From Fragilariopsis cylindrus CCMP1102 (Eukaryota; Bacillariophyta; Bacillariophyceae; Bacillariales; Bacillariaceae), in contig FMBT01000412.1 of the NCBI GenBank assembly GCA_900095095.1, positions 62,001 through 126,000 on the forward strand: a stretch of DNA of 64,000 bases. The letters are read 5' to 3'. The stretch's first letter is position 1. Each line of letters opens with the position of its first letter. The notes under the pieces were generated by a model. The model was not told the origin of the DNA and did not search any database. It saw only the letters and a program-made list of their open reading frames with translations. This document shows positions 1-64,000 of this stretch, piece after piece. The translations under genes were made by a program, and so were the position numbers.

Positions 1-215
1 TTTCAGTACTAAATTGCGCGCGCTCGTCACTGGCAATCCTGAGCCACAAATGAATGCTAGAAAATCAAAATCTAAGTCGGCAATGACAATCAATAAATAG
101 CAGAAGGATAGCAGAACAGCTCATTGTCACACAGCAATTGATTTTAGACAAGCTCAAGTCAAATTAGACTGTAAGTTAGACTGTTTTTCATATAATTAAA
201 CAAATCTTGAAAAAA

Positions 216-2630
216 ATGGAAGAAGGAAATGACGATGATGACGACGGTAGTGGTAACGATGGAGATCATACCACAGTAGCAGAAGAACAAGAAGAAAATA
301 GCAAGCATCAGACGACGCGGAAGTCGCAATCCTCACAGTCGCAACACGATGATGATAATGATGATGATGATGATGATGATGAAGATGCAGATGATACGTT
401 GATGGTGTGTCGATGTGAGACACCAAAATTATTAGTGGATTTGCTCCAATCATTTTCAAAAATGGGGGTTGGTCTCGTAATAGTAGTAATAGTGCAGGAG
501 GTGGTGGTGGTGGGAATTATAAGTCGGGTGGTGGTGTCAGTGGTTCCACCCAAGCATCTCAACGAGAACAACGATTGATCGATGGTAGTGTTAGTGGTAG
601 TTCTACCAATAAGCTGCACCCGATGACAGTATTTTGTACTCCGAATGGATTAACGATTCATTCACAATCCAGTAACAAACAATTCCAAGCTAGTATGGAA
701 TTACCTGCCACACTATTCAGTACCTATCGATTGATGCCACCCAACAATAACAATAACAGCAGCAGCAATAATAATAACAAAAACAACAACAAGTATTCCT
801 CCACTTCCGGCGACAGTAGTGACGATGTTTCCTACGACTTTACTATTCATTGGCAAACATTTATGCAATGTTTGAATGTTCTTATGATTGGAACAGGTAG
901 TAGTGATAAGGTTTATTCTTCCTCGTATTATAATAATAATAATAATAATAATAACTCGTTGTCGTCGTCTGCGTCATCGTCGTGCTTGACAATGTCCTAT
1001 CATACCTCCACAGAAGTTTTACGGTTAGAATGGGAAGGTAATAATAATAATAATATGAATGGAATGAGTGGTGGTAGCTCCACTACTGTGGTTGCCACAG
1101 CTGCCATACCTGGATTGAATCCTCCACCGGCTGAGGAAGCTGCCGAACTTTCAATGGCATTTGGTCAATCTCCGATACGTGCACGATGGTTGATTTCCTC
1201 CGCAAAACATACGATTAGTGATGCCAAAGAATTAGAGTACGTCCCTGGTGCGACCACTGTGCGGGTTCGTTTCCTACGAAGTGGTGAAGATGATGGTCAC
1301 AATAATAACAATGAAGACGACACAACAACGACGATGATAGATATCGTCGTGCTGGTCATGGTATTCGTGGTGGTCCTCGATTGAGACTGTCCACGAGAGG
1401 ACATTCGGGTCGTGTCACAATAGAAATCCCAGCACCTATTGAGTTTTCAGCTGGTATCGATAATAATAATAGTCAAGAGGATGAGGACGATAACAACAAT
1501 AACAACAAGAAAATTGCGTATACGTACTCTTTGGCTGGATGGCGACAGGCGTTGCAACCATTGGACATGGCACGAGAAACTTGTTTGAGTGTCAATGCTC
1601 GTGGGATATTAGCCGTGCAGCATCAGTTGGTGATCGATACAAATAATGCTAACAGTAATAATCTTCATCAGAAGAACAATAGGAGAAGAGGTTCTTCTTA
1701 TCAATATCAGGACCAACATCCTCCTCCTCCGCCACCACCACCATCATCATCGACGGAATCAGCTTTTTGTGATTTTTTATTGTTGCCCATCGAAGTTGAC
1801 GACGTCGACTGTGATGATGATTCAGACGACGATGACAAAGTTGTATTGAGATGCACCGCAGATTCCGAGCAATACGATTCAGATGATGATGACGATGATC
1901 GGACATTGACACCGGTACCAGTACGAGGTAGAAGCAAAAATAGAGATGTCACAGAAGAAACTAATGATGATGACCAGTACGCCGATAAAGATGAATCAAC
2001 CGTGACGACGCAATCTCAGGCTCGATCACGAAGCGGACGACGACGATATATCTTATCACCAACTCAACAAAGTGAAAATGAACAAGGATATGACGACGAT
2101 AATGATTCAGTTCGTTTGCCTATCGGTAGTGATGACAGCGATGAAGATGATGACGACGACGATGAGAATGGTCCATCACAACGCCGCTCGAAACTTTTAT
2201 TTCCAAGTGTTGCAACAGGAGGAACGAACAACAACCCTGACAACAACACTGATACCAATCATAATCGGCGTCGGGAACGACGTAAACGTCAGAGAAGATC
2301 TAGTCATCAACAGAGTTTCAGTACTATGTCAACAACCGCAGAAGGCGAAGAGGACAACCAAAAAGGGGAAGGGAAGATGATGATAGCACTGATCAACGCA
2401 GCGTCAATTTACTTGATGATGATGATGACAACGGTGATAACAGCGCCGATGATCGATCCTCGCATCAAGATGATAATACTGATTCGATGCGATACGGTTC
2501 TGCTGCATCTCGACGTCGTGATCGTGATCGTAGTAGTAATAATAGTAATAGCCGTCGACGGCGGGATGATAACGATGACGATGATCGTTACTGCTCTTCT
2601 CCTGAATTGGTGTATGGGCAGCAAGACTGA
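216..2630 (+). CDS. RAD1: RAD1-like subunit of the 9-1-1 DNA damage checkpoint clamp, with long charged tail
   Basis: RAD1 pairs with RAD9 and HUS1 in a PCNA-like ring loaded at damaged DNA in the nucleus. Visible blocks follow the RAD1 order: VCRCETPKLLVDLL near the start, TVFCTPNGLTIHS, FTIHWQTFMQCLNVL, LRLSTRGHSG, then SVNARGILAVQHQLVID and AFCDFLLLPIE, the last strands of the clamp. The start is the first ATG, at 216, in frame with the first block. After the clamp comes about 300 residues of Asp/Glu and Arg-rich low complexity ending CSSPELVYGQQD; RAD1 proteins are usually near 280 residues, so this tail is extra. The blocks lie in three frames, changing near 460, near 1310-1340 and near 2366-2376; each change equals one missing base, and adding three bases makes the length a multiple of three. 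The family call is firm; the exact reading frame is not. Confidence 0.8.
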
Positions 2631-3155
2631 TGTGATTAAAAAAAAACACAACAAGAGAATGAATAATGATGAATGTCATTAGACCGACAAAAAATAAGAA
2701 GACCAATTTAAAGTATATAAATACATCTGGGATAGAGTGTGACACACAAGTGTAATTAGTACGAGAAGATAATGACACTAAGTAGTACAATATTGGGGAT
2801 AAGTATCGCTTGTTGGGTGATGTTTAGAAGTCTACTGTCCGTGGAAGAGACTTTACAGCAGGCGCGTAGTTTGTAAACACAAAGTAACGACCTTCAGTGT
2901 AATATCATAGATTGTTATTTTTGTTTCTATCTTGGTTTATGCTTCACTCAATAGAATATCGTTACGTTTTGATTCTCTTAACTTATCTTCCTTCACACCG
3001 AAACGAAACTTTTCATATGCTTGTACAACGTACCCGCTTACAAATAATTCATTGGCTGTAGATCCGTGTTTATCTCAAAAGTTAAACCCATAAGAAACGA
3101 AAAGAATGGTACTAATTTGGGTGATTTCCTTCCTTTGGCCCATCTAGGGAGATAG
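2631..3155. other. intergenic, no gene seen
   Basis: AT-rich spacer between the RAD1 stop and the end of the decayed gene on the other strand. I see no conserved coding frame, RNA gene or repeat. Confidence 0.5.
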
Positions 3156-3960
3156 TTAATAATCGCCACCGTAATCATCCACATTTGCCCATAACTCGTC
3201 GTTCTCCTTCTTCTCCTTCGTATTGGTTGTGACGGTACAAGACGATTCCATCTCCTTCTGCAACGTCGACGGCGATGCATCATCAATGGAGTTTGGAGGA
3301 AGACCGAAATCATCTTGAATAATTTTGCAAAGTGATACCGAGTCTATCAATGACTGAACCAAAAAACATTCATGGATGCCAAGCATAGTTGAACCATTCT
3401 TACTTCGAATGTGTTAAAGTGTCGGATTTAGAAGGAGCGCCACAAAATCTGAGATGTAGCCTGAATTTAGAGTGATAACACCCATATCCAGAGCAATGGA
3501 ACTATCAAAGATAAAGTTTCCAGAAGCCAATTAAAATTTTATCTACGAGTTCCTTTTGAAAGAGGTCAAAGCTTTTGTCCTGGGTGTTTCCCGGAAAATG
3601 TGTTTAATACCGAAAGCAAGTCAATTTTTTCTGGGAAAAGTCCGGCCGCTCTATACACTGAAATCGGCCCAGATTAACATAATTCTCCGTAAACAATCAT
3701 CTGGGGAGCTTTGAGGATAATCCCATTAACTTTCCTATAGCTCTTTGATGGACTGGATTGCATCGGCATCTGGTACACACCTTTTAAACGAACACGTTGG
3801 TATATATCGCCTTCGACACGCTGTCTACGACCAAGTAGGCTTCATCATATTGTATACCAAAATTAGTACCATCAATCTTTTCGAAAACACACACTTCTTG
3901 AGTTAGAAATGGTGTGTTCAATTGTATAGACACGCAGGCGTATTATCCTATTTAAAATCG
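3156..3960 (-). pseudogene. decayed RNA-ligase-like gene (Rnl2/PF09414-type motifs)
   Basis: Read on the minus strand, about 3950 to 3840 encodes a stretch ending VCVFEKIDGTNFGIQYDE. The EKxDGTNFG string is the nucleotidyltransferase motif I of RNA ligases (Lys carries the AMP). About 60 residues on, in another frame ending at 3674, QMIVYGELC resembles the YGEL motif IIIa, in the right order and spacing; GRRQRVEGDIYQRV lies between. Stops and frame changes follow, so later motifs are not recognisable. The last open stretch (3156..3386) ends in an acidic tail, NDELWANVDDYGGDY, and could be the true C-terminus or an unrelated small exon. The step between the two motif fragments again has the sign of one missing base, so part of the damage may be sequence error. 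What is seen is two motifs; RNA ligase is inferred from them. Confidence 0.45.
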
Positions 3961-4792
3961 GATAAAGCCGCTGTCGCGATCGTGGAAGATTCCGTTTACG
4001 CCACCATCGCTGGAGTAAAACCACCGAAGCTTGGAGTGTTGGATTTTATTTTGAATTCATAAGCACTCCCGAAGCTTAAATTGTCAAAGGACTGTCATTG
4101 ATCTGTGTTCGTCGTAGTTATTACCTAGTATTTTGTACCAAACATTCATGTTTCAGGTTTTTCTTTGAACTCAAAAAAGCAAAAAGAGCAGGGCCAGGCT
4201 CAAGCGTATCAAATTTGACGCTACTTCTGTCTTGAGTCACGTACAAATTATCGCCAGCCATTAATATTTTTACTTTAAATTTGACACATACTATGCGATG
4301 ATCGATGATCGCAACACATCGCACATCACATCTTTCTACTGTACAATTGAATTTGTATCTTCAATCTCGATATCATTACAACATTACAACATAACAACAC
4401 ACTAAATTTCGAAGTTAACCATTTCTAAGTGGGTCAAGGAATAACTTATTGCCGATGATGAATGACGCACTAAAATTGATGCTTGAAAAAAATCTCCCGG
4501 CGAGGTCCCCGTACTCTCCGACAGGCAGCACACAATAGCACAACAACAAAGGTATCGGTGACGGCCGTGATGGCCATATTTCTTTTCGTATTTCGCTATT
4601 GGAAAAGGTTGGTTCCGATGATCATTCCGACGACGACGACGACGACGACGACTGTCGAGGAATGGTATCTTTCTGGAAATTTCTTGAACGAAGAATCCGA
4701 GAGGTCTTTTGAAAGTAAATGCAAAATCACGTTCTATACTTTCTATCAACCCAGAGAAATTAAACGGGACGGCGGCTCATCTGTCTTCATCC
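3961..4792. other. intergenic with a short GAC microsatellite
   Basis: Possible upstream remnants of the minus-strand ligase-like gene lie near 3960-4080 but cannot be placed. A GAC run lies near 4630-4652. An open frame on the plus strand (about 4483..4809) overlaps the start of the next gene in another frame and contains a Thr run from this repeat; I do not believe it is separate. Confidence 0.4.
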
Positions 4793-6639
4793 ATGCCGTT
4801 GTCATTTAGGTCAATCCTAACATCCTTGACCTCGTCGATGAATACTACCTATTCTTCAATATGCGATGGTGGTGCTATTAGCAATAATAATAGTAGTAGT
4901 AGCATAATCATCAACAAACAATGCAACGATTCCAGAAGGGAAATTCGAGACAATATCTGTGCTATTCAAAGTGTCTTGAATTACTGGTTCGGCCAACATC
5001 CACCCGATGTGTCACAAAAGTTACTGTGGATGATCCAGTCAACACAACACAGAGACAAAGTCGACGCCGAAATTGCAACCAAATTCGAACATCTCCTAAG
5101 GGACTTGTCGTCACATACTACTACTACTATAATAATAATAATGACGACGACGATGGTGAGAGTTCTATTGCTATTCCATCCAATCACTCACTTCTCTGGA
5201 AAAAATGGGTGCTAGATCCAGATGGAATCTATGGTGCAACAGGAAAAATTGCTGCTATAATTGTCCTCGACCAGTTCTCTAGACACATACTAAGACATTG
5301 CGAAACAATACGAACGAGGAACGACTCCGACAACGACATCAATAATAACACTAAAAAGAGCGAATTAAATCATCTAATATTACTGTCTAAAGATCATCTC
5401 GATCGATTGGCATTGGAAACAGCAAAACTCTTGATTCGAGACCATTCAGACGAACTCGACTGTGGTATGATTCCTTTACCTATGCAAATTTTTGCATTCA
5501 TGCCCTATCGACATGCTGGTACGATGGATAGCGTGCGGTACGTCCAAAAAAAGGTCGAGGAAATAGCAAATCTCCAAGAACAAAATGAAGCGATGATAGG
5601 TCGATTTCGCAAAGCCACAAATCGACGATTAGCTGTCCTACAAGATGAGCAACGACGAACCGGAACCTCTGATAAAGCAATGATAACGGGGAAAATGACA
5701 AATAAGAATAACAATGACAACCACAGTAATAATAACGATGACACCAATGCTACTGACGTTGATGGGGAAGTCCAATCAAGAACCGCCGCTTCTACTGATA
5801 CCAACACAGATACTACTAGTCCTAATTTTAGTGACGACGATATTCTCGAAACTTTTCCATTTGATGCCGAAATGACTGCCGCCTTAACACATCCGATACA
5901 TAAAACGATAGTACAATTTTTGTCAGATCAGGGAATACATCCAATCATTGCTAGTAGTAAAGGAGGAAAAGGCAGTGACGCTGGAGATGGTAAAACCGAA
6001 ACAAACAACGACAAAAACAAGGCGGCTATTATTATATCTCTTTCGGGCGGCGTGGATAGTATGGTCATTGTTCGCGTCTTGGCACATCTCAAAACGTCGT
6101 GCGGATACGACCATTTGATTGTACACGCTGTTCATATCGATTATGCCAATCGACCTGAATCCGGGGCTGAAGCAGATTACGTACGAAGATATTGTGAGGA
6201 GAATTTGGGAACAAACACAATCGAATTTACTTGTCGTCTTATTGGAGAAGTAACTCGAGGGGTCACGTCACGCGATGATTATGAAAGGATCGCGAGAGAG
6301 ATTCGATACGATAGCTACCGTGATACGGTTGCGAAAGCCAAAAACGATATGGGAATTTGTTCGAAGGAAGAACAAAGGATACGATTGTGGGTGTCATGCT
6401 AGGTCATCATCGTGGGGATTTAAGAGAGAATGTTCTTTCAAACTCTCATAAGGGCTGTGGTCCATTGGATCTCTCTGGAATGACGGAGGTTTCGAAGAAT
6501 GATGGAATTACTATTTATAGGCCATTGTTGCCACTAGAAAAAACATTTGTGCTAGATTATGCACACAAATTTGGTGTGCCATATTTCAAGGATACTACTC
6601 CACATTGGAGTACAAGGTAAGTCATTTATAAATTAATGT

Positions 6640-6680
<41 letters not shown>

Positions 6681-7764
6681 GGTCTGTAGACCTGTTGTTA
6701 CTTTATTCGGGTACATACATCTCACTTCCATTCCTTCACTACATCAATGTGGTCCACTAGGGGCAAAATAAGGAACAAGTTAATTCCGTTGTTAGAAGAG
6801 ATCTATGGAGATGGTAGTATGAACAATCTAAGTAATTTGGCGGTAGAGAGCGACGAATGTCGAGCTCTTATGAACAAATCTATGATCCGACCGTTCTTAG
6901 ACTCAGTCGTTCATAGACCCATGGGCATTATCATAGAGACCACCAAATGGAAAGATCAACCGGTCTTCTTTTGGAAGGTCGTTCTTCGAGAAGCATTACA
7001 TAGCGTCGGATTGGGGATGTTTAGTGATAAAAGTGTGACGGCATTTTTGCAGCGCATCAAGGCAAAAAAGTTGAAAGCTGCTTGGCTGCAGTGTCGAAAG
7101 GACTATGGGGTGTATCTCGAAACAGATGGTAGAGTATTCGTTTTCTATCCATCTAGCTTCCCCTGGAGTAAGAAAGATGCGTATGGTCTTGATGGACAAG
7201 GTAAGTTTCTGACACTTTCGAATGAAACAAATCCGAACTAACGTGCCATATTGCTAATACTATGTGTTCTCATTTTCAACCCCCGACCCCCATTTTCCCC
7301 TTCTTCCTCTAGTTCTTGATTTCGAAACTGTCAAGATTGTTGGTCCCTGGAAAGTTAAATCAGAAATCGCGTCAGGGGCATCTTATCAAGACTCACCTCA
7401 ATTGCCTGGTATCTGGTTGGCCAAAAAAGCTGTTTTTTCAATTGAATCTTTCATGGATGGAAACGTTGAATACTTTCTCGCTGCACCAACCTGGTTTGAC
7501 AATGATGTTGACGATTTTATTCCTAGGCCTTTGATTTTTCGTCAATTTAGTAAGGCTGATCGACCACCGGCTTGGAAGAATTGTGATTTGAGAATTCAAA
7601 GCACACTGCCTGTATTAGGTAATGATGCGATAGCGAGTAACTTCATTAAAGACTCGACCGGAACTGAATTAACTCATAACGTGGATGGTAAAATGAGACC
7701 TAATCCAGAACGAATGATAAGGATATCAATACAGCTTATGGAACACGATAGCGGTGGAGAATGA
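4793..7764 (+). CDS. tilS: DUF924 domain fused to tRNA(Ile)-lysidine synthetase (TilS)
   Basis: TilS converts C34 of tRNA-Ile(CAU) to lysidine so the tRNA reads AUA; in algae this is expected in organelles. The N-terminal part shows DUF924 (PF06041) signatures: VLNYWFGQHPP, KIAAIIVLDQFSRHILR and MQIFAFMPYRHAG. After an Asn/Asp/Thr-rich linker come the TilS PP-loop ISLSGGVDSM, VHAVHIDYANR, VGVMLGHHRGDLREN and the later RNKLIPLLEEIYG block. Introns are 6617..6760 (holding an AT dinucleotide run) and 7201..7312, both GT-AG with matching phase. The chosen start is ATG 4793; the following Ser/Thr-rich residues could be a targeting sequence, which is inference. Two frame changes, one in the repeat tract near 5097-5150 and one at the A run 6340-6344, each equal one missing base; adding two bases gives 906 whole codons. 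The fusion itself is unusual. Confidence 0.8.
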
Positions 7765-9676
7765 ATTCTAACTTTTGAAACGGTTGTTAATAATTTATCC
7801 CTTCCTTTTTTCAGGATCAAATTGATGTTACTCCAAGCCATATAAAACGTTAGTAGTTAGTTTTGTCTCTTACAGTAATTAGGTAATTTTACTTTGAAAC
7901 TTTACTTTGAAACTCGCGGACTGCTCGATAACAATACTTTCATCTTCATCATTGTGCTTATGTGTTCAATTGGTTGTAGTATCTCTATTGAAAAGGCTGT
8001 ATTATCAACTGTTCATAAGCCCAGTTACGGGCTGGTGGTGTAGTATCTCTATTGAAAAGGATGTATTATCAACTGTACATAAGCCCAGTTACGGGCTGGT
8101 GGATAGCAAGTATGCTAGATGATGCTAACGAAGTGGCCCCAACACGAAGATTAAGAATATAGAAGAAAAAATTACTTAGATTCTTTGTGGAATATAAGCA
8201 TGAAAATTGTCTTCAATGGTGTGATACATTGGGATAAGTACAAAGGGGATCCAATGGAGGTACTTTTACAGACCTAAGAGGAGTGTTTTAAAAGTCCACG
8301 TGCTTCCCTTTTTTGGTGACTAGTTGGGTGGATGGTTGCATGTCATGTGCAAGAACTAGCTGGTTTTATTCATTTATTCTAAAGTACTGCTCGTGAATAA
8401 TATAGGACGCCTATGGCATTGTTGTAAAGCTCACAATCAATCCATATCTACCAGCTCATTCCTGCAGCATAATAATCAAACTAGGGATCTAAGTGTTTAT
8501 CATATTTAAAAAGTAGGAATTAGTGAACAGTGTGGGTGACATATGTGATGTGTTTTAATTAAAATTCATTGCTTCATGCTCTACAGATAAATAGTCAACA
8601 AAGAATAAGTCTAACATATTTTCCAGCAGGAACACATACACATTTTGCACTGTCTTGACTGTGCCAGTAGACTGCTACATGCCACTTGACCAGAAACCAG
8701 GAAGGTAAAACCTATCAAAACCTACAAACATGCCACGATGATTAGGACAGTGGAAACAATTTTCTCAAAGTTCTGTTTCGTCATACAGGAGGGAGGAGAC
8801 ATGATGAGTATGGCCCAAATTCAGGTTGGTTGGGCACTGAGAGATATCATCAAAACTACCAAAATCACCAAAACTAAACCAAAGTTTGATGGAATCCAGT
8901 ATGCACAGTGTGTAGTACACGATCGGCATTTTGTTAGTGGACAAATCCCTAGCAGGTGTGGCCTCAAGAATGGAGGCAATAAGATGGGGTGTTAGGATTG
9001 TTACAATGATCATTATTATTATTATTAGAAGAAGAAGAAGAAGAAGAAGAAGACTACTGTAGAGAGAATGAAGAACCACAGTCATTGGAAGTGACGCTGC
9101 CAATACAAACAAGAAATATCCATCATAATGATGTCTTTTGTATCGAATATCTGTTCTTTGTGCTTCGCACCAAGACTGAAGCAAATAGAAGTATCTATGC
9201 CGAATTTTTTCAGGTTTTTATGTGCAACCGCGATTTTACTGCGCGCTAGCAAACAATAACGGAAAACAAACGTTTTTCATCCAGCCGCCCGCCTAAAATA
9301 AACTCACCAAAATTATATGCATGACACTTACAAAGCGAAGAGTAGCACGACAGCGAAGCTCCTCAAAACTGAATGTGACGAAACCGACAAATCTCGTTTT
9401 CTAACAAAAATAGAAACGCACAAACCAACTGGTGGACTTTTTGGATGTAGTGTGGTTTGATGGCCAAATTTGTTTGAGTTAAGCATTTTAAAATAATATA
9501 TTCTGGTCTTTCATCTTCCTCGACGTTATGAATCGCTCATTAGTTTTGGAAGAACAAATCACCTTTCTCCTGTAAATCTGGAACGGGTCACAAAAAGTTC
9601 CTGAGCTAATTTCCAACTTATATTAACGGTGTCAACCCAATATAACGATAAAGTGGACCAAAAAAAGATAGACACA
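7765..9676. other. intergenic, AT-rich, with tandem repeat and GAA microsatellite
   Basis: Holds the 64-bp tandem duplication listed separately and an AGA run near 9028-9053. Short open frames on both strands (for example 8738..8995) have no family signature and overlap each other; I do not call them. Confidence 0.5.
7976..8103. repeat. two-copy 64-bp tandem repeat
   Basis: Two copies, 7976-8039 and 8040-8103, each starting GTAGTATCTCTATTG, differ at two positions. Each copy ends with the small inverted repeat AGCCC-AGTTAC-GGGCT, so the unit carries a hairpin. Confidence 0.85.
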
Positions 9677-10249
9677 ATGGGAGATAATTCCGGCCCCAAT
9701 GCAGACTACGACTTTTACTTTGAGGACGAAGCGCTTCTGTATCCTTCATTCACGACGCCACACAAGCAGTATCCTATATGGCGCAAGCAGTATCCTGCAA
9801 CCACAACACTAACACCACGCAAGTTTGTGTTTCGTCCATCTGTAACCCCGTTCCACGATGAGCCGATTTGCGACATGGTCCCTATCATTAAAAGATCATA
9901 TTCCGTTAATCTTTCGCCAGGTTCTAATGGGACGGGTCGGACGAGCAATTGTACATTCGAGGATAACGATCTTGATTCTTGTAGTAGTAGCTTAGCATAC
10001 AGTATGGACAGTGCTGATATGGATATGGGACACATGTTGGTCGATTATCAAGACAGCTTCGACGTCCATGCAAGTAAAGATTATCAAGATAGCATCAATG
10101 TCCATGCAAGTAACGAGGAAGATGCAAACGAAAAATTCGATCATTGTCTCCGTCCTCTAGCGTGGGCAATTTCTTTGATACAGCAGTCATTCAAAAAGAT
10201 AAGATCGACTCAAGGCAATGATTTTAACAACAAGAACCGTCGACCATAG
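9677..10249 (+). CDS. hypothetical protein, 190 aa
   Basis: I do not recognise this protein. The open frame starts at ATG 9677; an upstream in-frame GTG exists but is not a likely eukaryotic start. It begins MGDNSGPNADYDFYFEDEAL and is rich in Ser, Asp and Tyr, with no signal peptide or membrane segment. Residues near 130-152 hold an imperfect internal repeat, DYQDSFDVHAS followed by DYQDSINVHAS, encoded by a matching DNA duplication. A C-terminal basic stretch follows LRPLAWAISLIQQSFKKIR, which could be an amphipathic helix. No introns are seen. It stands alone between two long AT-rich spacers. Confidence 0.5.
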   Translation: MGDNSGPNADYDFYFEDEALLYPSFTTPHKQYPIWRKQYPATTTLTPRKFVFRPSVTPFHDEPICDMVPIIKRSYSVNLSPGSNGTGRTSNCTFEDNDLDSCSSSLAYSMDSADMDMGHMLVDYQDSFDVHASKDYQDSINVHASNEEDANEKFDHCLRPLAWAISLIQQSFKKIRSTQGNDFNNKNRRP

Positions 10250-11849
10250 CGTCTCCATCGAAAATCGAGGAGAAGAAGAAGTAAAAGGATAAATATCTGA
10301 CTGCCTTTGATTCTACTACGAGTATGAGCCTTTTTAAATAAGCAATTGCCTGTGATTATGGAGAATATTCCGAAAAAAAATAATGATTCCCAGAACACAT
10401 ATAAAACTCTCTTGTTTGTTGTAACAAGTAACTTCTTCTGATGATGCAGATATCATTAACTAATCTATAGAATTTAAGACGATTGCAGATCTCATTAAAG
10501 AGAACCACCTAGAATACAGTCGTATAAAAATTATGATACATTACTACAGTTTTATAGTTGTGTGATTTATTTTATGCCATGCCTATAGAAACTTGCAATA
10601 TTTTTTTGAGAATATAGAATTTCAGATCTAAATATGGAAAGGAAGATTCCTTTTCCATACCTTTGAATATATATCAGTCATCTTGTGCATTGCTTCAAGG
10701 AATCCTGTTCAACATTAAATAGTGATAATGGGAAGCACGAATTACAATCAGCTATAGAAAATAGCTTCTAGAGATAACAACAAATAACAGTGATGCCCTA
10801 CTAGCTAGAGGGTATATACTTGTGATTTTCCCAAGAAATGTAGAACTCTCACAAATAAATATCTGGACTGTAGGACTTGACATAAATATAGCCATTATGG
10901 TAATGGCTTGTGTGGTTCAAAGAAACTATCCAAAAATTACATTCATTACATTCTTGCCTGTACATGTAATAGTCCTACATTGTCATCTAATAATGTATAT
11001 TATGCGCATTATAAAAATGAACAGTACATTTTATAGGCTATCATACTATGTACATGTTAAATTATCAGTACACATACTGAGTAACCTTAAGACTAGCTAC
11101 TGTACCTATATCTTCCTACATATCATCACTTGTGAACCTGTAGCAATATTGTTACTTTGAGACAACTTCACACTCATTCAATCTCTGCCGGATTATATCT
11201 TCATAATCATGTTTCTGTCATTACCAGTAGGATGCTCATTGAATCCTGCATGTCAAGAAAATTATCCAGCAGCTCTGCTACTATTATTATTTAGTTCCTA
11301 CTACCCTGAGTGAGTACATTATGATGATGATTGTAATTGCCTCTCTACTCTTATCTAAGCAGCACAGAAAGTTGCCCTTTTCAAAGCAATAATAATGCAT
11401 GTATATGGTAAAAGTAACACTGTACCACAACCATAACCATCAATTAATTGTAATGAATCATTTCATCTTTTCATCTTTTCCCATTCTCTTGCATTAGAAG
11501 ACATAATGGGGTACAATAAGTCGTGCGTTTGGGGCTGACTCGGGGCTGACTCCCCCTAATTATACCCCTGCCGTAATAAAAATTGAACATCTGTTGCGAC
11601 ACGACGACAATTCAAACGACACGACGCCAACTGTTCAAACGAACAAATCTTTTACCAACCATCAATGAATTCGAAAATTGAAAATATCTTTGATTTTCGA
11701 CGTGGAATGAGAATAATGAGAAACCATAATATAAAATATACGGTATAAACAACACATCTGCAAAAAGTAATTGACAATAACAGAGAAGAAAGAGCAGAAG
11801 AAGTACAAAAAAGTCAACAACAATAAAACATATATACATATATACAACA
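10250..11849. other. intergenic, AT-rich
   Basis: Long AT-rich spacer. A 112-codon open frame at 10822..11160 starts at a non-ATG codon and reads as hydrophobic low-information sequence, so I leave it out. No RNA gene or transposon remnant recognised. The last 200 bases should hold the pyruvate kinase promoter, but I see no distinct element. Confidence 0.5.
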
Positions 11850-14231
11850 ATGATGATTTTATCTTCAGTTTTAGTGACTGCCTTGAGTTTGATCTCATCT
11901 ACCGATTCCTTCTCGCCAAGATCTATTGTTAGCGACCGATTGGCAACATCAGGAAATCATCATGCCGAACGAGTTCGACCTCTCTCTGTCTCGCTAGTCA
12001 ATACGATTCTCGGTACGAAGCCTCAAGAGACTACTGTGGCTGCCGTTCCTAAGGTGAGACGAGATCATTTGTCTGCACATCGCTACTTACGTATTAATAA
12101 TTACCAGTGATCTTTAGCTTTAATTTTATTATACAGTATTCTCAATTTGATTCGACTGATTCATTCATTCGTTTATCTCACTATTATTACTGTTATTATT
12201 ATCATTATTATTATATACTTTCGCAAATCTCTTTCTTATTTTATCTAGATTGCTCAACGATGGAAGAAATCGACAAAACAACTTGCGACATTGGGACCAA
12301 GTAGTGGCGACAAAGAAATGATCGAAAAGTTATTCCTTGCAGGAGCTGATTGTTTCAGACTTAACTTTTCTCATGGATCTCAAGAGCAGAAGAAGGAATT
12401 GCTAATTATCATTCGTGAAATTGAAGAAAAATATTCGCATCCTATTGGTATTCTTGGTGATCTCCAGGGACCGAAATTACGTGTTGGAGAATTTTCAAAT
12501 CCAGAGGGTGAAAAACTTGCGGTTGGTCAAACTTTTCGATTAGATCTTGATACAGCTCTTGGTGATAGCACGCGTGTTAATCTACCCCACCCAGAAATTA
12601 TTGGTGCCAGTGAAGTTGGACATGAACTTATGGTCGATGATGGTAAGGTTAAATTAACTGTCACTGAAAAGGGGGATGACTATTTAATTTGTAATGTCGA
12701 CGTACCCGGAAAAATCTCCAACCGTAAGGGTGTCAATACTCCAGATTCTATCCTCGAAATCAGTCCTCTAACGCCGAAGGATCGAAGTGATTTAGACTAC
12801 ATGCTTGAAATCGGTGTCGATTGGATTGCATTATCATTTGTACAAAAACCTGAAGATATTTTAGAGATTCGTGAAATCATTGATAGAAAGACACCTGACG
12901 GTCAGTCGAAGCCAGCAGTTATGGCTAAGATCGAGAAACCATCTTGTTTTGATGATGATAATCTTGAAAAGTTAGTTGAATTGTGTGACGGAATCATGGT
13001 GGCTAGAGGGGTAAGTTCTACTAGTACTTGTATAATATACAACAACAACAAAAACTGTTATTACCTCATTTTGTACGTCAATAAGCTCACATTATCTCAT
13101 TGATTAATTACCAATTTCATTCCACTCTTCCTATAAAGGATTTGGGTGTAGAATGTCCACCAGAAGATGTTCCGATCCTACAGAAAACAATTATTGACGA
13201 ATGTCGTAAACAAGGGAAACCCGTAGTAGTTGCAACCCAAATGTTGGAATCTATGATAGAGAGTCCCACACCAACACGTGCAGAAGCCTCGGATGTTGCG
13301 ACTGCTATCTACGATGGTGCCGATGCAATCATGTTGAGTGCAGAATCAGCTGCTGGACTGGTAAGTCTTAATTTCTAGTACAAAAGTGTCAACGTCAAAG
13401 ATTGTCCCTGGCGCCTGCGAACATTTTTCTTATGCCTCCCCCCCCCCTTATCTACCTCTCTTTAGTACCCAGAAGAGAGTGTTGCTATGCAGCAAAGAAT
13501 TATCAACCGAGTTGAAGAAGATGCTCATTACAGAAACTACTTGGATGCGAACATATTGGAGCACGACAATACCCCAACCGACGCAGTGATTGTAGCTGCC
13601 AAACAAATTTCAAAGACTATTGCTGCGAAGGCAATGGTTTGTTTTTCTCTTACTGGATCCACCGCAAGACGGGCTTCGAAAAATCGACCCAATGTCCCGA
13701 TCATGGTCATGTCTCCTTTTGTGGAGGTAACTCGACAACTTGCAATGAGCTGGGGTGTTTATCCTGATCTTCCTACAGCCGGATCGTATGGATATACTGT
13801 TAGCGAAGATGGCATGTTTGATTACGAAAACCCAATTGTTGAGAAAGCAACAGATGACCTAGACTTAGTTCTCCGAAATGCGTGCCGATCTGCATTGAAA
13901 AAAGGTTTGGTAGCGGATCCAGATGATCTACTGGTTGTTACCGCTGGTCTTCCTTTTGGAACTCCTGGAGGTACGTTACACTATATTCGTTTCTCGATTC
14001 GATGAACGTCGTCAGTTTACGATCTATTCGTTTCGATTTTCTTTACAATGGTTCTCTATAGTTTTATGATTCCCCCCTAAATGATGATTTGCTTACCCAT
14101 CTATTCCTTCCCCCTATCTCTCCCTCCCTCCTTGATTACTCCCTTCATTCGTTGATACAGCCGCCAATGTTATCCGAATTGTTCCTGCAGCTGGTCCATC
14201 ATGTTGGGAAGGCGTTTGCCGAGTCGAATAA
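11850..14231 (+). CDS. PK: pyruvate kinase, probably plastid-targeted
   Basis: Makes pyruvate and ATP from phosphoenolpyruvate and ADP. Five exons: 11850..12053, 12249..13010, 13139..13360, 13466..13970, 14161..14231; all introns are GT-AG, phases match and the total is 588 codons. Family motifs in order: [22 protein letters not shown], the K+/Mg2+ and substrate block with [54 protein letters not shown] and [12 protein letters not shown]. The C-terminal domain (about residues 400-587) ends in VCRVE. The N-terminus is a hydrophobic signal-like segment, [23 protein letters not shown]; a Phe just after a predicted cleavage point is typical of diatom plastid pre-sequences, so plastid location is inferred. 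Residue 1 is the first ATG and gives this pre-sequence. No frame problems here. Confidence 0.95.
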
Positions 14232-14502
14232 TTCATTCCTAATCATTTTCTAAATTTCTTCATAATAGCTTAATTAGTGTTACTTTGTTTTATGGTATTA
14301 TTCAATTATTGTATATTAGTCTTTTACTGTGATCAAGATGTATTTATTACTTGAGGTAAGGTAGTACGTGTACAAATTACACCATTAAATTTTATCTTTT
14401 TGTCGGTTTTATCGTTACATTCGATGATTCGATTTCTTTTTATGAATTTATCCTCTGTAGTATAAATACTGTTTATTATTACTTACATCATGAGAAGGGA
14501 AA

Positions 14503-14688
14503 TTAATTATCATCCCAAGTCGATCTACTCCGACCAAGTACGCACATAGCTTGCCTATCTTTTTCCTTCAATTCATCCCACCACTTGTCCAAGCTGTCCA
14601 CTCCATCACCATCCCAATTATCTAAGGTGTACCCGTGCGTGGTACTGTAGTATGAAATGCCACAAAAGGGAATGGTCTCAGCACAGGC
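14503..14688 (-). CDS. terminal exon of an unknown gene with diatom-type W..L..LG..WD motif (partial)
   Basis: An open minus-strand stretch of about 61 codons ends in a TAA at 14503. It reads ...TLDNWDGDGVDSLDKWWDEL then KEKDRQAMCVLGRSRSTWDD. The W-D-E-L...Q-A...LG...WD pattern is one I know from the C-termini of many diatom proteins; its role is unknown. There is no ATG at the front and stop codons lie just upstream, so this is either a last exon whose partner I could not place, or a fragment. It is tail-to-tail with pyruvate kinase, leaving 270 bases between stops. Confidence 0.4.
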   Translation of the reverse strand, partial: ACAETIPFCGISYYSTTHGYTLDNWDGDGVDSLDKWWDELKEKDRQAMCVLGRSRSTWDDN

Positions 14689-15070
14689 TTATTAGTAGTA
14701 AAATTGGTAATTAGTTATCCAAGCCGCACCTCATCGATTCGGATCTATGGCATAGTAATTGGAGAGAGTGTACAAAAGACACAAATTATATACAAATCAT
14801 CACGACTGCATTGAACGACAATTTGGTCGTCTTTTGTGCAGATCCTGCTACAGACGAGGTGTTTGACGGCGTCACCGATCGTCCGGTACGAATTAAGAGG
14901 GGAGAAGAAGGGAACGAGGCTGGCGGTAACGACAGATACCTCAAAAGAGCGGACCTTTGAAAACGCAACAGATTTATTATTTCATTCGTGCAATAACGAC
15001 CAATATGAAAACCAAAACGGAGAGCAGTGGCTACGTGAAAGAAAAGAGATGAATTAGCTACCTATGAATA
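14689..15070. other. intergenic
   Basis: A plus-strand open stretch near 14815-14960 (reading DNLVVFCADPATDEVFDG and on) has a coding look but no start and no known family; it may be a stray exon. Otherwise nothing seen. Confidence 0.4.
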
Positions 15071-16660
15071 TTACTTCTTCTTATTCTTCTTCTTTCTAGA
15101 ATTTCCGGCCTCCTTCAACTTTTCATTCAATGCGGAACTGGTCTTGCTATTCGTTTTCGATTTGACTTGAGGTTCCGTACGAGAGTTCAGTATACCATTG
15201 ACGATGGTTCGATAATTCTTTCCTTTCGCTTCAACTTTCCGTCCATGCGTATTTTGTGACTTTTCAATCTGCGTATCTAAAAATGCCATATCATCTAGAT
15301 CATCAAGGTTCTCTCCAGTCTCCTTTGACGAAGTTGAAGAAGTTGTCAAAGCTTTACCCCCCATTTTTTTCCCTTTTGATTTTTTCTGTTTCTTCTTTTT
15401 GCTAGTAGTGGTGGTTGCTGCAGCAACTCGAGAATGCTGCTGCTGCTGCTGCTCCTTTTGTCGACTAGCTCTTTCCTTCGCAAGTTGCCCTAGTAGTGAA
15501 TTGTTGGTAGATAAATTAGTGGAAGGCCCCTCTAAAATTTCTTTCTGTTCCGCCACTACTGGAGTGGTAGTAGGCGGTTCTTTCTCTTCATCAGGTCCGT
15601 CCGAGTCACTATCATCCAGTGATAGTGCAGAGAAATTCGAAATAGGATTGTCCATGGTATTCTCTTCTTTCTTGTTTATATCTTTTCTGGGAGCAACCAC
15701 AGTCTCGACAATACCTGCTGTATGTTGATTAGCAGGTGCAGGATGCTGTTTTTTAATCGTTAGAACTACTCTCCTATCGACGCCTTCTGTTCCTTCACTT
15801 CGATGGCTTAGACCGCCGACCTGTTCTGCAAATTCATGGATTAATCGTCGATCATAACTCGATAATTTGGGGCTTAACATCATTACTTCTCCATTTGTCC
15901 CTTCCTCAAGAAATTCAGTGATTGTATCCATAAATGCCTTCCTCTTACTTTCTTCGAGCGTTTTGGTGTACTGTTCCGTCGATGAATCCTTCTTGCCATT
16001 TGGTAGGCGCTTATCTGTGTTTCCATTGATTTTCGGCGAAGCATTACACGAAGATTCGACAAGTTTCGTCATCTCTAACTCCGTAGCCCGTAAATCCTCT
16101 TCGTGCTCTTTATTCGTACTAGCCTCAATAGATGTGTATTCGATGGCCGATCGATGCTCTCCGTGATCTTCAATCCATGATATCAGATTTTCTATAAAGG
16201 AACTCTTAGATACAGTTTCTGAGTCACAAATCAATGCCAAATGACGTTTGGCTCGTGTCACCGCTACGTTTTGTCATCGATCATCCCGTAGGAAGCCAAT
16301 CCCATCTTTGCCCCCTCGTTCGCTACTTCGAACAAGACTCAACACTACCGCTTCTCGTTCTCCACCTTGAAATCCATCTACACTTCTAATTTCTAATTTT
16401 GGGAATTCCGGAAGAAGCATATTGCGAAGTAGTTCTACTTGGCCATTATAGGGGGTAATGATCGCCACTTGGTTCTGTTCGACGCCTGATTTTATGAGCT
16501 TTCGGACGTGTTGGCTAACAAGATTAGCTTCCCCTTCATTGTAACGTGATCCAGCTGCCGTCTCTTTCTCGTGCATATCGCATCCGGCCGTGTCGATGAG
16601 TAAAAGCGTAGTGTCGATCAACTGTTCAAAGTCGTCAATATCGCTGCTGACCTCCACAAT

Positions 16661-16699
<39 letters not shown>

Positions 16700-18091
16700 A
16701 TTTCGAACAGAATCTAGTTGACGCAAGGTGCGACCACGAACGCTGTCATGAGTTAAGAGTTCATCATTATACATAGCTTGACTAGCCCAATCGGCGATCT
16801 TGTGATGCATTCGATATTGAATTTGAAGCATTCTCGATATTTCCTGCCCTTTATAAAGGTTCATTAGACGTTCAAAGAGTGTTATACTAAGTCCAGTAAC
16901 AGCACGTTGATCTTTTGATTTAATGGTTGGAGGAAGCTGACAGTGATCTCCTGCTAGCACAACTTTCTTCCCTCTCAAGATAGGGATCCAACAGGAAGCT
17001 TCCAATGCTTGGGCTGCCTCGTCAATTATGACCAAATCAAAGCCATGTGTAGTACTATTGTTCTTACCATCTCGCGGATGCGTAATCTGGTTCAAAACAC
17101 GGTTATCGGCACCCACCGTTGTTGCTAGCACAACTTGTGCGGACATGATCAATTCTTGAACGACCTTTTCTTCCCTAACACGAACTTCTTTCCGTAATGA
17201 CTTAATTTCTCGATATGCTGCTCGTTTGTCAAGCCCCGATTTTTGACGTCGTCCTTTATCTTGTCCTTGTCTCCGTGACGAAGACGACGATGATTTTGAA
17301 TCACGACTACCCCCTCTTGACATAATTTTCAAATATGATTCAAGTTCTTTCCGAACATCTTTCACAATTTCCGTTCCATCAGAAGACTGGACTAACGCTT
17401 CAAGGCTGTGTGACAAAATGGATGGCTTAATACGAGCTGGATGACCTAATCGAACAGTCCGAAGTGCTGGTCGACGACGAGGATTGGGATTTGTCGATTT
17501 ATTATTATGTTTACTGTAATTGTTGTCTCCACTATTAGCACTAGCACTCGTGGTGGTGGGATCTATTATATCGTTCTTTTCCTCGGGTAATTCTTCCATC
17601 AATCGTTCAAGAATGTTGTCCACGGCTACATTACTCGGTGCGGTTACCAATACTCTCATATTGTGATGATAGACGGCCTGTCGAATGAGTTCTGCAATTG
17701 TTGTGGTCTTACCAGTTCCAGGTGGTCCGTGAATTAATGCAACCTTTCGTTCTGGATGTAACGCAAAGGCGATAGCGTTACGTTGACTCTCATCCAAACT
17801 AGGATTGAAAGGTTTCGGTTCCTGTTGTTGTTGTTGAATTTTTGATGTATCTTTCAAAGCAGTCGAAGAGCTGGGAAACATTGTACGTATAACTGATCCC
17901 GCAATTGGATGATCTGCACCATGTCGCTCCAGCCGGGTCAATGCGGCCATCAATTTCTTATTTACCACGATCGAACTTTTAGGAACCAGTTGGAGCGGGA
18001 CACAGTCGAGGATGTATGTTTCGTCATCTTCATTATCACCGTCGGTATCATTCTTTTTGCTTTTATTATTGGTATTACCACTTCCTTTGTT

Positions 18092-18127
<36 letters not shown>

Positions 18128-18613
18128 TGATGATGATGATGATGAATTTGATGACGATGATGAGAGCGCCACAGAAACAAACGTATCCGATACGGCACTA
18201 ATAACACCTCCTACAGTCTTCTTATCCTTCCCACCATTGCCTTTCGTGTGGATTTCTACTTCATTCCCGACAGTAAATTTATGTGCTGGCAACAACGAGA
18301 GACCATTTGATGATAACTTGGTAGTACTGCCTCCTTTCTCGTCATTATTATTGCTTGTTTTTGTGTCGATCGTTTCTTGTGACGACCATAGAGACAACCG
18401 TACAACTGTTCGTCCATATAGACCAACTGATACTTCCGATGCTTCTAAGCGACCAAGGATATGAGAACGTCGCCGTTCGTTCTCTTGCTTGTCTTCAGGT
18501 TTTTTCGGATTATTATTATTTTGAGGCTTGCTTTCAACGTTCTCCGCTTGCAATTCTAGGTCCAAGAGTTCACGTTGCTTTGTGACAAAGTTACATATGT
18601 CGTCGCTCATCAT
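15071..18613 (-). CDS. IGHMBP2: IGHMBP2/SMUBP2-like SF1 helicase with R3H domain, interrupted by one in-frame TGA
   Basis: An UPF1-like superfamily 1 helicase; relatives unwind RNA or DNA and associate with ribosomes. From the N-terminus: a beta-barrel-like region (GRTVVRLSLWS, FTVGNEVEIHTKG), Walker A LIHGPPGTGKTTTIAELI, VTAPSNVAVDNILERL, Walker B VIIDEAAQALE, GDHCQLPPTI, QYRMHHKIADWASQAMYN, ITPYNGQVELLR, SVDGFQGGERE and NVAVTRAKRHLALICDS. An R3H domain follows (SYDRRLIHEFAEQVGGL, DRRVVLTIKK), then a Lys-rich tail ending RKKKNKKK. Start ATG is at 18613. Poly-Gln, Asn and Ser runs interrupt the domains. A TGA at 16274-16276 separates GIGFLRDDR from QNVAVTRAKRH in the same frame; relatives have DDRRxNVAVTRA, so the TGA sits where Arg is expected. 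The 396 open codons beyond it argue for a recent change, a base error or read-through rather than two genes. Confidence 0.88.
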
Positions 18614-19313
18614 GTATTTTTATCTTATGATTGACACGCTTTTTAATCCCATATACTTGGGGTGTCGATGTCTTGTAGGTGTTGATGTGTGTCGACGATG
18701 TGTAAGTTACCGTGTTACAATACAATGTATGATTGAAATGATTTTGATGGATGTCATCTTCCGAGCTAGTAAAAAATTGAATCAAGAAATATCAAGAAAA
18801 TCGTCTCCCCCAATAAATCAATCGAAAAATTTGAGTCACGTTAGGAGGGAAACTGAAAACTGTCTAGTTAGAGGGTACAGAAGTTAGAACCTACTGTAGC
18901 TGAGTCGTTGTTCAGATATTTACATAATATATCAGGAAGGGTCTTAGTGGTGTCTATAAAGCCTAGTAGAATAGATACACCAATATATTATGAGACTTTT
19001 ACCTTACATTGCTGTAGAAAGGTACTGATAATACTCACAAGAATTCACTTTTACGTACCTCTCTAAAAGAACCTTGTGAGCTCATGCTCATTGTTTATAA
19101 TTTGCTTAGCTTGCAGTCTATTAATTTACTACAGAGTCCCATCTTTAAGGATTGTTATAGTTATTGCTGTGTGTATTTTGCATTGAAATAACCGACTGAA
19201 GTAAGGTATGTCATCAGTTTAAATACTGTGCAATTAGTACTATCCTCACAAAAAAGTTTTCGCTCTTTTACCGCGCAATAACTACACAACTCGTCAAATC
19301 GAGACCCATACAT
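18614..19313. other. intergenic upstream of the helicase
   Basis: Upstream region of the helicase gene. Short overlapping open frames run from the gene into it but have no family signature. Nothing else seen. Confidence 0.5.
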
Positions 19314-19530
19314 ACTTCCTCCGTGCAACGCTAACTTTACGATGCGCTATCGTTTCAAAATCTAGAGGATAAAAGCGCCTTGAACCCTTAAAATATACCC
19401 ACAAAATACGGAATGTACGGAAAAAAAAAATAAGCGAAGTTTTACGAAGATTTTAAGGGTTCAGGCCCTTTTATCGTGTTATAATTCCAATACATAAATT
19501 GCTTTAAAGTTAGCGTTGCACGGAGGAAGT
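19314..19530. repeat. foldback (imperfect palindrome), MITE-like
   Basis: Outer arms are a perfect 26-bp inverted repeat: ACTTCCTCCGTGCAACGC... at 19314-19339 and its reverse complement at 19505-19530. Inner arms also match, ATAAAAGCGCC-TTGAACCCTTAAAAT near 19368-19393 against its complement near 19452-19476. The whole folds into one arm pair of about 90 bases around an A-rich loop. No open frame lies inside. This looks like a non-autonomous foldback or MITE, though no clear target duplication was seen. Confidence 0.7.
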
Positions 19531-19845
19531 AGTGCCAACGGTAGATATATATCGCACTTTGTGTCACACAAAAACCTCAACGTTAGCAAAGAAAGATCTT
19601 CAAAAAATGTTTTACTTCGATCACCGAACATGTTCGGCGTACATTCCGTAGTACTACTCACACGACATAGAAAGTCTCGTATTGTGAAAGAAAGGGCCAC
19701 CAGCTTCGTATAACTAATCTAGTTTTGACATCGCAAAGTTCCACCAAAGTGTAGTGCTTGATATCACAAGTGCTTACTTATTCAAATTGGCTGTCGCATA
19801 AAATCCTCATCAGGAACGAGTTTGAGCTTAGGCCTTTTATTGACT

Positions 19846-20229
19846 ATGATCTACAACATCTTCGTAGACGAGGACTATAATAATACGATGATCATAACGT
19901 CCAGCAGCGATATCGATAGCGCCTGCTGCTATTTTGGTTATGGCAACGACGACGAACAAGACGAAGATTCTTATTCTTACTATTATCCTTATTTTGTATC
20001 GTCTAACGACGACGACAGTACCATCAGGTCGATTATAGCAGATATGGCGGAAGTTATAACGACAGAGGATATATTACGTTACTTCTTGTATTTATCCATT
20101 ATTGTGTTTCTATATACAGCTGTATTACTACAAACTACTCTTTTAGAATTGGGTATGATGAGATGTCGAAGAAAGATGGAACGATGGAATCAACTCTTGT
20201 CAAGAACATCAAAACGAACGATACCATGA
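19846..20229 (+). CDS. small hypothetical membrane protein, 127 aa
   Basis: I do not recognise it. From ATG 19846 the product has an acidic Asp/Glu/Tyr/Ser-rich first half (EQDEDSYSYYYPY) and one strong hydrophobic helix near residues 85-103 (YLSIIVFLYTAVLLQTTLL), followed by a basic stretch RCRRKMERWNQLL. That is the pattern of a single-pass protein with a short basic tail in the cytoplasm. It is short, unspliced and lies just after the foldback repeat, so it could be spurious. Confidence 0.4.
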   Translation: MIYNIFVDEDYNNTMIITSSSDIDSACCYFGYGNDDEQDEDSYSYYYPYFVSSNDDDSTIRSIIADMAEVITTEDILRYFLYLSIIVFLYTAVLLQTTLLELGMMRCRRKMERWNQLLSRTSKRTIP

Positions 20230-20943
20230 ATACATTCATTCTTGTTCGGCTTACAAGTAGCATGATTGTTGTGATGGATGGTCGTGGACTATTCTTCCTT
20301 TTGTACTTCTTTTTTCTCCCTACCGCTGATCATTGGTTAACATAACATCATAATTGTTCCGATGCACCACGTACCAGTAATCAGTTGCTATTCATATTAT
20401 ATTATATTATATTATATTATATTATAGAAGGAGATGAACTCATGTATATGCCATGATAAATTCCTGTCAAATATTACCAATGCATTAGATGTAGGTAATT
20501 AATTATTCCATGTACATTTGGAATGCGAAGTAAAGGCACAACCGCGAAGTTGTCGTTGTCGATCCCACAATATAACCGTTTATATACGAAGGCTATTGAC
20601 TCAACGTCATAATGATATTATTCAATGCTCGCAAAAGGGGGTACCGTGCATGCAGTAGTGGAAGTCCTAGGTCAGAAATAATCTTGTACCTTTCAATAGA
20701 ATTTATCACTGAGATATCGAAAACGCAATGGAACGATGCAGTCACATTTTGTAATAATATTAAAACTACAAATAGCGTGATTTTAATATTTTTTAACGCG
20801 CTTTAGAATTATAGTGAGTTTTATTATGAAGGAAGAATGTAAAGATATAGAACAATGAATGTATCTCACATGTAAAGGTACTGCCTTCTTATTTATCAAC
20901 AACAAAAACAAGAGAAGCATCATCTGGAATATCTCGTTATTAT
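20230..20943. other. intergenic with ATATT microsatellite
   Basis: Contains about six and a half copies of a 5-bp ATATT repeat at 20394-20426. A 64-codon open frame near 20612 has no signature. Nothing else seen. Confidence 0.5.
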
Positions 20944-21807
20944 TTATTCAACACGCTTTTTATTGCAACAGTTGTACCGAGATATAATAAAAACAAGTAT
21001 CCCAACCACAATTATACCACCAAGGATAGAAACAAGTAAAATTGCCCATCGTGGCAATAAACCTACAACCTCCTCTGGTGCATTTTTAGTATTCAATTCA
21101 ACAGTAACTTCATCACCATCAGTATTAACAACGGTATCATTAAAACAACTATAACTTTCATCGTGATAACATTTATATTCTTCTTCACCCCATACCTCCT
21201 TTAATCGTTGTGTTCGACGACAAGCATTTTTATAATAACCATAATTTGATGGATTTTTAATATAATAATCTTGATGATATTCTTCAGCTGTCCAAAACGT
21301 TGGACGTTCCATTATAGGGGCCTTGATATCATCTTCATCCCAATTCTGCATATCAAGAATGTCTATTAGTACATTTTCTGCTATGATACGTTCCTCGTCT
21401 GTTTCATAAAATATTGCTGGATAGTAACTTGATCCATTATCACAGAATTGACCATCACCATTGAATGGATCCATATTCCGATAGGCATACTCAATTAATA
21501 GCGCCACAGTTGTTAGATTTGGATCATATTCGATTAATATCACCTCATAATGACCAGGGTGGTCTCGATAGCTAGGATTATCATTGGTTCCACCAGCATA
21601 TCCACTCACTGCTTCAACAACACCGGGTACATACTGTTCAAATGCCTGTTCAGCACACCAAAAACATCCTAACGCAACAACTAATGATTTGTTACCATCA
21701 GCTACGGTATAATCATCCTCATCTGTAGCAGCAGCAGCAGCGATGATGTTGACGACGACAGTAGTGACGACGGCAAAGAATAGTAGTAGTATTCTGGATC
21801 GACTCAT
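20944..21807 (-). CDS. MSRA: peptide methionine-S-sulfoxide reductase MsrA, secretory, membrane-anchored
   Basis: Reduces Met-S-sulfoxide in proteins. The catalytic motif ALGCFWCAEQAFE lies near residue 48, followed by VSGYAGGTNDNPSYRDHPGHYEV, FYETDEERIIAE and AEEYHQDYY, all in family order. The N-terminus (MSRSRILLLFFAVVTTVVVNIIAAAAA) is a signal peptide. The C-terminus adds about 90 residues absent from ordinary MsrA: four Cys in KCYHDESYSCFND and later, then a clear membrane helix (AILLVSILGGIIVVGILVFII) and a short RYNCCNKKRVE tail. So the enzyme should face the ER or vesicle lumen or the outside, held by one helix; that location is inference. Start ATG 21807, no introns. It is divergent from the SulP gene 650 bases away. 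Confidence 0.93.
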   Translation of the reverse strand: MSRSRILLLFFAVVTTVVVNIIAAAAATDEDDYTVADGNKSLVVALGCFWCAEQAFEQYVPGVVEAVSGYAGGTNDNPSYRDHPGHYEVILIEYDPNLTTVALLIEYAYRNMDPFNGDGQFCDNGSSYYPAIFYETDEERIIAENVLIDILDMQNWDEDDIKAPIMERPTFWTAEEYHQDYYIKNPSNYGYYKNACRRTQRLKEVWGEEEYKCYHDESYSCFNDTVVNTDGDEVTVELNTKNAPEEVVGLLPRWAILLVSILGGIIVVGILVFIISRYNCCNKKRVE

Positions 21808-22457
21808 GATTGTTTATGTATTGATATAGGGGGTCGGTAATTGTCTTGGGATTCTGTGCTTATGTAGTTACTTTGTTCCGATGTTGCTTTAATGTTGTGG
21901 CTCCTTCGTTTGCTTGCATGATTTGTCTCATGATCGATCACGATTTTCTTAAAAATTTAGACACGATTGAGTGCGATTGACGCGGCGAAAATTCCAGCAC
22001 GTGACAGCCGGAAGATAAAAAAGTCAGTCGTGCAGATAAAATAGGAACCAAGAACGAAGATTTGCGCGCGACATTTTGCTTTCTTGGCTGCTACGCGCGC
22101 TACGCACTTCATAATTGATGTGCTTGCTTTTATTGGGCACAAAGGATTAAATTTGTCATGCCGTTGCACGGGTCTGTCCTCTCTCCACGATTTGATAGCA
22201 CGCACATCAAGGATGCAAAAAATAAATGACGATTTTTTTTTGGATCTTGGGCTACCAAAGAACAAAAACATCAACTTCAATCCGTCACTTTTGTTCTTTC
22301 AAAAATCGCATTTTAGTCAGGCAAAAGGTATCCTTAAAATTAAGATAGATTATCATTTATAGAACAGCTTACCTACTTACAAGTCAGTTGCCGAAACTCA
22401 ACGAACAAGAAAAGCGACGGCCATAAAAAATAGGCAATATATCACATCATCGCGTCA
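21808..22457. other. divergent intergenic region between MsrA and SulP genes
   Basis: 650 bases upstream of both genes, so it should carry both promoters. Several CGCG-rich patches (around 21980-22100) stand out from the AT-rich background. No defined element is claimed. Confidence 0.5.
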
Positions 22458-25215
22458 ATGCCAATGCCGATAGCGGAACAACAGCAAGATGGAGAAGATA
22501 TCGAGGTCTCCGCTTATAGCGACAGAAATGGCGACGATAGCAATGTAAACCCAAAGCGTACTGCTAGGAATACGACTACACCGTCATCTTTCTCAGATTC
22601 ATCATCGCCATCACCATCGCCATCGTCATTGAATAATAACTACAACGATTACAAACGTGATCATTTCCTCGCCTTTATTCCTCAGCTTGCTCAATGGGGG
22701 TGCGGAATCGTTACGAATGAAATGCGAACAGTCCAGAAGGGAGCGACGACAGCTCCCACCTTCGCGAAAGACTTCCTAGTCGACACATATACGTATTATC
22801 GTGCAAATCCTCGAATTCTATACAAGGAAGTTGTTTCAGGGTTTACCGTTGCCATCATGCAAGTTCCAGAGTCGATTGCTTTTAGTTTCGTGGCCGGCGT
22901 ACCTCCATTAAGTGGATTACAAGCAACATGGTGGATGGCATTCATAACGGGAATATTTGGTGGAAAACCTGGTATGATATCAGGAGCAGCTGGTGCATTG
23001 GCAGTAGTAGTAACGAAACTTACATCCTCAGATGGTGTGTTATCATACCTTAGCGTTGAAGAACGGTTGAACGTACTGTACATGACCATGTTCGTTTGTG
23101 GATTGTTTCAAATAGGTTTTGCGGTATTTCGTTTGGCAAAGATGGTACGACTTATCCCTGAAACAGGTATGTAACTTTTTCAAATACTAACTTTACTACT
23201 CGAACATTGTTATGCTCTTATTATATGTTTGTGTTTAATCTCAACACTATTCCTTGCCTCTTCATTGGTATCGTTATGATTAACTCTTCATTGACTGGAA
23301 ACAACAGCCATGATTGGTTTCATGAACGGTAAGTAGATTGACTATTGTTGGATTTGTAATGGATCTATTCCTTATTACCGAGATGAATTATGTGCTCACA
23401 AGTTAGTTATGCATATCTTATCACTTCCCTTGCTTGATAATAATAGGACTTGCTATTATTATTTTCATGGCGCAGCTACCAGCATTTCAATACTGCACTA
23501 GCGAGCCATTGTTCATCGAATGTACTGTAAATGAACGCCAGTGGTTGACCTTCAAATCAGAACCCCTCGAACTATCGTTGGTATTGATCCATGTTGTAAT
23601 GTGTATGATAATCATGCAGTTCTTTCCCAAGATCCCCAAAGTAGGAAAATGGATTCCAGCCTCACTTGTTGGATTATTGGTCGGAACACTTGTTGAATGG
23701 ACGCTATTTCGTATGGTAATCGGACAGGGTACTCGTACGGTAAGAAGAGAAAAGATTTTGTCTAGAGATGCGATGGAGGAATAACACACCTATAGTTATT
23801 TCGTAAATGTCGTGGCATTATTTGTCTCAGAAATTTCTTTTTAATAATGTTCTTTATCTCAACACGCCAATCTATAGGTGGAAGAAACAGCACCTATTGC
23901 AGGCAGGCCACCAACATTTGATTGGCCTGCCATTCCCAGTGACAGCCAAACCCTCAAAACAATGTTCGTTTTTGCCATTCAGTTGGCAGCAATCGGTGCT
24001 GTCGAATCTGTGTTGACACTCCAAGGTTAGTTTCATTAAAATGCATATTCTTCTGATGATTTCATTTTTCTCAATTGAATTGTTTGTCATCACCCACTCC
24101 TCTTCCTCCTCCTCTTCCTAAAAAGCCTGCAATGAAATTACAGATACTGTGCCAACAATTTCCGATTCGAATCAAGAATGTTTTGCACAAGGACTGGGAA
24201 ATTTAGTATGTGGGTTATTCCGAGGTAAGTGCGTGAACAAGATGGGCTATGATGATTTGAGAATGATAGGAACCCTCACAACTTTCTTTAAATTATTTTT
24301 CATCTACACTATTTTTTAACTTTTTCTCCTGTAGCTATGGGTGGAGACGCCATGATCGGTCAATCGACCATCAATATCATGAATGGTGCTCGTCATCGTG
24401 TGAGTTCGACCATGTCCGGTGTTTTTATGCTGCTATTCACGTTGGTACTGAGTCCGTTGATCAATCTACTACCCATTGCGACGTTAACAGGTGTCTTGTT
24501 CATCGTAGTTATATCCACCTTCCAATGGAAAACCTTCGTCATCTTGAGATACGGGCGCTTGTCAGATAGTGTCGCTATCCTATTGGTAACAATCGTTGCC
24601 GTATTTACAAATCTCGCCATTGCCATCGCAGCTGGGATCATTTGGTCAGCCTTAGTTCACGCTTGGGATAGCGGGGCTCATGTCGAAGCAGACGTCGAAA
24701 CGAAAGCTATGATCATCAACGGAGAAAGAGTTGAAAACGTCAAATGTGTGCACATTTGTGGGACCATATTTTTCTCATCGACTCGCAAATTTGTCAACAT
24801 GTTCTGTATCGGAGAAGACCCTGATACCGTTATTTTAGACTTTCGGGACGCTTTAGTTATCGACCATTCTGCAGTAGCTGCTATCCAGGGCCTCACGCAC
24901 CGGTATGCTTTAGCCGGAAAGGTTGTCATTATCTTAAATATTTCCAAAAAATGTGTTAGTCGAATGCATCGAACACATGGAGATCGTGAAAAACTTCACG
25001 AACAAATGTCTCACATCGTAGAGGATATTGAGAATCAAAATGATTTAGATGATAGCGACATCGAGGAGAACACAGATTCGAGCAGAATTCGAGCTCTACA
25101 GGATCTGCCTATGTTCCAGACAGGTGTAGATGGTATGGATAAGGAGATAGAGAAACTTGGTATGGAAGAGGATCGTTATAGTGTGCAATCGGTACTTGAA
25201 AAGAAGAATACGTAA
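22458..25215 (+). CDS. SulP/SLC26 family anion transporter with STAS domain
   Basis: A multi-pass membrane transporter for sulfate or related anions. Six exons: 22458..23166, 23308..23328, 23447..23739, 23878..24025, 24144..24224, 24335..25215; all GT-AG, phases match, total 710 residues. Family signatures: VSGFTVAIMQVPESIAFSFVAGV, PPLSGLQATWW, GGKPGMISGAAGALAVVV, AMIGFMNGLAI (built across the 21-nt second exon), and GGDAMIGQSTINIMNGAR. The STAS domain covers about residues 545-650 (VKCVHICGTIFFSST, VILDFRDALVIDHSAVAAI). The first 60 residues are a Ser/Pro/Asn-rich cytosolic tail starting at ATG 22458. Substrate cannot be told from sequence. The tail after STAS is acidic. Confidence 0.93.
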
Positions 25216-26473
25216 AATCTCCTTGAAGATTATAGAAACATATGTGTATATATACAGAAAAAAGGGACTACGGTATAATAAGTTATTACTATTCCAATAT
25301 ATTTATCTAAACGAAGAGCTAAGGTATCTATATCTGTATCGTCTAATACGTATTGCTATTAAATTCATTATTCACGTGCATTTATTTGAGAACAAATCAT
25401 GACTTAATTTCGCAGGACTCAAAACCTAAATTTACTGTAAAATACAACTGAAATAATTCATGCAATTTTCAATTAAAAATGATTATAAATTACACCTGTA
25501 TTGAACAGAAACGGTTAATATATTCCTACTTCTGGTTTAAAATGGGTCTGGTAGATATACTTAAGTCTAAATTTAAAATGGTAATTTGTAAGTTGCATAC
25601 TGTTGAAAGTACTATAGTTTTACTATCAATGTCTAGTAAATTGTATTTAAAAAAAATCAGCTGAAGGACAATTTTTATCTTTTTTATGGATTTGAGAAAA
25701 ATAAAAAAAATTGACATGATTTTATCCCGCGCGGACGACGGACAGACTCCGTGTAGCACCGCTCTTTTTTATGAGAAGTTATTGTTCACCAATTTTTTTA
25801 ATTCGCGTGTATCTCATTTATCTACCTGTAACGCCTTTTGAACTTTCCGGAAGCGTTGTGATATTACGGTAGAAATTTCTCAATTTTTTTGTTTACAGCA
25901 TTGTTGTTTAATTTTCAGGATCTAAGCCCTTGAGCGCATTTCGTTCTAGATATGCATACTGGGCGTATAACGTCAATCACGAATTAATAATCACATATAC
26001 AGTACCACATGAAAATTTTGAGCATGAGCAAAAAACGCTTGCTTTTGCGTGTATTATATCTGTCCCGCAAAACTCCCCAGTATTTATCCGCTCGTGAATC
26101 TCTCTAGTTTCCACGCTTATTGTTCCTTTAAAACGTGCCATTTTCATTTGAATCTTATCACTCATCTCATTATTAGAACTGACTACCAGAAAATACCGAC
26201 AAGATAAACATCTCACATACAACACAATAAATTAATTGTTGATTGTCGTCTTCTTTCTGGTCCAACGCAAATGCATTTGACTTCAATAATCAAACAATAT
26301 TCTTCTTTCTTCTCTTCGCCGCTCAACTCACCTTTAAATTGAAACAGAAGTGGCTTAAAGTATTCTTTTTCTTTTTCATCCAAAAACGGGTGTGTATGTT
26401 TCCTAAAATCTTTTGAGACGCTTAATTTCATAATAATAATAATAATAGTAATAATAATAAGATAGAGACAATA
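25216..26473. other. intergenic, AT-rich
   Basis: No conserved coding frame. Short open frames at 25157..25759 are low-information. A run of AAT units lies near 26430-26460 just before the next start codon. Confidence 0.5.
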
Positions 26474-28781
26474 ATGATCCCTGTATCTCCTCGTCAACAT
26501 CATCATCATTCGCATCATTCACATCAACGGCATTCGCAATATTCTAGTAGAACCATGATGATGTGCGGTAATAACGATCTACGTCGTCTTCTTCAGCCGC
26601 AGCAGCAAGAGCAAGAATTAGATGAATTACAAGTACATCGACATCAACATCGACATCGACATCAACATCAACATCAGGGATGTCCGGTCGTGTGGAGATG
26701 GGTACCACATCTCGATGCCACCGACGTTCTCCGATCATCGTCGACATCGTTGCAACAAAAGCAGCAACCACCAAGAGTCATCCACGTAACTGCGGAAGAA
26801 ACAGAAATTCCTGATCCTCTACCTCATGTATTAGAGGAGAGAGAATTACGAAAGGCACGAGATAGCCTCCTCCAAAAAGCTTCATTTTTATCATCATCAA
26901 CAACAACATCATCATCATCACCGTCCCGTCTCCTCATTCCCGAAGTTCCTACGACGCTTCCTTCTTTTGTGAATCTCGTAGATCCAATTACGATGAAACC
27001 GATGTCACATCCTCATAGCAGAAGCATTCCAACAACGTCCACCACAACGGTACCGGCAACGATAACACCAACGTCAATGGAGACGACGGTCACGATGACA
27101 TCCAATGTATTGGATAACGCTAGTATCGTCTCTTCTACCTCAAACTCAACAGCAGCTGGGGATGGTGAACTAGAGATCGCTACTCTGTTACTTAACATGG
27201 GAGGAGGAGGAGGAAGCAAAAGTAGTTCTACTACTACATCTTCTTCAGAGGAAGAATCCGCTGCCGCCGCCGTTTTTGGTGGAAAGAAAAAACAAGGTAT
27301 CAAGAGCAGCAGCAAGAACAACAACAAGAAGGGGAACGAAGATAGAATCAGTTTTCATTCTGCATCATCATCGTCGACTACCACGCAAAATAATACTGAG
27401 AGAGCTGTAGCTACAACTACAACTGTTGTTGCCTCACCTTCAGCGAATATCACTCCCGTCGTACAGGATAAATACCTCGATGATTGGGTGACGGGTTCCA
27501 TATCTTTACATACATCTGAAGATGATGATGCATTGTCTCCATTACATTGCTTTATGAGAAAGTTTTGTGTAGAGGCATTTTCGGCTACCGCTGAAGATGT
27601 TGCAACGCCTAGGTATGGTAAATCTCATGGCTTTAAGATAGAAGTTGGACAGGTTGGGATCCGTTGCTTACATTGTAAGGATCAATCACCAGGTAAACGA
27701 GCTGAACGTGCCGTCTGCTATCCGAGCTCTTTACGTAATATCTACCATTCCATCGAGACATGGCAACGTCGCCACAGTCTAGTATGTAAACGTATCACCC
27801 CCTGGGTCAAAAAGAGCATCGTTGATCTCATGGAATCATCTAAGACTCGAGCCGGAGGACGACGAAAGTACTGGGAAGATTCTGCAAGGTACATTTAATA
27901 ACGTAAACATGTGCATATGTTACATAGTTGTTAAATCGTATTTCCGTGTTCCCCTTTTGTTATATTGCAATACTATCTAATATCTCACTTATGTCATCTT
28001 TCTTACTTTTTTACAAATATGCAGTCGATTAGGTATGGTTGATACTTCACAGGGTGTAAGATTCTCCCGTATGCCGGGCTATGTTGTTCCCACAAAATCT
28101 TTGAGTCTGAAATCTCCAGGAAGAGATCAACTGGAAAAAGTTGACTTCGAGCAACAACTCGTAATGCCGGAAGACAAAGATCTCGTTACCGATTATCTTT
28201 ATTTGCTCATGGAACAAATGCAAACCTGTCGATTCACGGAAGAAGACCGAACCGGTGGTCGAAGCAAGATAAAGAACAATGAGGTTGGATTTCCAGGTAT
28301 GGAATGTAGTCATTGTGAAGGTCGTGCTGGATTTGGCAGGTACTTTCCCTCATCGGTATCGGCACTTTCTCTCGCTAATAGCGACCGTAACGTTTACAAC
28401 CATTTACAAAAATGCCGCCGCGCTCCAGAACAGATTAAAACAGAACTTAATCGACTTCAAAAAGACCAGACCCAATCAAAAAATCGAAGAGGTTTGCGAA
28501 AATTATTCTTCAATCGTATTTGGAGTCGGATGCATAACAAAAACGACGACGATAAAGACAAGGTCAAAGACAAATATATTGCCTCACCATCTTCGTCCTC
28601 ACCCTCTTTAATAAAGAAACCGGCATCCCCCACGGAGTCATACGCCTCCTCCAACACCACGAGAACAGAACCTGAACCGTCACTACCACCTTCGATGATG
28701 GATTTTTCGCCTTCGCCAGAAAATAAAATAACCCACACTTTCCAACATTCGATAAAAGTGAACAACTTCCGAAGATATTAA
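26474..28781 (+). CDS. Cys/His-module protein of a diatom-type family, function unknown
   Basis: Two exons, 26474..27888 and 28025..28781, GT-AG, 723 residues. The first 330 residues are low complexity (His, Gln, Ser, Thr runs). Then two similar modules follow. Module one: GIRCLHCKD, then VCYPSSLRNIYHSIETW and HSLVCKR. Module two: GMECSHCEGRAGFGRYFPSS and VYNHLQKCR. Both share C-x2-C, a PSS, and a later H-x(3-4)-C, the layout of a metal-binding fold. Between them RKYWEDSARLGMVDT-like sequence spans the intron. I know this arrangement from proteins that recur in diatom genomes, where function is unknown; DNA or protein binding is a guess. A Ser/Pro-rich tail ends the protein. The gene runs convergently toward RRP36. 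Confidence 0.7.
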
Positions 28782-29252
28782 GTAGACTTGCGACTGGGGG
28801 TTTCTGGGGCGGGACGGAAGAACGACGCATTGAAAAAGCAATATATCTCATTATCAATATCAATATCAATATCAAAAATGGAGAACAAATTCGAGTTATA
28901 AATTCTATGCATCACCAAGCACATCTCGATGGTTCAACATTATTTATTATATACACGGTCGGTCGTTAAGAGAAAGTGGTTAGCTAAATGAAATTAATCT
29001 ATCCCATCTCATTCCTAGTCCTACATATATTGAATATCATAATATAATTATTAGTCAAAATTATATCTTTATCGTTCCTTTTTAGTTGTAATATATATAG
29101 CTGAATACTACTGACCAGCTGTGAAAGTGTGTCTATAGGAATTGAACTATAGAACAGACTATTAGAGACTAAGTATATGTATTATATGCTACTGAATGAT
29201 TGTCATAATACAATTCATATGACTGTTATAGCTCTTTATTACACTACAAACA
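28782..29252. other. intergenic between convergent genes
   Basis: AT-rich 470-base space between two convergent stop codons. Includes four copies of ATCAAT near 28852-28874. Nothing else seen. Confidence 0.5.
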
Positions 29253-30452
29253 CTACCGTGCAAACCTAGCTGCATCTCGTGTCTTATTCTTTTGACGTTT
29301 CTTCTCCAAAATCTTTTCAACAGCCCTATCTCCTCCCCTCTTTTGAATCACCTCCAATTTAGCCTCGAGTTCTAATCGATATCTTTCCTTACGCTTCAAA
29401 TGGTAGACACCACTCTTACCAGATTCGACGTCACTACGGATCTTCTGTGACACTGATCTCTTTGCTTCGCGTTCAATCTTTCGACGATCTAGGTCGGCTC
29501 TTGTTTCTGTCAAAAACTTTAAACGAATTTCGTCGTCTTCTAACGTAGATGTTTGAGTACCATCGCCTGGATTTATTTGAAGCTTCCGACGTAACCGATT
29601 ACCTTTATTTCCAGTAGCCTTGTGTGCTGAAATACGTTTCCGTACCTGTCCAATTTCTTTGTTTCGCATTTCCTCTAAAAAGGCATAATTATGTTGAAAA
29701 TTATCTTCGTCGAAATGTCCACTCAAATTTGACGCTCGTGGGTCCTGTGGCTTGTACCGATGTGCACCTATATCAACACCCACACCACTCTCATTAAGTC
29801 TCGGAGCACCTCGTCCGAAAAAGTCAGCTCGTTTCGATGAAACCTCTGTAGGTTTGTGTTTACTTTTCTTCTTCTTTTTTGACGTCGTCGTATTTGTTGT
29901 GGTATTTTTTGTCTTGGAATTATTTGACTGCTGCGTTTCAATATCGTCATCGTCGTCGTCGCCAACCATCGTCTTTCGCTTCTTGTTATACTTCTTCTTT
30001 TGTGCTTGCTTGAATTTAGCTAATCGTTCACTTGCTACTTCCAAAGCTTGAGCTTTACGTTCACGAGACTTTCGGATACGACTAAAGTCATTATCTTGTC
30101 TTCGAAGTCGTTCATGTAGAGGCAAATCTTCGTCATTGTCTGAATCGTCATCGTCAACATCACTGATGTCACTATCGTCATCATTATTGTTGTTGGAGGG
30201 TGGTAAGTCTTCTTCTTCATTTTCTGAATCGTCACTATTATTTGAATCAGAGTCAGAATCACTGTCACCACTGTCGCCGTCGCCGTCACCTTTGAGATCA
30301 TTTCTATCCGACGAAGGAATCTTATCCTTTTCCTTTAAATTAGGAGCATTACCAGCGTCAATCATCTCTCCTTGAACCGATTCGTCATCACTATCGTCGT
30401 CGGATTCACTCCCGCTACTCGCTTCGTTGTAATGCTTGCTTATTGTCGCCAT
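29253..30452 (-). CDS. RRP36: RRP36-like ribosome biogenesis factor
   Basis: RRP36 acts in the nucleolus in early cleavage of pre-18S rRNA. The C-terminal half shows the family core: DPRASNLSGHFDEDNFQHNY, FLEEMRNKEIGQVRKRI, a run of charged coiled-coil sequence, then SGKSGVYHLKRKERYRLELE and a Lys/Arg tail ending KTRDAARFAR. The first 200 residues are acidic Asp/Ser/Glu low complexity followed by Lys runs (possible nuclear or nucleolar signals) and LPLHERLRRQ. At 399 residues it is longer than the yeast protein because of the acidic part. Single exon, ATG at 30452, clean frame. Confidence 0.85.
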   Translation of the reverse strand: MATISKHYNEASSGSESDDDSDDESVQGEMIDAGNAPNLKEKDKIPSSDRNDLKGDGDGDSGDSDSDSDSNNSDDSENEEEDLPPSNNNNDDDSDISDVDDDDSDNDEDLPLHERLRRQDNDFSRIRKSRERKAQALEVASERLAKFKQAQKKKYNKKRKTMVGDDDDDDIETQQSNNSKTKNTTTNTTTSKKKKKSKHKPTEVSSKRADFFGRGAPRLNESGVGVDIGAHRYKPQDPRASNLSGHFDEDNFQHNYAFLEEMRNKEIGQVRKRISAHKATGNKGNRLRRKLQINPGDGTQTSTLEDDEIRLKFLTETRADLDRRKIEREAKRSVSQKIRSDVESGKSGVYHLKRKERYRLELEAKLEVIQKRGGDRAVEKILEKKRQKNKTRDAARFAR

Positions 30453-31281
30453 TTTGCCGTTATCGATGTTATCTACAGTATATATTATGGTTTGCTTGGC
30501 TGTATTATACTTTCAACTTATGGGAAATGACAACTAAGTTGAGAATTAATTTGAGAATAATGGAGGTACACGGGAACATTATTTTTGCCAGTCGTGATTA
30601 CAGACAAGCGGTTCGTGATTTTGAGTGGTCATCGCTGCGAGTGTCAAAGGACAGACCACTTTTATGGATTCTTTATGATTATTTCGATTATTGAATTGTT
30701 GAATTCTGAATACAGTTGTACATTGTTTGTACCCTCCATTGGCAACGAACAAGAGGAAGTAAATGTGTCATATATAATGGTTACTTTTTGATTCATTTAT
30801 GTTCTAATTGTTGTTTGTGATTAGTAATGGTCACTACGGTCATCATTCTGTTGCTGAAAGGATGCTGCATGCTATACTGCGCTGCTACTCTGCTATATAT
30901 AATTTGGAAATATATACAAAAAATAGGTAGAATCAAATTATACTATGACCATGCTGATGTCTTCATTATAACAATACTGACTAATAATGACTGAATGACT
31001 AGCTTCCCTTATTGTTGTGAATTTTATGTCATGTCATTGTATTTTATGGAACTTTCTAAAAAATTGGTAAATGCAGGAACAGAACTTCAGGTAATACTTG
31101 AGCAGAAAATGTGGCTTTTAACTCAGCATGATTGACCTCGTATGATACCAGATGTATTCATTATTTCTACAGCATTTGAGTTCCTTTAGCTCATGCATAC
31201 ATATTATATTATAATATAATATACAATGGTAATTACTATACTGTACAGTTACTGTCATGATGTACAGTACCGTAGGTTGTA
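30453..31281. other. intergenic left of the DNA transposon
   Basis: AT-rich spacer with several near-palindromic AT tracts around 31200-31225. Short open frames have no signature. It ends in TA at 31280-31281, the proposed left target duplication of the element that follows. Confidence 0.5.
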
Positions 31282-31525
31282 CAGGAGCACCCGGTCCAAA
31301 AATTTTAATCGTGGAAAAATGTTGAAACACGCGCGATCATGGATTAATTTATTTCGCCGAAAAGGGGATATTATATATAACGAAAATATATTTTTATTAG
31401 AACGTGAAATTCTAATTTTTTCTAATTAATTCTAATTAATTAGAACAAAGTTCTAATTAATTCTAATTAATTAGCACTAAGTTCTAATTAATTAGAACTT
31501 TGTTCTAATTAATTAGAATTAATTA
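31282..31525 (+). repeat. left terminal inverted repeat with AT-rich subterminal array
   Basis: Outer 110 bases pair with the right end, including the shared block ACACGCGCGA and TCGCCGAAAA. From about 31401 comes an array of TTCTAATTAATTAGAAC-like units, itself palindromic. Confidence 0.8.
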
Positions 31526-31871
31526 AAAATAAATTGAGTTTGATGAATTTACTAGACCCCCCAAAAAGAACCCGTTACTAAGTCAATATAACGTCTTTTA
31601 ACGTCTTTATATCGCTAATATGGATTCATTCAGTACAAAAATCTACGTAGATTTCTACGTAAATCACTTTTTTCTAGTAGCAAGTCATCTTACCAGAAAA
31701 TAGTGAAGAGAAATTATTTTGGAGTCGGAAAATCGAAGATGTAAAGATAACACGTGTATTTTACAGGGAATTGCACTTTCATAAAAACGACGCCAGATAT
31801 TTTTCCTAACACGGTATCAACTTACCTCTATTGTTATCGCTAACAGGGTAATTTCAATTAAAAAAATTAAA

Positions 31872-32804
31872 ATGAAAATAACTGTAACAAAAAAAGGAAT
31901 CAAATCAATAGAAAACACTGCAAGAGAGATGCTTCGCTTTCCCGAAGAGCGTAAGTGGGACTCTGCAGATAAAGATGAGCGTTTCAGATCCTTATTTGGT
32001 GCACCTAGTATAGTAATTGCTGCTTTGTGGGAATCAATTCGATTGAATGTTAATGATGATGTCGAAGAAAAGCATTTGCTTTGGGGCCTTGTCTTTCTAA
32101 AAGTTTATGCAAAAAATGAAGAAATTCACTGCGCCATTGTCGGCTTTCCTACTAGGAAAGCTTTTCGTTCGAAAGCATGGCATATTGTAAATATAATTGC
32201 AGATTTAAAAGATGGGTTAATTCGATTAGAAAATAGATTTATCAATGCTCCAAATGATATGGTTGGAAGACCATACTTGACAGGCGACTGTTCTGACTTC
32301 AAGTGCAATGAACCATTCCCATGGAATAAAAAATGGTGTTCCCCAAAGTTCAAAGGACCTGGAATGAAATATGAAGTTTGCCTTGCAATATATTCTCCTA
32401 ACATTTGTTGGTCGAATGGTCCTCATTATGCTTCTGCAAGTGAAGGTACAATCTTCGCAACTGGACTAGGAATGGAACTCCCTGAAGATGAACCAGTCGA
32501 AGTTGATGCCGGTGTAAAAGGTGATCCAAGATTGATGAGACCACTAATGGGAGCGACATCAATTGCTAGAAAGCAAAAAAGTGTTTATAGAGCTAGACAA
32601 GAGTCTATATTTAACAGAATGAAACAATTCAATGTGCTAGACACTCACTTCCATCATACTTGCACCGAGGAAGAAGATTATATGAAGAAACACCAGATAT
32701 GTTTTGATTCTGTTCTAGTAATAACACAATTAAAACTTATGATGAAAGTTGATAAATTAATGGATGTAGGAGAAATAGATGAAGTTGAATATGTTATGAC
32801 GTAG
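31872..32804 (+). CDS. DDE transposase, IS5/Harbinger-like
   Basis: 310 residues, ATG 31872, one exon, intact. The catalytic core is recognisable: GDCSDFKCNEPFPW then KWCSPKFKGPGMKYEVCLAI and SNGPHYASASEGTIF (first Asp at 139 or 142), EPVEVDAGVKGD (Asp 212), and YRARQESIFNRMKQFNVL (Glu 244). The H-rich segment FHHTC with later KHQICFDSVLVITQL is also usual for this group. The first 60 residues hold a short helical region, possibly DNA binding. It should cut and join the element ends about 590 bases upstream. No second protein of known transposon type (Myb-like or YqaJ-like) was recognised in the element. Confidence 0.75.
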   Translation: MKITVTKKGIKSIENTAREMLRFPEERKWDSADKDERFRSLFGAPSIVIAALWESIRLNVNDDVEEKHLLWGLVFLKVYAKNEEIHCAIVGFPTRKAFRSKAWHIVNIIADLKDGLIRLENRFINAPNDMVGRPYLTGDCSDFKCNEPFPWNKKWCSPKFKGPGMKYEVCLAIYSPNICWSNGPHYASASEGTIFATGLGMELPEDEPVEVDAGVKGDPRLMRPLMGATSIARKQKSVYRARQESIFNRMKQFNVLDTHFHHTCTEEEDYMKKHQICFDSVLVITQLKLMMKVDKLMDVGEIDEVEYVMT

Positions 32805-32958
32805 GAGAAGGGTTGAGAGATAGGAAGGGAAGGGGAGGTATAGTAGAATGTGCAGACTGTTACAATCAATCCTATACATTTAGATTTAGCTACAATTGAG
32901 TAGATCTATCAGTATATTTAGCATTTTTTTTATTTTATTTCTATTTTCAAACATACCT

Positions 32959-33117
32959 GTAGCCTCATCAAAACAGCAATGTGTGACTATGGCAAAGAAA
33001 ACATACTAAGGTACATAAAGAAAACGTCTATTTATACTACTATTTTGTACTAAAACTACTACTTAAGCTGTTCTAAAGGTGTAAAAAATGTGAAATATAA
33101 AATCGATCTATTTTTAG
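32959..33117 (+). repeat. direct repeat copy A flanking the LRR segment
   Basis: About 160 bases starting GTAGCCTCATCAAAACAGCA and ending near AAATCGATCTATTTTTA. Copy B at 35284..35443 has the same orientation and is about three-quarters identical by eye, closest at AAATGTGAAATATAAAATCG. Confidence 0.8.
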
Positions 33118-33274
33118 AGCTTATAAAATGATTTTTTTTTCATTTTTTTCTATGATTCATATTACAGTAACTCTTCCCGGGATTTCTTATAAGAAAGTTA
33201 CAATATTATCATTCCCAATTATTTGTAATGTCTCCATGCTTGAAAAAACAGGTCAGTGCGTTTCATTTTTTCAC

Positions 33275-34666
33275 TTAGTACTTAATCTGTTTCTTGACAA
33301 CACGAGGATAATATGCACGTTTACGTTTATACCTTTCTGTTTGTCCAGTTGCAAAGATTGGTCCATTTCGTAATAAATGATAAACAATATCATGTCGTAT
33401 TTCCTGTTTAAAATTATCTTCATCACGTATATCACTATCTTGATTACATGTCCGATACGATTTACGGAATGCTTTAGAAATTGCCAGTGGACAAACTGAA
33501 AGAGGGATTGTTTCTGGTCGACCTGTCATTGAAAATGCATCAATAGAATTCATTGAAAGTAAATATTCAATCTTGTTGATCTTTTTTCTTTGATCAATTG
33601 GAAGTAATGAATCATAACTAAAAACTTTCATTATACCCACCGACGGATATAGTTTTTCCAAAAAGTATATTACACTATCTAATTCTTCATTATTAACTGG
33701 AATTCTTGTACCTGATAGTTTGATTGTTTTCAAATTCGTTGCCATTGTTGTTGGCACAACATTGTAGTAGTCGATAAGAAGGGATGGAACATAGTCATCT
33801 GGTGCTGGTGTCGGTGGTGGTGGTAACTGCAATACGTCCATAAAGGAATCAATTTCAGGATTATCATTAATGATAAGTGTATGTAAATTAGGAAATTTAC
33901 TATCTGATCCCATTTCGAATAATATATTATATAAATCTTGATTTGTTAAACCCGAACCACTAAATGTTATACGCTGTAATGACAAACGGAATTGAAGTGT
34001 TGGAACAACTGTTGCTGAAGATAATTCATTGATCCAACGATGACCTAAATTAACTGTATCATTATTTCTTTTATCCCATCTCATTAATGATATATGTTTC
34101 AAATTTGATAAATTTCGAAATTTCATTGGTGTTAACTCTTCACAATCAGTAATCTTTAATTCCTTCAAATTGTGTAATCCTAATCCTAATAATGATAAAT
34201 TAATGTTATGACAACCATCTAATTGAAGACGTACTAAGCAATTCAAATAATTCATTGATTCTGGTAACGGACCAGTACAATGATATAATTCAATTATTTG
34301 CAATTGATCCATAATAGCAATATCTCTTGCCATTCTCCACATTGGTCGGTAACCTAAAGTTCTTTGTGGTGCTAATATATTTTGAAGACGTTCCCAATAT
34401 GTATTATCTTTAATTTTAAGATGTGTAATCCGTTGACAACCAGTAGGATTGATAATAGTGTTAGTTTGTGATTTTTCATAACATTGTTGTGGTCCTGTTG
34501 AATAGGATCTCCATTTCGAACGATCAATTAATTTTAATAATACACTATCTTCCATTCGTTGTATTTGTTCTATGGTTGGTATCTTTCTTGGGTAATTTAG
34601 TTCCATATATGGATGATGTAATACTACTAACTCAGCAGCAGCAGGTGGTTGAGGATTATTCGCCAT
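33275..34666 (-). CDS. leucine-rich-repeat protein of a diatom-expanded family
   Basis: 463 residues, ATG 34666, one exon. Irregular LRRs run from about residue 70 to 330: ITHLKIKDN, LQIIELYHCTGPLPESM, LVRLQLDGC, LKELKITDCEEL, LKHISLMRW, LQRITFSGSGLT and LKTIKLSGTRI. The C-terminal region IPLSVCPLAISKAFRKS followed by IVYHLLRNGPIFATG matches the end pattern I associate with a large diatom LRR family of unknown function, then a basic tail. It has no signal peptide or membrane helix. It lies inside the transposon between direct repeats A and B, so it looks like captured host cargo. Its frame is clean, which suggests it is recent or kept by selection. A GATAT microsatellite sits immediately before its start codon. 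Confidence 0.75.
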   Translation of the reverse strand: MANNPQPPAAAELVVLHHPYMELNYPRKIPTIEQIQRMEDSVLLKLIDRSKWRSYSTGPQQCYEKSQTNTIINPTGCQRITHLKIKDNTYWERLQNILAPQRTLGYRPMWRMARDIAIMDQLQIIELYHCTGPLPESMNYLNCLVRLQLDGCHNINLSLLGLGLHNLKELKITDCEELTPMKFRNLSNLKHISLMRWDKRNNDTVNLGHRWINELSSATVVPTLQFRLSLQRITFSGSGLTNQDLYNILFEMGSDSKFPNLHTLIINDNPEIDSFMDVLQLPPPPTPAPDDYVPSLLIDYYNVVPTTMATNLKTIKLSGTRIPVNNEELDSVIYFLEKLYPSVGIMKVFSYDSLLPIDQRKKINKIEYLLSMNSIDAFSMTGRPETIPLSVCPLAISKAFRKSYRTCNQDSDIRDEDNFKQEIRHDIVYHLLRNGPIFATGQTERYKRKRAYYPRVVKKQIKY

Positions 34667-34670
34667 CGTT

Positions 34671-34753
34671 GATATGATATGATATGATATGATATGATAT
34701 GATTTGATATGATATAGAAATAAATAAATGAATGAATGAATGAATGAATGAAT
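34671..34753. repeat. microsatellites GATAT and AATG
   Basis: GATAT pentamers at about 34671-34716 followed by AATG tetramers at about 34724-34753, directly upstream of the LRR gene's start. Confidence 0.8.
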
Positions 34754-34956
34754 AGTACGCTAAACCCAGTAACAGGCTAGTAACAACAAAAAACCTGAAA
34801 ATCACATAGTCAGATCATTAGTGGTAACGGGAATGGAGGATCAATTTGTTTTCCCACGATGAACATGTTTTGTTTCATGCTTTTTGTGTGTTGTTTGTGT
34901 ATTAACAAATTTACATCGTGATCATCGTAAGAAAACAACTTTTTTATGACTAGCTC

Positions 34957-35104
34957 GAATCACGCTTGAAGTAAAAAAGAACTGGTTATGAGCCTAATAA
35001 TGAAGAAACCACGTCATAATATCCGGGTTATTGTAATAGATTTTAGATAAACTTCAATTCAAAATTAGCTCATAACCAGTTATTTTTTTCTTCAATTTTG
35101 ATTC
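34957..35104. repeat. foldback element inside the transposon
   Basis: Arms of about 37 bases: GAATCACGCTTGAAGTAAAA...AACTGGTTATGAGC on the left and its near reverse complement on the right. The inner 14 bases match exactly. About 75 bases lie between the arms. MITE-like, nested in the larger element. Confidence 0.7.
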
Positions 35105-35283
35105 AAATTTTGTCTCAAATCGAAAATATTATCAAATTCCACGTAGAATTCTACAGGCACGTGCAGTACTGAAACTGATTTCAAAGGGGGTAGTACAGGA
35201 AATTTGAAGAATAACAGAAAAAATAAAAAAACTATAATAGATCTTATTTGAGTTCAACCCTGTTGCGATCATACCGGTATGTC

Positions 35284-35443
35284 GTAGCCTCATTAAGACA
35301 GCAATGTATGACTAGTACAAAGAATATCTACTGTCTCACTAGAAAAATCATCTCTGTTGATACTACTATTTCGTACTAATACTACTACGTATGCTGTTCT
35401 AGAGGTACGAAAAATGTGAAATATAAAATCGTTCTATTTTAGT
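35284..35443 (+). repeat. direct repeat copy B flanking the LRR segment
   Basis: Partner of the copy at 32959..33117, same orientation. The two copies bracket the LRR gene, its upstream microsatellites and the foldback element. Confidence 0.8.
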
Positions 35444-35820
35444 GCTAAATATGTATTCCCATATCATTTTCTCTATTTAGTGTTGTTGTAGCATCAGCAT
35501 CAGCAGCAGCAACGATTACAGAATAGCGATTAATGTATAGACTGGACTTCTGCGTTCGCGCCTCATTGGTAGGTAACTTATAATCATTCCCAATCCCCAT
35601 TTCCCTTCCTTTTATTTACGTATAGTTGTTTATTTCCCTTTCAATCTCATCTAAACCTTCTTGTAATGACAACAACGGATCTAGATCCGACATTGATTCA
35701 ATAGAATCATCACTAGAACTGACACTTGCAGCAGAGAAAGTTCCAATAGAATGTGATGATCCCAATGCAAGCATTCAGGCCATAGTATTCCCTACAGATA
35801 AAGAGAAAGCAAGCACAACG

Positions 35821-37640
35821 TTAGTTTTCTAGTAATGACTTGCTCTTTTGTCTTGTTACGGCTGGTTGGTCTCTTCTACGTTTTGCATCTCTCTCCCTTG
35901 TGTCCATTGCAACGACGCCATCATTTTCAATGGTGGTAGGACCATTAGCGAGTTGTCGTGGAGGTGATGTAGGCGCCGGTAGAATGGGATCAATCGATTC
36001 AATCGGCATTCTCTCTTCCTTCTCAACATAGTCTTCAACGTATTTCATCATCTCTACTGGTCTTCCATCGTATTGATTCATAACTTGAGGGATGAAATCT
36101 CCATTAAGCAAGCTTTGGTTGTTCTCCATTAGAAAACTAACCATATAGAAGAGATCTTCTTCAGCACCACTGTATCCATCTATTATCTCTTGTCTTGGTG
36201 GAGTTAAACCATGATGCGTGTACAGACTAGCGAAACGGTTATAATCAAAAGCATTTGTTGATTCTTTTTCATCTTCACTACCTTTCGATCCGTCTGGATC
36301 AATCGACTTACCTATATATATATATAAAGAATGAGGAGATAATAGAAGTGAGAAGCATGTATGTCAAATTCAATACAAAAATACATACACATAGGAATCG
36401 AATTTACCTGTTTTTGTCTTTCTTGCAGAGGTTTTGATAGTCTTCTTCCTCCCGTCTTCCGGTTGCTTCTCTTTCAAGATGAGTTGATGGACTTTGATTG
36501 AGCCGGCATCTGGCAATACTTCTCCTGCCTTCTTATCAAGATCCTTATCCTCTATTACAACAGTAAGAACTTCAGAGATACCAAAGGTGGAATCCATTGG
36601 ATTGTCAAATTTGAATACAATCTTGTCGAACACCTTTGGATCTTGTTCGTCAGTGAGATCAGCTCTCTGTTCAAGGTATCTAGCAACAGAATTGAATACA
36701 ATATGATCTTCAGGAAAATGGAATTCAGCTGGGGCAGTTGAATCTTTTTGAAACTGAACATGACTTCCAATCTTCCAAAAGAAACTTGGCCATTTAATGG
36801 TAAGAACAAGAGTACGGTCATCGGTCCATTCCAATGTAACCATTCTCTCAGTAAGACAGTTGTGTGGGATCATTCGAATCAGAATAAAACTATTAGTTTC
36901 TAGTTTGAAGGGAGTGATTCTTTTCTCTTTAGTGTATCGACCACACAGAACAGGAAATCCCAAGCCAGCACTAGCCATTGCTGGAAGCCCTTCAAGACTG
37001 GTGCCATCGAATTGTTTAGTAAGATCATCGATGGACATTTCCGTCTTTGACTTGACTGCTGGTGCTTTCTTTTGCTTCGACATTCTTGGTGTTGATTTGG
37101 GACGTGCTTTTGGCTTTTTTGGTGATGGTGTTTTGAAGCCTTCCTCTACTTCTACTTCTTCTTCTTCTTCTTCGTAGTCGTCGTCGTCTGATCCTTCCAC
37201 TTCGATTTCAATAGCTTCTGGTCCTGTTCGTGCTTCTTCTTCTATGTTGTTGGTATTCAATTTTCCAGCAGGTGGATCTAGAATTGGTTCGTCAATAACA
37301 GTATTGTTTGAGATCAATTCTAATGCAGTTTCGCAAAGACCCTACAACAAACAAGAACATGTTAGTGGAACGAAGTAAATAACAACTATGAGTACAACGC
37401 GATCTTCCTACTTACTTTAGCTTGAGCTCTAAATTGTTTCTGTGTTAGATAATATTTTACGTTACCAGAAATAGAGTAATCAGTAACACCTCCTACAACA
37501 CCTGTTGGAGTTATGCCTTGTTCGTTGCCTGTCTGTTGACCTCTATAATAGAGCCAGATTATTCTCTGTTTGATACGACTTGCTCTTTGGTATTTTTCTA
37601 TAGCGGGTTGTCTGTCTTTTGTACTTGTGGTTTGTGCCAT
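35821..37640 (-). CDS. three-exon protein of unknown function carried by the DNA transposon
   Basis: I do not recognise the protein. Exons on the minus strand are 37416..37640, 36408..37341 and 35821..36311; introns of 74 and 96 bases are GT-AG with matching phase, giving 549 residues. The start is MAQTTSTKDRQPAIEKYQRA. After the first exon comes an acidic tract (SDDDDYEEEEEEVEVEEG), a Lys/Pro/Arg-rich basic stretch (PSPKKPKARPKS), then a globular-looking region with GFPVLCGRYTKEKR, VTLEWTDDRTLVLTIKWPSFF and VFDKIVFKFDN that is probably beta-rich. The last exon is acidic then basic (RDAKRRRDQPAV). Charged tails suggest nucleic acid or chromatin binding, an inference. Its place beside the right TIR makes it a candidate second transposition protein or cargo. 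Confidence 0.7.
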
Positions 37641-37976
37641 TGGTAGTGTTTTAAGCTAGTTTCATTGTAAAAGATTAAATAAAAGTGAGTGAGTCATTTG
37701 TCAGCTTGTCTTCTGTACAGTATTAGTGCTTTTGAGCGTGGTTTTTTTCTTCAACGTGTTAGCACCGCGTTAAAAAAAAATGACAAGATTAGAAGGTTTT
37801 TCGATACTGATCGGCTCCTCCGACCGTTATTCGATACTTAGACTGATTCTATTCAAATAGGTCAAACACACGATACATCGTTGTTTGTCTTTGGTTTTGA
37901 CCGTTATAATTAACGTCTGGTCTTCCTTTGAAATGCGACCTGGAGGGCTCGAAAAACTTTCTATAGTATGGTTCTA

Positions 37977-38224
37977 TTTTTTTCTAATCAATTCTAATTA
38001 ATTAGAACTAAGTTCTAATTAATTAGAACTAAATTCTAATTAATTCTAATTTATTAGAACTAAGTTCTAATTAATTAGAACTATATTCTAATTTTCTATT
38101 TCCAATGGACCGTTTCGGTTTTTGGGCTATATATTATTCCCTTTTTTCGGCGATATAATTAAACCGTGGTCGCGCGTGTTTTCCCTTTTTTCCACGATTG
38201 AATTTTTCAGACCGGGTGCTCCAG
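37977..38224 (-). repeat. right terminal inverted repeat with AT-rich subterminal array
   Basis: Inverted partner of the left end. The same TTCTAATTAATTAGAAC-like units fill about 37983-38095, and the outer part carries TTTTTTCGGCGATATAATTA and TCGCGCGTGT facing outward. Confidence 0.8.
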
Positions 38225-38695
38225 TAGACCTTCTTTAGTTAACGTATTCGAGATTCAAAGTGATATAACGATTAATAAACCGTTAGAAAACAAAACTTCA
38301 ATAGTTCTTCGTCGCTATGCAAAACTTTACTTAAGGGACCAGAGGAAAAGAGTGCGCTTTTGACACGGTCCACAAACACGCCAACGAATCAGCAGCATTC
38401 TACACACTTTTACGAGACAATTTCGTCGAATTGCGCCTTGATTGTGAAAGGTTCACGTACAACATTTCGCCTATTCATCACCTATTGAGAAATCTTTTTC
38501 GCTTCTCTGCTTGTCCCCCCCATCTTCTATCAACCGTAACCGTTGTGGCTCAGAGAGATTCGCCAAGGTCTGAGGTCTGACTGCAACTGCTATTTCAATT
38601 TAAATTTTGCCCCTACCGTACACACTCTATTTATTTATATACCTGAAGTATCTATGTTCCAACTACAAGATCTGGGCTACTAGCTAACAATAAAG
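38225..38695. other. intergenic right of the DNA transposon
   Basis: Starts with the right-hand TA (38225-38226). Holds the upstream region of the next gene. No RNA gene or repeat recognised. Confidence 0.5.
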
Positions 38696-38973
38696 ATGAC
38701 TACTTCTACTAGTAGTAGTAGAACAAGCTCACATAATAATAGTACAACCATCGATCATCATCATGACAGACAGAGCGATAACGCGATACTAATGAGCATG
38801 AGCAATAAGAATACAGAATATATAGATTGCGACGATGATGATAGTACTATCAACGACGACGGTGAATTTAATATTTATTATACCAACGCTGACGATGAGA
38901 GTGACACTTTGATACCCAGATGGAAAGACGATGACGATCACGATGACAATGACAATAATCACAGAAGTAGCTA

Positions 38974-39006
<33 letters not shown>

Positions 39007-40168
39007 ATTCCAACGTATCCCTAGCACCTTAGAATTCCATGTTTCTCCAGCAGGAGTTATTCTACCTAACATAGAACAACCCGTCTCTCCATCCAGCGTA
39101 ACATCCTATCATTCCTTATCGATAGATAATAATACTTCACAACATAATCTCGTTATGCCAATAATTGACGACGAAGAACAAGACCAACGTCCCGAGGAGT
39201 CATGCTCCGTTCCTGCACCTTTATCTTCTACGAACTTCCGAAGTCGAAGACGATCTCTCCACAATAATAATGTTGACGTTACTATTCCAAATCGATTATT
39301 TCATCAATCGATTATTAGGACTACTAGTGTCAGTACAAGTACAAATCCATCGTCGTCGACTTCGACTTCGACATCATCGCCATCATTGACGTTAACATCA
39401 CGAATACGAAGTACGAATATTTTGAATAGTAGTTCACGTTTAGTATTACTGATGGGTGCAATCGTGTTGGTGATGTTGTCCGTACATGACAGTGTACAGT
39501 ATTCACGACAATTTTATCGACAACAGTATCAACAATCTGATCACTATCGACGTGAAGAGTTTGCATTTCCTCTCAATTCAGTAGCACAAACAACAACTAC
39601 AACAAAAGCACATCTTATATTTTCATCGAAACAACATCAACAAGAACAACAAAATCTAAATAAGAGTCAGAGTCAGAATAAAAATAATAATGTAAATAAT
39701 TATAATTATAATGGAGTTGATGAGCTTCCAAAATATTACCTTCCGAAATTGGAAACAAGAAGCGAACAAAGTAGTGGTGGTACAATTCGTGGTGGCGGTG
39801 GCAGCGGAGGAGGATCCTCCTCCTCCACTACTTCAAAAGAGCGTCATTCTTATCGTTCTAATCTAGCAATGGCACGATCACAACAACAAGCTCGACCTAT
39901 ATTTGTTCCCGATCAAGTATTACCCGATGGTGGATTCCGAAAACCAGTAGAACGGTTCATATTTGATCCGCAAGATCAACAACAACAACAAAGTGATAGT
40001 CTCAATAATAATCGACGTTATGATGATTATGACGACTATCGCTCTAATACACATTCGTCATGGACATCGTGGATGGCAAGCTTGGCATTAATAGGGGTGA
40101 TCCTCGACACGGGATGGAAAGAATATCATAGAAGTCGTTTCTTTGTCGTTCTACCAAGAAATGAATGA
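38696..40168 (+). CDS. hypothetical low-complexity membrane protein, 490 aa
   Basis: ATG 38696, one exon, clean frame. The first 240 residues are Ser, Asp, Asn-rich with a GAC repeat encoding an Asp run. A hydrophobic helix (RLVLLMGAIVLVMLSVH) lies near residue 255, followed by Gln, Asn and Gly/Ser-rich sequence. A motif FVPDQVLPDGGFRKPVERFIFDP-like stretch near 400 is the most structured part. A second hydrophobic stretch, WMASLALIGVILDTG, ends the protein with a basic tail. No family is recognised. The long disordered N-terminus ahead of the helix fits a type II membrane protein. The Asn/Asp/Ser content matches neighbouring host genes. Confidence 0.65.
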
Positions 40169-40555
40169 TTGAATAAATTAACGGCGAAAAAGTAAAAAAA
40201 AACCACATAGAAAATATATAGTATAATAAACATAACTACTAAAATCATTTACAACTCAATACATTGCAGATTTCTTTTCTTTTAACGACTACAATAGTTC
40301 GATTAAAAATAATCCAAACGTCTAATTAACTTTACTATGCACAGCAAAAAATAACGTCAACAAAATACTTTAAATATTATCTTATATTTGAATGTTCAAC
40401 GAACTATTTTACTGTGACAATCCTGACTGTAGGCAGTAGGTAGGATCATATTGTACTGTATATCATAAGTCAGGGAACACACTACAAGATAACATCACAA
40501 ATAATTCATGCAACTACAGTTTTTGTTTGTTTGTTTGTTTGTTTGTTTTTACATA
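40169..40555. other. intergenic between convergent genes
   Basis: AT-rich spacer between convergent stops; a GTTT run lies at about 40521-40548. Nothing else. Confidence 0.5.
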
Positions 40556-42791
40556 TCATTTTAATTCCTCGATTTGTTTATTTGGTGTTACCGTCAGTTT
40601 TTTCTTCTTCTTTTTCTTCTTCTTCTGTACTTTACGTTGGGGATCCGTTTTTGTTTTCTTGATAGGAGCAGATGCAGATGCACATGGTGCAGTAAATCGT
40701 AATCCAGTTGAGTCACATTCACGACATCGTAATGTTGAAAATCCATACGTGCCATTTTTTTCAACAGTTACGCACATTGAATACGTCAACGAAAATTGTT
40801 CCTGTTTACTCCAACATCCAGTTTCTTGTTGCAATGCCAGCAATTCTTCATGTGTAACCAATTCAATAACAGCATGATTTTCACGATCAAGTAAGTCATT
40901 GTTGCAGCAGGAAGAAGAAGAGTCACGTCGACGACGGGGAGTTGTCGGGGATGCAATCACTGCTACTTCCTGTTGTTGCTGCTGTAGCCGCTCGTGCTGT
41001 TGTTCTTCGAGTTGCAACATTGCCCTTCGTTGAGCGGTCATATCAACACGAGAAATACCCGCTGCACTGAGCGCATTCATCAAATCAGCATCCAAAGTTC
41101 TTCCGCTAGGTTGAGTCATACCGACGGGAGAACGAGGAACTCCCGCTGATGTTGCTGCAGGCGACGACGAAACTACATCTTGCTTGACACTTGCAAAAAG
41201 TTGTGTTGTTTCGCCATTTAAAAATGCTTCCAAGTGGGGCTAGAAATCACACACGCACACGCACACACACACACATAAGATCAAGATTGCAATAGTCAAA
41301 AAGGTGAGAGATTGATGATAATTGTCTTCATTGTCGTCGTTGTCATGGACGCGATCACAATACTAATAATATGAACTACTATAAGATTGAAAACAAACAA
41401 GACGAGGCAAGTCAAGTCAAGTCAAAAAGAAGGAAACAACTTACCGGAAGAACTGCCAACTTATGTGTATCACACAATAAAAAAGAAGAATCTGGTGGAA
41501 GTGGTTTACACCCATCTCCTGTCTTCATGTACCGCCGCCATTGATGACACCAAGATCGTGGTAGTATGACATATGTTCCACTTGTTAAAGGACAACGTTC
41601 GACTTTGACTGAATAAGGAATACTTTTGGGTTTTTGATCTTGTTCTTCTTCGTCTTCTTCATATTCTTCCTTTACTTCACCATCTTTATTTTCAACTAAA
41701 CAATGATATGGGATACCTCTTGTACGGGTATAGAATCGTCGTACATGTGGATTTGATAAGGGTTGTTTTCGTAATAACTTAGCATGTTCTAACTTGTCGG
41801 ATTCATTCTTTTGATATGTTTCTGCCTCCATTAAGCATTGCAAGCATTCACCATGTGTTGATTCTAATTGTATTGAATCAGGGTATAATTTTCGTAATAC
41901 CTTCCAACTTTTTTTATCCATTAATCGTCGATGTGATCGTGCTGCCTTTGCGCCACTTCTTTGTAAATTTTGATGTTCACAAACAATATCACTATTCACA
42001 TTCGTGGCTGGTGGTAATACATCAGACAATCTACGATTCTTTTGTCGTTGTTGCTTCTTCGATAATTTTTTATTATTTGCTGCTGCTGCTGCTGCTTTTT
42101 TCTCGTTCGCATTTTTGTCTTTCTGCTGTTCCAATTCTAACCAAAGTAATGTCTTTTTGATCCAAGATTTACTAACATAGAAACCTGTCTTAGGTTCCGG
42201 TAATGATAAAACACGTGCAACAACCGCGAGTTCAATTGAACGTAGATGAGTCAACGTATACCTACACTGCTGCTGAGTAGTTGTAGTATTGGAAGAAGAA
42301 GATGATGATGATGACGGGACTTCAACTTCAACATCGACATCTTTGACGACGACGTTGGCATTGGCATTGTTGGTATTGGTACTATCATCGTTGGATTTTT
42401 TGTGATTAGGGTGTTTACGATGACTGTTCTTTTTGCTACTGCTGCTGCTGATGTTCTTCTTCAGCTTCTTTTTGTTGTTACTGCCACTGTTGACGTTGAT
42501 ACCAGCAATGCTGTCATCTACTTCTTCAGTGTCTTCTACTTCAATTGCACCTTCACAGAATTCTGTTCCATACACATGATGGACTAAGAATGTAACAACA
42601 TCATGAATACGATCGATATTGTTATAAAAACGACATACTCTTTGGACCGGACCTAAATCATATGATCGTAAGTAGGAAAGGATATGAATCTGTACCTCAC
42701 TAGGTAATTGTGTTAATATCAAGGTAGTAGTAACCTTATTACTGGTAGTTGTGAAAGTCGAAGTAGTATTTTGATGAAAACATAATGACAT
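40556..42791 (-). CDS. F-box protein with USP48-type DUSP-like region, no peptidase domain
   Basis: Two exons, 41445..42791 and 40556..41239, GT-AG, 676 residues; the join reads LAVLP-PHLEAFLNGE. The F-box is near the start: LTQLPSEVQIHILSYLRSYD and VQRVCRFYNNI. After an Asn/Ser/Lys linker come blocks like DUSP domains of ubiquitin peptidases: FYVSKSWIKKTLLWLE; CEHQNLQRS with RRLMDKKSWKVLRKLYPDS and HGECLQCL; then TSGTYVILPRSWCHQWRRYM and LPPDSSFLLCDTHKLAVLP. The last exon adds VTHEELLALQQETGCW, CRECDSTG and a Lys run. There is no Cys/His peptidase box. An F-box would link it to an SCF ubiquitin ligase, with the DUSP-like part recognising a partner; this is inferred. The intron carries a CA run. 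Confidence 0.75.
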
Positions 42792-44267
42792 AATATTTAT
42801 CTTGTTGTTTTGTTGTTGTTGAAGCGGTAGGTAAGGCGAAAAAAGCGGTCGGTATGCGAGAGACAGAGAGAGAGAGAGATCTGATGCTATGAATAGCGAG
42901 AAACGTATCGACTTTTAAACACTTGACTACAAGTTACTAGTAAGGCAGTTTCAAGTTGAGTTTGACAATATATGTATTTCAAGATATTATCGAAACTTAT
43001 TTAACTTTGATTGATTTTCTTGACACAGTCCGGTTGTGCTCGATGATTGATTTTCAGATAAGTAAAATATAATATAAAAGGGAAGTCGTGCATGAAGCCG
43101 AACCTTGAGGGAGATGAATAGATAGACTGCAATGATGTAGATGAATCGAATCGAATCTAGGTAGGTATGTATGTATGCCGATGTAGATCCTAGTAGCTAT
43201 TAGAGTATTGGTAGGAATTTATATGGATTCCTATTTGTGTGTATGAATGCTTAGACAGAATTTCAAACCCTAACCAACATACTGTACTTCAAGCACAAGC
43301 AGATCAGCGATCAGAACAAATCTAATAAAAAAAGAATGAGCAAAATAACGGCGCGTGGTCAGTTAGTTGACAGAATCTCGTGCAAACTTTGGGGGGCGAA
43401 TCTGTGTCAGGAATCTCTCTTTTTGTGCCCAAAAATAATGTAATGAAAAAGATTGTTCCAAGATTCATCCTTCTTTTATGCATTGCCAGCTAGATATAAG
43501 TCCTTTATAATATAGCTTATTTATACTTAGACAACATACACAGTAAGTACATACGACAACTACCGGGATTTAGCGGTGTATGGAAGAAAGAAAAGAAAGA
43601 AGAGAAGGATAGATACAGAGGATGATACTAAAAATACCCTTTACTTGTAACACATACGTGGATAGATATCACATGTTTTGCTCATATAGCAAATGGAAAC
43701 CTACCTGTCACTTCATGGATGAAGACCAAACTGGTAGTTGGAGCACAGACAATGATATATTGAGCCAGATTCTCAAGAAGTATAGAATTCTGTCACATTG
43801 CAACAAGGCGGATAAAAATGGGATCCGCTGATCCTGTTCTAAAGAAATGGAGAGGAGGTTTGCAATAGAAGAAGATATCATTCAGTTTTATTCTGGGTTG
43901 GATGCCTACAGTATGCACAGCAAAAAAAAGTCAATGATGAGGATATGAATCGACAAGAGTGAGGCCTCATCATTGGTTTTCTTTTTCCTTTTTCCATTTC
44001 TTTCATTTTTTATGTTTTCTCGACTCACTCGACTCGACTCACTCGACTATTTCACCTTGCTTTCTGATTTGCTTCTTTGAGATCGACGCGGCGAGTGACG
44101 AGAATGGTGCTTGAGAAGCAAAAAGGCGCTCTCGACGCTTCGGCGCTTGCCGCTTCGACTACACACACTGTAAAACAGATAGTTTTGGTCATAATAATAA
44201 AACAAAACCATCGTCACTTACACAAAACAAACAAACAAACAAACAAACAAACAAATAAATATATAAA
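42792..44267. other. intergenic, no gene seen
   Basis: About 1.5 kb upstream of two divergent genes. Contains a GA run near 42865-42879 and an ACAA repeat at about 44225-44258 in what should be the leader of the next gene. A 69-codon open frame at 43622..43831 has no signature. Confidence 0.5.
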
Positions 44268-44663
44268 ATGGCAACTACTGTAACTTTTCAAAACGGACCA
44301 TGTGGATGTTGTGGTGATTCAGGTAATTGCGAATCATGTTGTATCACAGCATGCTGTCCATGTTATTCATTCTATAAAGCAGCTGAAGATATTGGTGATG
44401 ATAATGGTGTATTATATTGTGTCGGTACATTACTTGGTTTTGGATGCTGTGTGTTAACTGTCTTAGGTGATAAGGTTGCACAAGAAGCAAATATTACGGA
44501 CCATGGTATGGGAAAATCTGCTATGTGTGCATGCTTTGAATATTGTGTCTGTTATTCCTGTGCTGTTGCGAATGAGGCAGCGTTAATTAAGGCAAAGAAA
44601 GATGCTGCTGTTCCAGCAGCACCTGTTGCTACTGAAGCTGAAAAAATGGACGATCGTGCATAA
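44268..44663 (+). CDS. PLAC8-like cysteine-rich protein
   Basis: 131 residues, ATG 44268, one exon. Cys clusters follow the PLAC8 plan: GPCGCCGDSGNCESCC, ACCPCYSFYKAAEDI, then a hydrophobic stretch VLYCVGTLLGFGCCVLTVLG, and CACFEYCVCYSCAVANEAAL with an Ala/Lys-rich tail. PLAC8/PCR proteins sit at membranes and act in metal or calcium handling or cell-size control in plants and fungi; a precise role here is unknown. The hydrophobic middle fits a membrane association. The leader carries an ACAA repeat. Strong codon bias towards a few codons suggests good expression, an impression only. Confidence 0.8.
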   Translation: MATTVTFQNGPCGCCGDSGNCESCCITACCPCYSFYKAAEDIGDDNGVLYCVGTLLGFGCCVLTVLGDKVAQEANITDHGMGKSAMCACFEYCVCYSCAVANEAALIKAKKDAAVPAAPVATEAEKMDDRA

Positions 44664-45696
44664 ATATTGTGTATTTTCTTCTATATTGGATGAAAAACAG
44701 AAGCTGCTGTTTTGCATGCAGCTTTATTATTTGTATCGTAATTAATTGAATGAGTGGAGTAGAGTGAAAGGAGAGTATACCGTACTGCAGTAGTTTGACA
44801 CAGCAGTACTACCGTAGTTGTAGTACCAAAAGTGATGAACGAAAACGGTCGTGGATAAATTATCTATTGGAGATAGAAATGCAGAAGAAGAAAAAAAACG
44901 AAAGACAATATAATTTGGTGTGGTCGGTCGGTCGAATGATTTTTTGATCTGTAGTTTACTATTTAAATTAGATTAAAACTCTTTAACTCATTATTTATTT
45001 ATTCATTTGAAATACATACACCGTACTCCTCTACTCTAGTATTCGACAAATAATAGTTATCCTATCTATCAACTATTTTGATTTTTCAGACATCTTTTAG
45101 ACAACTACTTTCTTTGTACACAACATCAAGGACTTCATCTGCGACGACTGATGTGTCGGCCACCGCCAAAAAAGATACCGTAGTCCAACAACGACAGAGT
45201 CAACGACGACGACGACGTAGAATCCTTCAGGAATATCAGTGATGATGGCGATGATGATGGTGTAGCGGCTATTACATGTACTGTTGATGTGGCTCTATCA
45301 AGGGTTTTCATTTGCCTTTGTGTTTGCCGATCGATACCGTCATATTCAAGGGAATATCACCCTCAGCAAAAAGTAATGTTGATTGAAGAGCAAATTGATA
45401 ATGATAAATCTTGTTCAATATAAGCAGCGATGATGATAATATTATCACAACCAGGGGTAATATCACAACATTATCTACAAGTATTACAATGAGGAGTATT
45501 TGACAATTTAGCATGTCTTCGACGATCGATAGTCTTATAGGTTATATCCGACTTCTTAACATATCATCATCAGTAACGAGAAAAAGAAAAAGAGGCACTG
45601 TCACTGTCTAAGATCAAAGAGAAACCTAATGATAATGTGACCGTGACGTCGTTGTCGTCGTCGTCGTCGTCGTTGTTGTCCATTTCTTCTTCGTTG
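44664..45696. other. intergenic with possible stray exons
   Basis: AT-rich. Between about 45110 and 45420 two plus-strand open stretches without clear starts (one ending RRRRRRILQEYQ, the next containing NISDDGDDDGVAAITCTVD) might be an upstream exon or a fragment of a gene; I cannot place them. Nothing else recognised. Confidence 0.4.
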
Positions 45697-46560
45697 ATGG
45701 AACAGCTACCACAAGCAATCCTCCTCGAAGTAATGTCATTTTTGTATGATGATTTGTCTTCAGTCCAAAATATTGTATGCTCCTCTAAAGTTTTATTACT
45801 GACAATTGATCATAGGGACATTATAATCAATCATATCCGGAAGGTCATATTGAATAATGGTGATAATTCGACAAACACGACAAACACGACGACGACAACA
45901 ACGTCAAGTACACGTAACAATATGTACTGTACATTGTGCTCAAATCCTGTGACTTATTCATATCAGGTGAAAGACTGCAATCATATAGCGTGTGGACGGT
46001 GCATATGGACAGGTACTAGTAGTGACGGTAATGATGGCACATATACGAGTACTAAGAACTGTAAGAATTATCAAATGCGATATAATAGTAAAATCCGATC
46101 CTGTCCTCAACGATGAAATGTAGAACAGAACCGATTAGTAGTAAACATACGTGCTTTTTGGTGATTGAGCCGAACCGACAATAAAAAACGGTTTCATAGA
46201 AATGACAAACGGATTCATATAAAGGTACAGCAGGATACTTTGGCAAAAAAGGTATCCAACAGTGAAAAGGACCAGTTTGACGGTAGAGGATTTCCAGGAG
46301 ATTTCAATGGTATGAAAAAGATAAAAGTTACTGATATTGATAATAAACCTTCGAATCTTGATGAATGGGATGTTTGTATGTGTCCTGCTGGTCTCAATTA
46401 TTCAGGATTTCCATTGGGTGCCGCAACTGACTTAACAGCTTCGATGCTATATGGAATCGATCAAGAAAATATAATAATCCTTCAACGTTGGAATCGATAT
46501 CATGATGATTACTGTGAAGAATATGAAAAAGAAGAAGAATATTGTATGATAGGATGGTAA
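45697..46560 (+). CDS. F-box/RING-like protein, frame disturbed
   Basis: ATG 45697 follows a TCG run encoding Ser in the upstream frame. The start MEQLPQAILLEVMSFLYDDL resembles an F-box. A RING-like zinc site follows: YCTLCSNPV, then DCNHIACGRCIW and a later SCPQ. The frame then stops at 46114, while the next frame reads KCRTEPISSKHTC and on, and from about 46165 the original frame resumes with a long open stretch to 46560 (FDGRGFPGDFNG, DVCMCPAGLNY). A missing base near 46112 and an extra one near the A run at 46184-46189 would explain it; an unrecognised intron is the alternative. If one protein, it would be a candidate ubiquitin ligase. The domain calls are by motif only. Confidence 0.5.
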
Positions 46561-46812
46561 TATTCACTGTTATTCGGCAGACTATGAACAGGGAAATTAA
46601 AAATAATAAACGTGAATATATATTAAAGATGGTACCAAATATGTTTTAGGTCCTACATTCTTCATCTTCTATTCTGATAGAAATCATATCACTGCAATTG
46701 CTGCTACTATAATTATATTGTATTTACACGCAAGTAGAGTTGCAAATCGCAGTAAAATCATCCTCGTCCACCATTCAGTAAGTTAGTGTTGTTGATAATT
46801 ACTTTAGTCAAA

Positions 46813-48516
46813 TTAGGAAGATAGTACAGTCATCGACTTTCGCAAAAGTAAAGCTGACTTGTTGGCAGGTTCTTTGTTCGATGATGATGGATACATTTCT
46901 TTCCATTGTTGAATCCAACGTATGAAGTTTTCAAGTTCTTCTTCCCGTACCTTCCTCACAGAGGGTGGATCCATAGGATGTGATGATCGTAAATCTAAGT
47001 GATGTGCACCATCATCAATGATCCGAACAATTATACTATCAGAAGCATGATGAGGAAGAGATTGTATCCCCGCTGCACGCCAAGGATCTAATTGACCACT
47101 GGTCAAAAAGATATTCGATCCAGCTTGGATATTGCTACTCATAAATGTCATTTCTTCCCAATCCGGTCGTGGTGTAACACCATCCCATCGATTTTGACAT
47201 CTCTTGAAATATTCTGTCTTGTTGGGTTGATATGGTAATTCAATATCGGTAATGCCATTTGTTGGCATCGGTTGATACACCTCAGTACAACATTGATAAC
47301 CCCATGCAATTCCAACCCAATCATCGTCGGTAAGAAGAAGATTGTGCTGTTGTTGTGTACGACGTTTCAACAACAATGTATCAGAAGTTGCAAGATTTTG
47401 TTGCTCGTTACGTGTAGCAGCAAATGATGATGATGACGACGACGACGACGATGATGATGATAATGATGATGATGACAACCAATCAAAACACGGCCCTGCT
47501 TGTCCTGTATGGTTATAATATACTTGTGCTGCTGCTCTCAAAGATGCCAGTGGTGATTTTTCGAGCAGCATATTCTCACATGCTACTTTAAACGGATATG
47601 CTGGTCCTGGATTATAGAAATTTGTTGGATACGGATATCCGTATTGAACCATAGTTTCAAGCGCACCTGAAATCCAACCATAAATTTCGTATGCCTGTTG
47701 TTCTTGTTGTTCTGGTAATGGAATATGACAAAGATTCAGTTCTTCTTGGACGATCTTACGTCCACTATTATCATTCTCATCTGAATTATCATTCATGTAA
47801 TGAAATAAATCTTTCCATCCTTTACGAATCAAATCAGGACAAGTTGTTGATACATTACCATATACGTCAGCAACAATTTTGGAAAATGCATTCGATTCTC
47901 GTAATAAATGCTTTAGGGGCGTTGCCGAACTAGCTAATGCACCCGCCCATAAATTAGGATTCTTTAATCGTAACCATAGTGCTAAATTCCCTCCATAACT
48001 TCCTCCTGCCACAATAAATGCTGTGTCCCGTTTCATTTGCCATTTTTCACGGATATGAACTGATAATGTATTGAAATCTGCCATAGCTTGTTCTACAGTC
48101 AGGTAGGAAATTTTTTGTGGAGATAATGCAATCTCCGGTGATCCAAATGGAAAACTTTTACCATAATATCGATGTTCAGCGAATACCACCATAGCTTCGA
48201 GTTGTTGAGCAGCCTCAAAAAGAAATCCACTATTCTTCACAAATTGATCAATTGGTGCTTCATTACCAGCATAAAAAAGTACTGGACTGCTACTATTGGC
48301 ATAATATTGATCATTGCAAAAGTACCGAAGAGGAAATTTAGCATCTGCTGTTGGTCGAAAATTGAAATGATCAACGATAGTATCAAAGTAATATTCTGTG
48401 ACGTTCGGATCAAATGTATCAACGAACGACGACGGCGAAATCGATAGTGCTTCTACCACCAACACCAACAAACCACCGAATATGAAACTTTTGTAGAATT
48501 GATAATATAACATCAT
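46813..48516 (-). CDS. S28 family serine carboxypeptidase (Pro-X carboxypeptidase / DPP7-like)
   Basis: Removes residues after proline; relatives work in lysosomes, vacuoles or outside the cell. About 567 residues from ATG 48516 (a TTG three codons upstream is not used). The N-terminus is a signal peptide (YKSFIFGGLLVLVVEALS). Family blocks: YYFDTIVDHFNF, VLFYAGNEAPI, EHRYYGKSFPFG, the nucleophile Ser in VAGGSYGGNLALWLRLKNP, Asp in TSGQLDPWRAAG and His in DDGAHHLDLRSSHP. A Ser run and a Gln run interrupt the region near residues 370-400 without disturbing the catalytic order. Single exon, clean frame. Confidence 0.92.
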   Translation of the reverse strand: MMLYYQFYKSFIFGGLLVLVVEALSISPSSFVDTFDPNVTEYYFDTIVDHFNFRPTADAKFPLRYFCNDQYYANSSSPVLFYAGNEAPIDQFVKNSGFLFEAAQQLEAMVVFAEHRYYGKSFPFGSPEIALSPQKISYLTVEQAMADFNTLSVHIREKWQMKRDTAFIVAGGSYGGNLALWLRLKNPNLWAGALASSATPLKHLLRESNAFSKIVADVYGNVSTTCPDLIRKGWKDLFHYMNDNSDENDNSGRKIVQEELNLCHIPLPEQQEQQAYEIYGWISGALETMVQYGYPYPTNFYNPGPAYPFKVACENMLLEKSPLASLRAAAQVYYNHTGQAGPCFDWLSSSSLSSSSSSSSSSSSFAATRNEQQNLATSDTLLLKRRTQQQHNLLLTDDDWVGIAWGYQCCTEVYQPMPTNGITDIELPYQPNKTEYFKRCQNRWDGVTPRPDWEEMTFMSSNIQAGSNIFLTSGQLDPWRAAGIQSLPHHASDSIIVRIIDDGAHHLDLRSSHPMDPPSVRKVREEELENFIRWIQQWKEMYPSSSNKEPANKSALLLRKSMTVLSS

Positions 48517-48981
48517 AGTTCTCAATGTTCATGAGCGGAGCAATTGCAACTAAACTTTGTTACCAGATAGACGATCAATCGATTTACTAAGGTGGACGCC
48601 TCTTACGTCCATGGCAACCATTTCGACAATCACAACAACATTAAAAAAAAAAAATCTTGCATGCAGTCGTGGATAAAAGGTGACGTTATGAAATTCAATA
48701 TTTCACAATAAAATTTGTTCTAGGAATAGATAATTTTCTGATAGAGAGCAACCGCAACAAACAGTACACATATATACTTAGAAATTCATTGCTCAGCTCA
48801 ACTTTTCGTGTTTTTTGTTTGGTGATATTAATACACATGAGAATAAAATAGGTATTGGCCTATTTTTTAGAAAATTTATACTGTAGTATAATTTAGTTCT
48901 CGGCAATAATTTAATACTAAATCACGTTCCGATAAAATTTGTATAAGAAGCAACAAGCAAGAATGAATGACAAACTCTTCC
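48517..48981. other. intergenic
   Basis: AT-rich upstream region of the carboxypeptidase gene. Nothing recognised. Confidence 0.5.
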
Positions 48982-50574
48982 TTAGTCACATAAAGTCATC
49001 ATGTTTTGGCCAATTTTAATAGCCAAACCGAACGAAATAATAAGCCAAAAACCATGATAAACAATTTGAACGTTCCTGTCTTCTTGTGTAGGATCGCTGC
49101 ACCAGCCAATGACCAGCCATTTAAGAATTGGAGATGATACTAGATCAGCAACTCTTTCACAGGCTGGTGATACTGGTTCTATAATAATAGGGGAAGCGAT
49201 GTTACCTAAGACGAAAATATCTGCTGGCTGTTGTTGTTGCTGGACCTTCTGCTGGATTTCGTCGGTGACTAATTCTATTGCCGTACTATATATACTTGTC
49301 CACCAAGATTCAAATTGTACTATAAATCCATCAAAATACTTGTAGTAAAAGTGAGACATACCAATGCAGACCAAATAGTACCCAAACATATTACATCCCG
49401 AGCTGACCATGGGTAACATCTGAATTCTCTTCCACAATCGGGTGTCAAAACTTCCACGTATAAGTCGATTCCTCATTTCCATTCTGAGCAAAGTATGGTT
49501 TTTGGTACTTGAATAGTCGAATGCAGATCCGTTGATACGTAGTAGACAACATCCAAAGAACGTTATAAGAATAATGAACATGCTATGGCTCATCAATTTT
49601 TCCATGAATGTATTATACACAATTCTCATCATCACCTCCCAAAAAGCGAAAAACGTAACATGCCCAAAAGTTGTAACGCATATCACATAAAAACATGGAA
49701 GTGTATGGTAAGCTTCGACTTGAATCATCCCAAGCCACACTCGCCATGTTTTTTCGTATCCTGACGATAACGATTTGTCTTCCTCGTGGTTCTCATTTTT
49801 ACTGTCATTCTTTCTATTATTGTCATTATCCTTGTCAGGATAACGCTTCTTGTATTTGGAAATTTCAATTTCACTGGCAACCTCTTCATTATTTTTTAAC
49901 AATCGAATGTAAGCGGGTGGTCGACCAACACACAAACGTTTCAATCGTTCTTTTCGAAGTGCCAGTTTTTTCTTCAATCTATCAATACCTTTACAATCCG
50001 AAACGTCTGATTCTTCTTCTACTTCATCATCAAATTCTTCTTCATCCGACCATGAACTTAAAAGAGAAGACACTTCTGACTCGTCATCATCATCAGCATC
50101 GACGCCTTCCTTATCATCATCAGATTGAGATTTCTGTTGAGTTTCACAGTTGTCTTCAACAGAAGTATGATAAGTGTCATTTGGTTGCGTTCTATTTAAG
50201 ACACCATTTTTTTGCTGTGCTATATTATTTGTGGTATTATCCTTCTTTTTGCTATTGTTGTTGTTATTAGCTTCGGGTAGCTTTCTTGTCTCAGTTACTG
50301 TCAGAGTTGGCGTTGCAGTATGTGTTTGGCGGTATTGTTGTTGTTGTTGTTGTTGCTGTTGCTGCTTTGATTCATTCTTCTGAGCGGCATCATTAGGCAT
50401 CGAAGACGAGGGTGAAACCGATGCCATCATCGGGGGAATTTTGCTATCATCACTATTATTCGAGGGAGACGATGGTAGAGTTTCTTCTACACATCGACGT
50501 TTACCGTTATTATCGCCTACCGCCACTACTGCCTGTCGTTTTTTATGTTTATGATTATTCTTCGAAGCAAACAT
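48982..50574 (-). CDS. hypothetical multi-pass membrane protein, 530 aa
   Basis: ATG 50574, one exon. The first 270 residues are charged low complexity with Gln and Asn runs, acidic tracts and LRKERLKRLCVGRPPAYIRLL. The second half has about four to five hydrophobic helices: CFYVICVTTFGHVTFFAFWEV, MFIILITFFGCCLL, MFGYYLVCIGMSHFYY, and WLIISFGLAIKIGQNM near the end. No catalytic or transport motif is recognised. The layout, a long disordered cytosolic N-terminus and a short membrane domain, is shared with the 490-residue protein at 38.7 kb but there is no sequence similarity I can see. It lies 237 bases from the retroelement's left LTR, with its 5' end facing it. Confidence 0.65.
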   Translation of the reverse strand: MFASKNNHKHKKRQAVVAVGDNNGKRRCVEETLPSSPSNNSDDSKIPPMMASVSPSSSMPNDAAQKNESKQQQQQQQQQQYRQTHTATPTLTVTETRKLPEANNNNNSKKKDNTTNNIAQQKNGVLNRTQPNDTYHTSVEDNCETQQKSQSDDDKEGVDADDDDESEVSSLLSSWSDEEEFDDEVEEESDVSDCKGIDRLKKKLALRKERLKRLCVGRPPAYIRLLKNNEEVASEIEISKYKKRYPDKDNDNNRKNDSKNENHEEDKSLSSGYEKTWRVWLGMIQVEAYHTLPCFYVICVTTFGHVTFFAFWEVMMRIVYNTFMEKLMSHSMFIILITFFGCCLLRINGSAFDYSSTKNHTLLRMEMRNRLIRGSFDTRLWKRIQMLPMVSSGCNMFGYYLVCIGMSHFYYKYFDGFIVQFESWWTSIYSTAIELVTDEIQQKVQQQQQPADIFVLGNIASPIIIEPVSPACERVADLVSSPILKWLVIGWCSDPTQEDRNVQIVYHGFWLIISFGLAIKIGQNMMTLCD

Positions 50575-50811
50575 TGTACGGTAGTTCGGATGCTTCTGTG
50601 ATATTTGTCAATGTCGACTGCTAGATCTCTATCTTGTCATTGTCTACAAGGTTGAGCTACTGGCTGTTGTAAGTTGATCTTTATGCTCAGTACGATAGTC
50701 GAATTGATATTCGATTTTCACGATCATTGCATCAATTTTAAAATTCTATTCTTGTTGAACGTGCACGAGTCGTATTCACTTACTGCACTTAACGTACATT
50801 CTACAGTCCGC

Positions 50812-50927
50812 TGAAATAATGGGAGTGTTGACGGACAGACCACTGTAGAATATTAACCACGTAATCTAAATCATAATTTAAAATATTATTCACTAACTAA
50901 TAGAACGACCATGTCGTACTATTTTCA
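50812..50927 (+). repeat. left LTR
   Basis: 116 bases, TGAAATAATGGGAGTG to ACTATTTTCA. Confidence 0.9.
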
Positions 50928-52021
50928 GTTTATCAGACCCATATAGTACTCTAACCATGCTAAGATTGCATAGGTAGTCTCTAATAAGGATGATGTATGC
51001 TTTGATTGATCGTTTTGATCAACAAACGGATGAGATAATTCATTTTGAATGAATTCCGTAAAAGCGAGTCGTATCGATTTTGCGATAAAATATAAACAGT
51101 ATATTCACGATAAAGTGATGATACCACACCAACACCAGCCATATGAATCGAACCGCATTCATGGTGTTGTGCTAAGGCTATATCTAATAGCTAAATACAA
51201 TAACAAGGTTCTGCTTCGAAACCAGATACCATGGTCATAATTAAAAAGACAAAGTATTTTGAAAATCAATCTAAAATAGAGCTAAAATAGACTCAATTTA
51301 AGCACTATCTTATACTTTAGTGTCAGGCTTGCGCTTCAATCGTTCAAGTCATACACAGAGCCCAATACAAACCAAAAAGGGCATATCAATGAAAAATTCA
51401 CTCGTAAGCCATACTTACTGATGTGTATCAACAAACAGTAACCTCAACTGACAAAATTAAGTCGCGTCTAGGGAAAATTTGATCACTCCTAAGCGTATTG
51501 AAGTTCAAAAATAGAATAGAAATCAAAGATACCACTTGATGTTACGCGCAATTGAAGTCATGATTTGATTTCGCGGGACTTCTAAGGGGTGGAATGTGGC
51601 AGGCTCGGATTAGCTTGTACTCCACAGGACGAAAATTTCAATATTCATGTATGTGCCCTGATACTAAACTGCGAATTGATACAGCTGAAAATCAATCCCG
51701 ATTCATCATTTGCGCGTTGGGCACTATTAACACACTAACACTCCTAATAATTGAGTGACTCCGTCCAAAACTAACGAAAAAGACAATGAATTTACTTAGA
51801 CTGAAAACTGTGCTGTAGAATTCTACAGCATTTGTACTAAGTAAATTAGAGCGAAAAACGAGAAAGCGAAATAACTGAAAATACAACCCAAAATTAAGGT
51901 ACACTTTTCTTCACTTTTCTTCACTCACTTTTCGAAACTTGTGGATAAACAAACACGTAATAAGTTTTGTAGAAGATATTAAACTACAAGTTAGTTTTAA
52001 TAATAACCATTAAACAACACA

Positions 52022-53632
52022 ATGGACAATGCAGCAATGAGGGGCCTATTCGGTCGGCTTGGCTTATCACCCCAAGCAGCACACTTCATGGTGCATGATC
52101 AATCGATCAATAGTTTAACTATACTAAAACGACTAACTGATGACTCTATTAAGGAGTTATGTCGTGTCTGTCGCAAGCCTGGTGGGATGATAGTTCATCC
52201 TAACGCAGGAGCCCCAGTCGCAGGTGGTGCAGCTGGTGCAGTTTACCCAGCTATGTATCCAAATCCTGGAATTGCTATTGCAGCTTTACATGCTGACAAT
52301 ATTAAGCTAGCCTCGTTCTATATTCGCACATGTGCAAATGTATCTAGAACGTGTGCCTTTGCTGATGTTACCCTTGGTAGCATCGAGACTATGCGAGACT
52401 ATAAGATAGAAATCGAAGCACAAGTCAACTTAAAGATTTCCGAAGCACCTAAGATCAATGCGAACAAAGTATTTGAATTCTTTACAGAGTTCGGCGAGTT
52501 CACACTTGATATGGTGGGTAGTGTATCGAAAATTCCTCTCTCTTATGTCTATCGTGAGAATGAAGGACCACTACCTGAGGCGTTGGAGCCCACTTTTGGA
52601 ACTGTCGGAAGTACGTTCGCGTCATTTAACCATGAACTGGTTGCGCGTGCACCAATCTTCCTTCCTGGAACAACGACATACACCCATTACTACACGCTCG
52701 ATCGTGTTGTTATTTGGAAGATTTTGTATGAGATTTGCTATGGTACTCCGTACTATACGTACATCAAAGCTCATCAGCAGTCACGAGATGGTCGTGCTGC
52801 CTACTTTGCATTATATACAGCATTGTTAGGAACCCAAGCCGTTGCGAATTATGCATCTAAGGCTGAAAATAAGTTACAAACTATGACACTTGATGGTGGC
52901 AGTAAGCGTAACTGGGGATTCGAGAAATATGTCTTAGCTCATATGGATCAACATACCATACTTGAGCATCTTAAGGTTATGAGCAATCATAGAGGCATCG
53001 ATGAAACATCGAAGATCCGTCTCTTTAGTCTTGGAATTACTGATCCCGGCTTGGATACAGTAAAGGCTACAGTAAGTGCGAATCCAGCACTAGACACTTT
53101 CGATAAGGTTGTCGGTACATACCGCACTTTCATTGAGTCAAAGAAACAACATACTAAAGAACAAAAGAGTAATGTTAATGTTTCTTCTGCAACCTCCTCT
53201 CGCAATGGCGGAGGTAATCGCACGCGTCAAGGAGACAAAACTGGTGGTGAAGAGGATGGATATGATCCCTCAGCCAATTATGATTCTTCTAAGATCGATA
53301 ATGGTAGGTATTATACCACCGTCAAATGGAATGGTTTGAAAAAGAACCAACGCAACTACTTGCGTAAGAATAGTAGACGCAATACCAAAAAGAATAGCCC
53401 ACACAAGGCAAATGTCAGCCAAGTTAAAACTGCTGTCATGAAAAATAAGAAGACTCTTAGCAAAATGAAGTCTAAAATCGAACAACTAGTTTCAGAATCT
53501 GCTATGGTTGAGCATTTATCTGATACTGACGACGATATGTTGATTGATGACACCGATTCAGATGATGGACCGGTGAAGAAGAAGAAATCTAAGAAATCAT
53601 CAAGCCTCAAAGTACCTCGTAAGAAACGCTGA
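52022..53632 (+). CDS. gag of the Copia element
   Basis: 536 codons from ATG 52022. The N-terminal pattern LFGRLGLSPQAAHFMVHDQS and LCRVCRKPGG is that of CoDi gag proteins. The C-terminus is Lys-rich; no CCHC zinc knuckle is seen. It is followed at once by pol. Confidence 0.85.
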   Translation: MDNAAMRGLFGRLGLSPQAAHFMVHDQSINSLTILKRLTDDSIKELCRVCRKPGGMIVHPNAGAPVAGGAAGAVYPAMYPNPGIAIAALHADNIKLASFYIRTCANVSRTCAFADVTLGSIETMRDYKIEIEAQVNLKISEAPKINANKVFEFFTEFGEFTLDMVGSVSKIPLSYVYRENEGPLPEALEPTFGTVGSTFASFNHELVARAPIFLPGTTTYTHYYTLDRVVIWKILYEICYGTPYYTYIKAHQQSRDGRAAYFALYTALLGTQAVANYASKAENKLQTMTLDGGSKRNWGFEKYVLAHMDQHTILEHLKVMSNHRGIDETSKIRLFSLGITDPGLDTVKATVSANPALDTFDKVVGTYRTFIESKKQHTKEQKSNVNVSSATSSRNGGGNRTRQGDKTGGEEDGYDPSANYDSSKIDNGRYYTTVKWNGLKKNQRNYLRKNSRRNTKKNSPHKANVSQVKTAVMKNKKTLSKMKSKIEQLVSESAMVEHLSDTDDDMLIDDTDSDDGPVKKKKSKKSSSLKVPRKKR

Positions 53633-53644
53633 GTCCGTTATCTT

Positions 53645-56600
53645 ATGCCTGTACATGTGACAATATCTTCTATAATGGATATTGAGGATGGAGAATCTTA
53701 TATTGATCTCGATTCGCACGCCGACACATGTGTGTTAGGCTGTAATGCTTTAAAAGTAGAAACCCCATATCCGGAAAGAACTGCAATAGTATCTTTTGCT
53801 GATCCTTCCGTGGGGACTGTAACGACACCAATACTTAGTGGAGCATTTTTATATACACACTATACTGGTTCTCAATACATATTAGTAATACACCAAGCTA
53901 TTTATCTAGAAAATATGAAACACTCCTTACTTTGTCCAATGCAAGTCCGTGAGAATGATATCATACTTAATGAACACCCAAAGAGTATGACTGAAAATCC
54001 GACTAGCGAAACACATGCAATGTCTGGAGTAACTGACACGAATGAACTACTTCGAATACCACTTCTTATTAGAGGTGTGACGTCGACATTTCATGTTAAT
54101 AAACCAACGTTAAAACAATACGAATTATTGCCACGTTTAACCTTGACCAGTGCAGATCTCACTTGGGATCCACAGACAAAGGAATATGAACTGGCAGAAG
54201 CTGCAATGCTTGATAACTATGGCGAATTAAAAGAGCCAGGGGACAGACCTGATAGATTTGTCATTAAATCGATAAGTGAAATCCCAATTACAACAAAACT
54301 TTCAGTAGCTGCATTGAATTCTCTATCAAGGAATGATCGCGCCACCTCTCAAGGTGAAGCAATACTTAACAGTATAGATCCTTTGTTAAATGAAGATGTA
54401 TTTGCTGATCTATTAAAAGAAAATAGGAATCTTTCTGCTACTTCAACGTCGAATCGACAAGGCTTATCAGCCGAAAAGTTAGCATCCACATGGAAGATAC
54501 CACTAAGACAAGCACAAAACACGCTGCGAGTCACAACACAAAGAGGTGTGAGGCATATCGCCAACCCTGCTATTAGCAGAAGGTTCAGAACAAACGATAG
54601 GATGTTACGGTATAGACGAATACCACATACTGTTTTCACTGACACACTTAAATCAACCGTCAAGTCTAAACGACAGAACCGATATGCTCAGATATACAGT
54701 ACTGACTTCGGTTATACCCGCGCTTATCCAATTAGAAAGGAGGCAGAGGCACATCACACTTTATCTAAGTTCTTCAAAGACATAGGCGTCCCTGACGTCA
54801 TGGTGATGGACGGAGCAAAAGCTCAAATACACGGTGACTTCAGACGTAAATGCACTGAAGCTGATTGTAAAACAAAGCAAACAGAACCATATACACCATT
54901 CTCTAATTCTGCGGAAGCAGCTATAAGAGAGGTAAAGAAATCGTCTGGAAGAAAGATGATGGAAACCCAATGTCCTAAGCGTATATGGGATGATTGTATT
55001 GAATTAGAATCATTCATTAAATCACATACTGCAGTAGACATTTGGCAATTGGAAGGTCAAGTACCCCAAACACGTATGACAGGTCAAACAGCTGACATAT
55101 CCCAATTCTTCGAATTAGGTTGGTATGATTGGTGCCTGTATCATGACTCAGCAATATCATTTCCTGAGGACAAATTAGTATTAGGTCGCTGGCTTGGACC
55201 ATCTATCGATATTGGCCCTGCCATGACTGGTAAGATACTAAAAGAAAATGGAAACACTCGACATGTGTCTACTTATAGACCATTGACAAAAGATGAGTAC
55301 CATGATCCTGTGAAAATAGAACAGATGAAACAATATACAATCCAAATCCATGAGGCTCTAGGACCAGCTGCAAAAGAATCAGATTTCGAAGATGAATTTG
55401 AAGAATTTGTAACTCCTATTAATAAACCTTATAAGGATAAAGATACGAAACCCTTTGAAGTACAAGACAGGGATGAGTATCAGGACTTCGATGCATATAT
55501 AGGTGCAGAAGTCCTACTCCCACATGAAGACTCGATGCGCACAGCTAGAGTTAGGGAAAGAAAAAGAGAAGCTGATGGCTCACTTAAGGGGACATCTCAT
55601 ATAGATGTTATGTTCGATACTAGAGCATACATTCTAGAATTCCCTGATGGTGCTGAAGCTGAATATACTGCAAATATTATAGCAGAAAATATGTATGCAC
55701 AGTGTAACGCTGATGGAGAACAATATCTATTGTTGAAATCAATCTGTGATCACAAGAAAGATGGCCATGCTGTCGAGAAGGCTGACGCCTACATAACAGT
55801 CAATAACCGAAAATCCCTACGCAAGACCACCAAAGGCTGGCTCCTATGTGTAGAATGGAAGGATGGTACAACAACTTGGGAGAAGCTTGCTAACCTAAAG
55901 GAATCAAACCCTGTAGAGGTTGCAGAATATGCTTTATCAGTCGGTATAGATGATGAACCTGCCTTCAAATGGTGGGTACCATATACTCTAAACAAAAGAG
56001 ACCGTATAATACTAGCGGTTAATTCTCGATATCACAAGAGAACACACAAATTTGGGTTCGAAATACCTAAGACAGTGCAAGATGCTTTCCTATTAGATGA
56101 TCAAAATGATAATGATCTATGGGCTAAGGCAATAAAGAAAGAAATGGGTAAAGTGCGAATAGCATTTGATATAAAACCACATGGTGAAAAAGCGCCTGTT
56201 GGATTTACCCATATTGGATGCCATATTATCTTTGATGTTAAGATGGAGAACTTCCAAAGAAAAGCTAGAATGGTAGGCAATGGTAATGAAACCGGAACCC
56301 CTGCTAGTTTAACATATGCCTCTGTTGTATCGCGAGAATCTGTAAGGATTGCTTTAACAATAGCTGCATTAAATGGATTAGAGGTGAAAACTTCAGATAT
56401 TGAAAATGCGTACCTAACTGCACCAACAACTGAGAAACTGTTTACAGTTCTTGGTGATGAATTTGGTGAAGATAAGGGCAAAGTAGGTGTTATCGTAAGA
56501 GCACTGTATGGCACTAAGAGTGCTGGAGCAGCATTTAGGAATCATTTAGCAGATTGTATGCTCAATATGGGCTATGACTCTTGCAAAGCTGATCCTGACG

Positions 56601-57849
56601 TATGGCTCAAACAATGTATTAGACCTGATGGGACTAAATACTATGGCTACATATTACTGTATGTCGATGACGCTCTGTGCATTAACCATGATGCCACGGC
56701 TGAATTAGATAAGTTAGATGACTTCTTTGTATGAAACCAAACTCTATAGGAGACCCTGATATATATCTTGGTGGTAAGATTATGAAGTGTGAAGTCAACG
56801 AAGAAAATGATGAAAAGGAATACATTCCTGCATGGGGTATATCACCCACTAAATATGTCAGTGAAGCTGTAACCAATGTAGATAACTACTTGGCGAAGAA
56901 TATGAATGGGCGAAAACAACCCAAAAGAAATGCTACTAGTCCATTTGCTAATGGATATAGACCAGAACTGGACTTGAGCCCTGAGCTTGACCCGGTATTA
57001 TGCTCCTACTATCAATCCAAATAGGAATATTAAGGTGGATGGTAGAACTAGGTAGAATTGATATAATAACTGAAGTTTCAGAACTTGCTTCTCAGTTGGC
57101 TATGCCACGAGAAGGTCACCTAGAAGCAGTATTTAGGATATTCTCATATCTAAAGTACAAGAAAAATAGTGTCATGATATTCGATCCCTCTTATCCAGAA
57201 ATTGATCATGAGAACTTCCCCAAGAGAGATTGGAATAATTTCTATGGAGATGTTAAGGAAGAATTGCCACCACTGATGCCTAAACCTTTAGGACAGGAGG
57301 TGATACTGCGATTATTCTGTGATTCAGACTTTGCTGGAGATGGCAATAGTCGAAGATCAAGAACTGGATTCTTTGTCTTCTTAAATGAGGCACCGATTCA
57401 GTGGTTCAGTAAGAAACAAACTAGAATCGAAAACTCAGTGTTTGGTGCTGAATTCATTGCTATGAAAACAGGACTGGACGTTACCAAGGCATTAGATATA
57501 AGCTTCGTATGATGGGTATTCCAATCAAGAACCTACATACATTTATGGAGACAATATGTCTGTGATATATAATACATCAAAACCAGAATCAACTTTAAGA
57601 AAGAAAGCAAACTCAATCTGTTACCATTATATTCGAGAGAATGTGGCTGCAGATGAGTGTCGAACGGGCCATATCAGTACACATGAAAACTGTGCTGATA
57701 TAGCAACTAAACCGTTGTCTTCTGGTGCTAAACGAGACCACCTTGTAGGTAAGGTATCTATTTCTTTGCACCGGAATAGTAAGTTATTTTTCTTACATGT
57801 AGTGAGTTATTTTTCTCGCATATTAACTAATCAAAGACCAATTAAGTGA
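53645..57849 (+). pseudogene. pol region of the Copia element (protease, integrase, reverse transcriptase, RNase H)
   Basis: Recognisable parts in order: aspartic protease with LDSHADTCVLG, integrase core, reverse transcriptase with the YVDDAL active site, and RNase H. The region is interrupted by about three breaks. Domain order gives the Copia superfamily. Confidence 0.85.
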
Positions 57850-57898
57850 GTAGAAATGCCCCATATTGTTCCATTTCCCACGACTTACTTGAGGGGAC

Positions 57899-58014
57899 TG
57901 AAATAATGGGAGTGTTGACGGACAGACCACTGTAGAATATTAACCACGTAATCTAAATCATAATTTAAAATATTATTCACTAACTAGTAGAACGACCATG
58001 TCGTACTATTTTCA
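57899..58014 (+). repeat. right LTR
   Basis: 116 bases, one difference from the left copy. A short purine-rich stretch (GAGGGGA) precedes it as a possible polypurine tract. Confidence 0.9.
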
Positions 58015-58402
58015 TTACTGTACAGTTGTTGATTTAAAAAGAAAATTGCTGATCTAAGAATGGTATGTTGGGGGATTCAAACCCCCAATTAAGACAATAA
58101 CGGGGGAACGCACAAAATGATCGTTGCCGAAGCCGACAGAAACTAAAAGAAAAACAGCGAAATTATCACTGCGGCTTAACCACTACCGGTTAAATTATTT
58201 CAAAACAAAACAACGATGTCCGAAGACAAACACATTGAACTACTAAAACAACTTGACCTCAACGGAAATAGAACGATAGCAGTCACAGGAGAACTTGAAA
58301 AGAGTCACATAGTAGCTCAATCCTAACTGATCCGAAATAAATCGAACGAATCAATCAATCAACAAAAACAACAGTGACAAAAAAAAAAACAAGTATCCAA
58401 TC
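58015..58402. other. intergenic between the retroelement and RPN3
   Basis: Holds a GGGGG/CCCCC hairpin near 58063-58090 and the upstream region of RPN3. No tRNA could be completed around the hairpin. Confidence 0.5.
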
Positions 58403-60294
58403 ATGGTAAAAGATACGAAAATGGAAGACACGTCGTCGTCGACGATGACAAACAAGGAAGATACCAAAACCACCGAGAAGAAAATGGATACTACTACTCC
58501 TCCAGCACCTCCCCTCGAGGCAGCTGCTCGTCGTCTGGAACGATTATTAGGTGGTGGTACATCCGATAAAGAACGTCAAATGTATATGTATGGTAATCCT
58601 GTGAAGGTCGTTCGTCGATGGCTCGGAACAGCATCCGGTGCGGCAGGTGCGGCAACCTCATCCGATATTGTTTCTGCCGCGTCGATCCTATTAGATCCAA
58701 CACCGCACTCACAACATGGTGATGATCGTACACTTCTGTTGTTGAAGGCCATACCGGTAGTAGAGGAAACACCGGACGCATCATCATCATCCACTACTAC
58801 TACTACTACCATGGAAGTAGAAGGAGAAGAAGCAATGACAAAAGAAAAAGAAGACAACTTCCTTTCTATAGCTTCTCGTCGTGAGGTAGAATCATGGTTA
58901 TTAAGTTTACAAGTTCGTATTTTATGGAAGGAAGAAAAGTATTCAGATGCAATGGAATTAGTTCAAAAAGGAATTGTGATTCTATTAGAACAGGTGACGG
59001 TGGCTGTGAAAAAGGTAACATCAAAATCTGCCAGTGGATCCGTGTCATCCTTATTTCCATTATTGGCCCGTTTGTACCGATACCGGTCCTTAATTGCCGA
59101 TTCGAGGAAGGATCCAACTGTGACTGTTACGTTACGACAAGAAATGGCCAAGGCACATAATATGGCATGTCTCCGTCGTGATGTTGATTCACAGGCAACA
59201 CTTCTTAATCTGATGTTACGTGATTTGTTATTGCATTCGCAAGGTGAGTACAGTAATATATTAATATATGAATTGAAATGAATAATAACTTTAGTATTAT
59301 TTGCTTTGTCATCGTTGGTCGTCATTTGTCTTGTGTTTGAATCATACATTGATTGTTGACTTTGTACCACATATTTTTTTGTCAATTCCGTCCATCATCA
59401 TCATCATTATGATCTCAATTTTTATATTTCATTTTTTGTTTGTTTCAACTTTGATTTTTTAGTCGAACAAGCGAACAAATTGATTTCGAACGCAACCTTT
59501 CCAGATTCAGCATCCAACAATGAGCTTTGTCGATACCTGTATTACAGTGGACGTATCCAGGCTCTTCGATTGGAATATACAACAGCATTTTCTAATCTTA
59601 GTCAATGTCTTCGCAAGGCACCGACCAACACGGGACTTGGTTTTAGAATTACCGCTCAACGACTTTTGGTGGTTGTTCAACTTCTTATGGGTGAAATTCC
59701 TAAACGTAACATCTTTTTCAATAAGGGGATCAAGACCGAATTGGCACCGTATTTAGCTATTACACAAGCCGTCCGACGGGGGGACTTAGCTATTTATACC
59801 AAGGTCGTTTCGGAACAGGCCTCACGACTACAAATGGACGATACCTACACACTCATTTCACGACTTGCACAACAAGTTGTCAAGGCGGACTACGAAAGCT
59901 CCATGTGAGTTATTCCCGATTGAGTCTACAGGACGTAGCCGATCGATTGGGTCTACCGTCTGCCACCTCGGCCGAGTTCGTTGTTGCAAAAGCAGTCCGA
60001 GATGGAGTATTGGATGCGACTATTCATCATGAGGAAGGATATGTTCAGAGTCATGATTTAGTTGACGTCTATGCAACGAAGGAACCCGCTGAGGCATTCC
60101 ATCGTCGTATCGCATATTGTTTAACGACTCACAACGATGCAGTTCGTGGAATGAGATACCCTCCTGATGCATACAAGAAACAATTGGAAGCAAGTCGGGG
60201 GAATCGACGAGGTGGAAAAAGCGGATCTGATGACAAGACGGACGAAGAAAAGGCACAAGAACTTGAAGATGAATTGGATGATTGTGACTACTAA
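58403..60294 (+). CDS. RPN3: 26S proteasome regulatory subunit RPN3 (PSMD3), one apparent missing base
   Basis: A PCI-domain subunit of the proteasome lid. Exons 58403..59243 and 59463..60294 join as LLLHSQ-VEQANKLIS across a 219-base GT-AG intron. TPR-like helices fill the middle (YLYYSGRIQALRLEYTTAF, FRITAQRLLVVVQLLMGEIP, YLAITQAVRRGDL). The PCI end is very well conserved: SYSRLSLQDVADRLGL, AEFVVAKAVRDGVLDATIHHEEGYVQS, and FHRRIAYCLTTHNDAVRGMRYPP, then an acidic tail. The frame changes once. Reading in the later frame upstream of SYSRLSL gives GLRKLHVSYSRLSL, which fits the family, so the change lies just before it, at the G run 59884-59888, and equals one missing base. With it restored the gene has 558 whole codons. 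Confidence 0.93.
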
Positions 60295-60920
60295 ATCATC
60301 ACAATTAATTTATCTTAATTTAATTTATTTTATTTAATTAATCAAGTGCTGGCAAAAAATATTAAAAAAAACAATCGTCGCAATCAATTAATAAATAATA
60401 TCATCTGGCATGCGAGACCCCAAACGGCGGATGAATAAGAACACCAGCAAAAAATAGCTCTACAGTTTATAGTACAAAATAAATTCATAGTATTATATCA
60501 ATGAGAAAGAGATTTGTACTACAGTATGTGGTGTAAAAAATCATGTAGTGTGTAGTTGATATGAAATATTATGTAGTTAATATGAAAATATATGTAGTGT
60601 GTAGTTGATATGAAATATTATGTAGTTAATATGAAAATATATGTAGTATATAGTATGTAATATGAAAGATAAATGTAGGTAATATAGTAGTATGTAATGA
60701 AACAACAGGGGACATACAGAATATGGATGCAATAAGTGGCAGAGAGGGAGGAGGATTGTGATTTCAAAATGGGGATACACTTTTTCTTAACATAATATCC
60801 TTCAAATGTAGTCCTTTAAGGTGATTCCAAATCACGATATTCGACCAGTCGGTTTTCCGCTCAGTACTTTTTGAGATTTACAACAAGTACAAAATATAAT
60901 ATATAATAAGATAGTAATAT
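60295..60920. other. intergenic between convergent genes, with tandem repeat
   Basis: AT-rich 626-base spacer between RPN3 and the CELF-like gene. Contains the 49-bp tandem repeat listed next. Confidence 0.5.
60543..60657. repeat. 49-bp tandem repeat, two full copies and a part
   Basis: Units start at 60543 and 60592 with ATGTAGTGTGTAGTTGATAT; a third partial copy follows at 60641. The two full copies look identical. Each unit also holds a shorter internal ATGTAGTTAATATGAAAATA variant. Confidence 0.85.
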
Positions 60921-63221
60921 TTAGGGAGTCATCACTGGTATAGGCGTTGCAATGCCACCAATTTGAGAAGTAGGAGGTGGTACATCACCTTGGATTACAG
61001 GACCGGGAGCATCAGATACAACATCATAACCATCATCGGGTGGTGCATAATCGAGAGGAAGTACTTGGTGCATTTGTTGCTCAAATTGCTGCTGTTGCTG
61101 CTGCTGCTGCTGTTGATAATGTTCATGATGAATCATTCGAGGACCCGGTCCTCCACCACTATTACCCCCTCCATTGTTGTGCACACGCTTATGCTGCACC
61201 TTCAGACGCTTATTACCGATTTGAAATCCATTCATCTGTTCAATGGCGGATTCGGCCGAAATAACCGAGTCGTATGAAACAAGCCAAAACCCTTTGATTC
61301 ATCGGTATAACGATCAACATAGACCTTGGCACTAATAACATTTCCGAAGGGATTAAATGCTGTTGCCAAGTCGGCATCGGTCAAATCATGTGGTAAGTGA
61401 TAAACAAACAAGTTGGCTCCAGCCGGACCCTCACGCGGACGAGGATTAGCAGCTTGATTAGGATTGTTAGCATTAACGTTATTAACGTTTTGGTTATTCT
61501 GATTGTTGTGGTGACGATTTCCTCCTCCCGCTGAACCGTGCGAACCTTGCCTATTATTCTGATTCGGATCCTGAAAGCCTCCTGCTCCGTACGGATGCGG
61601 TGGACCTCCGTAATGTTGTGGAGAAGGATACATAGGATTATACATTGCAGGTGGTCCGCCGCCTCCTGGACCACCGGGATAGGGGGCACCGTGATATTGA
61701 GGAAGATGATGAGCATGAGGAGGTCCTCCCATTTGATGGTGTGGAGGATATTGATGAGATGGAGCACCAGGTAGTGGCGCCATAGCCATGTGATGGCCTG
61801 GATATACTCCAGGATAGCCAACTCCTGGTCCCATTACTGTCATAAGTTCTTGTCGTCTAACATTCCTCATGTGTCGTTGTTGACGTTGGTGTTTGTTATC
61901 AGCAAATTTAACAATCAGTGGTCGAGCGGCACCTTCCAAAACGAGATTATTATGAAGCATTTCAATTGCCTGAATCGCAGAATCTCTGTCGATGTATCGT
62001 AAAAATGCTGCACACTTGCTAGACCCATCAGCATTACGGATCATGTAAATTTCTCGAATTTCTCCAAACGGAGCAAAGAGTTCACGAATTTCATCCTCAC
62101 CAGCTTTTCGCGATAACATACCAACGAAGAGCTTATTTTCTGGGACGGAAGGTTCAGCCGGTTTCACTTGAGCTGGTCTACGTGCACCGGGAAAGACATG
62201 TTGCCCATGAAGTGATTCTTGTGCTTTGTCGGCATCATTCGATGACCAGTAGGTAACAAATGCACAACCACGATGTAATTGTGTTTGCTTATCACGAATA
62301 ATCGAAACATCTTTCAGTGGACCGAAACTATCAAAGGTTGGAAAAATATCCTCTTCGTTCATCGTTTTGGGGACCTAATAATGGGAGTAGTCAACAAGTA
62401 ATTAAATGAGGTATTTGGAACAGGTAAAGTCAATGATAACAACATGGGCAACTCAAACAGTAACTACTTCTATTTCTACAAGCATCACGATATGGTGCTA
62501 TGTAATTTCCCGATCCCACGAATCTAGCAATGCCAACAACCCATAACAATAGATGAACATCACGATATAGTATACACACGCTACACAATTCATTACTTCC
62601 ATCCATACTGTATCGATAAAGACATTATGGAACTGGACTCCTATTTTTGCCTCGAAAATTTTTTCCTTTTTCTTTTTTGTTTTCGTACCTGTCCTACAAT
62701 AATTTGATAGGTTCCTCTTCACCCTCGCCGTTCTCTGTCTCATCAATATCCCCTTCTTGTTGTTCGTCTCTGCTATTGACAATATTTTCTCCTTCTTCGT
62801 TGATACCAACATCAATTTGACCATCAGTTATAGTACTATTTTGTTGTTGTTCATCGTCATTGCCTTCGTTTGTCCCCAACCCCAATGATTGAAATTGTGC
62901 CTCCAAAGGAACCTGCTGCTGTTGTTGTTGGACATAAACCTGTTGAGGTGGGACTACCATCCCAGCGATAATATGAGGAGCAGCAGTGGTGTATTGACTA
63001 GTAGCGTATGGGTTGTGATACTGCTGTTGTTGATGCTGTGGATTATATTCCGAATTATGATCAATCTCATCTGTAGCCGATGTACTATCTTTCTTTTCAT
63101 CGATCGTACCCGATGATGGCACATGATCCACAGGACTACCGGTATCTAATTTATCGGCAATGGTTAAACCACCGCCACCAGTATTGCTAACCGGTACTGC
63201 TGTCGTTGATTGCATCATCAT
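60921..63221 (-). CDS. CELF/Bruno-like RNA-binding protein with three RRMs
   Basis: Binds GU-rich RNA in splicing or mRNA control in known relatives. Exons 62689..63221 and 60921..62374 are separated by a 314-base GT-AG intron that splits RRM1: [24 protein letters not shown]1 continues DVSIIRDK and [13 protein letters not shown]2 is [20 protein letters not shown] to [12 protein letters not shown] Gly/Pro/His/Tyr-rich linker with Asn runs follows, then RRM3, [20 protein letters not shown] to KGFG and [19 protein letters not shown]. An N-terminal Gln/Glu-rich tail starts at ATG 63221 and a Gln-rich tail ends the protein. Order and spacing fit CELF. Two frame changes, in the T run near 62696-62701 and near 61279-61284, each equal one missing base; with both restored there are 663 whole codons. 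Confidence 0.9.
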
Positions 63222-63917
63222 TGCTAAAACGGTAAACTTGACTGACTACTTGACTTTGGAAAACTTGGAAAACTTGAAAAGACTTCTATCTATTGCACAG
63301 TAAAAATTTACACACAAAGATTAACAGATAAGTATTATTGGAAACAACACTGCCCAAACGTATTTAGGTATCGTCAATAGATTAGTACACTACAAAGACC
63401 GCTATCTATCACGAGATAGGAAGTACACGTATGTAGTCAAGAAGATAGGATACTAAATAGAACTGATGTCATGTAGTTACCGAGATATTCAAAGTCTACT
63501 TCACAAAGCATGCTAGACAAGAATGAAAGCAAAAAACATAACGGTATGTATTGCGTATTGCAATCGAATCGTAGCTATTTTTTACATGCCTTTTTTAACG
63601 CATTGCCTGTTCTGTTGAAGGCGGGTGATCAACTATAGAGCCTGCCTCCCCAAAATAAAAAAATGCTTAAATACATTTGAAAGTTTCCGTTGGGAAAAAC
63701 TGTGTGCGGGTCCTGGCGTGTGCATGACATGCTTTATTTCAGAATTGTCCAGAATCCATGGAGCATAAAGAACAATCTGAATTCCAGAGGAGGCTTAGAG
63801 AAAATATGCATTGTTGCTCTATTTTTATATACACTTCATTCCTCAGGATTCAATCTTCATTCATTCTCCACAATTCGAATTTTATTTCACAAAAGCACAA
63901 ATCACACATCTGCGACG
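63222..63917. other. intergenic
   Basis: Upstream region of the CELF-like gene and of the gene starting at the right edge. Nothing recognised. Confidence 0.5.
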
Positions 63918-64000
63918 ATGACACCGCCAATAACCAAACAAGATCGCCAAATAGAACACGAACATGACGATGATGTTATTGTGTCGGCAACTACCATTTC
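63918..64000 (+). CDS. start of a gene cut by the window edge
   Basis: ATG 63918 opens a frame that runs to the end of the window: MTPPITKQDRQIEHEHDDDV and on, with no stop in 27 codons. The acidic, Gln-containing start resembles other N-termini here. Too short for a family call. Confidence 0.35.
   Translation, partial: MTPPITKQDRQIEHEHDDDVIVSATTI

Follow-up and report, generated by a model that had tools for sequence, protein, structure and literature searches.

The window, a 64,000-nt stretch of the Fragilariopsis cylindrus genome on contig C664, contains at positions 31285-38221 a DNA transposon with inverted repeats at both ends, a transposase of the DDE type, an LRR gene whose frame is intact, and a gene with three predicted exons. 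The middle gene lies in an exchangeable slot, and this is what is new. Not every element has the slot, and the coding sequence inside it varies among elements while a 5' module (up to and including ATGGCGAA) and a portion of a 3' module stay constant. We are fairly confident in the overall reading of a PHIS-like element with an optional slot, capture of a host LRR gene, transfer of the module between element families and, more tentatively, interaction of the passenger with the host. Word searches of the open-access literature, covering titles and the openings of abstracts, returned no description of a passenger slot or LRR cargo in Harbinger-type elements. All comparisons were made within one genome, read in part; its contig C674 encodes a DUF6824 domain, which is characteristic of diatoms.

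DNA transposons are known to acquire pieces of host genes, and cassette exchange is known from bacterial mobile elements. If the reading is true, otherwise complete elements have a fixed cargo slot in which coding sequences are replaced behind one shared start codon, and eukaryotic transposons would have something akin to bacterial cassette exchange, passed between element groups. With its homologous empty site, the system also lends itself to asking whether fast-evolving genes carried by transposons counter host silencing in algae.

Element boundaries and insertion site

The features of the element are as follows (window coordinates).

31282..31284, no strand: left target-site duplication CAG; with the outer TA it gives TACAG, and the empty site on C526 is TACAGTA
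31285..31384, + strand: left terminal inverted repeat (TIR; GAGCACCCGGTC...), at least 34 genome matches
31408..31541, no strand: subterminal array of palindromic TTCTAATTAATTAGAA-type units, from window self-comparison
31872..32804, + strand: transposase ORF, 310 aa, intact; D139, D212 and E244 invariant in 10/10 aligned proteins
32941..33219, - strand: 3' module downstream of the passenger, ~280 bp, at least 41 genome matches
33275..34666, - strand: passenger LRR gene, 463 aa, from ORF and Pfam
34659..34880, - strand: slot 5' module, upstream region to the start codon (ATGGCGAA), common to elements with the other passenger
35284..35446, - strand: another copy of the 3' module, this one following gene 3, with ~80% identity to the copy at 32941..33219
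35821..37640, - strand: gene 3, 549 aa, exons 37640-37416, 37341-36408 and 36311-35821
37972..38093, no strand: right subterminal palindrome array, from window self-comparison
38128..38221, - strand: right terminal inverted repeat, from the TIR alignment
38222..38224, no strand: right target-site duplication CAG

The ends read CAGGAGCACCC at 31282 and CTGGAGCACCC (reverse strand) at 38224. A sequence-only reading had described the element as flanked by TA; TA is indeed present at both ends, but the duplication is the adjoining 3-bp CAG within TACAGTA, and the A/T mismatch in the ends quoted earlier is part of it. TA as the target duplication was ruled out because a CWG trinucleotide, the same on each side on one strand, fits all nine elements of the window's TIR kind that were read at both ends (seven larger and two MITE-like; CAG in seven, CTG in two). 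The outer TA occurs on both sides in five of the nine.

The left and right TIRs are 82% identical over 100 columns and 76% over 264, in line with the drift to about 80% noted before. Contig C526 provides the empty site that had been proposed as a check: the homologous locus reads TACAGTA, its adjoining gene is 95% identical, and C526 could represent either the second haplotype or a duplicated version of the locus in the window. Since this locus is empty, TIR divergence does not give the age of the window insertion. An element with its own transposase and gene 3 has integrated into TACAGTA, duplicating the 3 bp CAG. A search for an empty site of the C265 element found none, and Rfam gave no matches on 31200-38300.

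A second full copy lies at C265:1069489-1076462, and partial copies and short derivatives are present elsewhere in the genome. This copy, the at least 34 matches to the first 100 bp and the empty homologous site show that the element is not a product of chance. The expected co-occurrence of the same genes between TIRs of the same kind was found in C265 and, in part, in C43.

The transposase and gene 3

The transposase and gene 3 are the element's own two genes. The intact transposase, intact LRR gene and intron-containing gene that had been proposed all hold up, as open frames of 310 aa, of 463 aa and, after predicted splicing of three exons, of 549 aa; the predicted introns of gene 3 (74 and 96 nt) are GT-AG. 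We take D139, D212 and E244 to be the catalytic DDE triad. The earlier label of IS5/Harbinger-like stands in a broad sense only: DDE_Tnp_4 was matched by three of six relatives, all sub-threshold (the strongest at E=3.7e-4 and 20.6 bits, where the family cut-off is 24.8), and the window protein itself had no Pfam match at E<=1. The transposase profile yielded six chance matches among PDB sequences, all fluorescent proteins (E>=0.29), and none of 25 pattern-matching stretches in viral contigs was confirmed as a relative. Transposase dN/dS is 0.09-0.28.

The exon 2 core of gene 3 models, at low confidence, as a putative beta sandwich like that of alpha-crystallin/CS. Every Foldseek match to the two structure models had E above 0.001, and the gene 3 profile gave three chance-level matches among PDB sequences.

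The layout transposase, slot and convergent gene 3 recurs in C570, C56, C678 and C90; the right end of the C90 element was searched for and not found. Of 16 loci with a transposase of at least 45% identity, nine have gene 3 exons next to it, and in the other seven either coverage stops short of the gene 3 position or there is no match; C351, C425, C640, C80 and C489 are covered only short of their far ends. The two genes are found together both with and without a passenger.

The passenger slot

The 5' module has nine genome matches, every one inside an element. It precedes an LRR gene in six of them (C664, C265, C570, C609, C706 and C43) and a different ORF in three (C56, C678 and C90). Both ends are covered in six of these elements (C664, C265, C570, C706, C56 and C678) and a single end in three (C43, C90 and C609). 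Because the 3' module is found behind an unrelated gene family as well, slot specificity is confined to the 5' module.

Between the two slot kinds, similarity ends at nucleotide 8 of the coding sequence, after ATGGCGAA, and the two passenger proteins are not alignable (hhalign probability 0.2%). Pfam LRR_14 matched the LRR passenger at E=3.6e-4, below the family cut-off, and the second ORF is perhaps also LRR-like. Against PDB sequences, the LRR profile gave no match at E<=0.1 and that of the other passenger none at E<=1.

One alternative, which we regard as improbable, is that the slot gene is an old, fast-evolving gene of the element, the LRR and other ORFs only looking unrelated, and that the LRR genes of C464 and C67 are domesticated copies. 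It fits poorly with the noncoding DNA flanking the slot, 75-89% identical between slot kinds while the coding parts do not align, and with the sharp break of identity at codon 3; moreover, the mobile LRR copies have neither the long N-terminus of C67 nor the linkers of C464 and C67. These two contigs hold longer LRR genes with no TIRs within the flanks read, which match the mobile LRR over the coding sequence only, to within 13 nt. They look like the donor type, and the two could be allelic or the products of a gene duplication. Introns in these host-type genes, which would mean capture of a spliced copy, were considered and dropped because the alignment gaps are in-frame low-complexity linkers. 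Of the two options raised by the sequence-only reading, mobilised host cargo and a selected multi-gene element, each is partly right: the transposase has gene 3 as its recurrent companion, and the LRR gene is an exchangeable passenger, probably of host origin.

Apparent exchange between elements

Passenger genes appear to have been swapped between elements, because a common start signal is followed by one gene in some related elements and by another gene in others. C570, C56 and C90 have transposases of a single kind (74.7-83.5% amino acid identity), yet C570 has the LRR passenger and C56 and C90 the other ORF, as does C678. Conversely, C265 and C570 share a 2908-column block, 96.8% identical, from just past the transposase stop through the slot, whereas elsewhere identity is 48.3% between the two transposases and 29.3% in exon 2 of gene 3. 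The same LRR module, with broken frames, is present in C706 and C609, which have different TIRs. The LRR gene of C43 is host-type at six consecutive sites of 47 diagnostic ones, near its 3' end.

Chimeric contigs or collapsed repeats are a very unlikely source of these apparent swaps: the C265-C570 block has 28 gap openings against 33 mismatches, suggesting poorly corrected repeats, and homologous contigs were assembled separately, but the slots lie within TIR-bounded units with matching CWG duplications (C664, C265, C570, C56 and C678), C56 and C678 share the arrangement in different flanks, and the 5' modules fit the pattern in 9/9.

The probable history is a single in-frame fusion that placed coding sequence from a host LRR gene after a start codon belonging to the element; the finished module would then have spread among element families via recombination or gene conversion over the shared flanks.

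Tests for selection on the passengers

For the LRR passenger, dN/dS between the window copy and C265 is 0.96-1.17, and for the other passenger it is 0.96-1.10 between C56 and C90; the 95% intervals for the two diverged pairs are 0.74-2.17 and 0.79-1.60, and neutrality or mild purifying selection both lie within them. The underlying counts depend on the alignment, with 92 nonsynonymous and 26 synonymous changes for the LRR pair against 71 and 16 after trimming and with another aligner mode. Such values near 1 also fit relaxed constraint, and they favour plain hitch-hiking, in which a single chance capture brought in a host LRR gene that now drifts, the exchange being ordinary gene conversion among repeats without function. 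We consider this a serious possibility, though below even odds. It gains from the frame-breaking gaps, mostly 1 bp, in the passengers of C570, C706 and C609, by which the slot gene may be dispensable; these gaps could be uncorrected assembly errors in near-identical repeats. The C265 LRR gene has also lost its frame near the C-terminus. Further, neither passenger has a match in 9 of 16 loci with a transposase of at least 45% identity, which include the near-identical loci C113/C351/C425/C640/C80, and the passenger is therefore not needed for mobility.

Drift alone accounts less readily for the absence of stop codons. None occurs among the 83 and 189 substitutions of the two diverged pairs, where 4.0-4.3 and 6.8-7.2 are expected (P 0.01-0.02 and 0.001); the same test on two close pairs is uninformative (P 0.33-0.44). 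Every length change before the diverged C-termini preserves the reading frame, being a multiple of 3 (6/6 and 4/4), a count biased by triplet slippage. In the second passenger, the close pair C56-C678 has a dN/dS of 0.27, and an unrelated second passenger occupies exactly the same slot.

We infer a host-interaction role for the passenger. The element's module is predicted to drive its expression, and the LRR surface might interact with host factors, for example in preventing silencing of the element; with such an interaction the frame would be kept while amino acids turn over quickly. The full form of this proposal, which we consider less likely than not, is an interchangeable cassette: a constant 5' module carrying the start codon and a 3' module would flank coding sequences of different LRR-type proteins, which would be exchanged, also across TIR and target-site groups, and these fast-changing LRR proteins would counter host control.

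Comparison with known systems

The element is PHIS-like, a probable relative of PIF/Harbinger, with a CWG duplication as in NuwaI. In the part of the source available, the NuwaI group of PHIS transposons is described as having a CWG target duplication, a Myb/SANT partner gene and TIRs usually beginning GGG, and is reported in animals only (PMC4482050). The DDE transposase, two-gene core, 3-bp CWG duplication and empty-site evidence are common to both, whereas in the window element Pfam found no Myb/SANT domain in the partner, gene 3, the TIRs begin GAG, and there is a passenger slot, which NuwaI as described in that part does not have (PMC4482050).

Pack-TYPE elements are described, in the accessible text, as non-autonomous DNA transposons in which host coding sequence is acquired and reshuffled (PMC8903248). 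Capture and shuffling are shared, but the window element keeps an intact transposase ORF and its partner, and the captured sequence occupies a slot of constant position, preceded by a start codon that belongs to the element (PMC8903248). VANDAL elements, as far as the available text goes, are likewise multi-gene DNA transposons in which a non-transposase gene varies more than the transposase; their VANC protein (DUF1985/DUF287) binds element DNA and causes methylation loss (PMC5735166). The passenger has no resemblance to VANC, and the anti-silencing parallel would be one of analogy only.

The Pangu group of PHIS, in the same partial source as NuwaI, has an ANT target duplication (PMC4482050). 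C706, with AGT on both sides, and C609, with AAT at the single end available, may be of this type but differ from Pangu as described there in bearing the LRR gene and a MYND-finger ORF (PMC4482050). The C706 transposase is present as frameshifted pieces, 27-31% identical to that of the window.

Element structure and target site

The transposon unit recognized in the sequence-only reading is present in the window, where it comprises the following parts:

31285-38221: element proper
31872-32804: transposase ORF, 310 aa
34659..34880: 5' module of the passenger slot, through the start codon of the LRR passenger (463 aa)
35821..37640 (-): gene 3, the three-exon partner of the transposase; predicted splicing, which removes two GT-AG introns (74 and 96 nt), gives 549 aa

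The RRP36 rRNA biogenesis gene lies near the element (29253-30452; Pfam E=1.6e-27). The inverted ends share 82% identity across 100 columns and 76% across 264, and their second bases mismatch (CAGG vs CTGG) because the target duplication is CAG on both sides, read on one strand. The TA proposed earlier as the flanking dinucleotide does occur on both sides, but as an outer TA beside the duplicated CAG. The same trinucleotide was found on both sides in all nine elements of the window TIR kind with both ends read: CAG in seven (C664, which is the window copy, C265, C56, C678, C113, and two short elements on C89; these and further C-numbers denote contigs of the same genome) and CTG in two (C570 and C79). 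Since an outer TA is present on both sides in five of the nine (C664, C570, C56, C678, and C79), the preferred insertion site seems to be TACWGTA.

NuwaI of the PHIS superfamily has a matching target duplication (PMC4482050). Since the partner gene and TIR start of the window element differ from those described there, and the NuwaI group was reported there from animals only, the element is called here a putative NuwaI-like PHIS element rather than a NuwaI member.

A slot with alternative passengers

In the same genome, 16 loci carry transposase relatives of at least 45% identity, with exons of gene 3 matched adjoining the transposase at nine. Repeated co-occurrence of the genes, which the sequence-only reading had suggested looking for, was observed: the transposase accompanies the LRR gene at three further loci, and an unrelated ORF, the second passenger, occupies the slot elsewhere.

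Passengers at the 16 transposase loci
LRR passenger: C664, C265, C43, C570
Second passenger: C56, C678, C90
Contigs matching neither passenger: C79, C287, C351, C113, C425, C640, C80, C489, C733

At six of the nine passenger-free loci (C79, C287, C351, C113, C640, and C80), the sequence trailing the transposase is joined straight to that preceding gene 3. Five very similar passenger-free elements (C113, C351, C425, C640, and C80) have gene 3 where read; C113 and C425 are 97% identical over 3.2 kb and the C113 and C351 transposases 99.7%, a pattern that resembles a recent burst of this compact form. At C90 the same components occur, but the gene 3 unit is inverted and in another position; a search for the right end of this element did not find it. 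On the far side of the C43 copy lie retrotransposon frames, Copia-type by eye (C43:26301-29548). Three decayed pieces of the second passenger's 3' end, with equal scores, lie on C762, C700, and C308, each adjoining the 3' module, i.e., the ~280 bp downstream of the passenger. A gene 3 fragment of 330 bases (79% DNA identity) occurs at C108:445498-445832; this contig has no match to the transposase.

Transposon gene capture is already known from Pack-TYPE elements (PMC8903248), and in VANDAL elements the anti-silencing genes are more variable than the transposase (PMC5735166). Among the literature titles and abstract openings listed, none describes complete elements that have a fixed slot whose coding sequence can be replaced.

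Probable exchange of modules between elements

C265 and C570 have in common a block of 2908 columns (96.8% identity), extending from just past the transposase stop through the slot, and outside it their transposases are 48.3% and gene 3 exon 2 29.3% identical. Within the block, 99.4% of aligned bases of the LRR coding sequence are identical, with 11 frame-breaking gaps. The C570 transposase groups with those of C56 and C90 (74.7-83.5% aa), so that elements of the same kind carry different passengers, and different kinds the same passenger. Between C56 and C90, synonymous divergence is 1.12 for the transposase, 0.25 for gene 3, and 0.26 for the passenger. The slot 5' modules of C664 and C265 show 0 substitutions in 329 aligned bases, whereas their transposases differ at 7.3% of sites.

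The 280-base 3' module also follows another gene family, starting MSGSDLAPFVAAVL or alike and unrelated to the passengers by eye:

L085:2406-3026 (C770): MSGSDLAPFVAAVL-type gene
C674:97592-98242 and 98749-99570: two copies, forming a large inverted duplication

The same LRR module, frame broken, is also found in another element with different TIRs (GAGGTTGCC), present in two copies that are 98.3% identical over 5516 columns:

C706:142948-151030: 8-kb element, ANT-type duplication, AGT on both sides
C609:1-5480: second copy, cut by the contig end, AAT adjoining

Its distant transposase is in pieces. It contains a MYND-finger ORF (Pfam E=2e-10), a second, shorter ORF resembling it by eye, and, in place of gene 3, an ORF without Pfam hits.

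Origin of the LRR passenger

Two longer LRR genes outside elements, on C464 and C67, have open frames of 637 and 801 aa and no TIRs in the flanks read; their stretches are collinear over ~8 kb, and the two may represent alleles or a duplication. In both, likeness to the mobile LRR is limited, within 13 nt, to its coding sequence. The mobile copies are without the in-frame linkers of both genes and the long N-terminus of C67; p-distances are 0.010-0.083 among mobile copies and 0.107-0.139 between these and C464/C67. Of 47 sites that distinguish mobile from host copies, the first 40 carry the mobile type in the C43 LRR; six consecutive host-type sites follow near the 3' end, and the last site is mobile-type again, a trace of exchange with a host LRR copy.

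Selection on the passengers

dN/dS by the Nei-Gojobori method
Transposases (7 pairs): 0.09-0.28
Gene 3 exon 2 (4 pairs): 0 to 0.67
Host LRR pair: 0.37-0.43
Mobile vs host LRR: 0.60 and 0.69
Mobile LRR: C664-C265 0.96-1.17; C43-C265 1.19-1.23; C664-C43 1.07, from 15 changes only
Second passenger: C56-C90 0.96-1.10; C678-C90 0.93-0.94; close pair C56-C678 0.27

The contrast between passenger and transposase is clear in diverged pairs (Fisher P 0.001 and 1.5e-8). Relaxed constraint on the passenger is compatible with these values, since the dN/dS intervals extend below 1. Under a simple model with substitutions placed at random, 4.0-4.3 stops are expected for the C664-C265 LRR and 6.8-7.2 for the C56-C90 second passenger, against 0 observed in each (P 0.01-0.02 and 0.001); the two close pairs are uninformative (P 0.33-0.44). 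Length changes before the diverged C-termini are multiples of three in 6/6 and 4/4 cases. We read the passengers as coding sequence that is probably retained yet fast-changing. Frame breaks in the passengers of C570, C706, and C609 may reflect real decay or uncorrected one-base errors in repeats.

Mobility and short derivatives

An empty site at a homologous locus, also suggested as a check, was identified: when the two flanks of the window element are joined, they match C526:19969-20067 through the junction with 99% identity, and C526 also carries the neighbouring gene (protein 95% identical). Within a 651-base stretch, the sequences agree at 556 of 614 aligned positions, and more length differences lie off the junction. 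As the homologous locus is empty, the window element either inserted recently or still segregates; its two TIRs had diverged before the insertion. The homologous locus of the C56 insertion is without the element (C647:31560-31860); ~15 bases are also missing there, with changes at the insertion point, so this demonstrates absence of the element rather than a clean empty site, and the gap is possibly an excision scar. A homologous empty locus for the C265 insertion was looked for and not found.

The first 100 bases of the window element have 34 listed genome matches. Besides C664 and C265, these include five inverted pairs ~400-600 bases apart (two on C89 and one each on C739, C587, and C368), which are short derivatives of the element.
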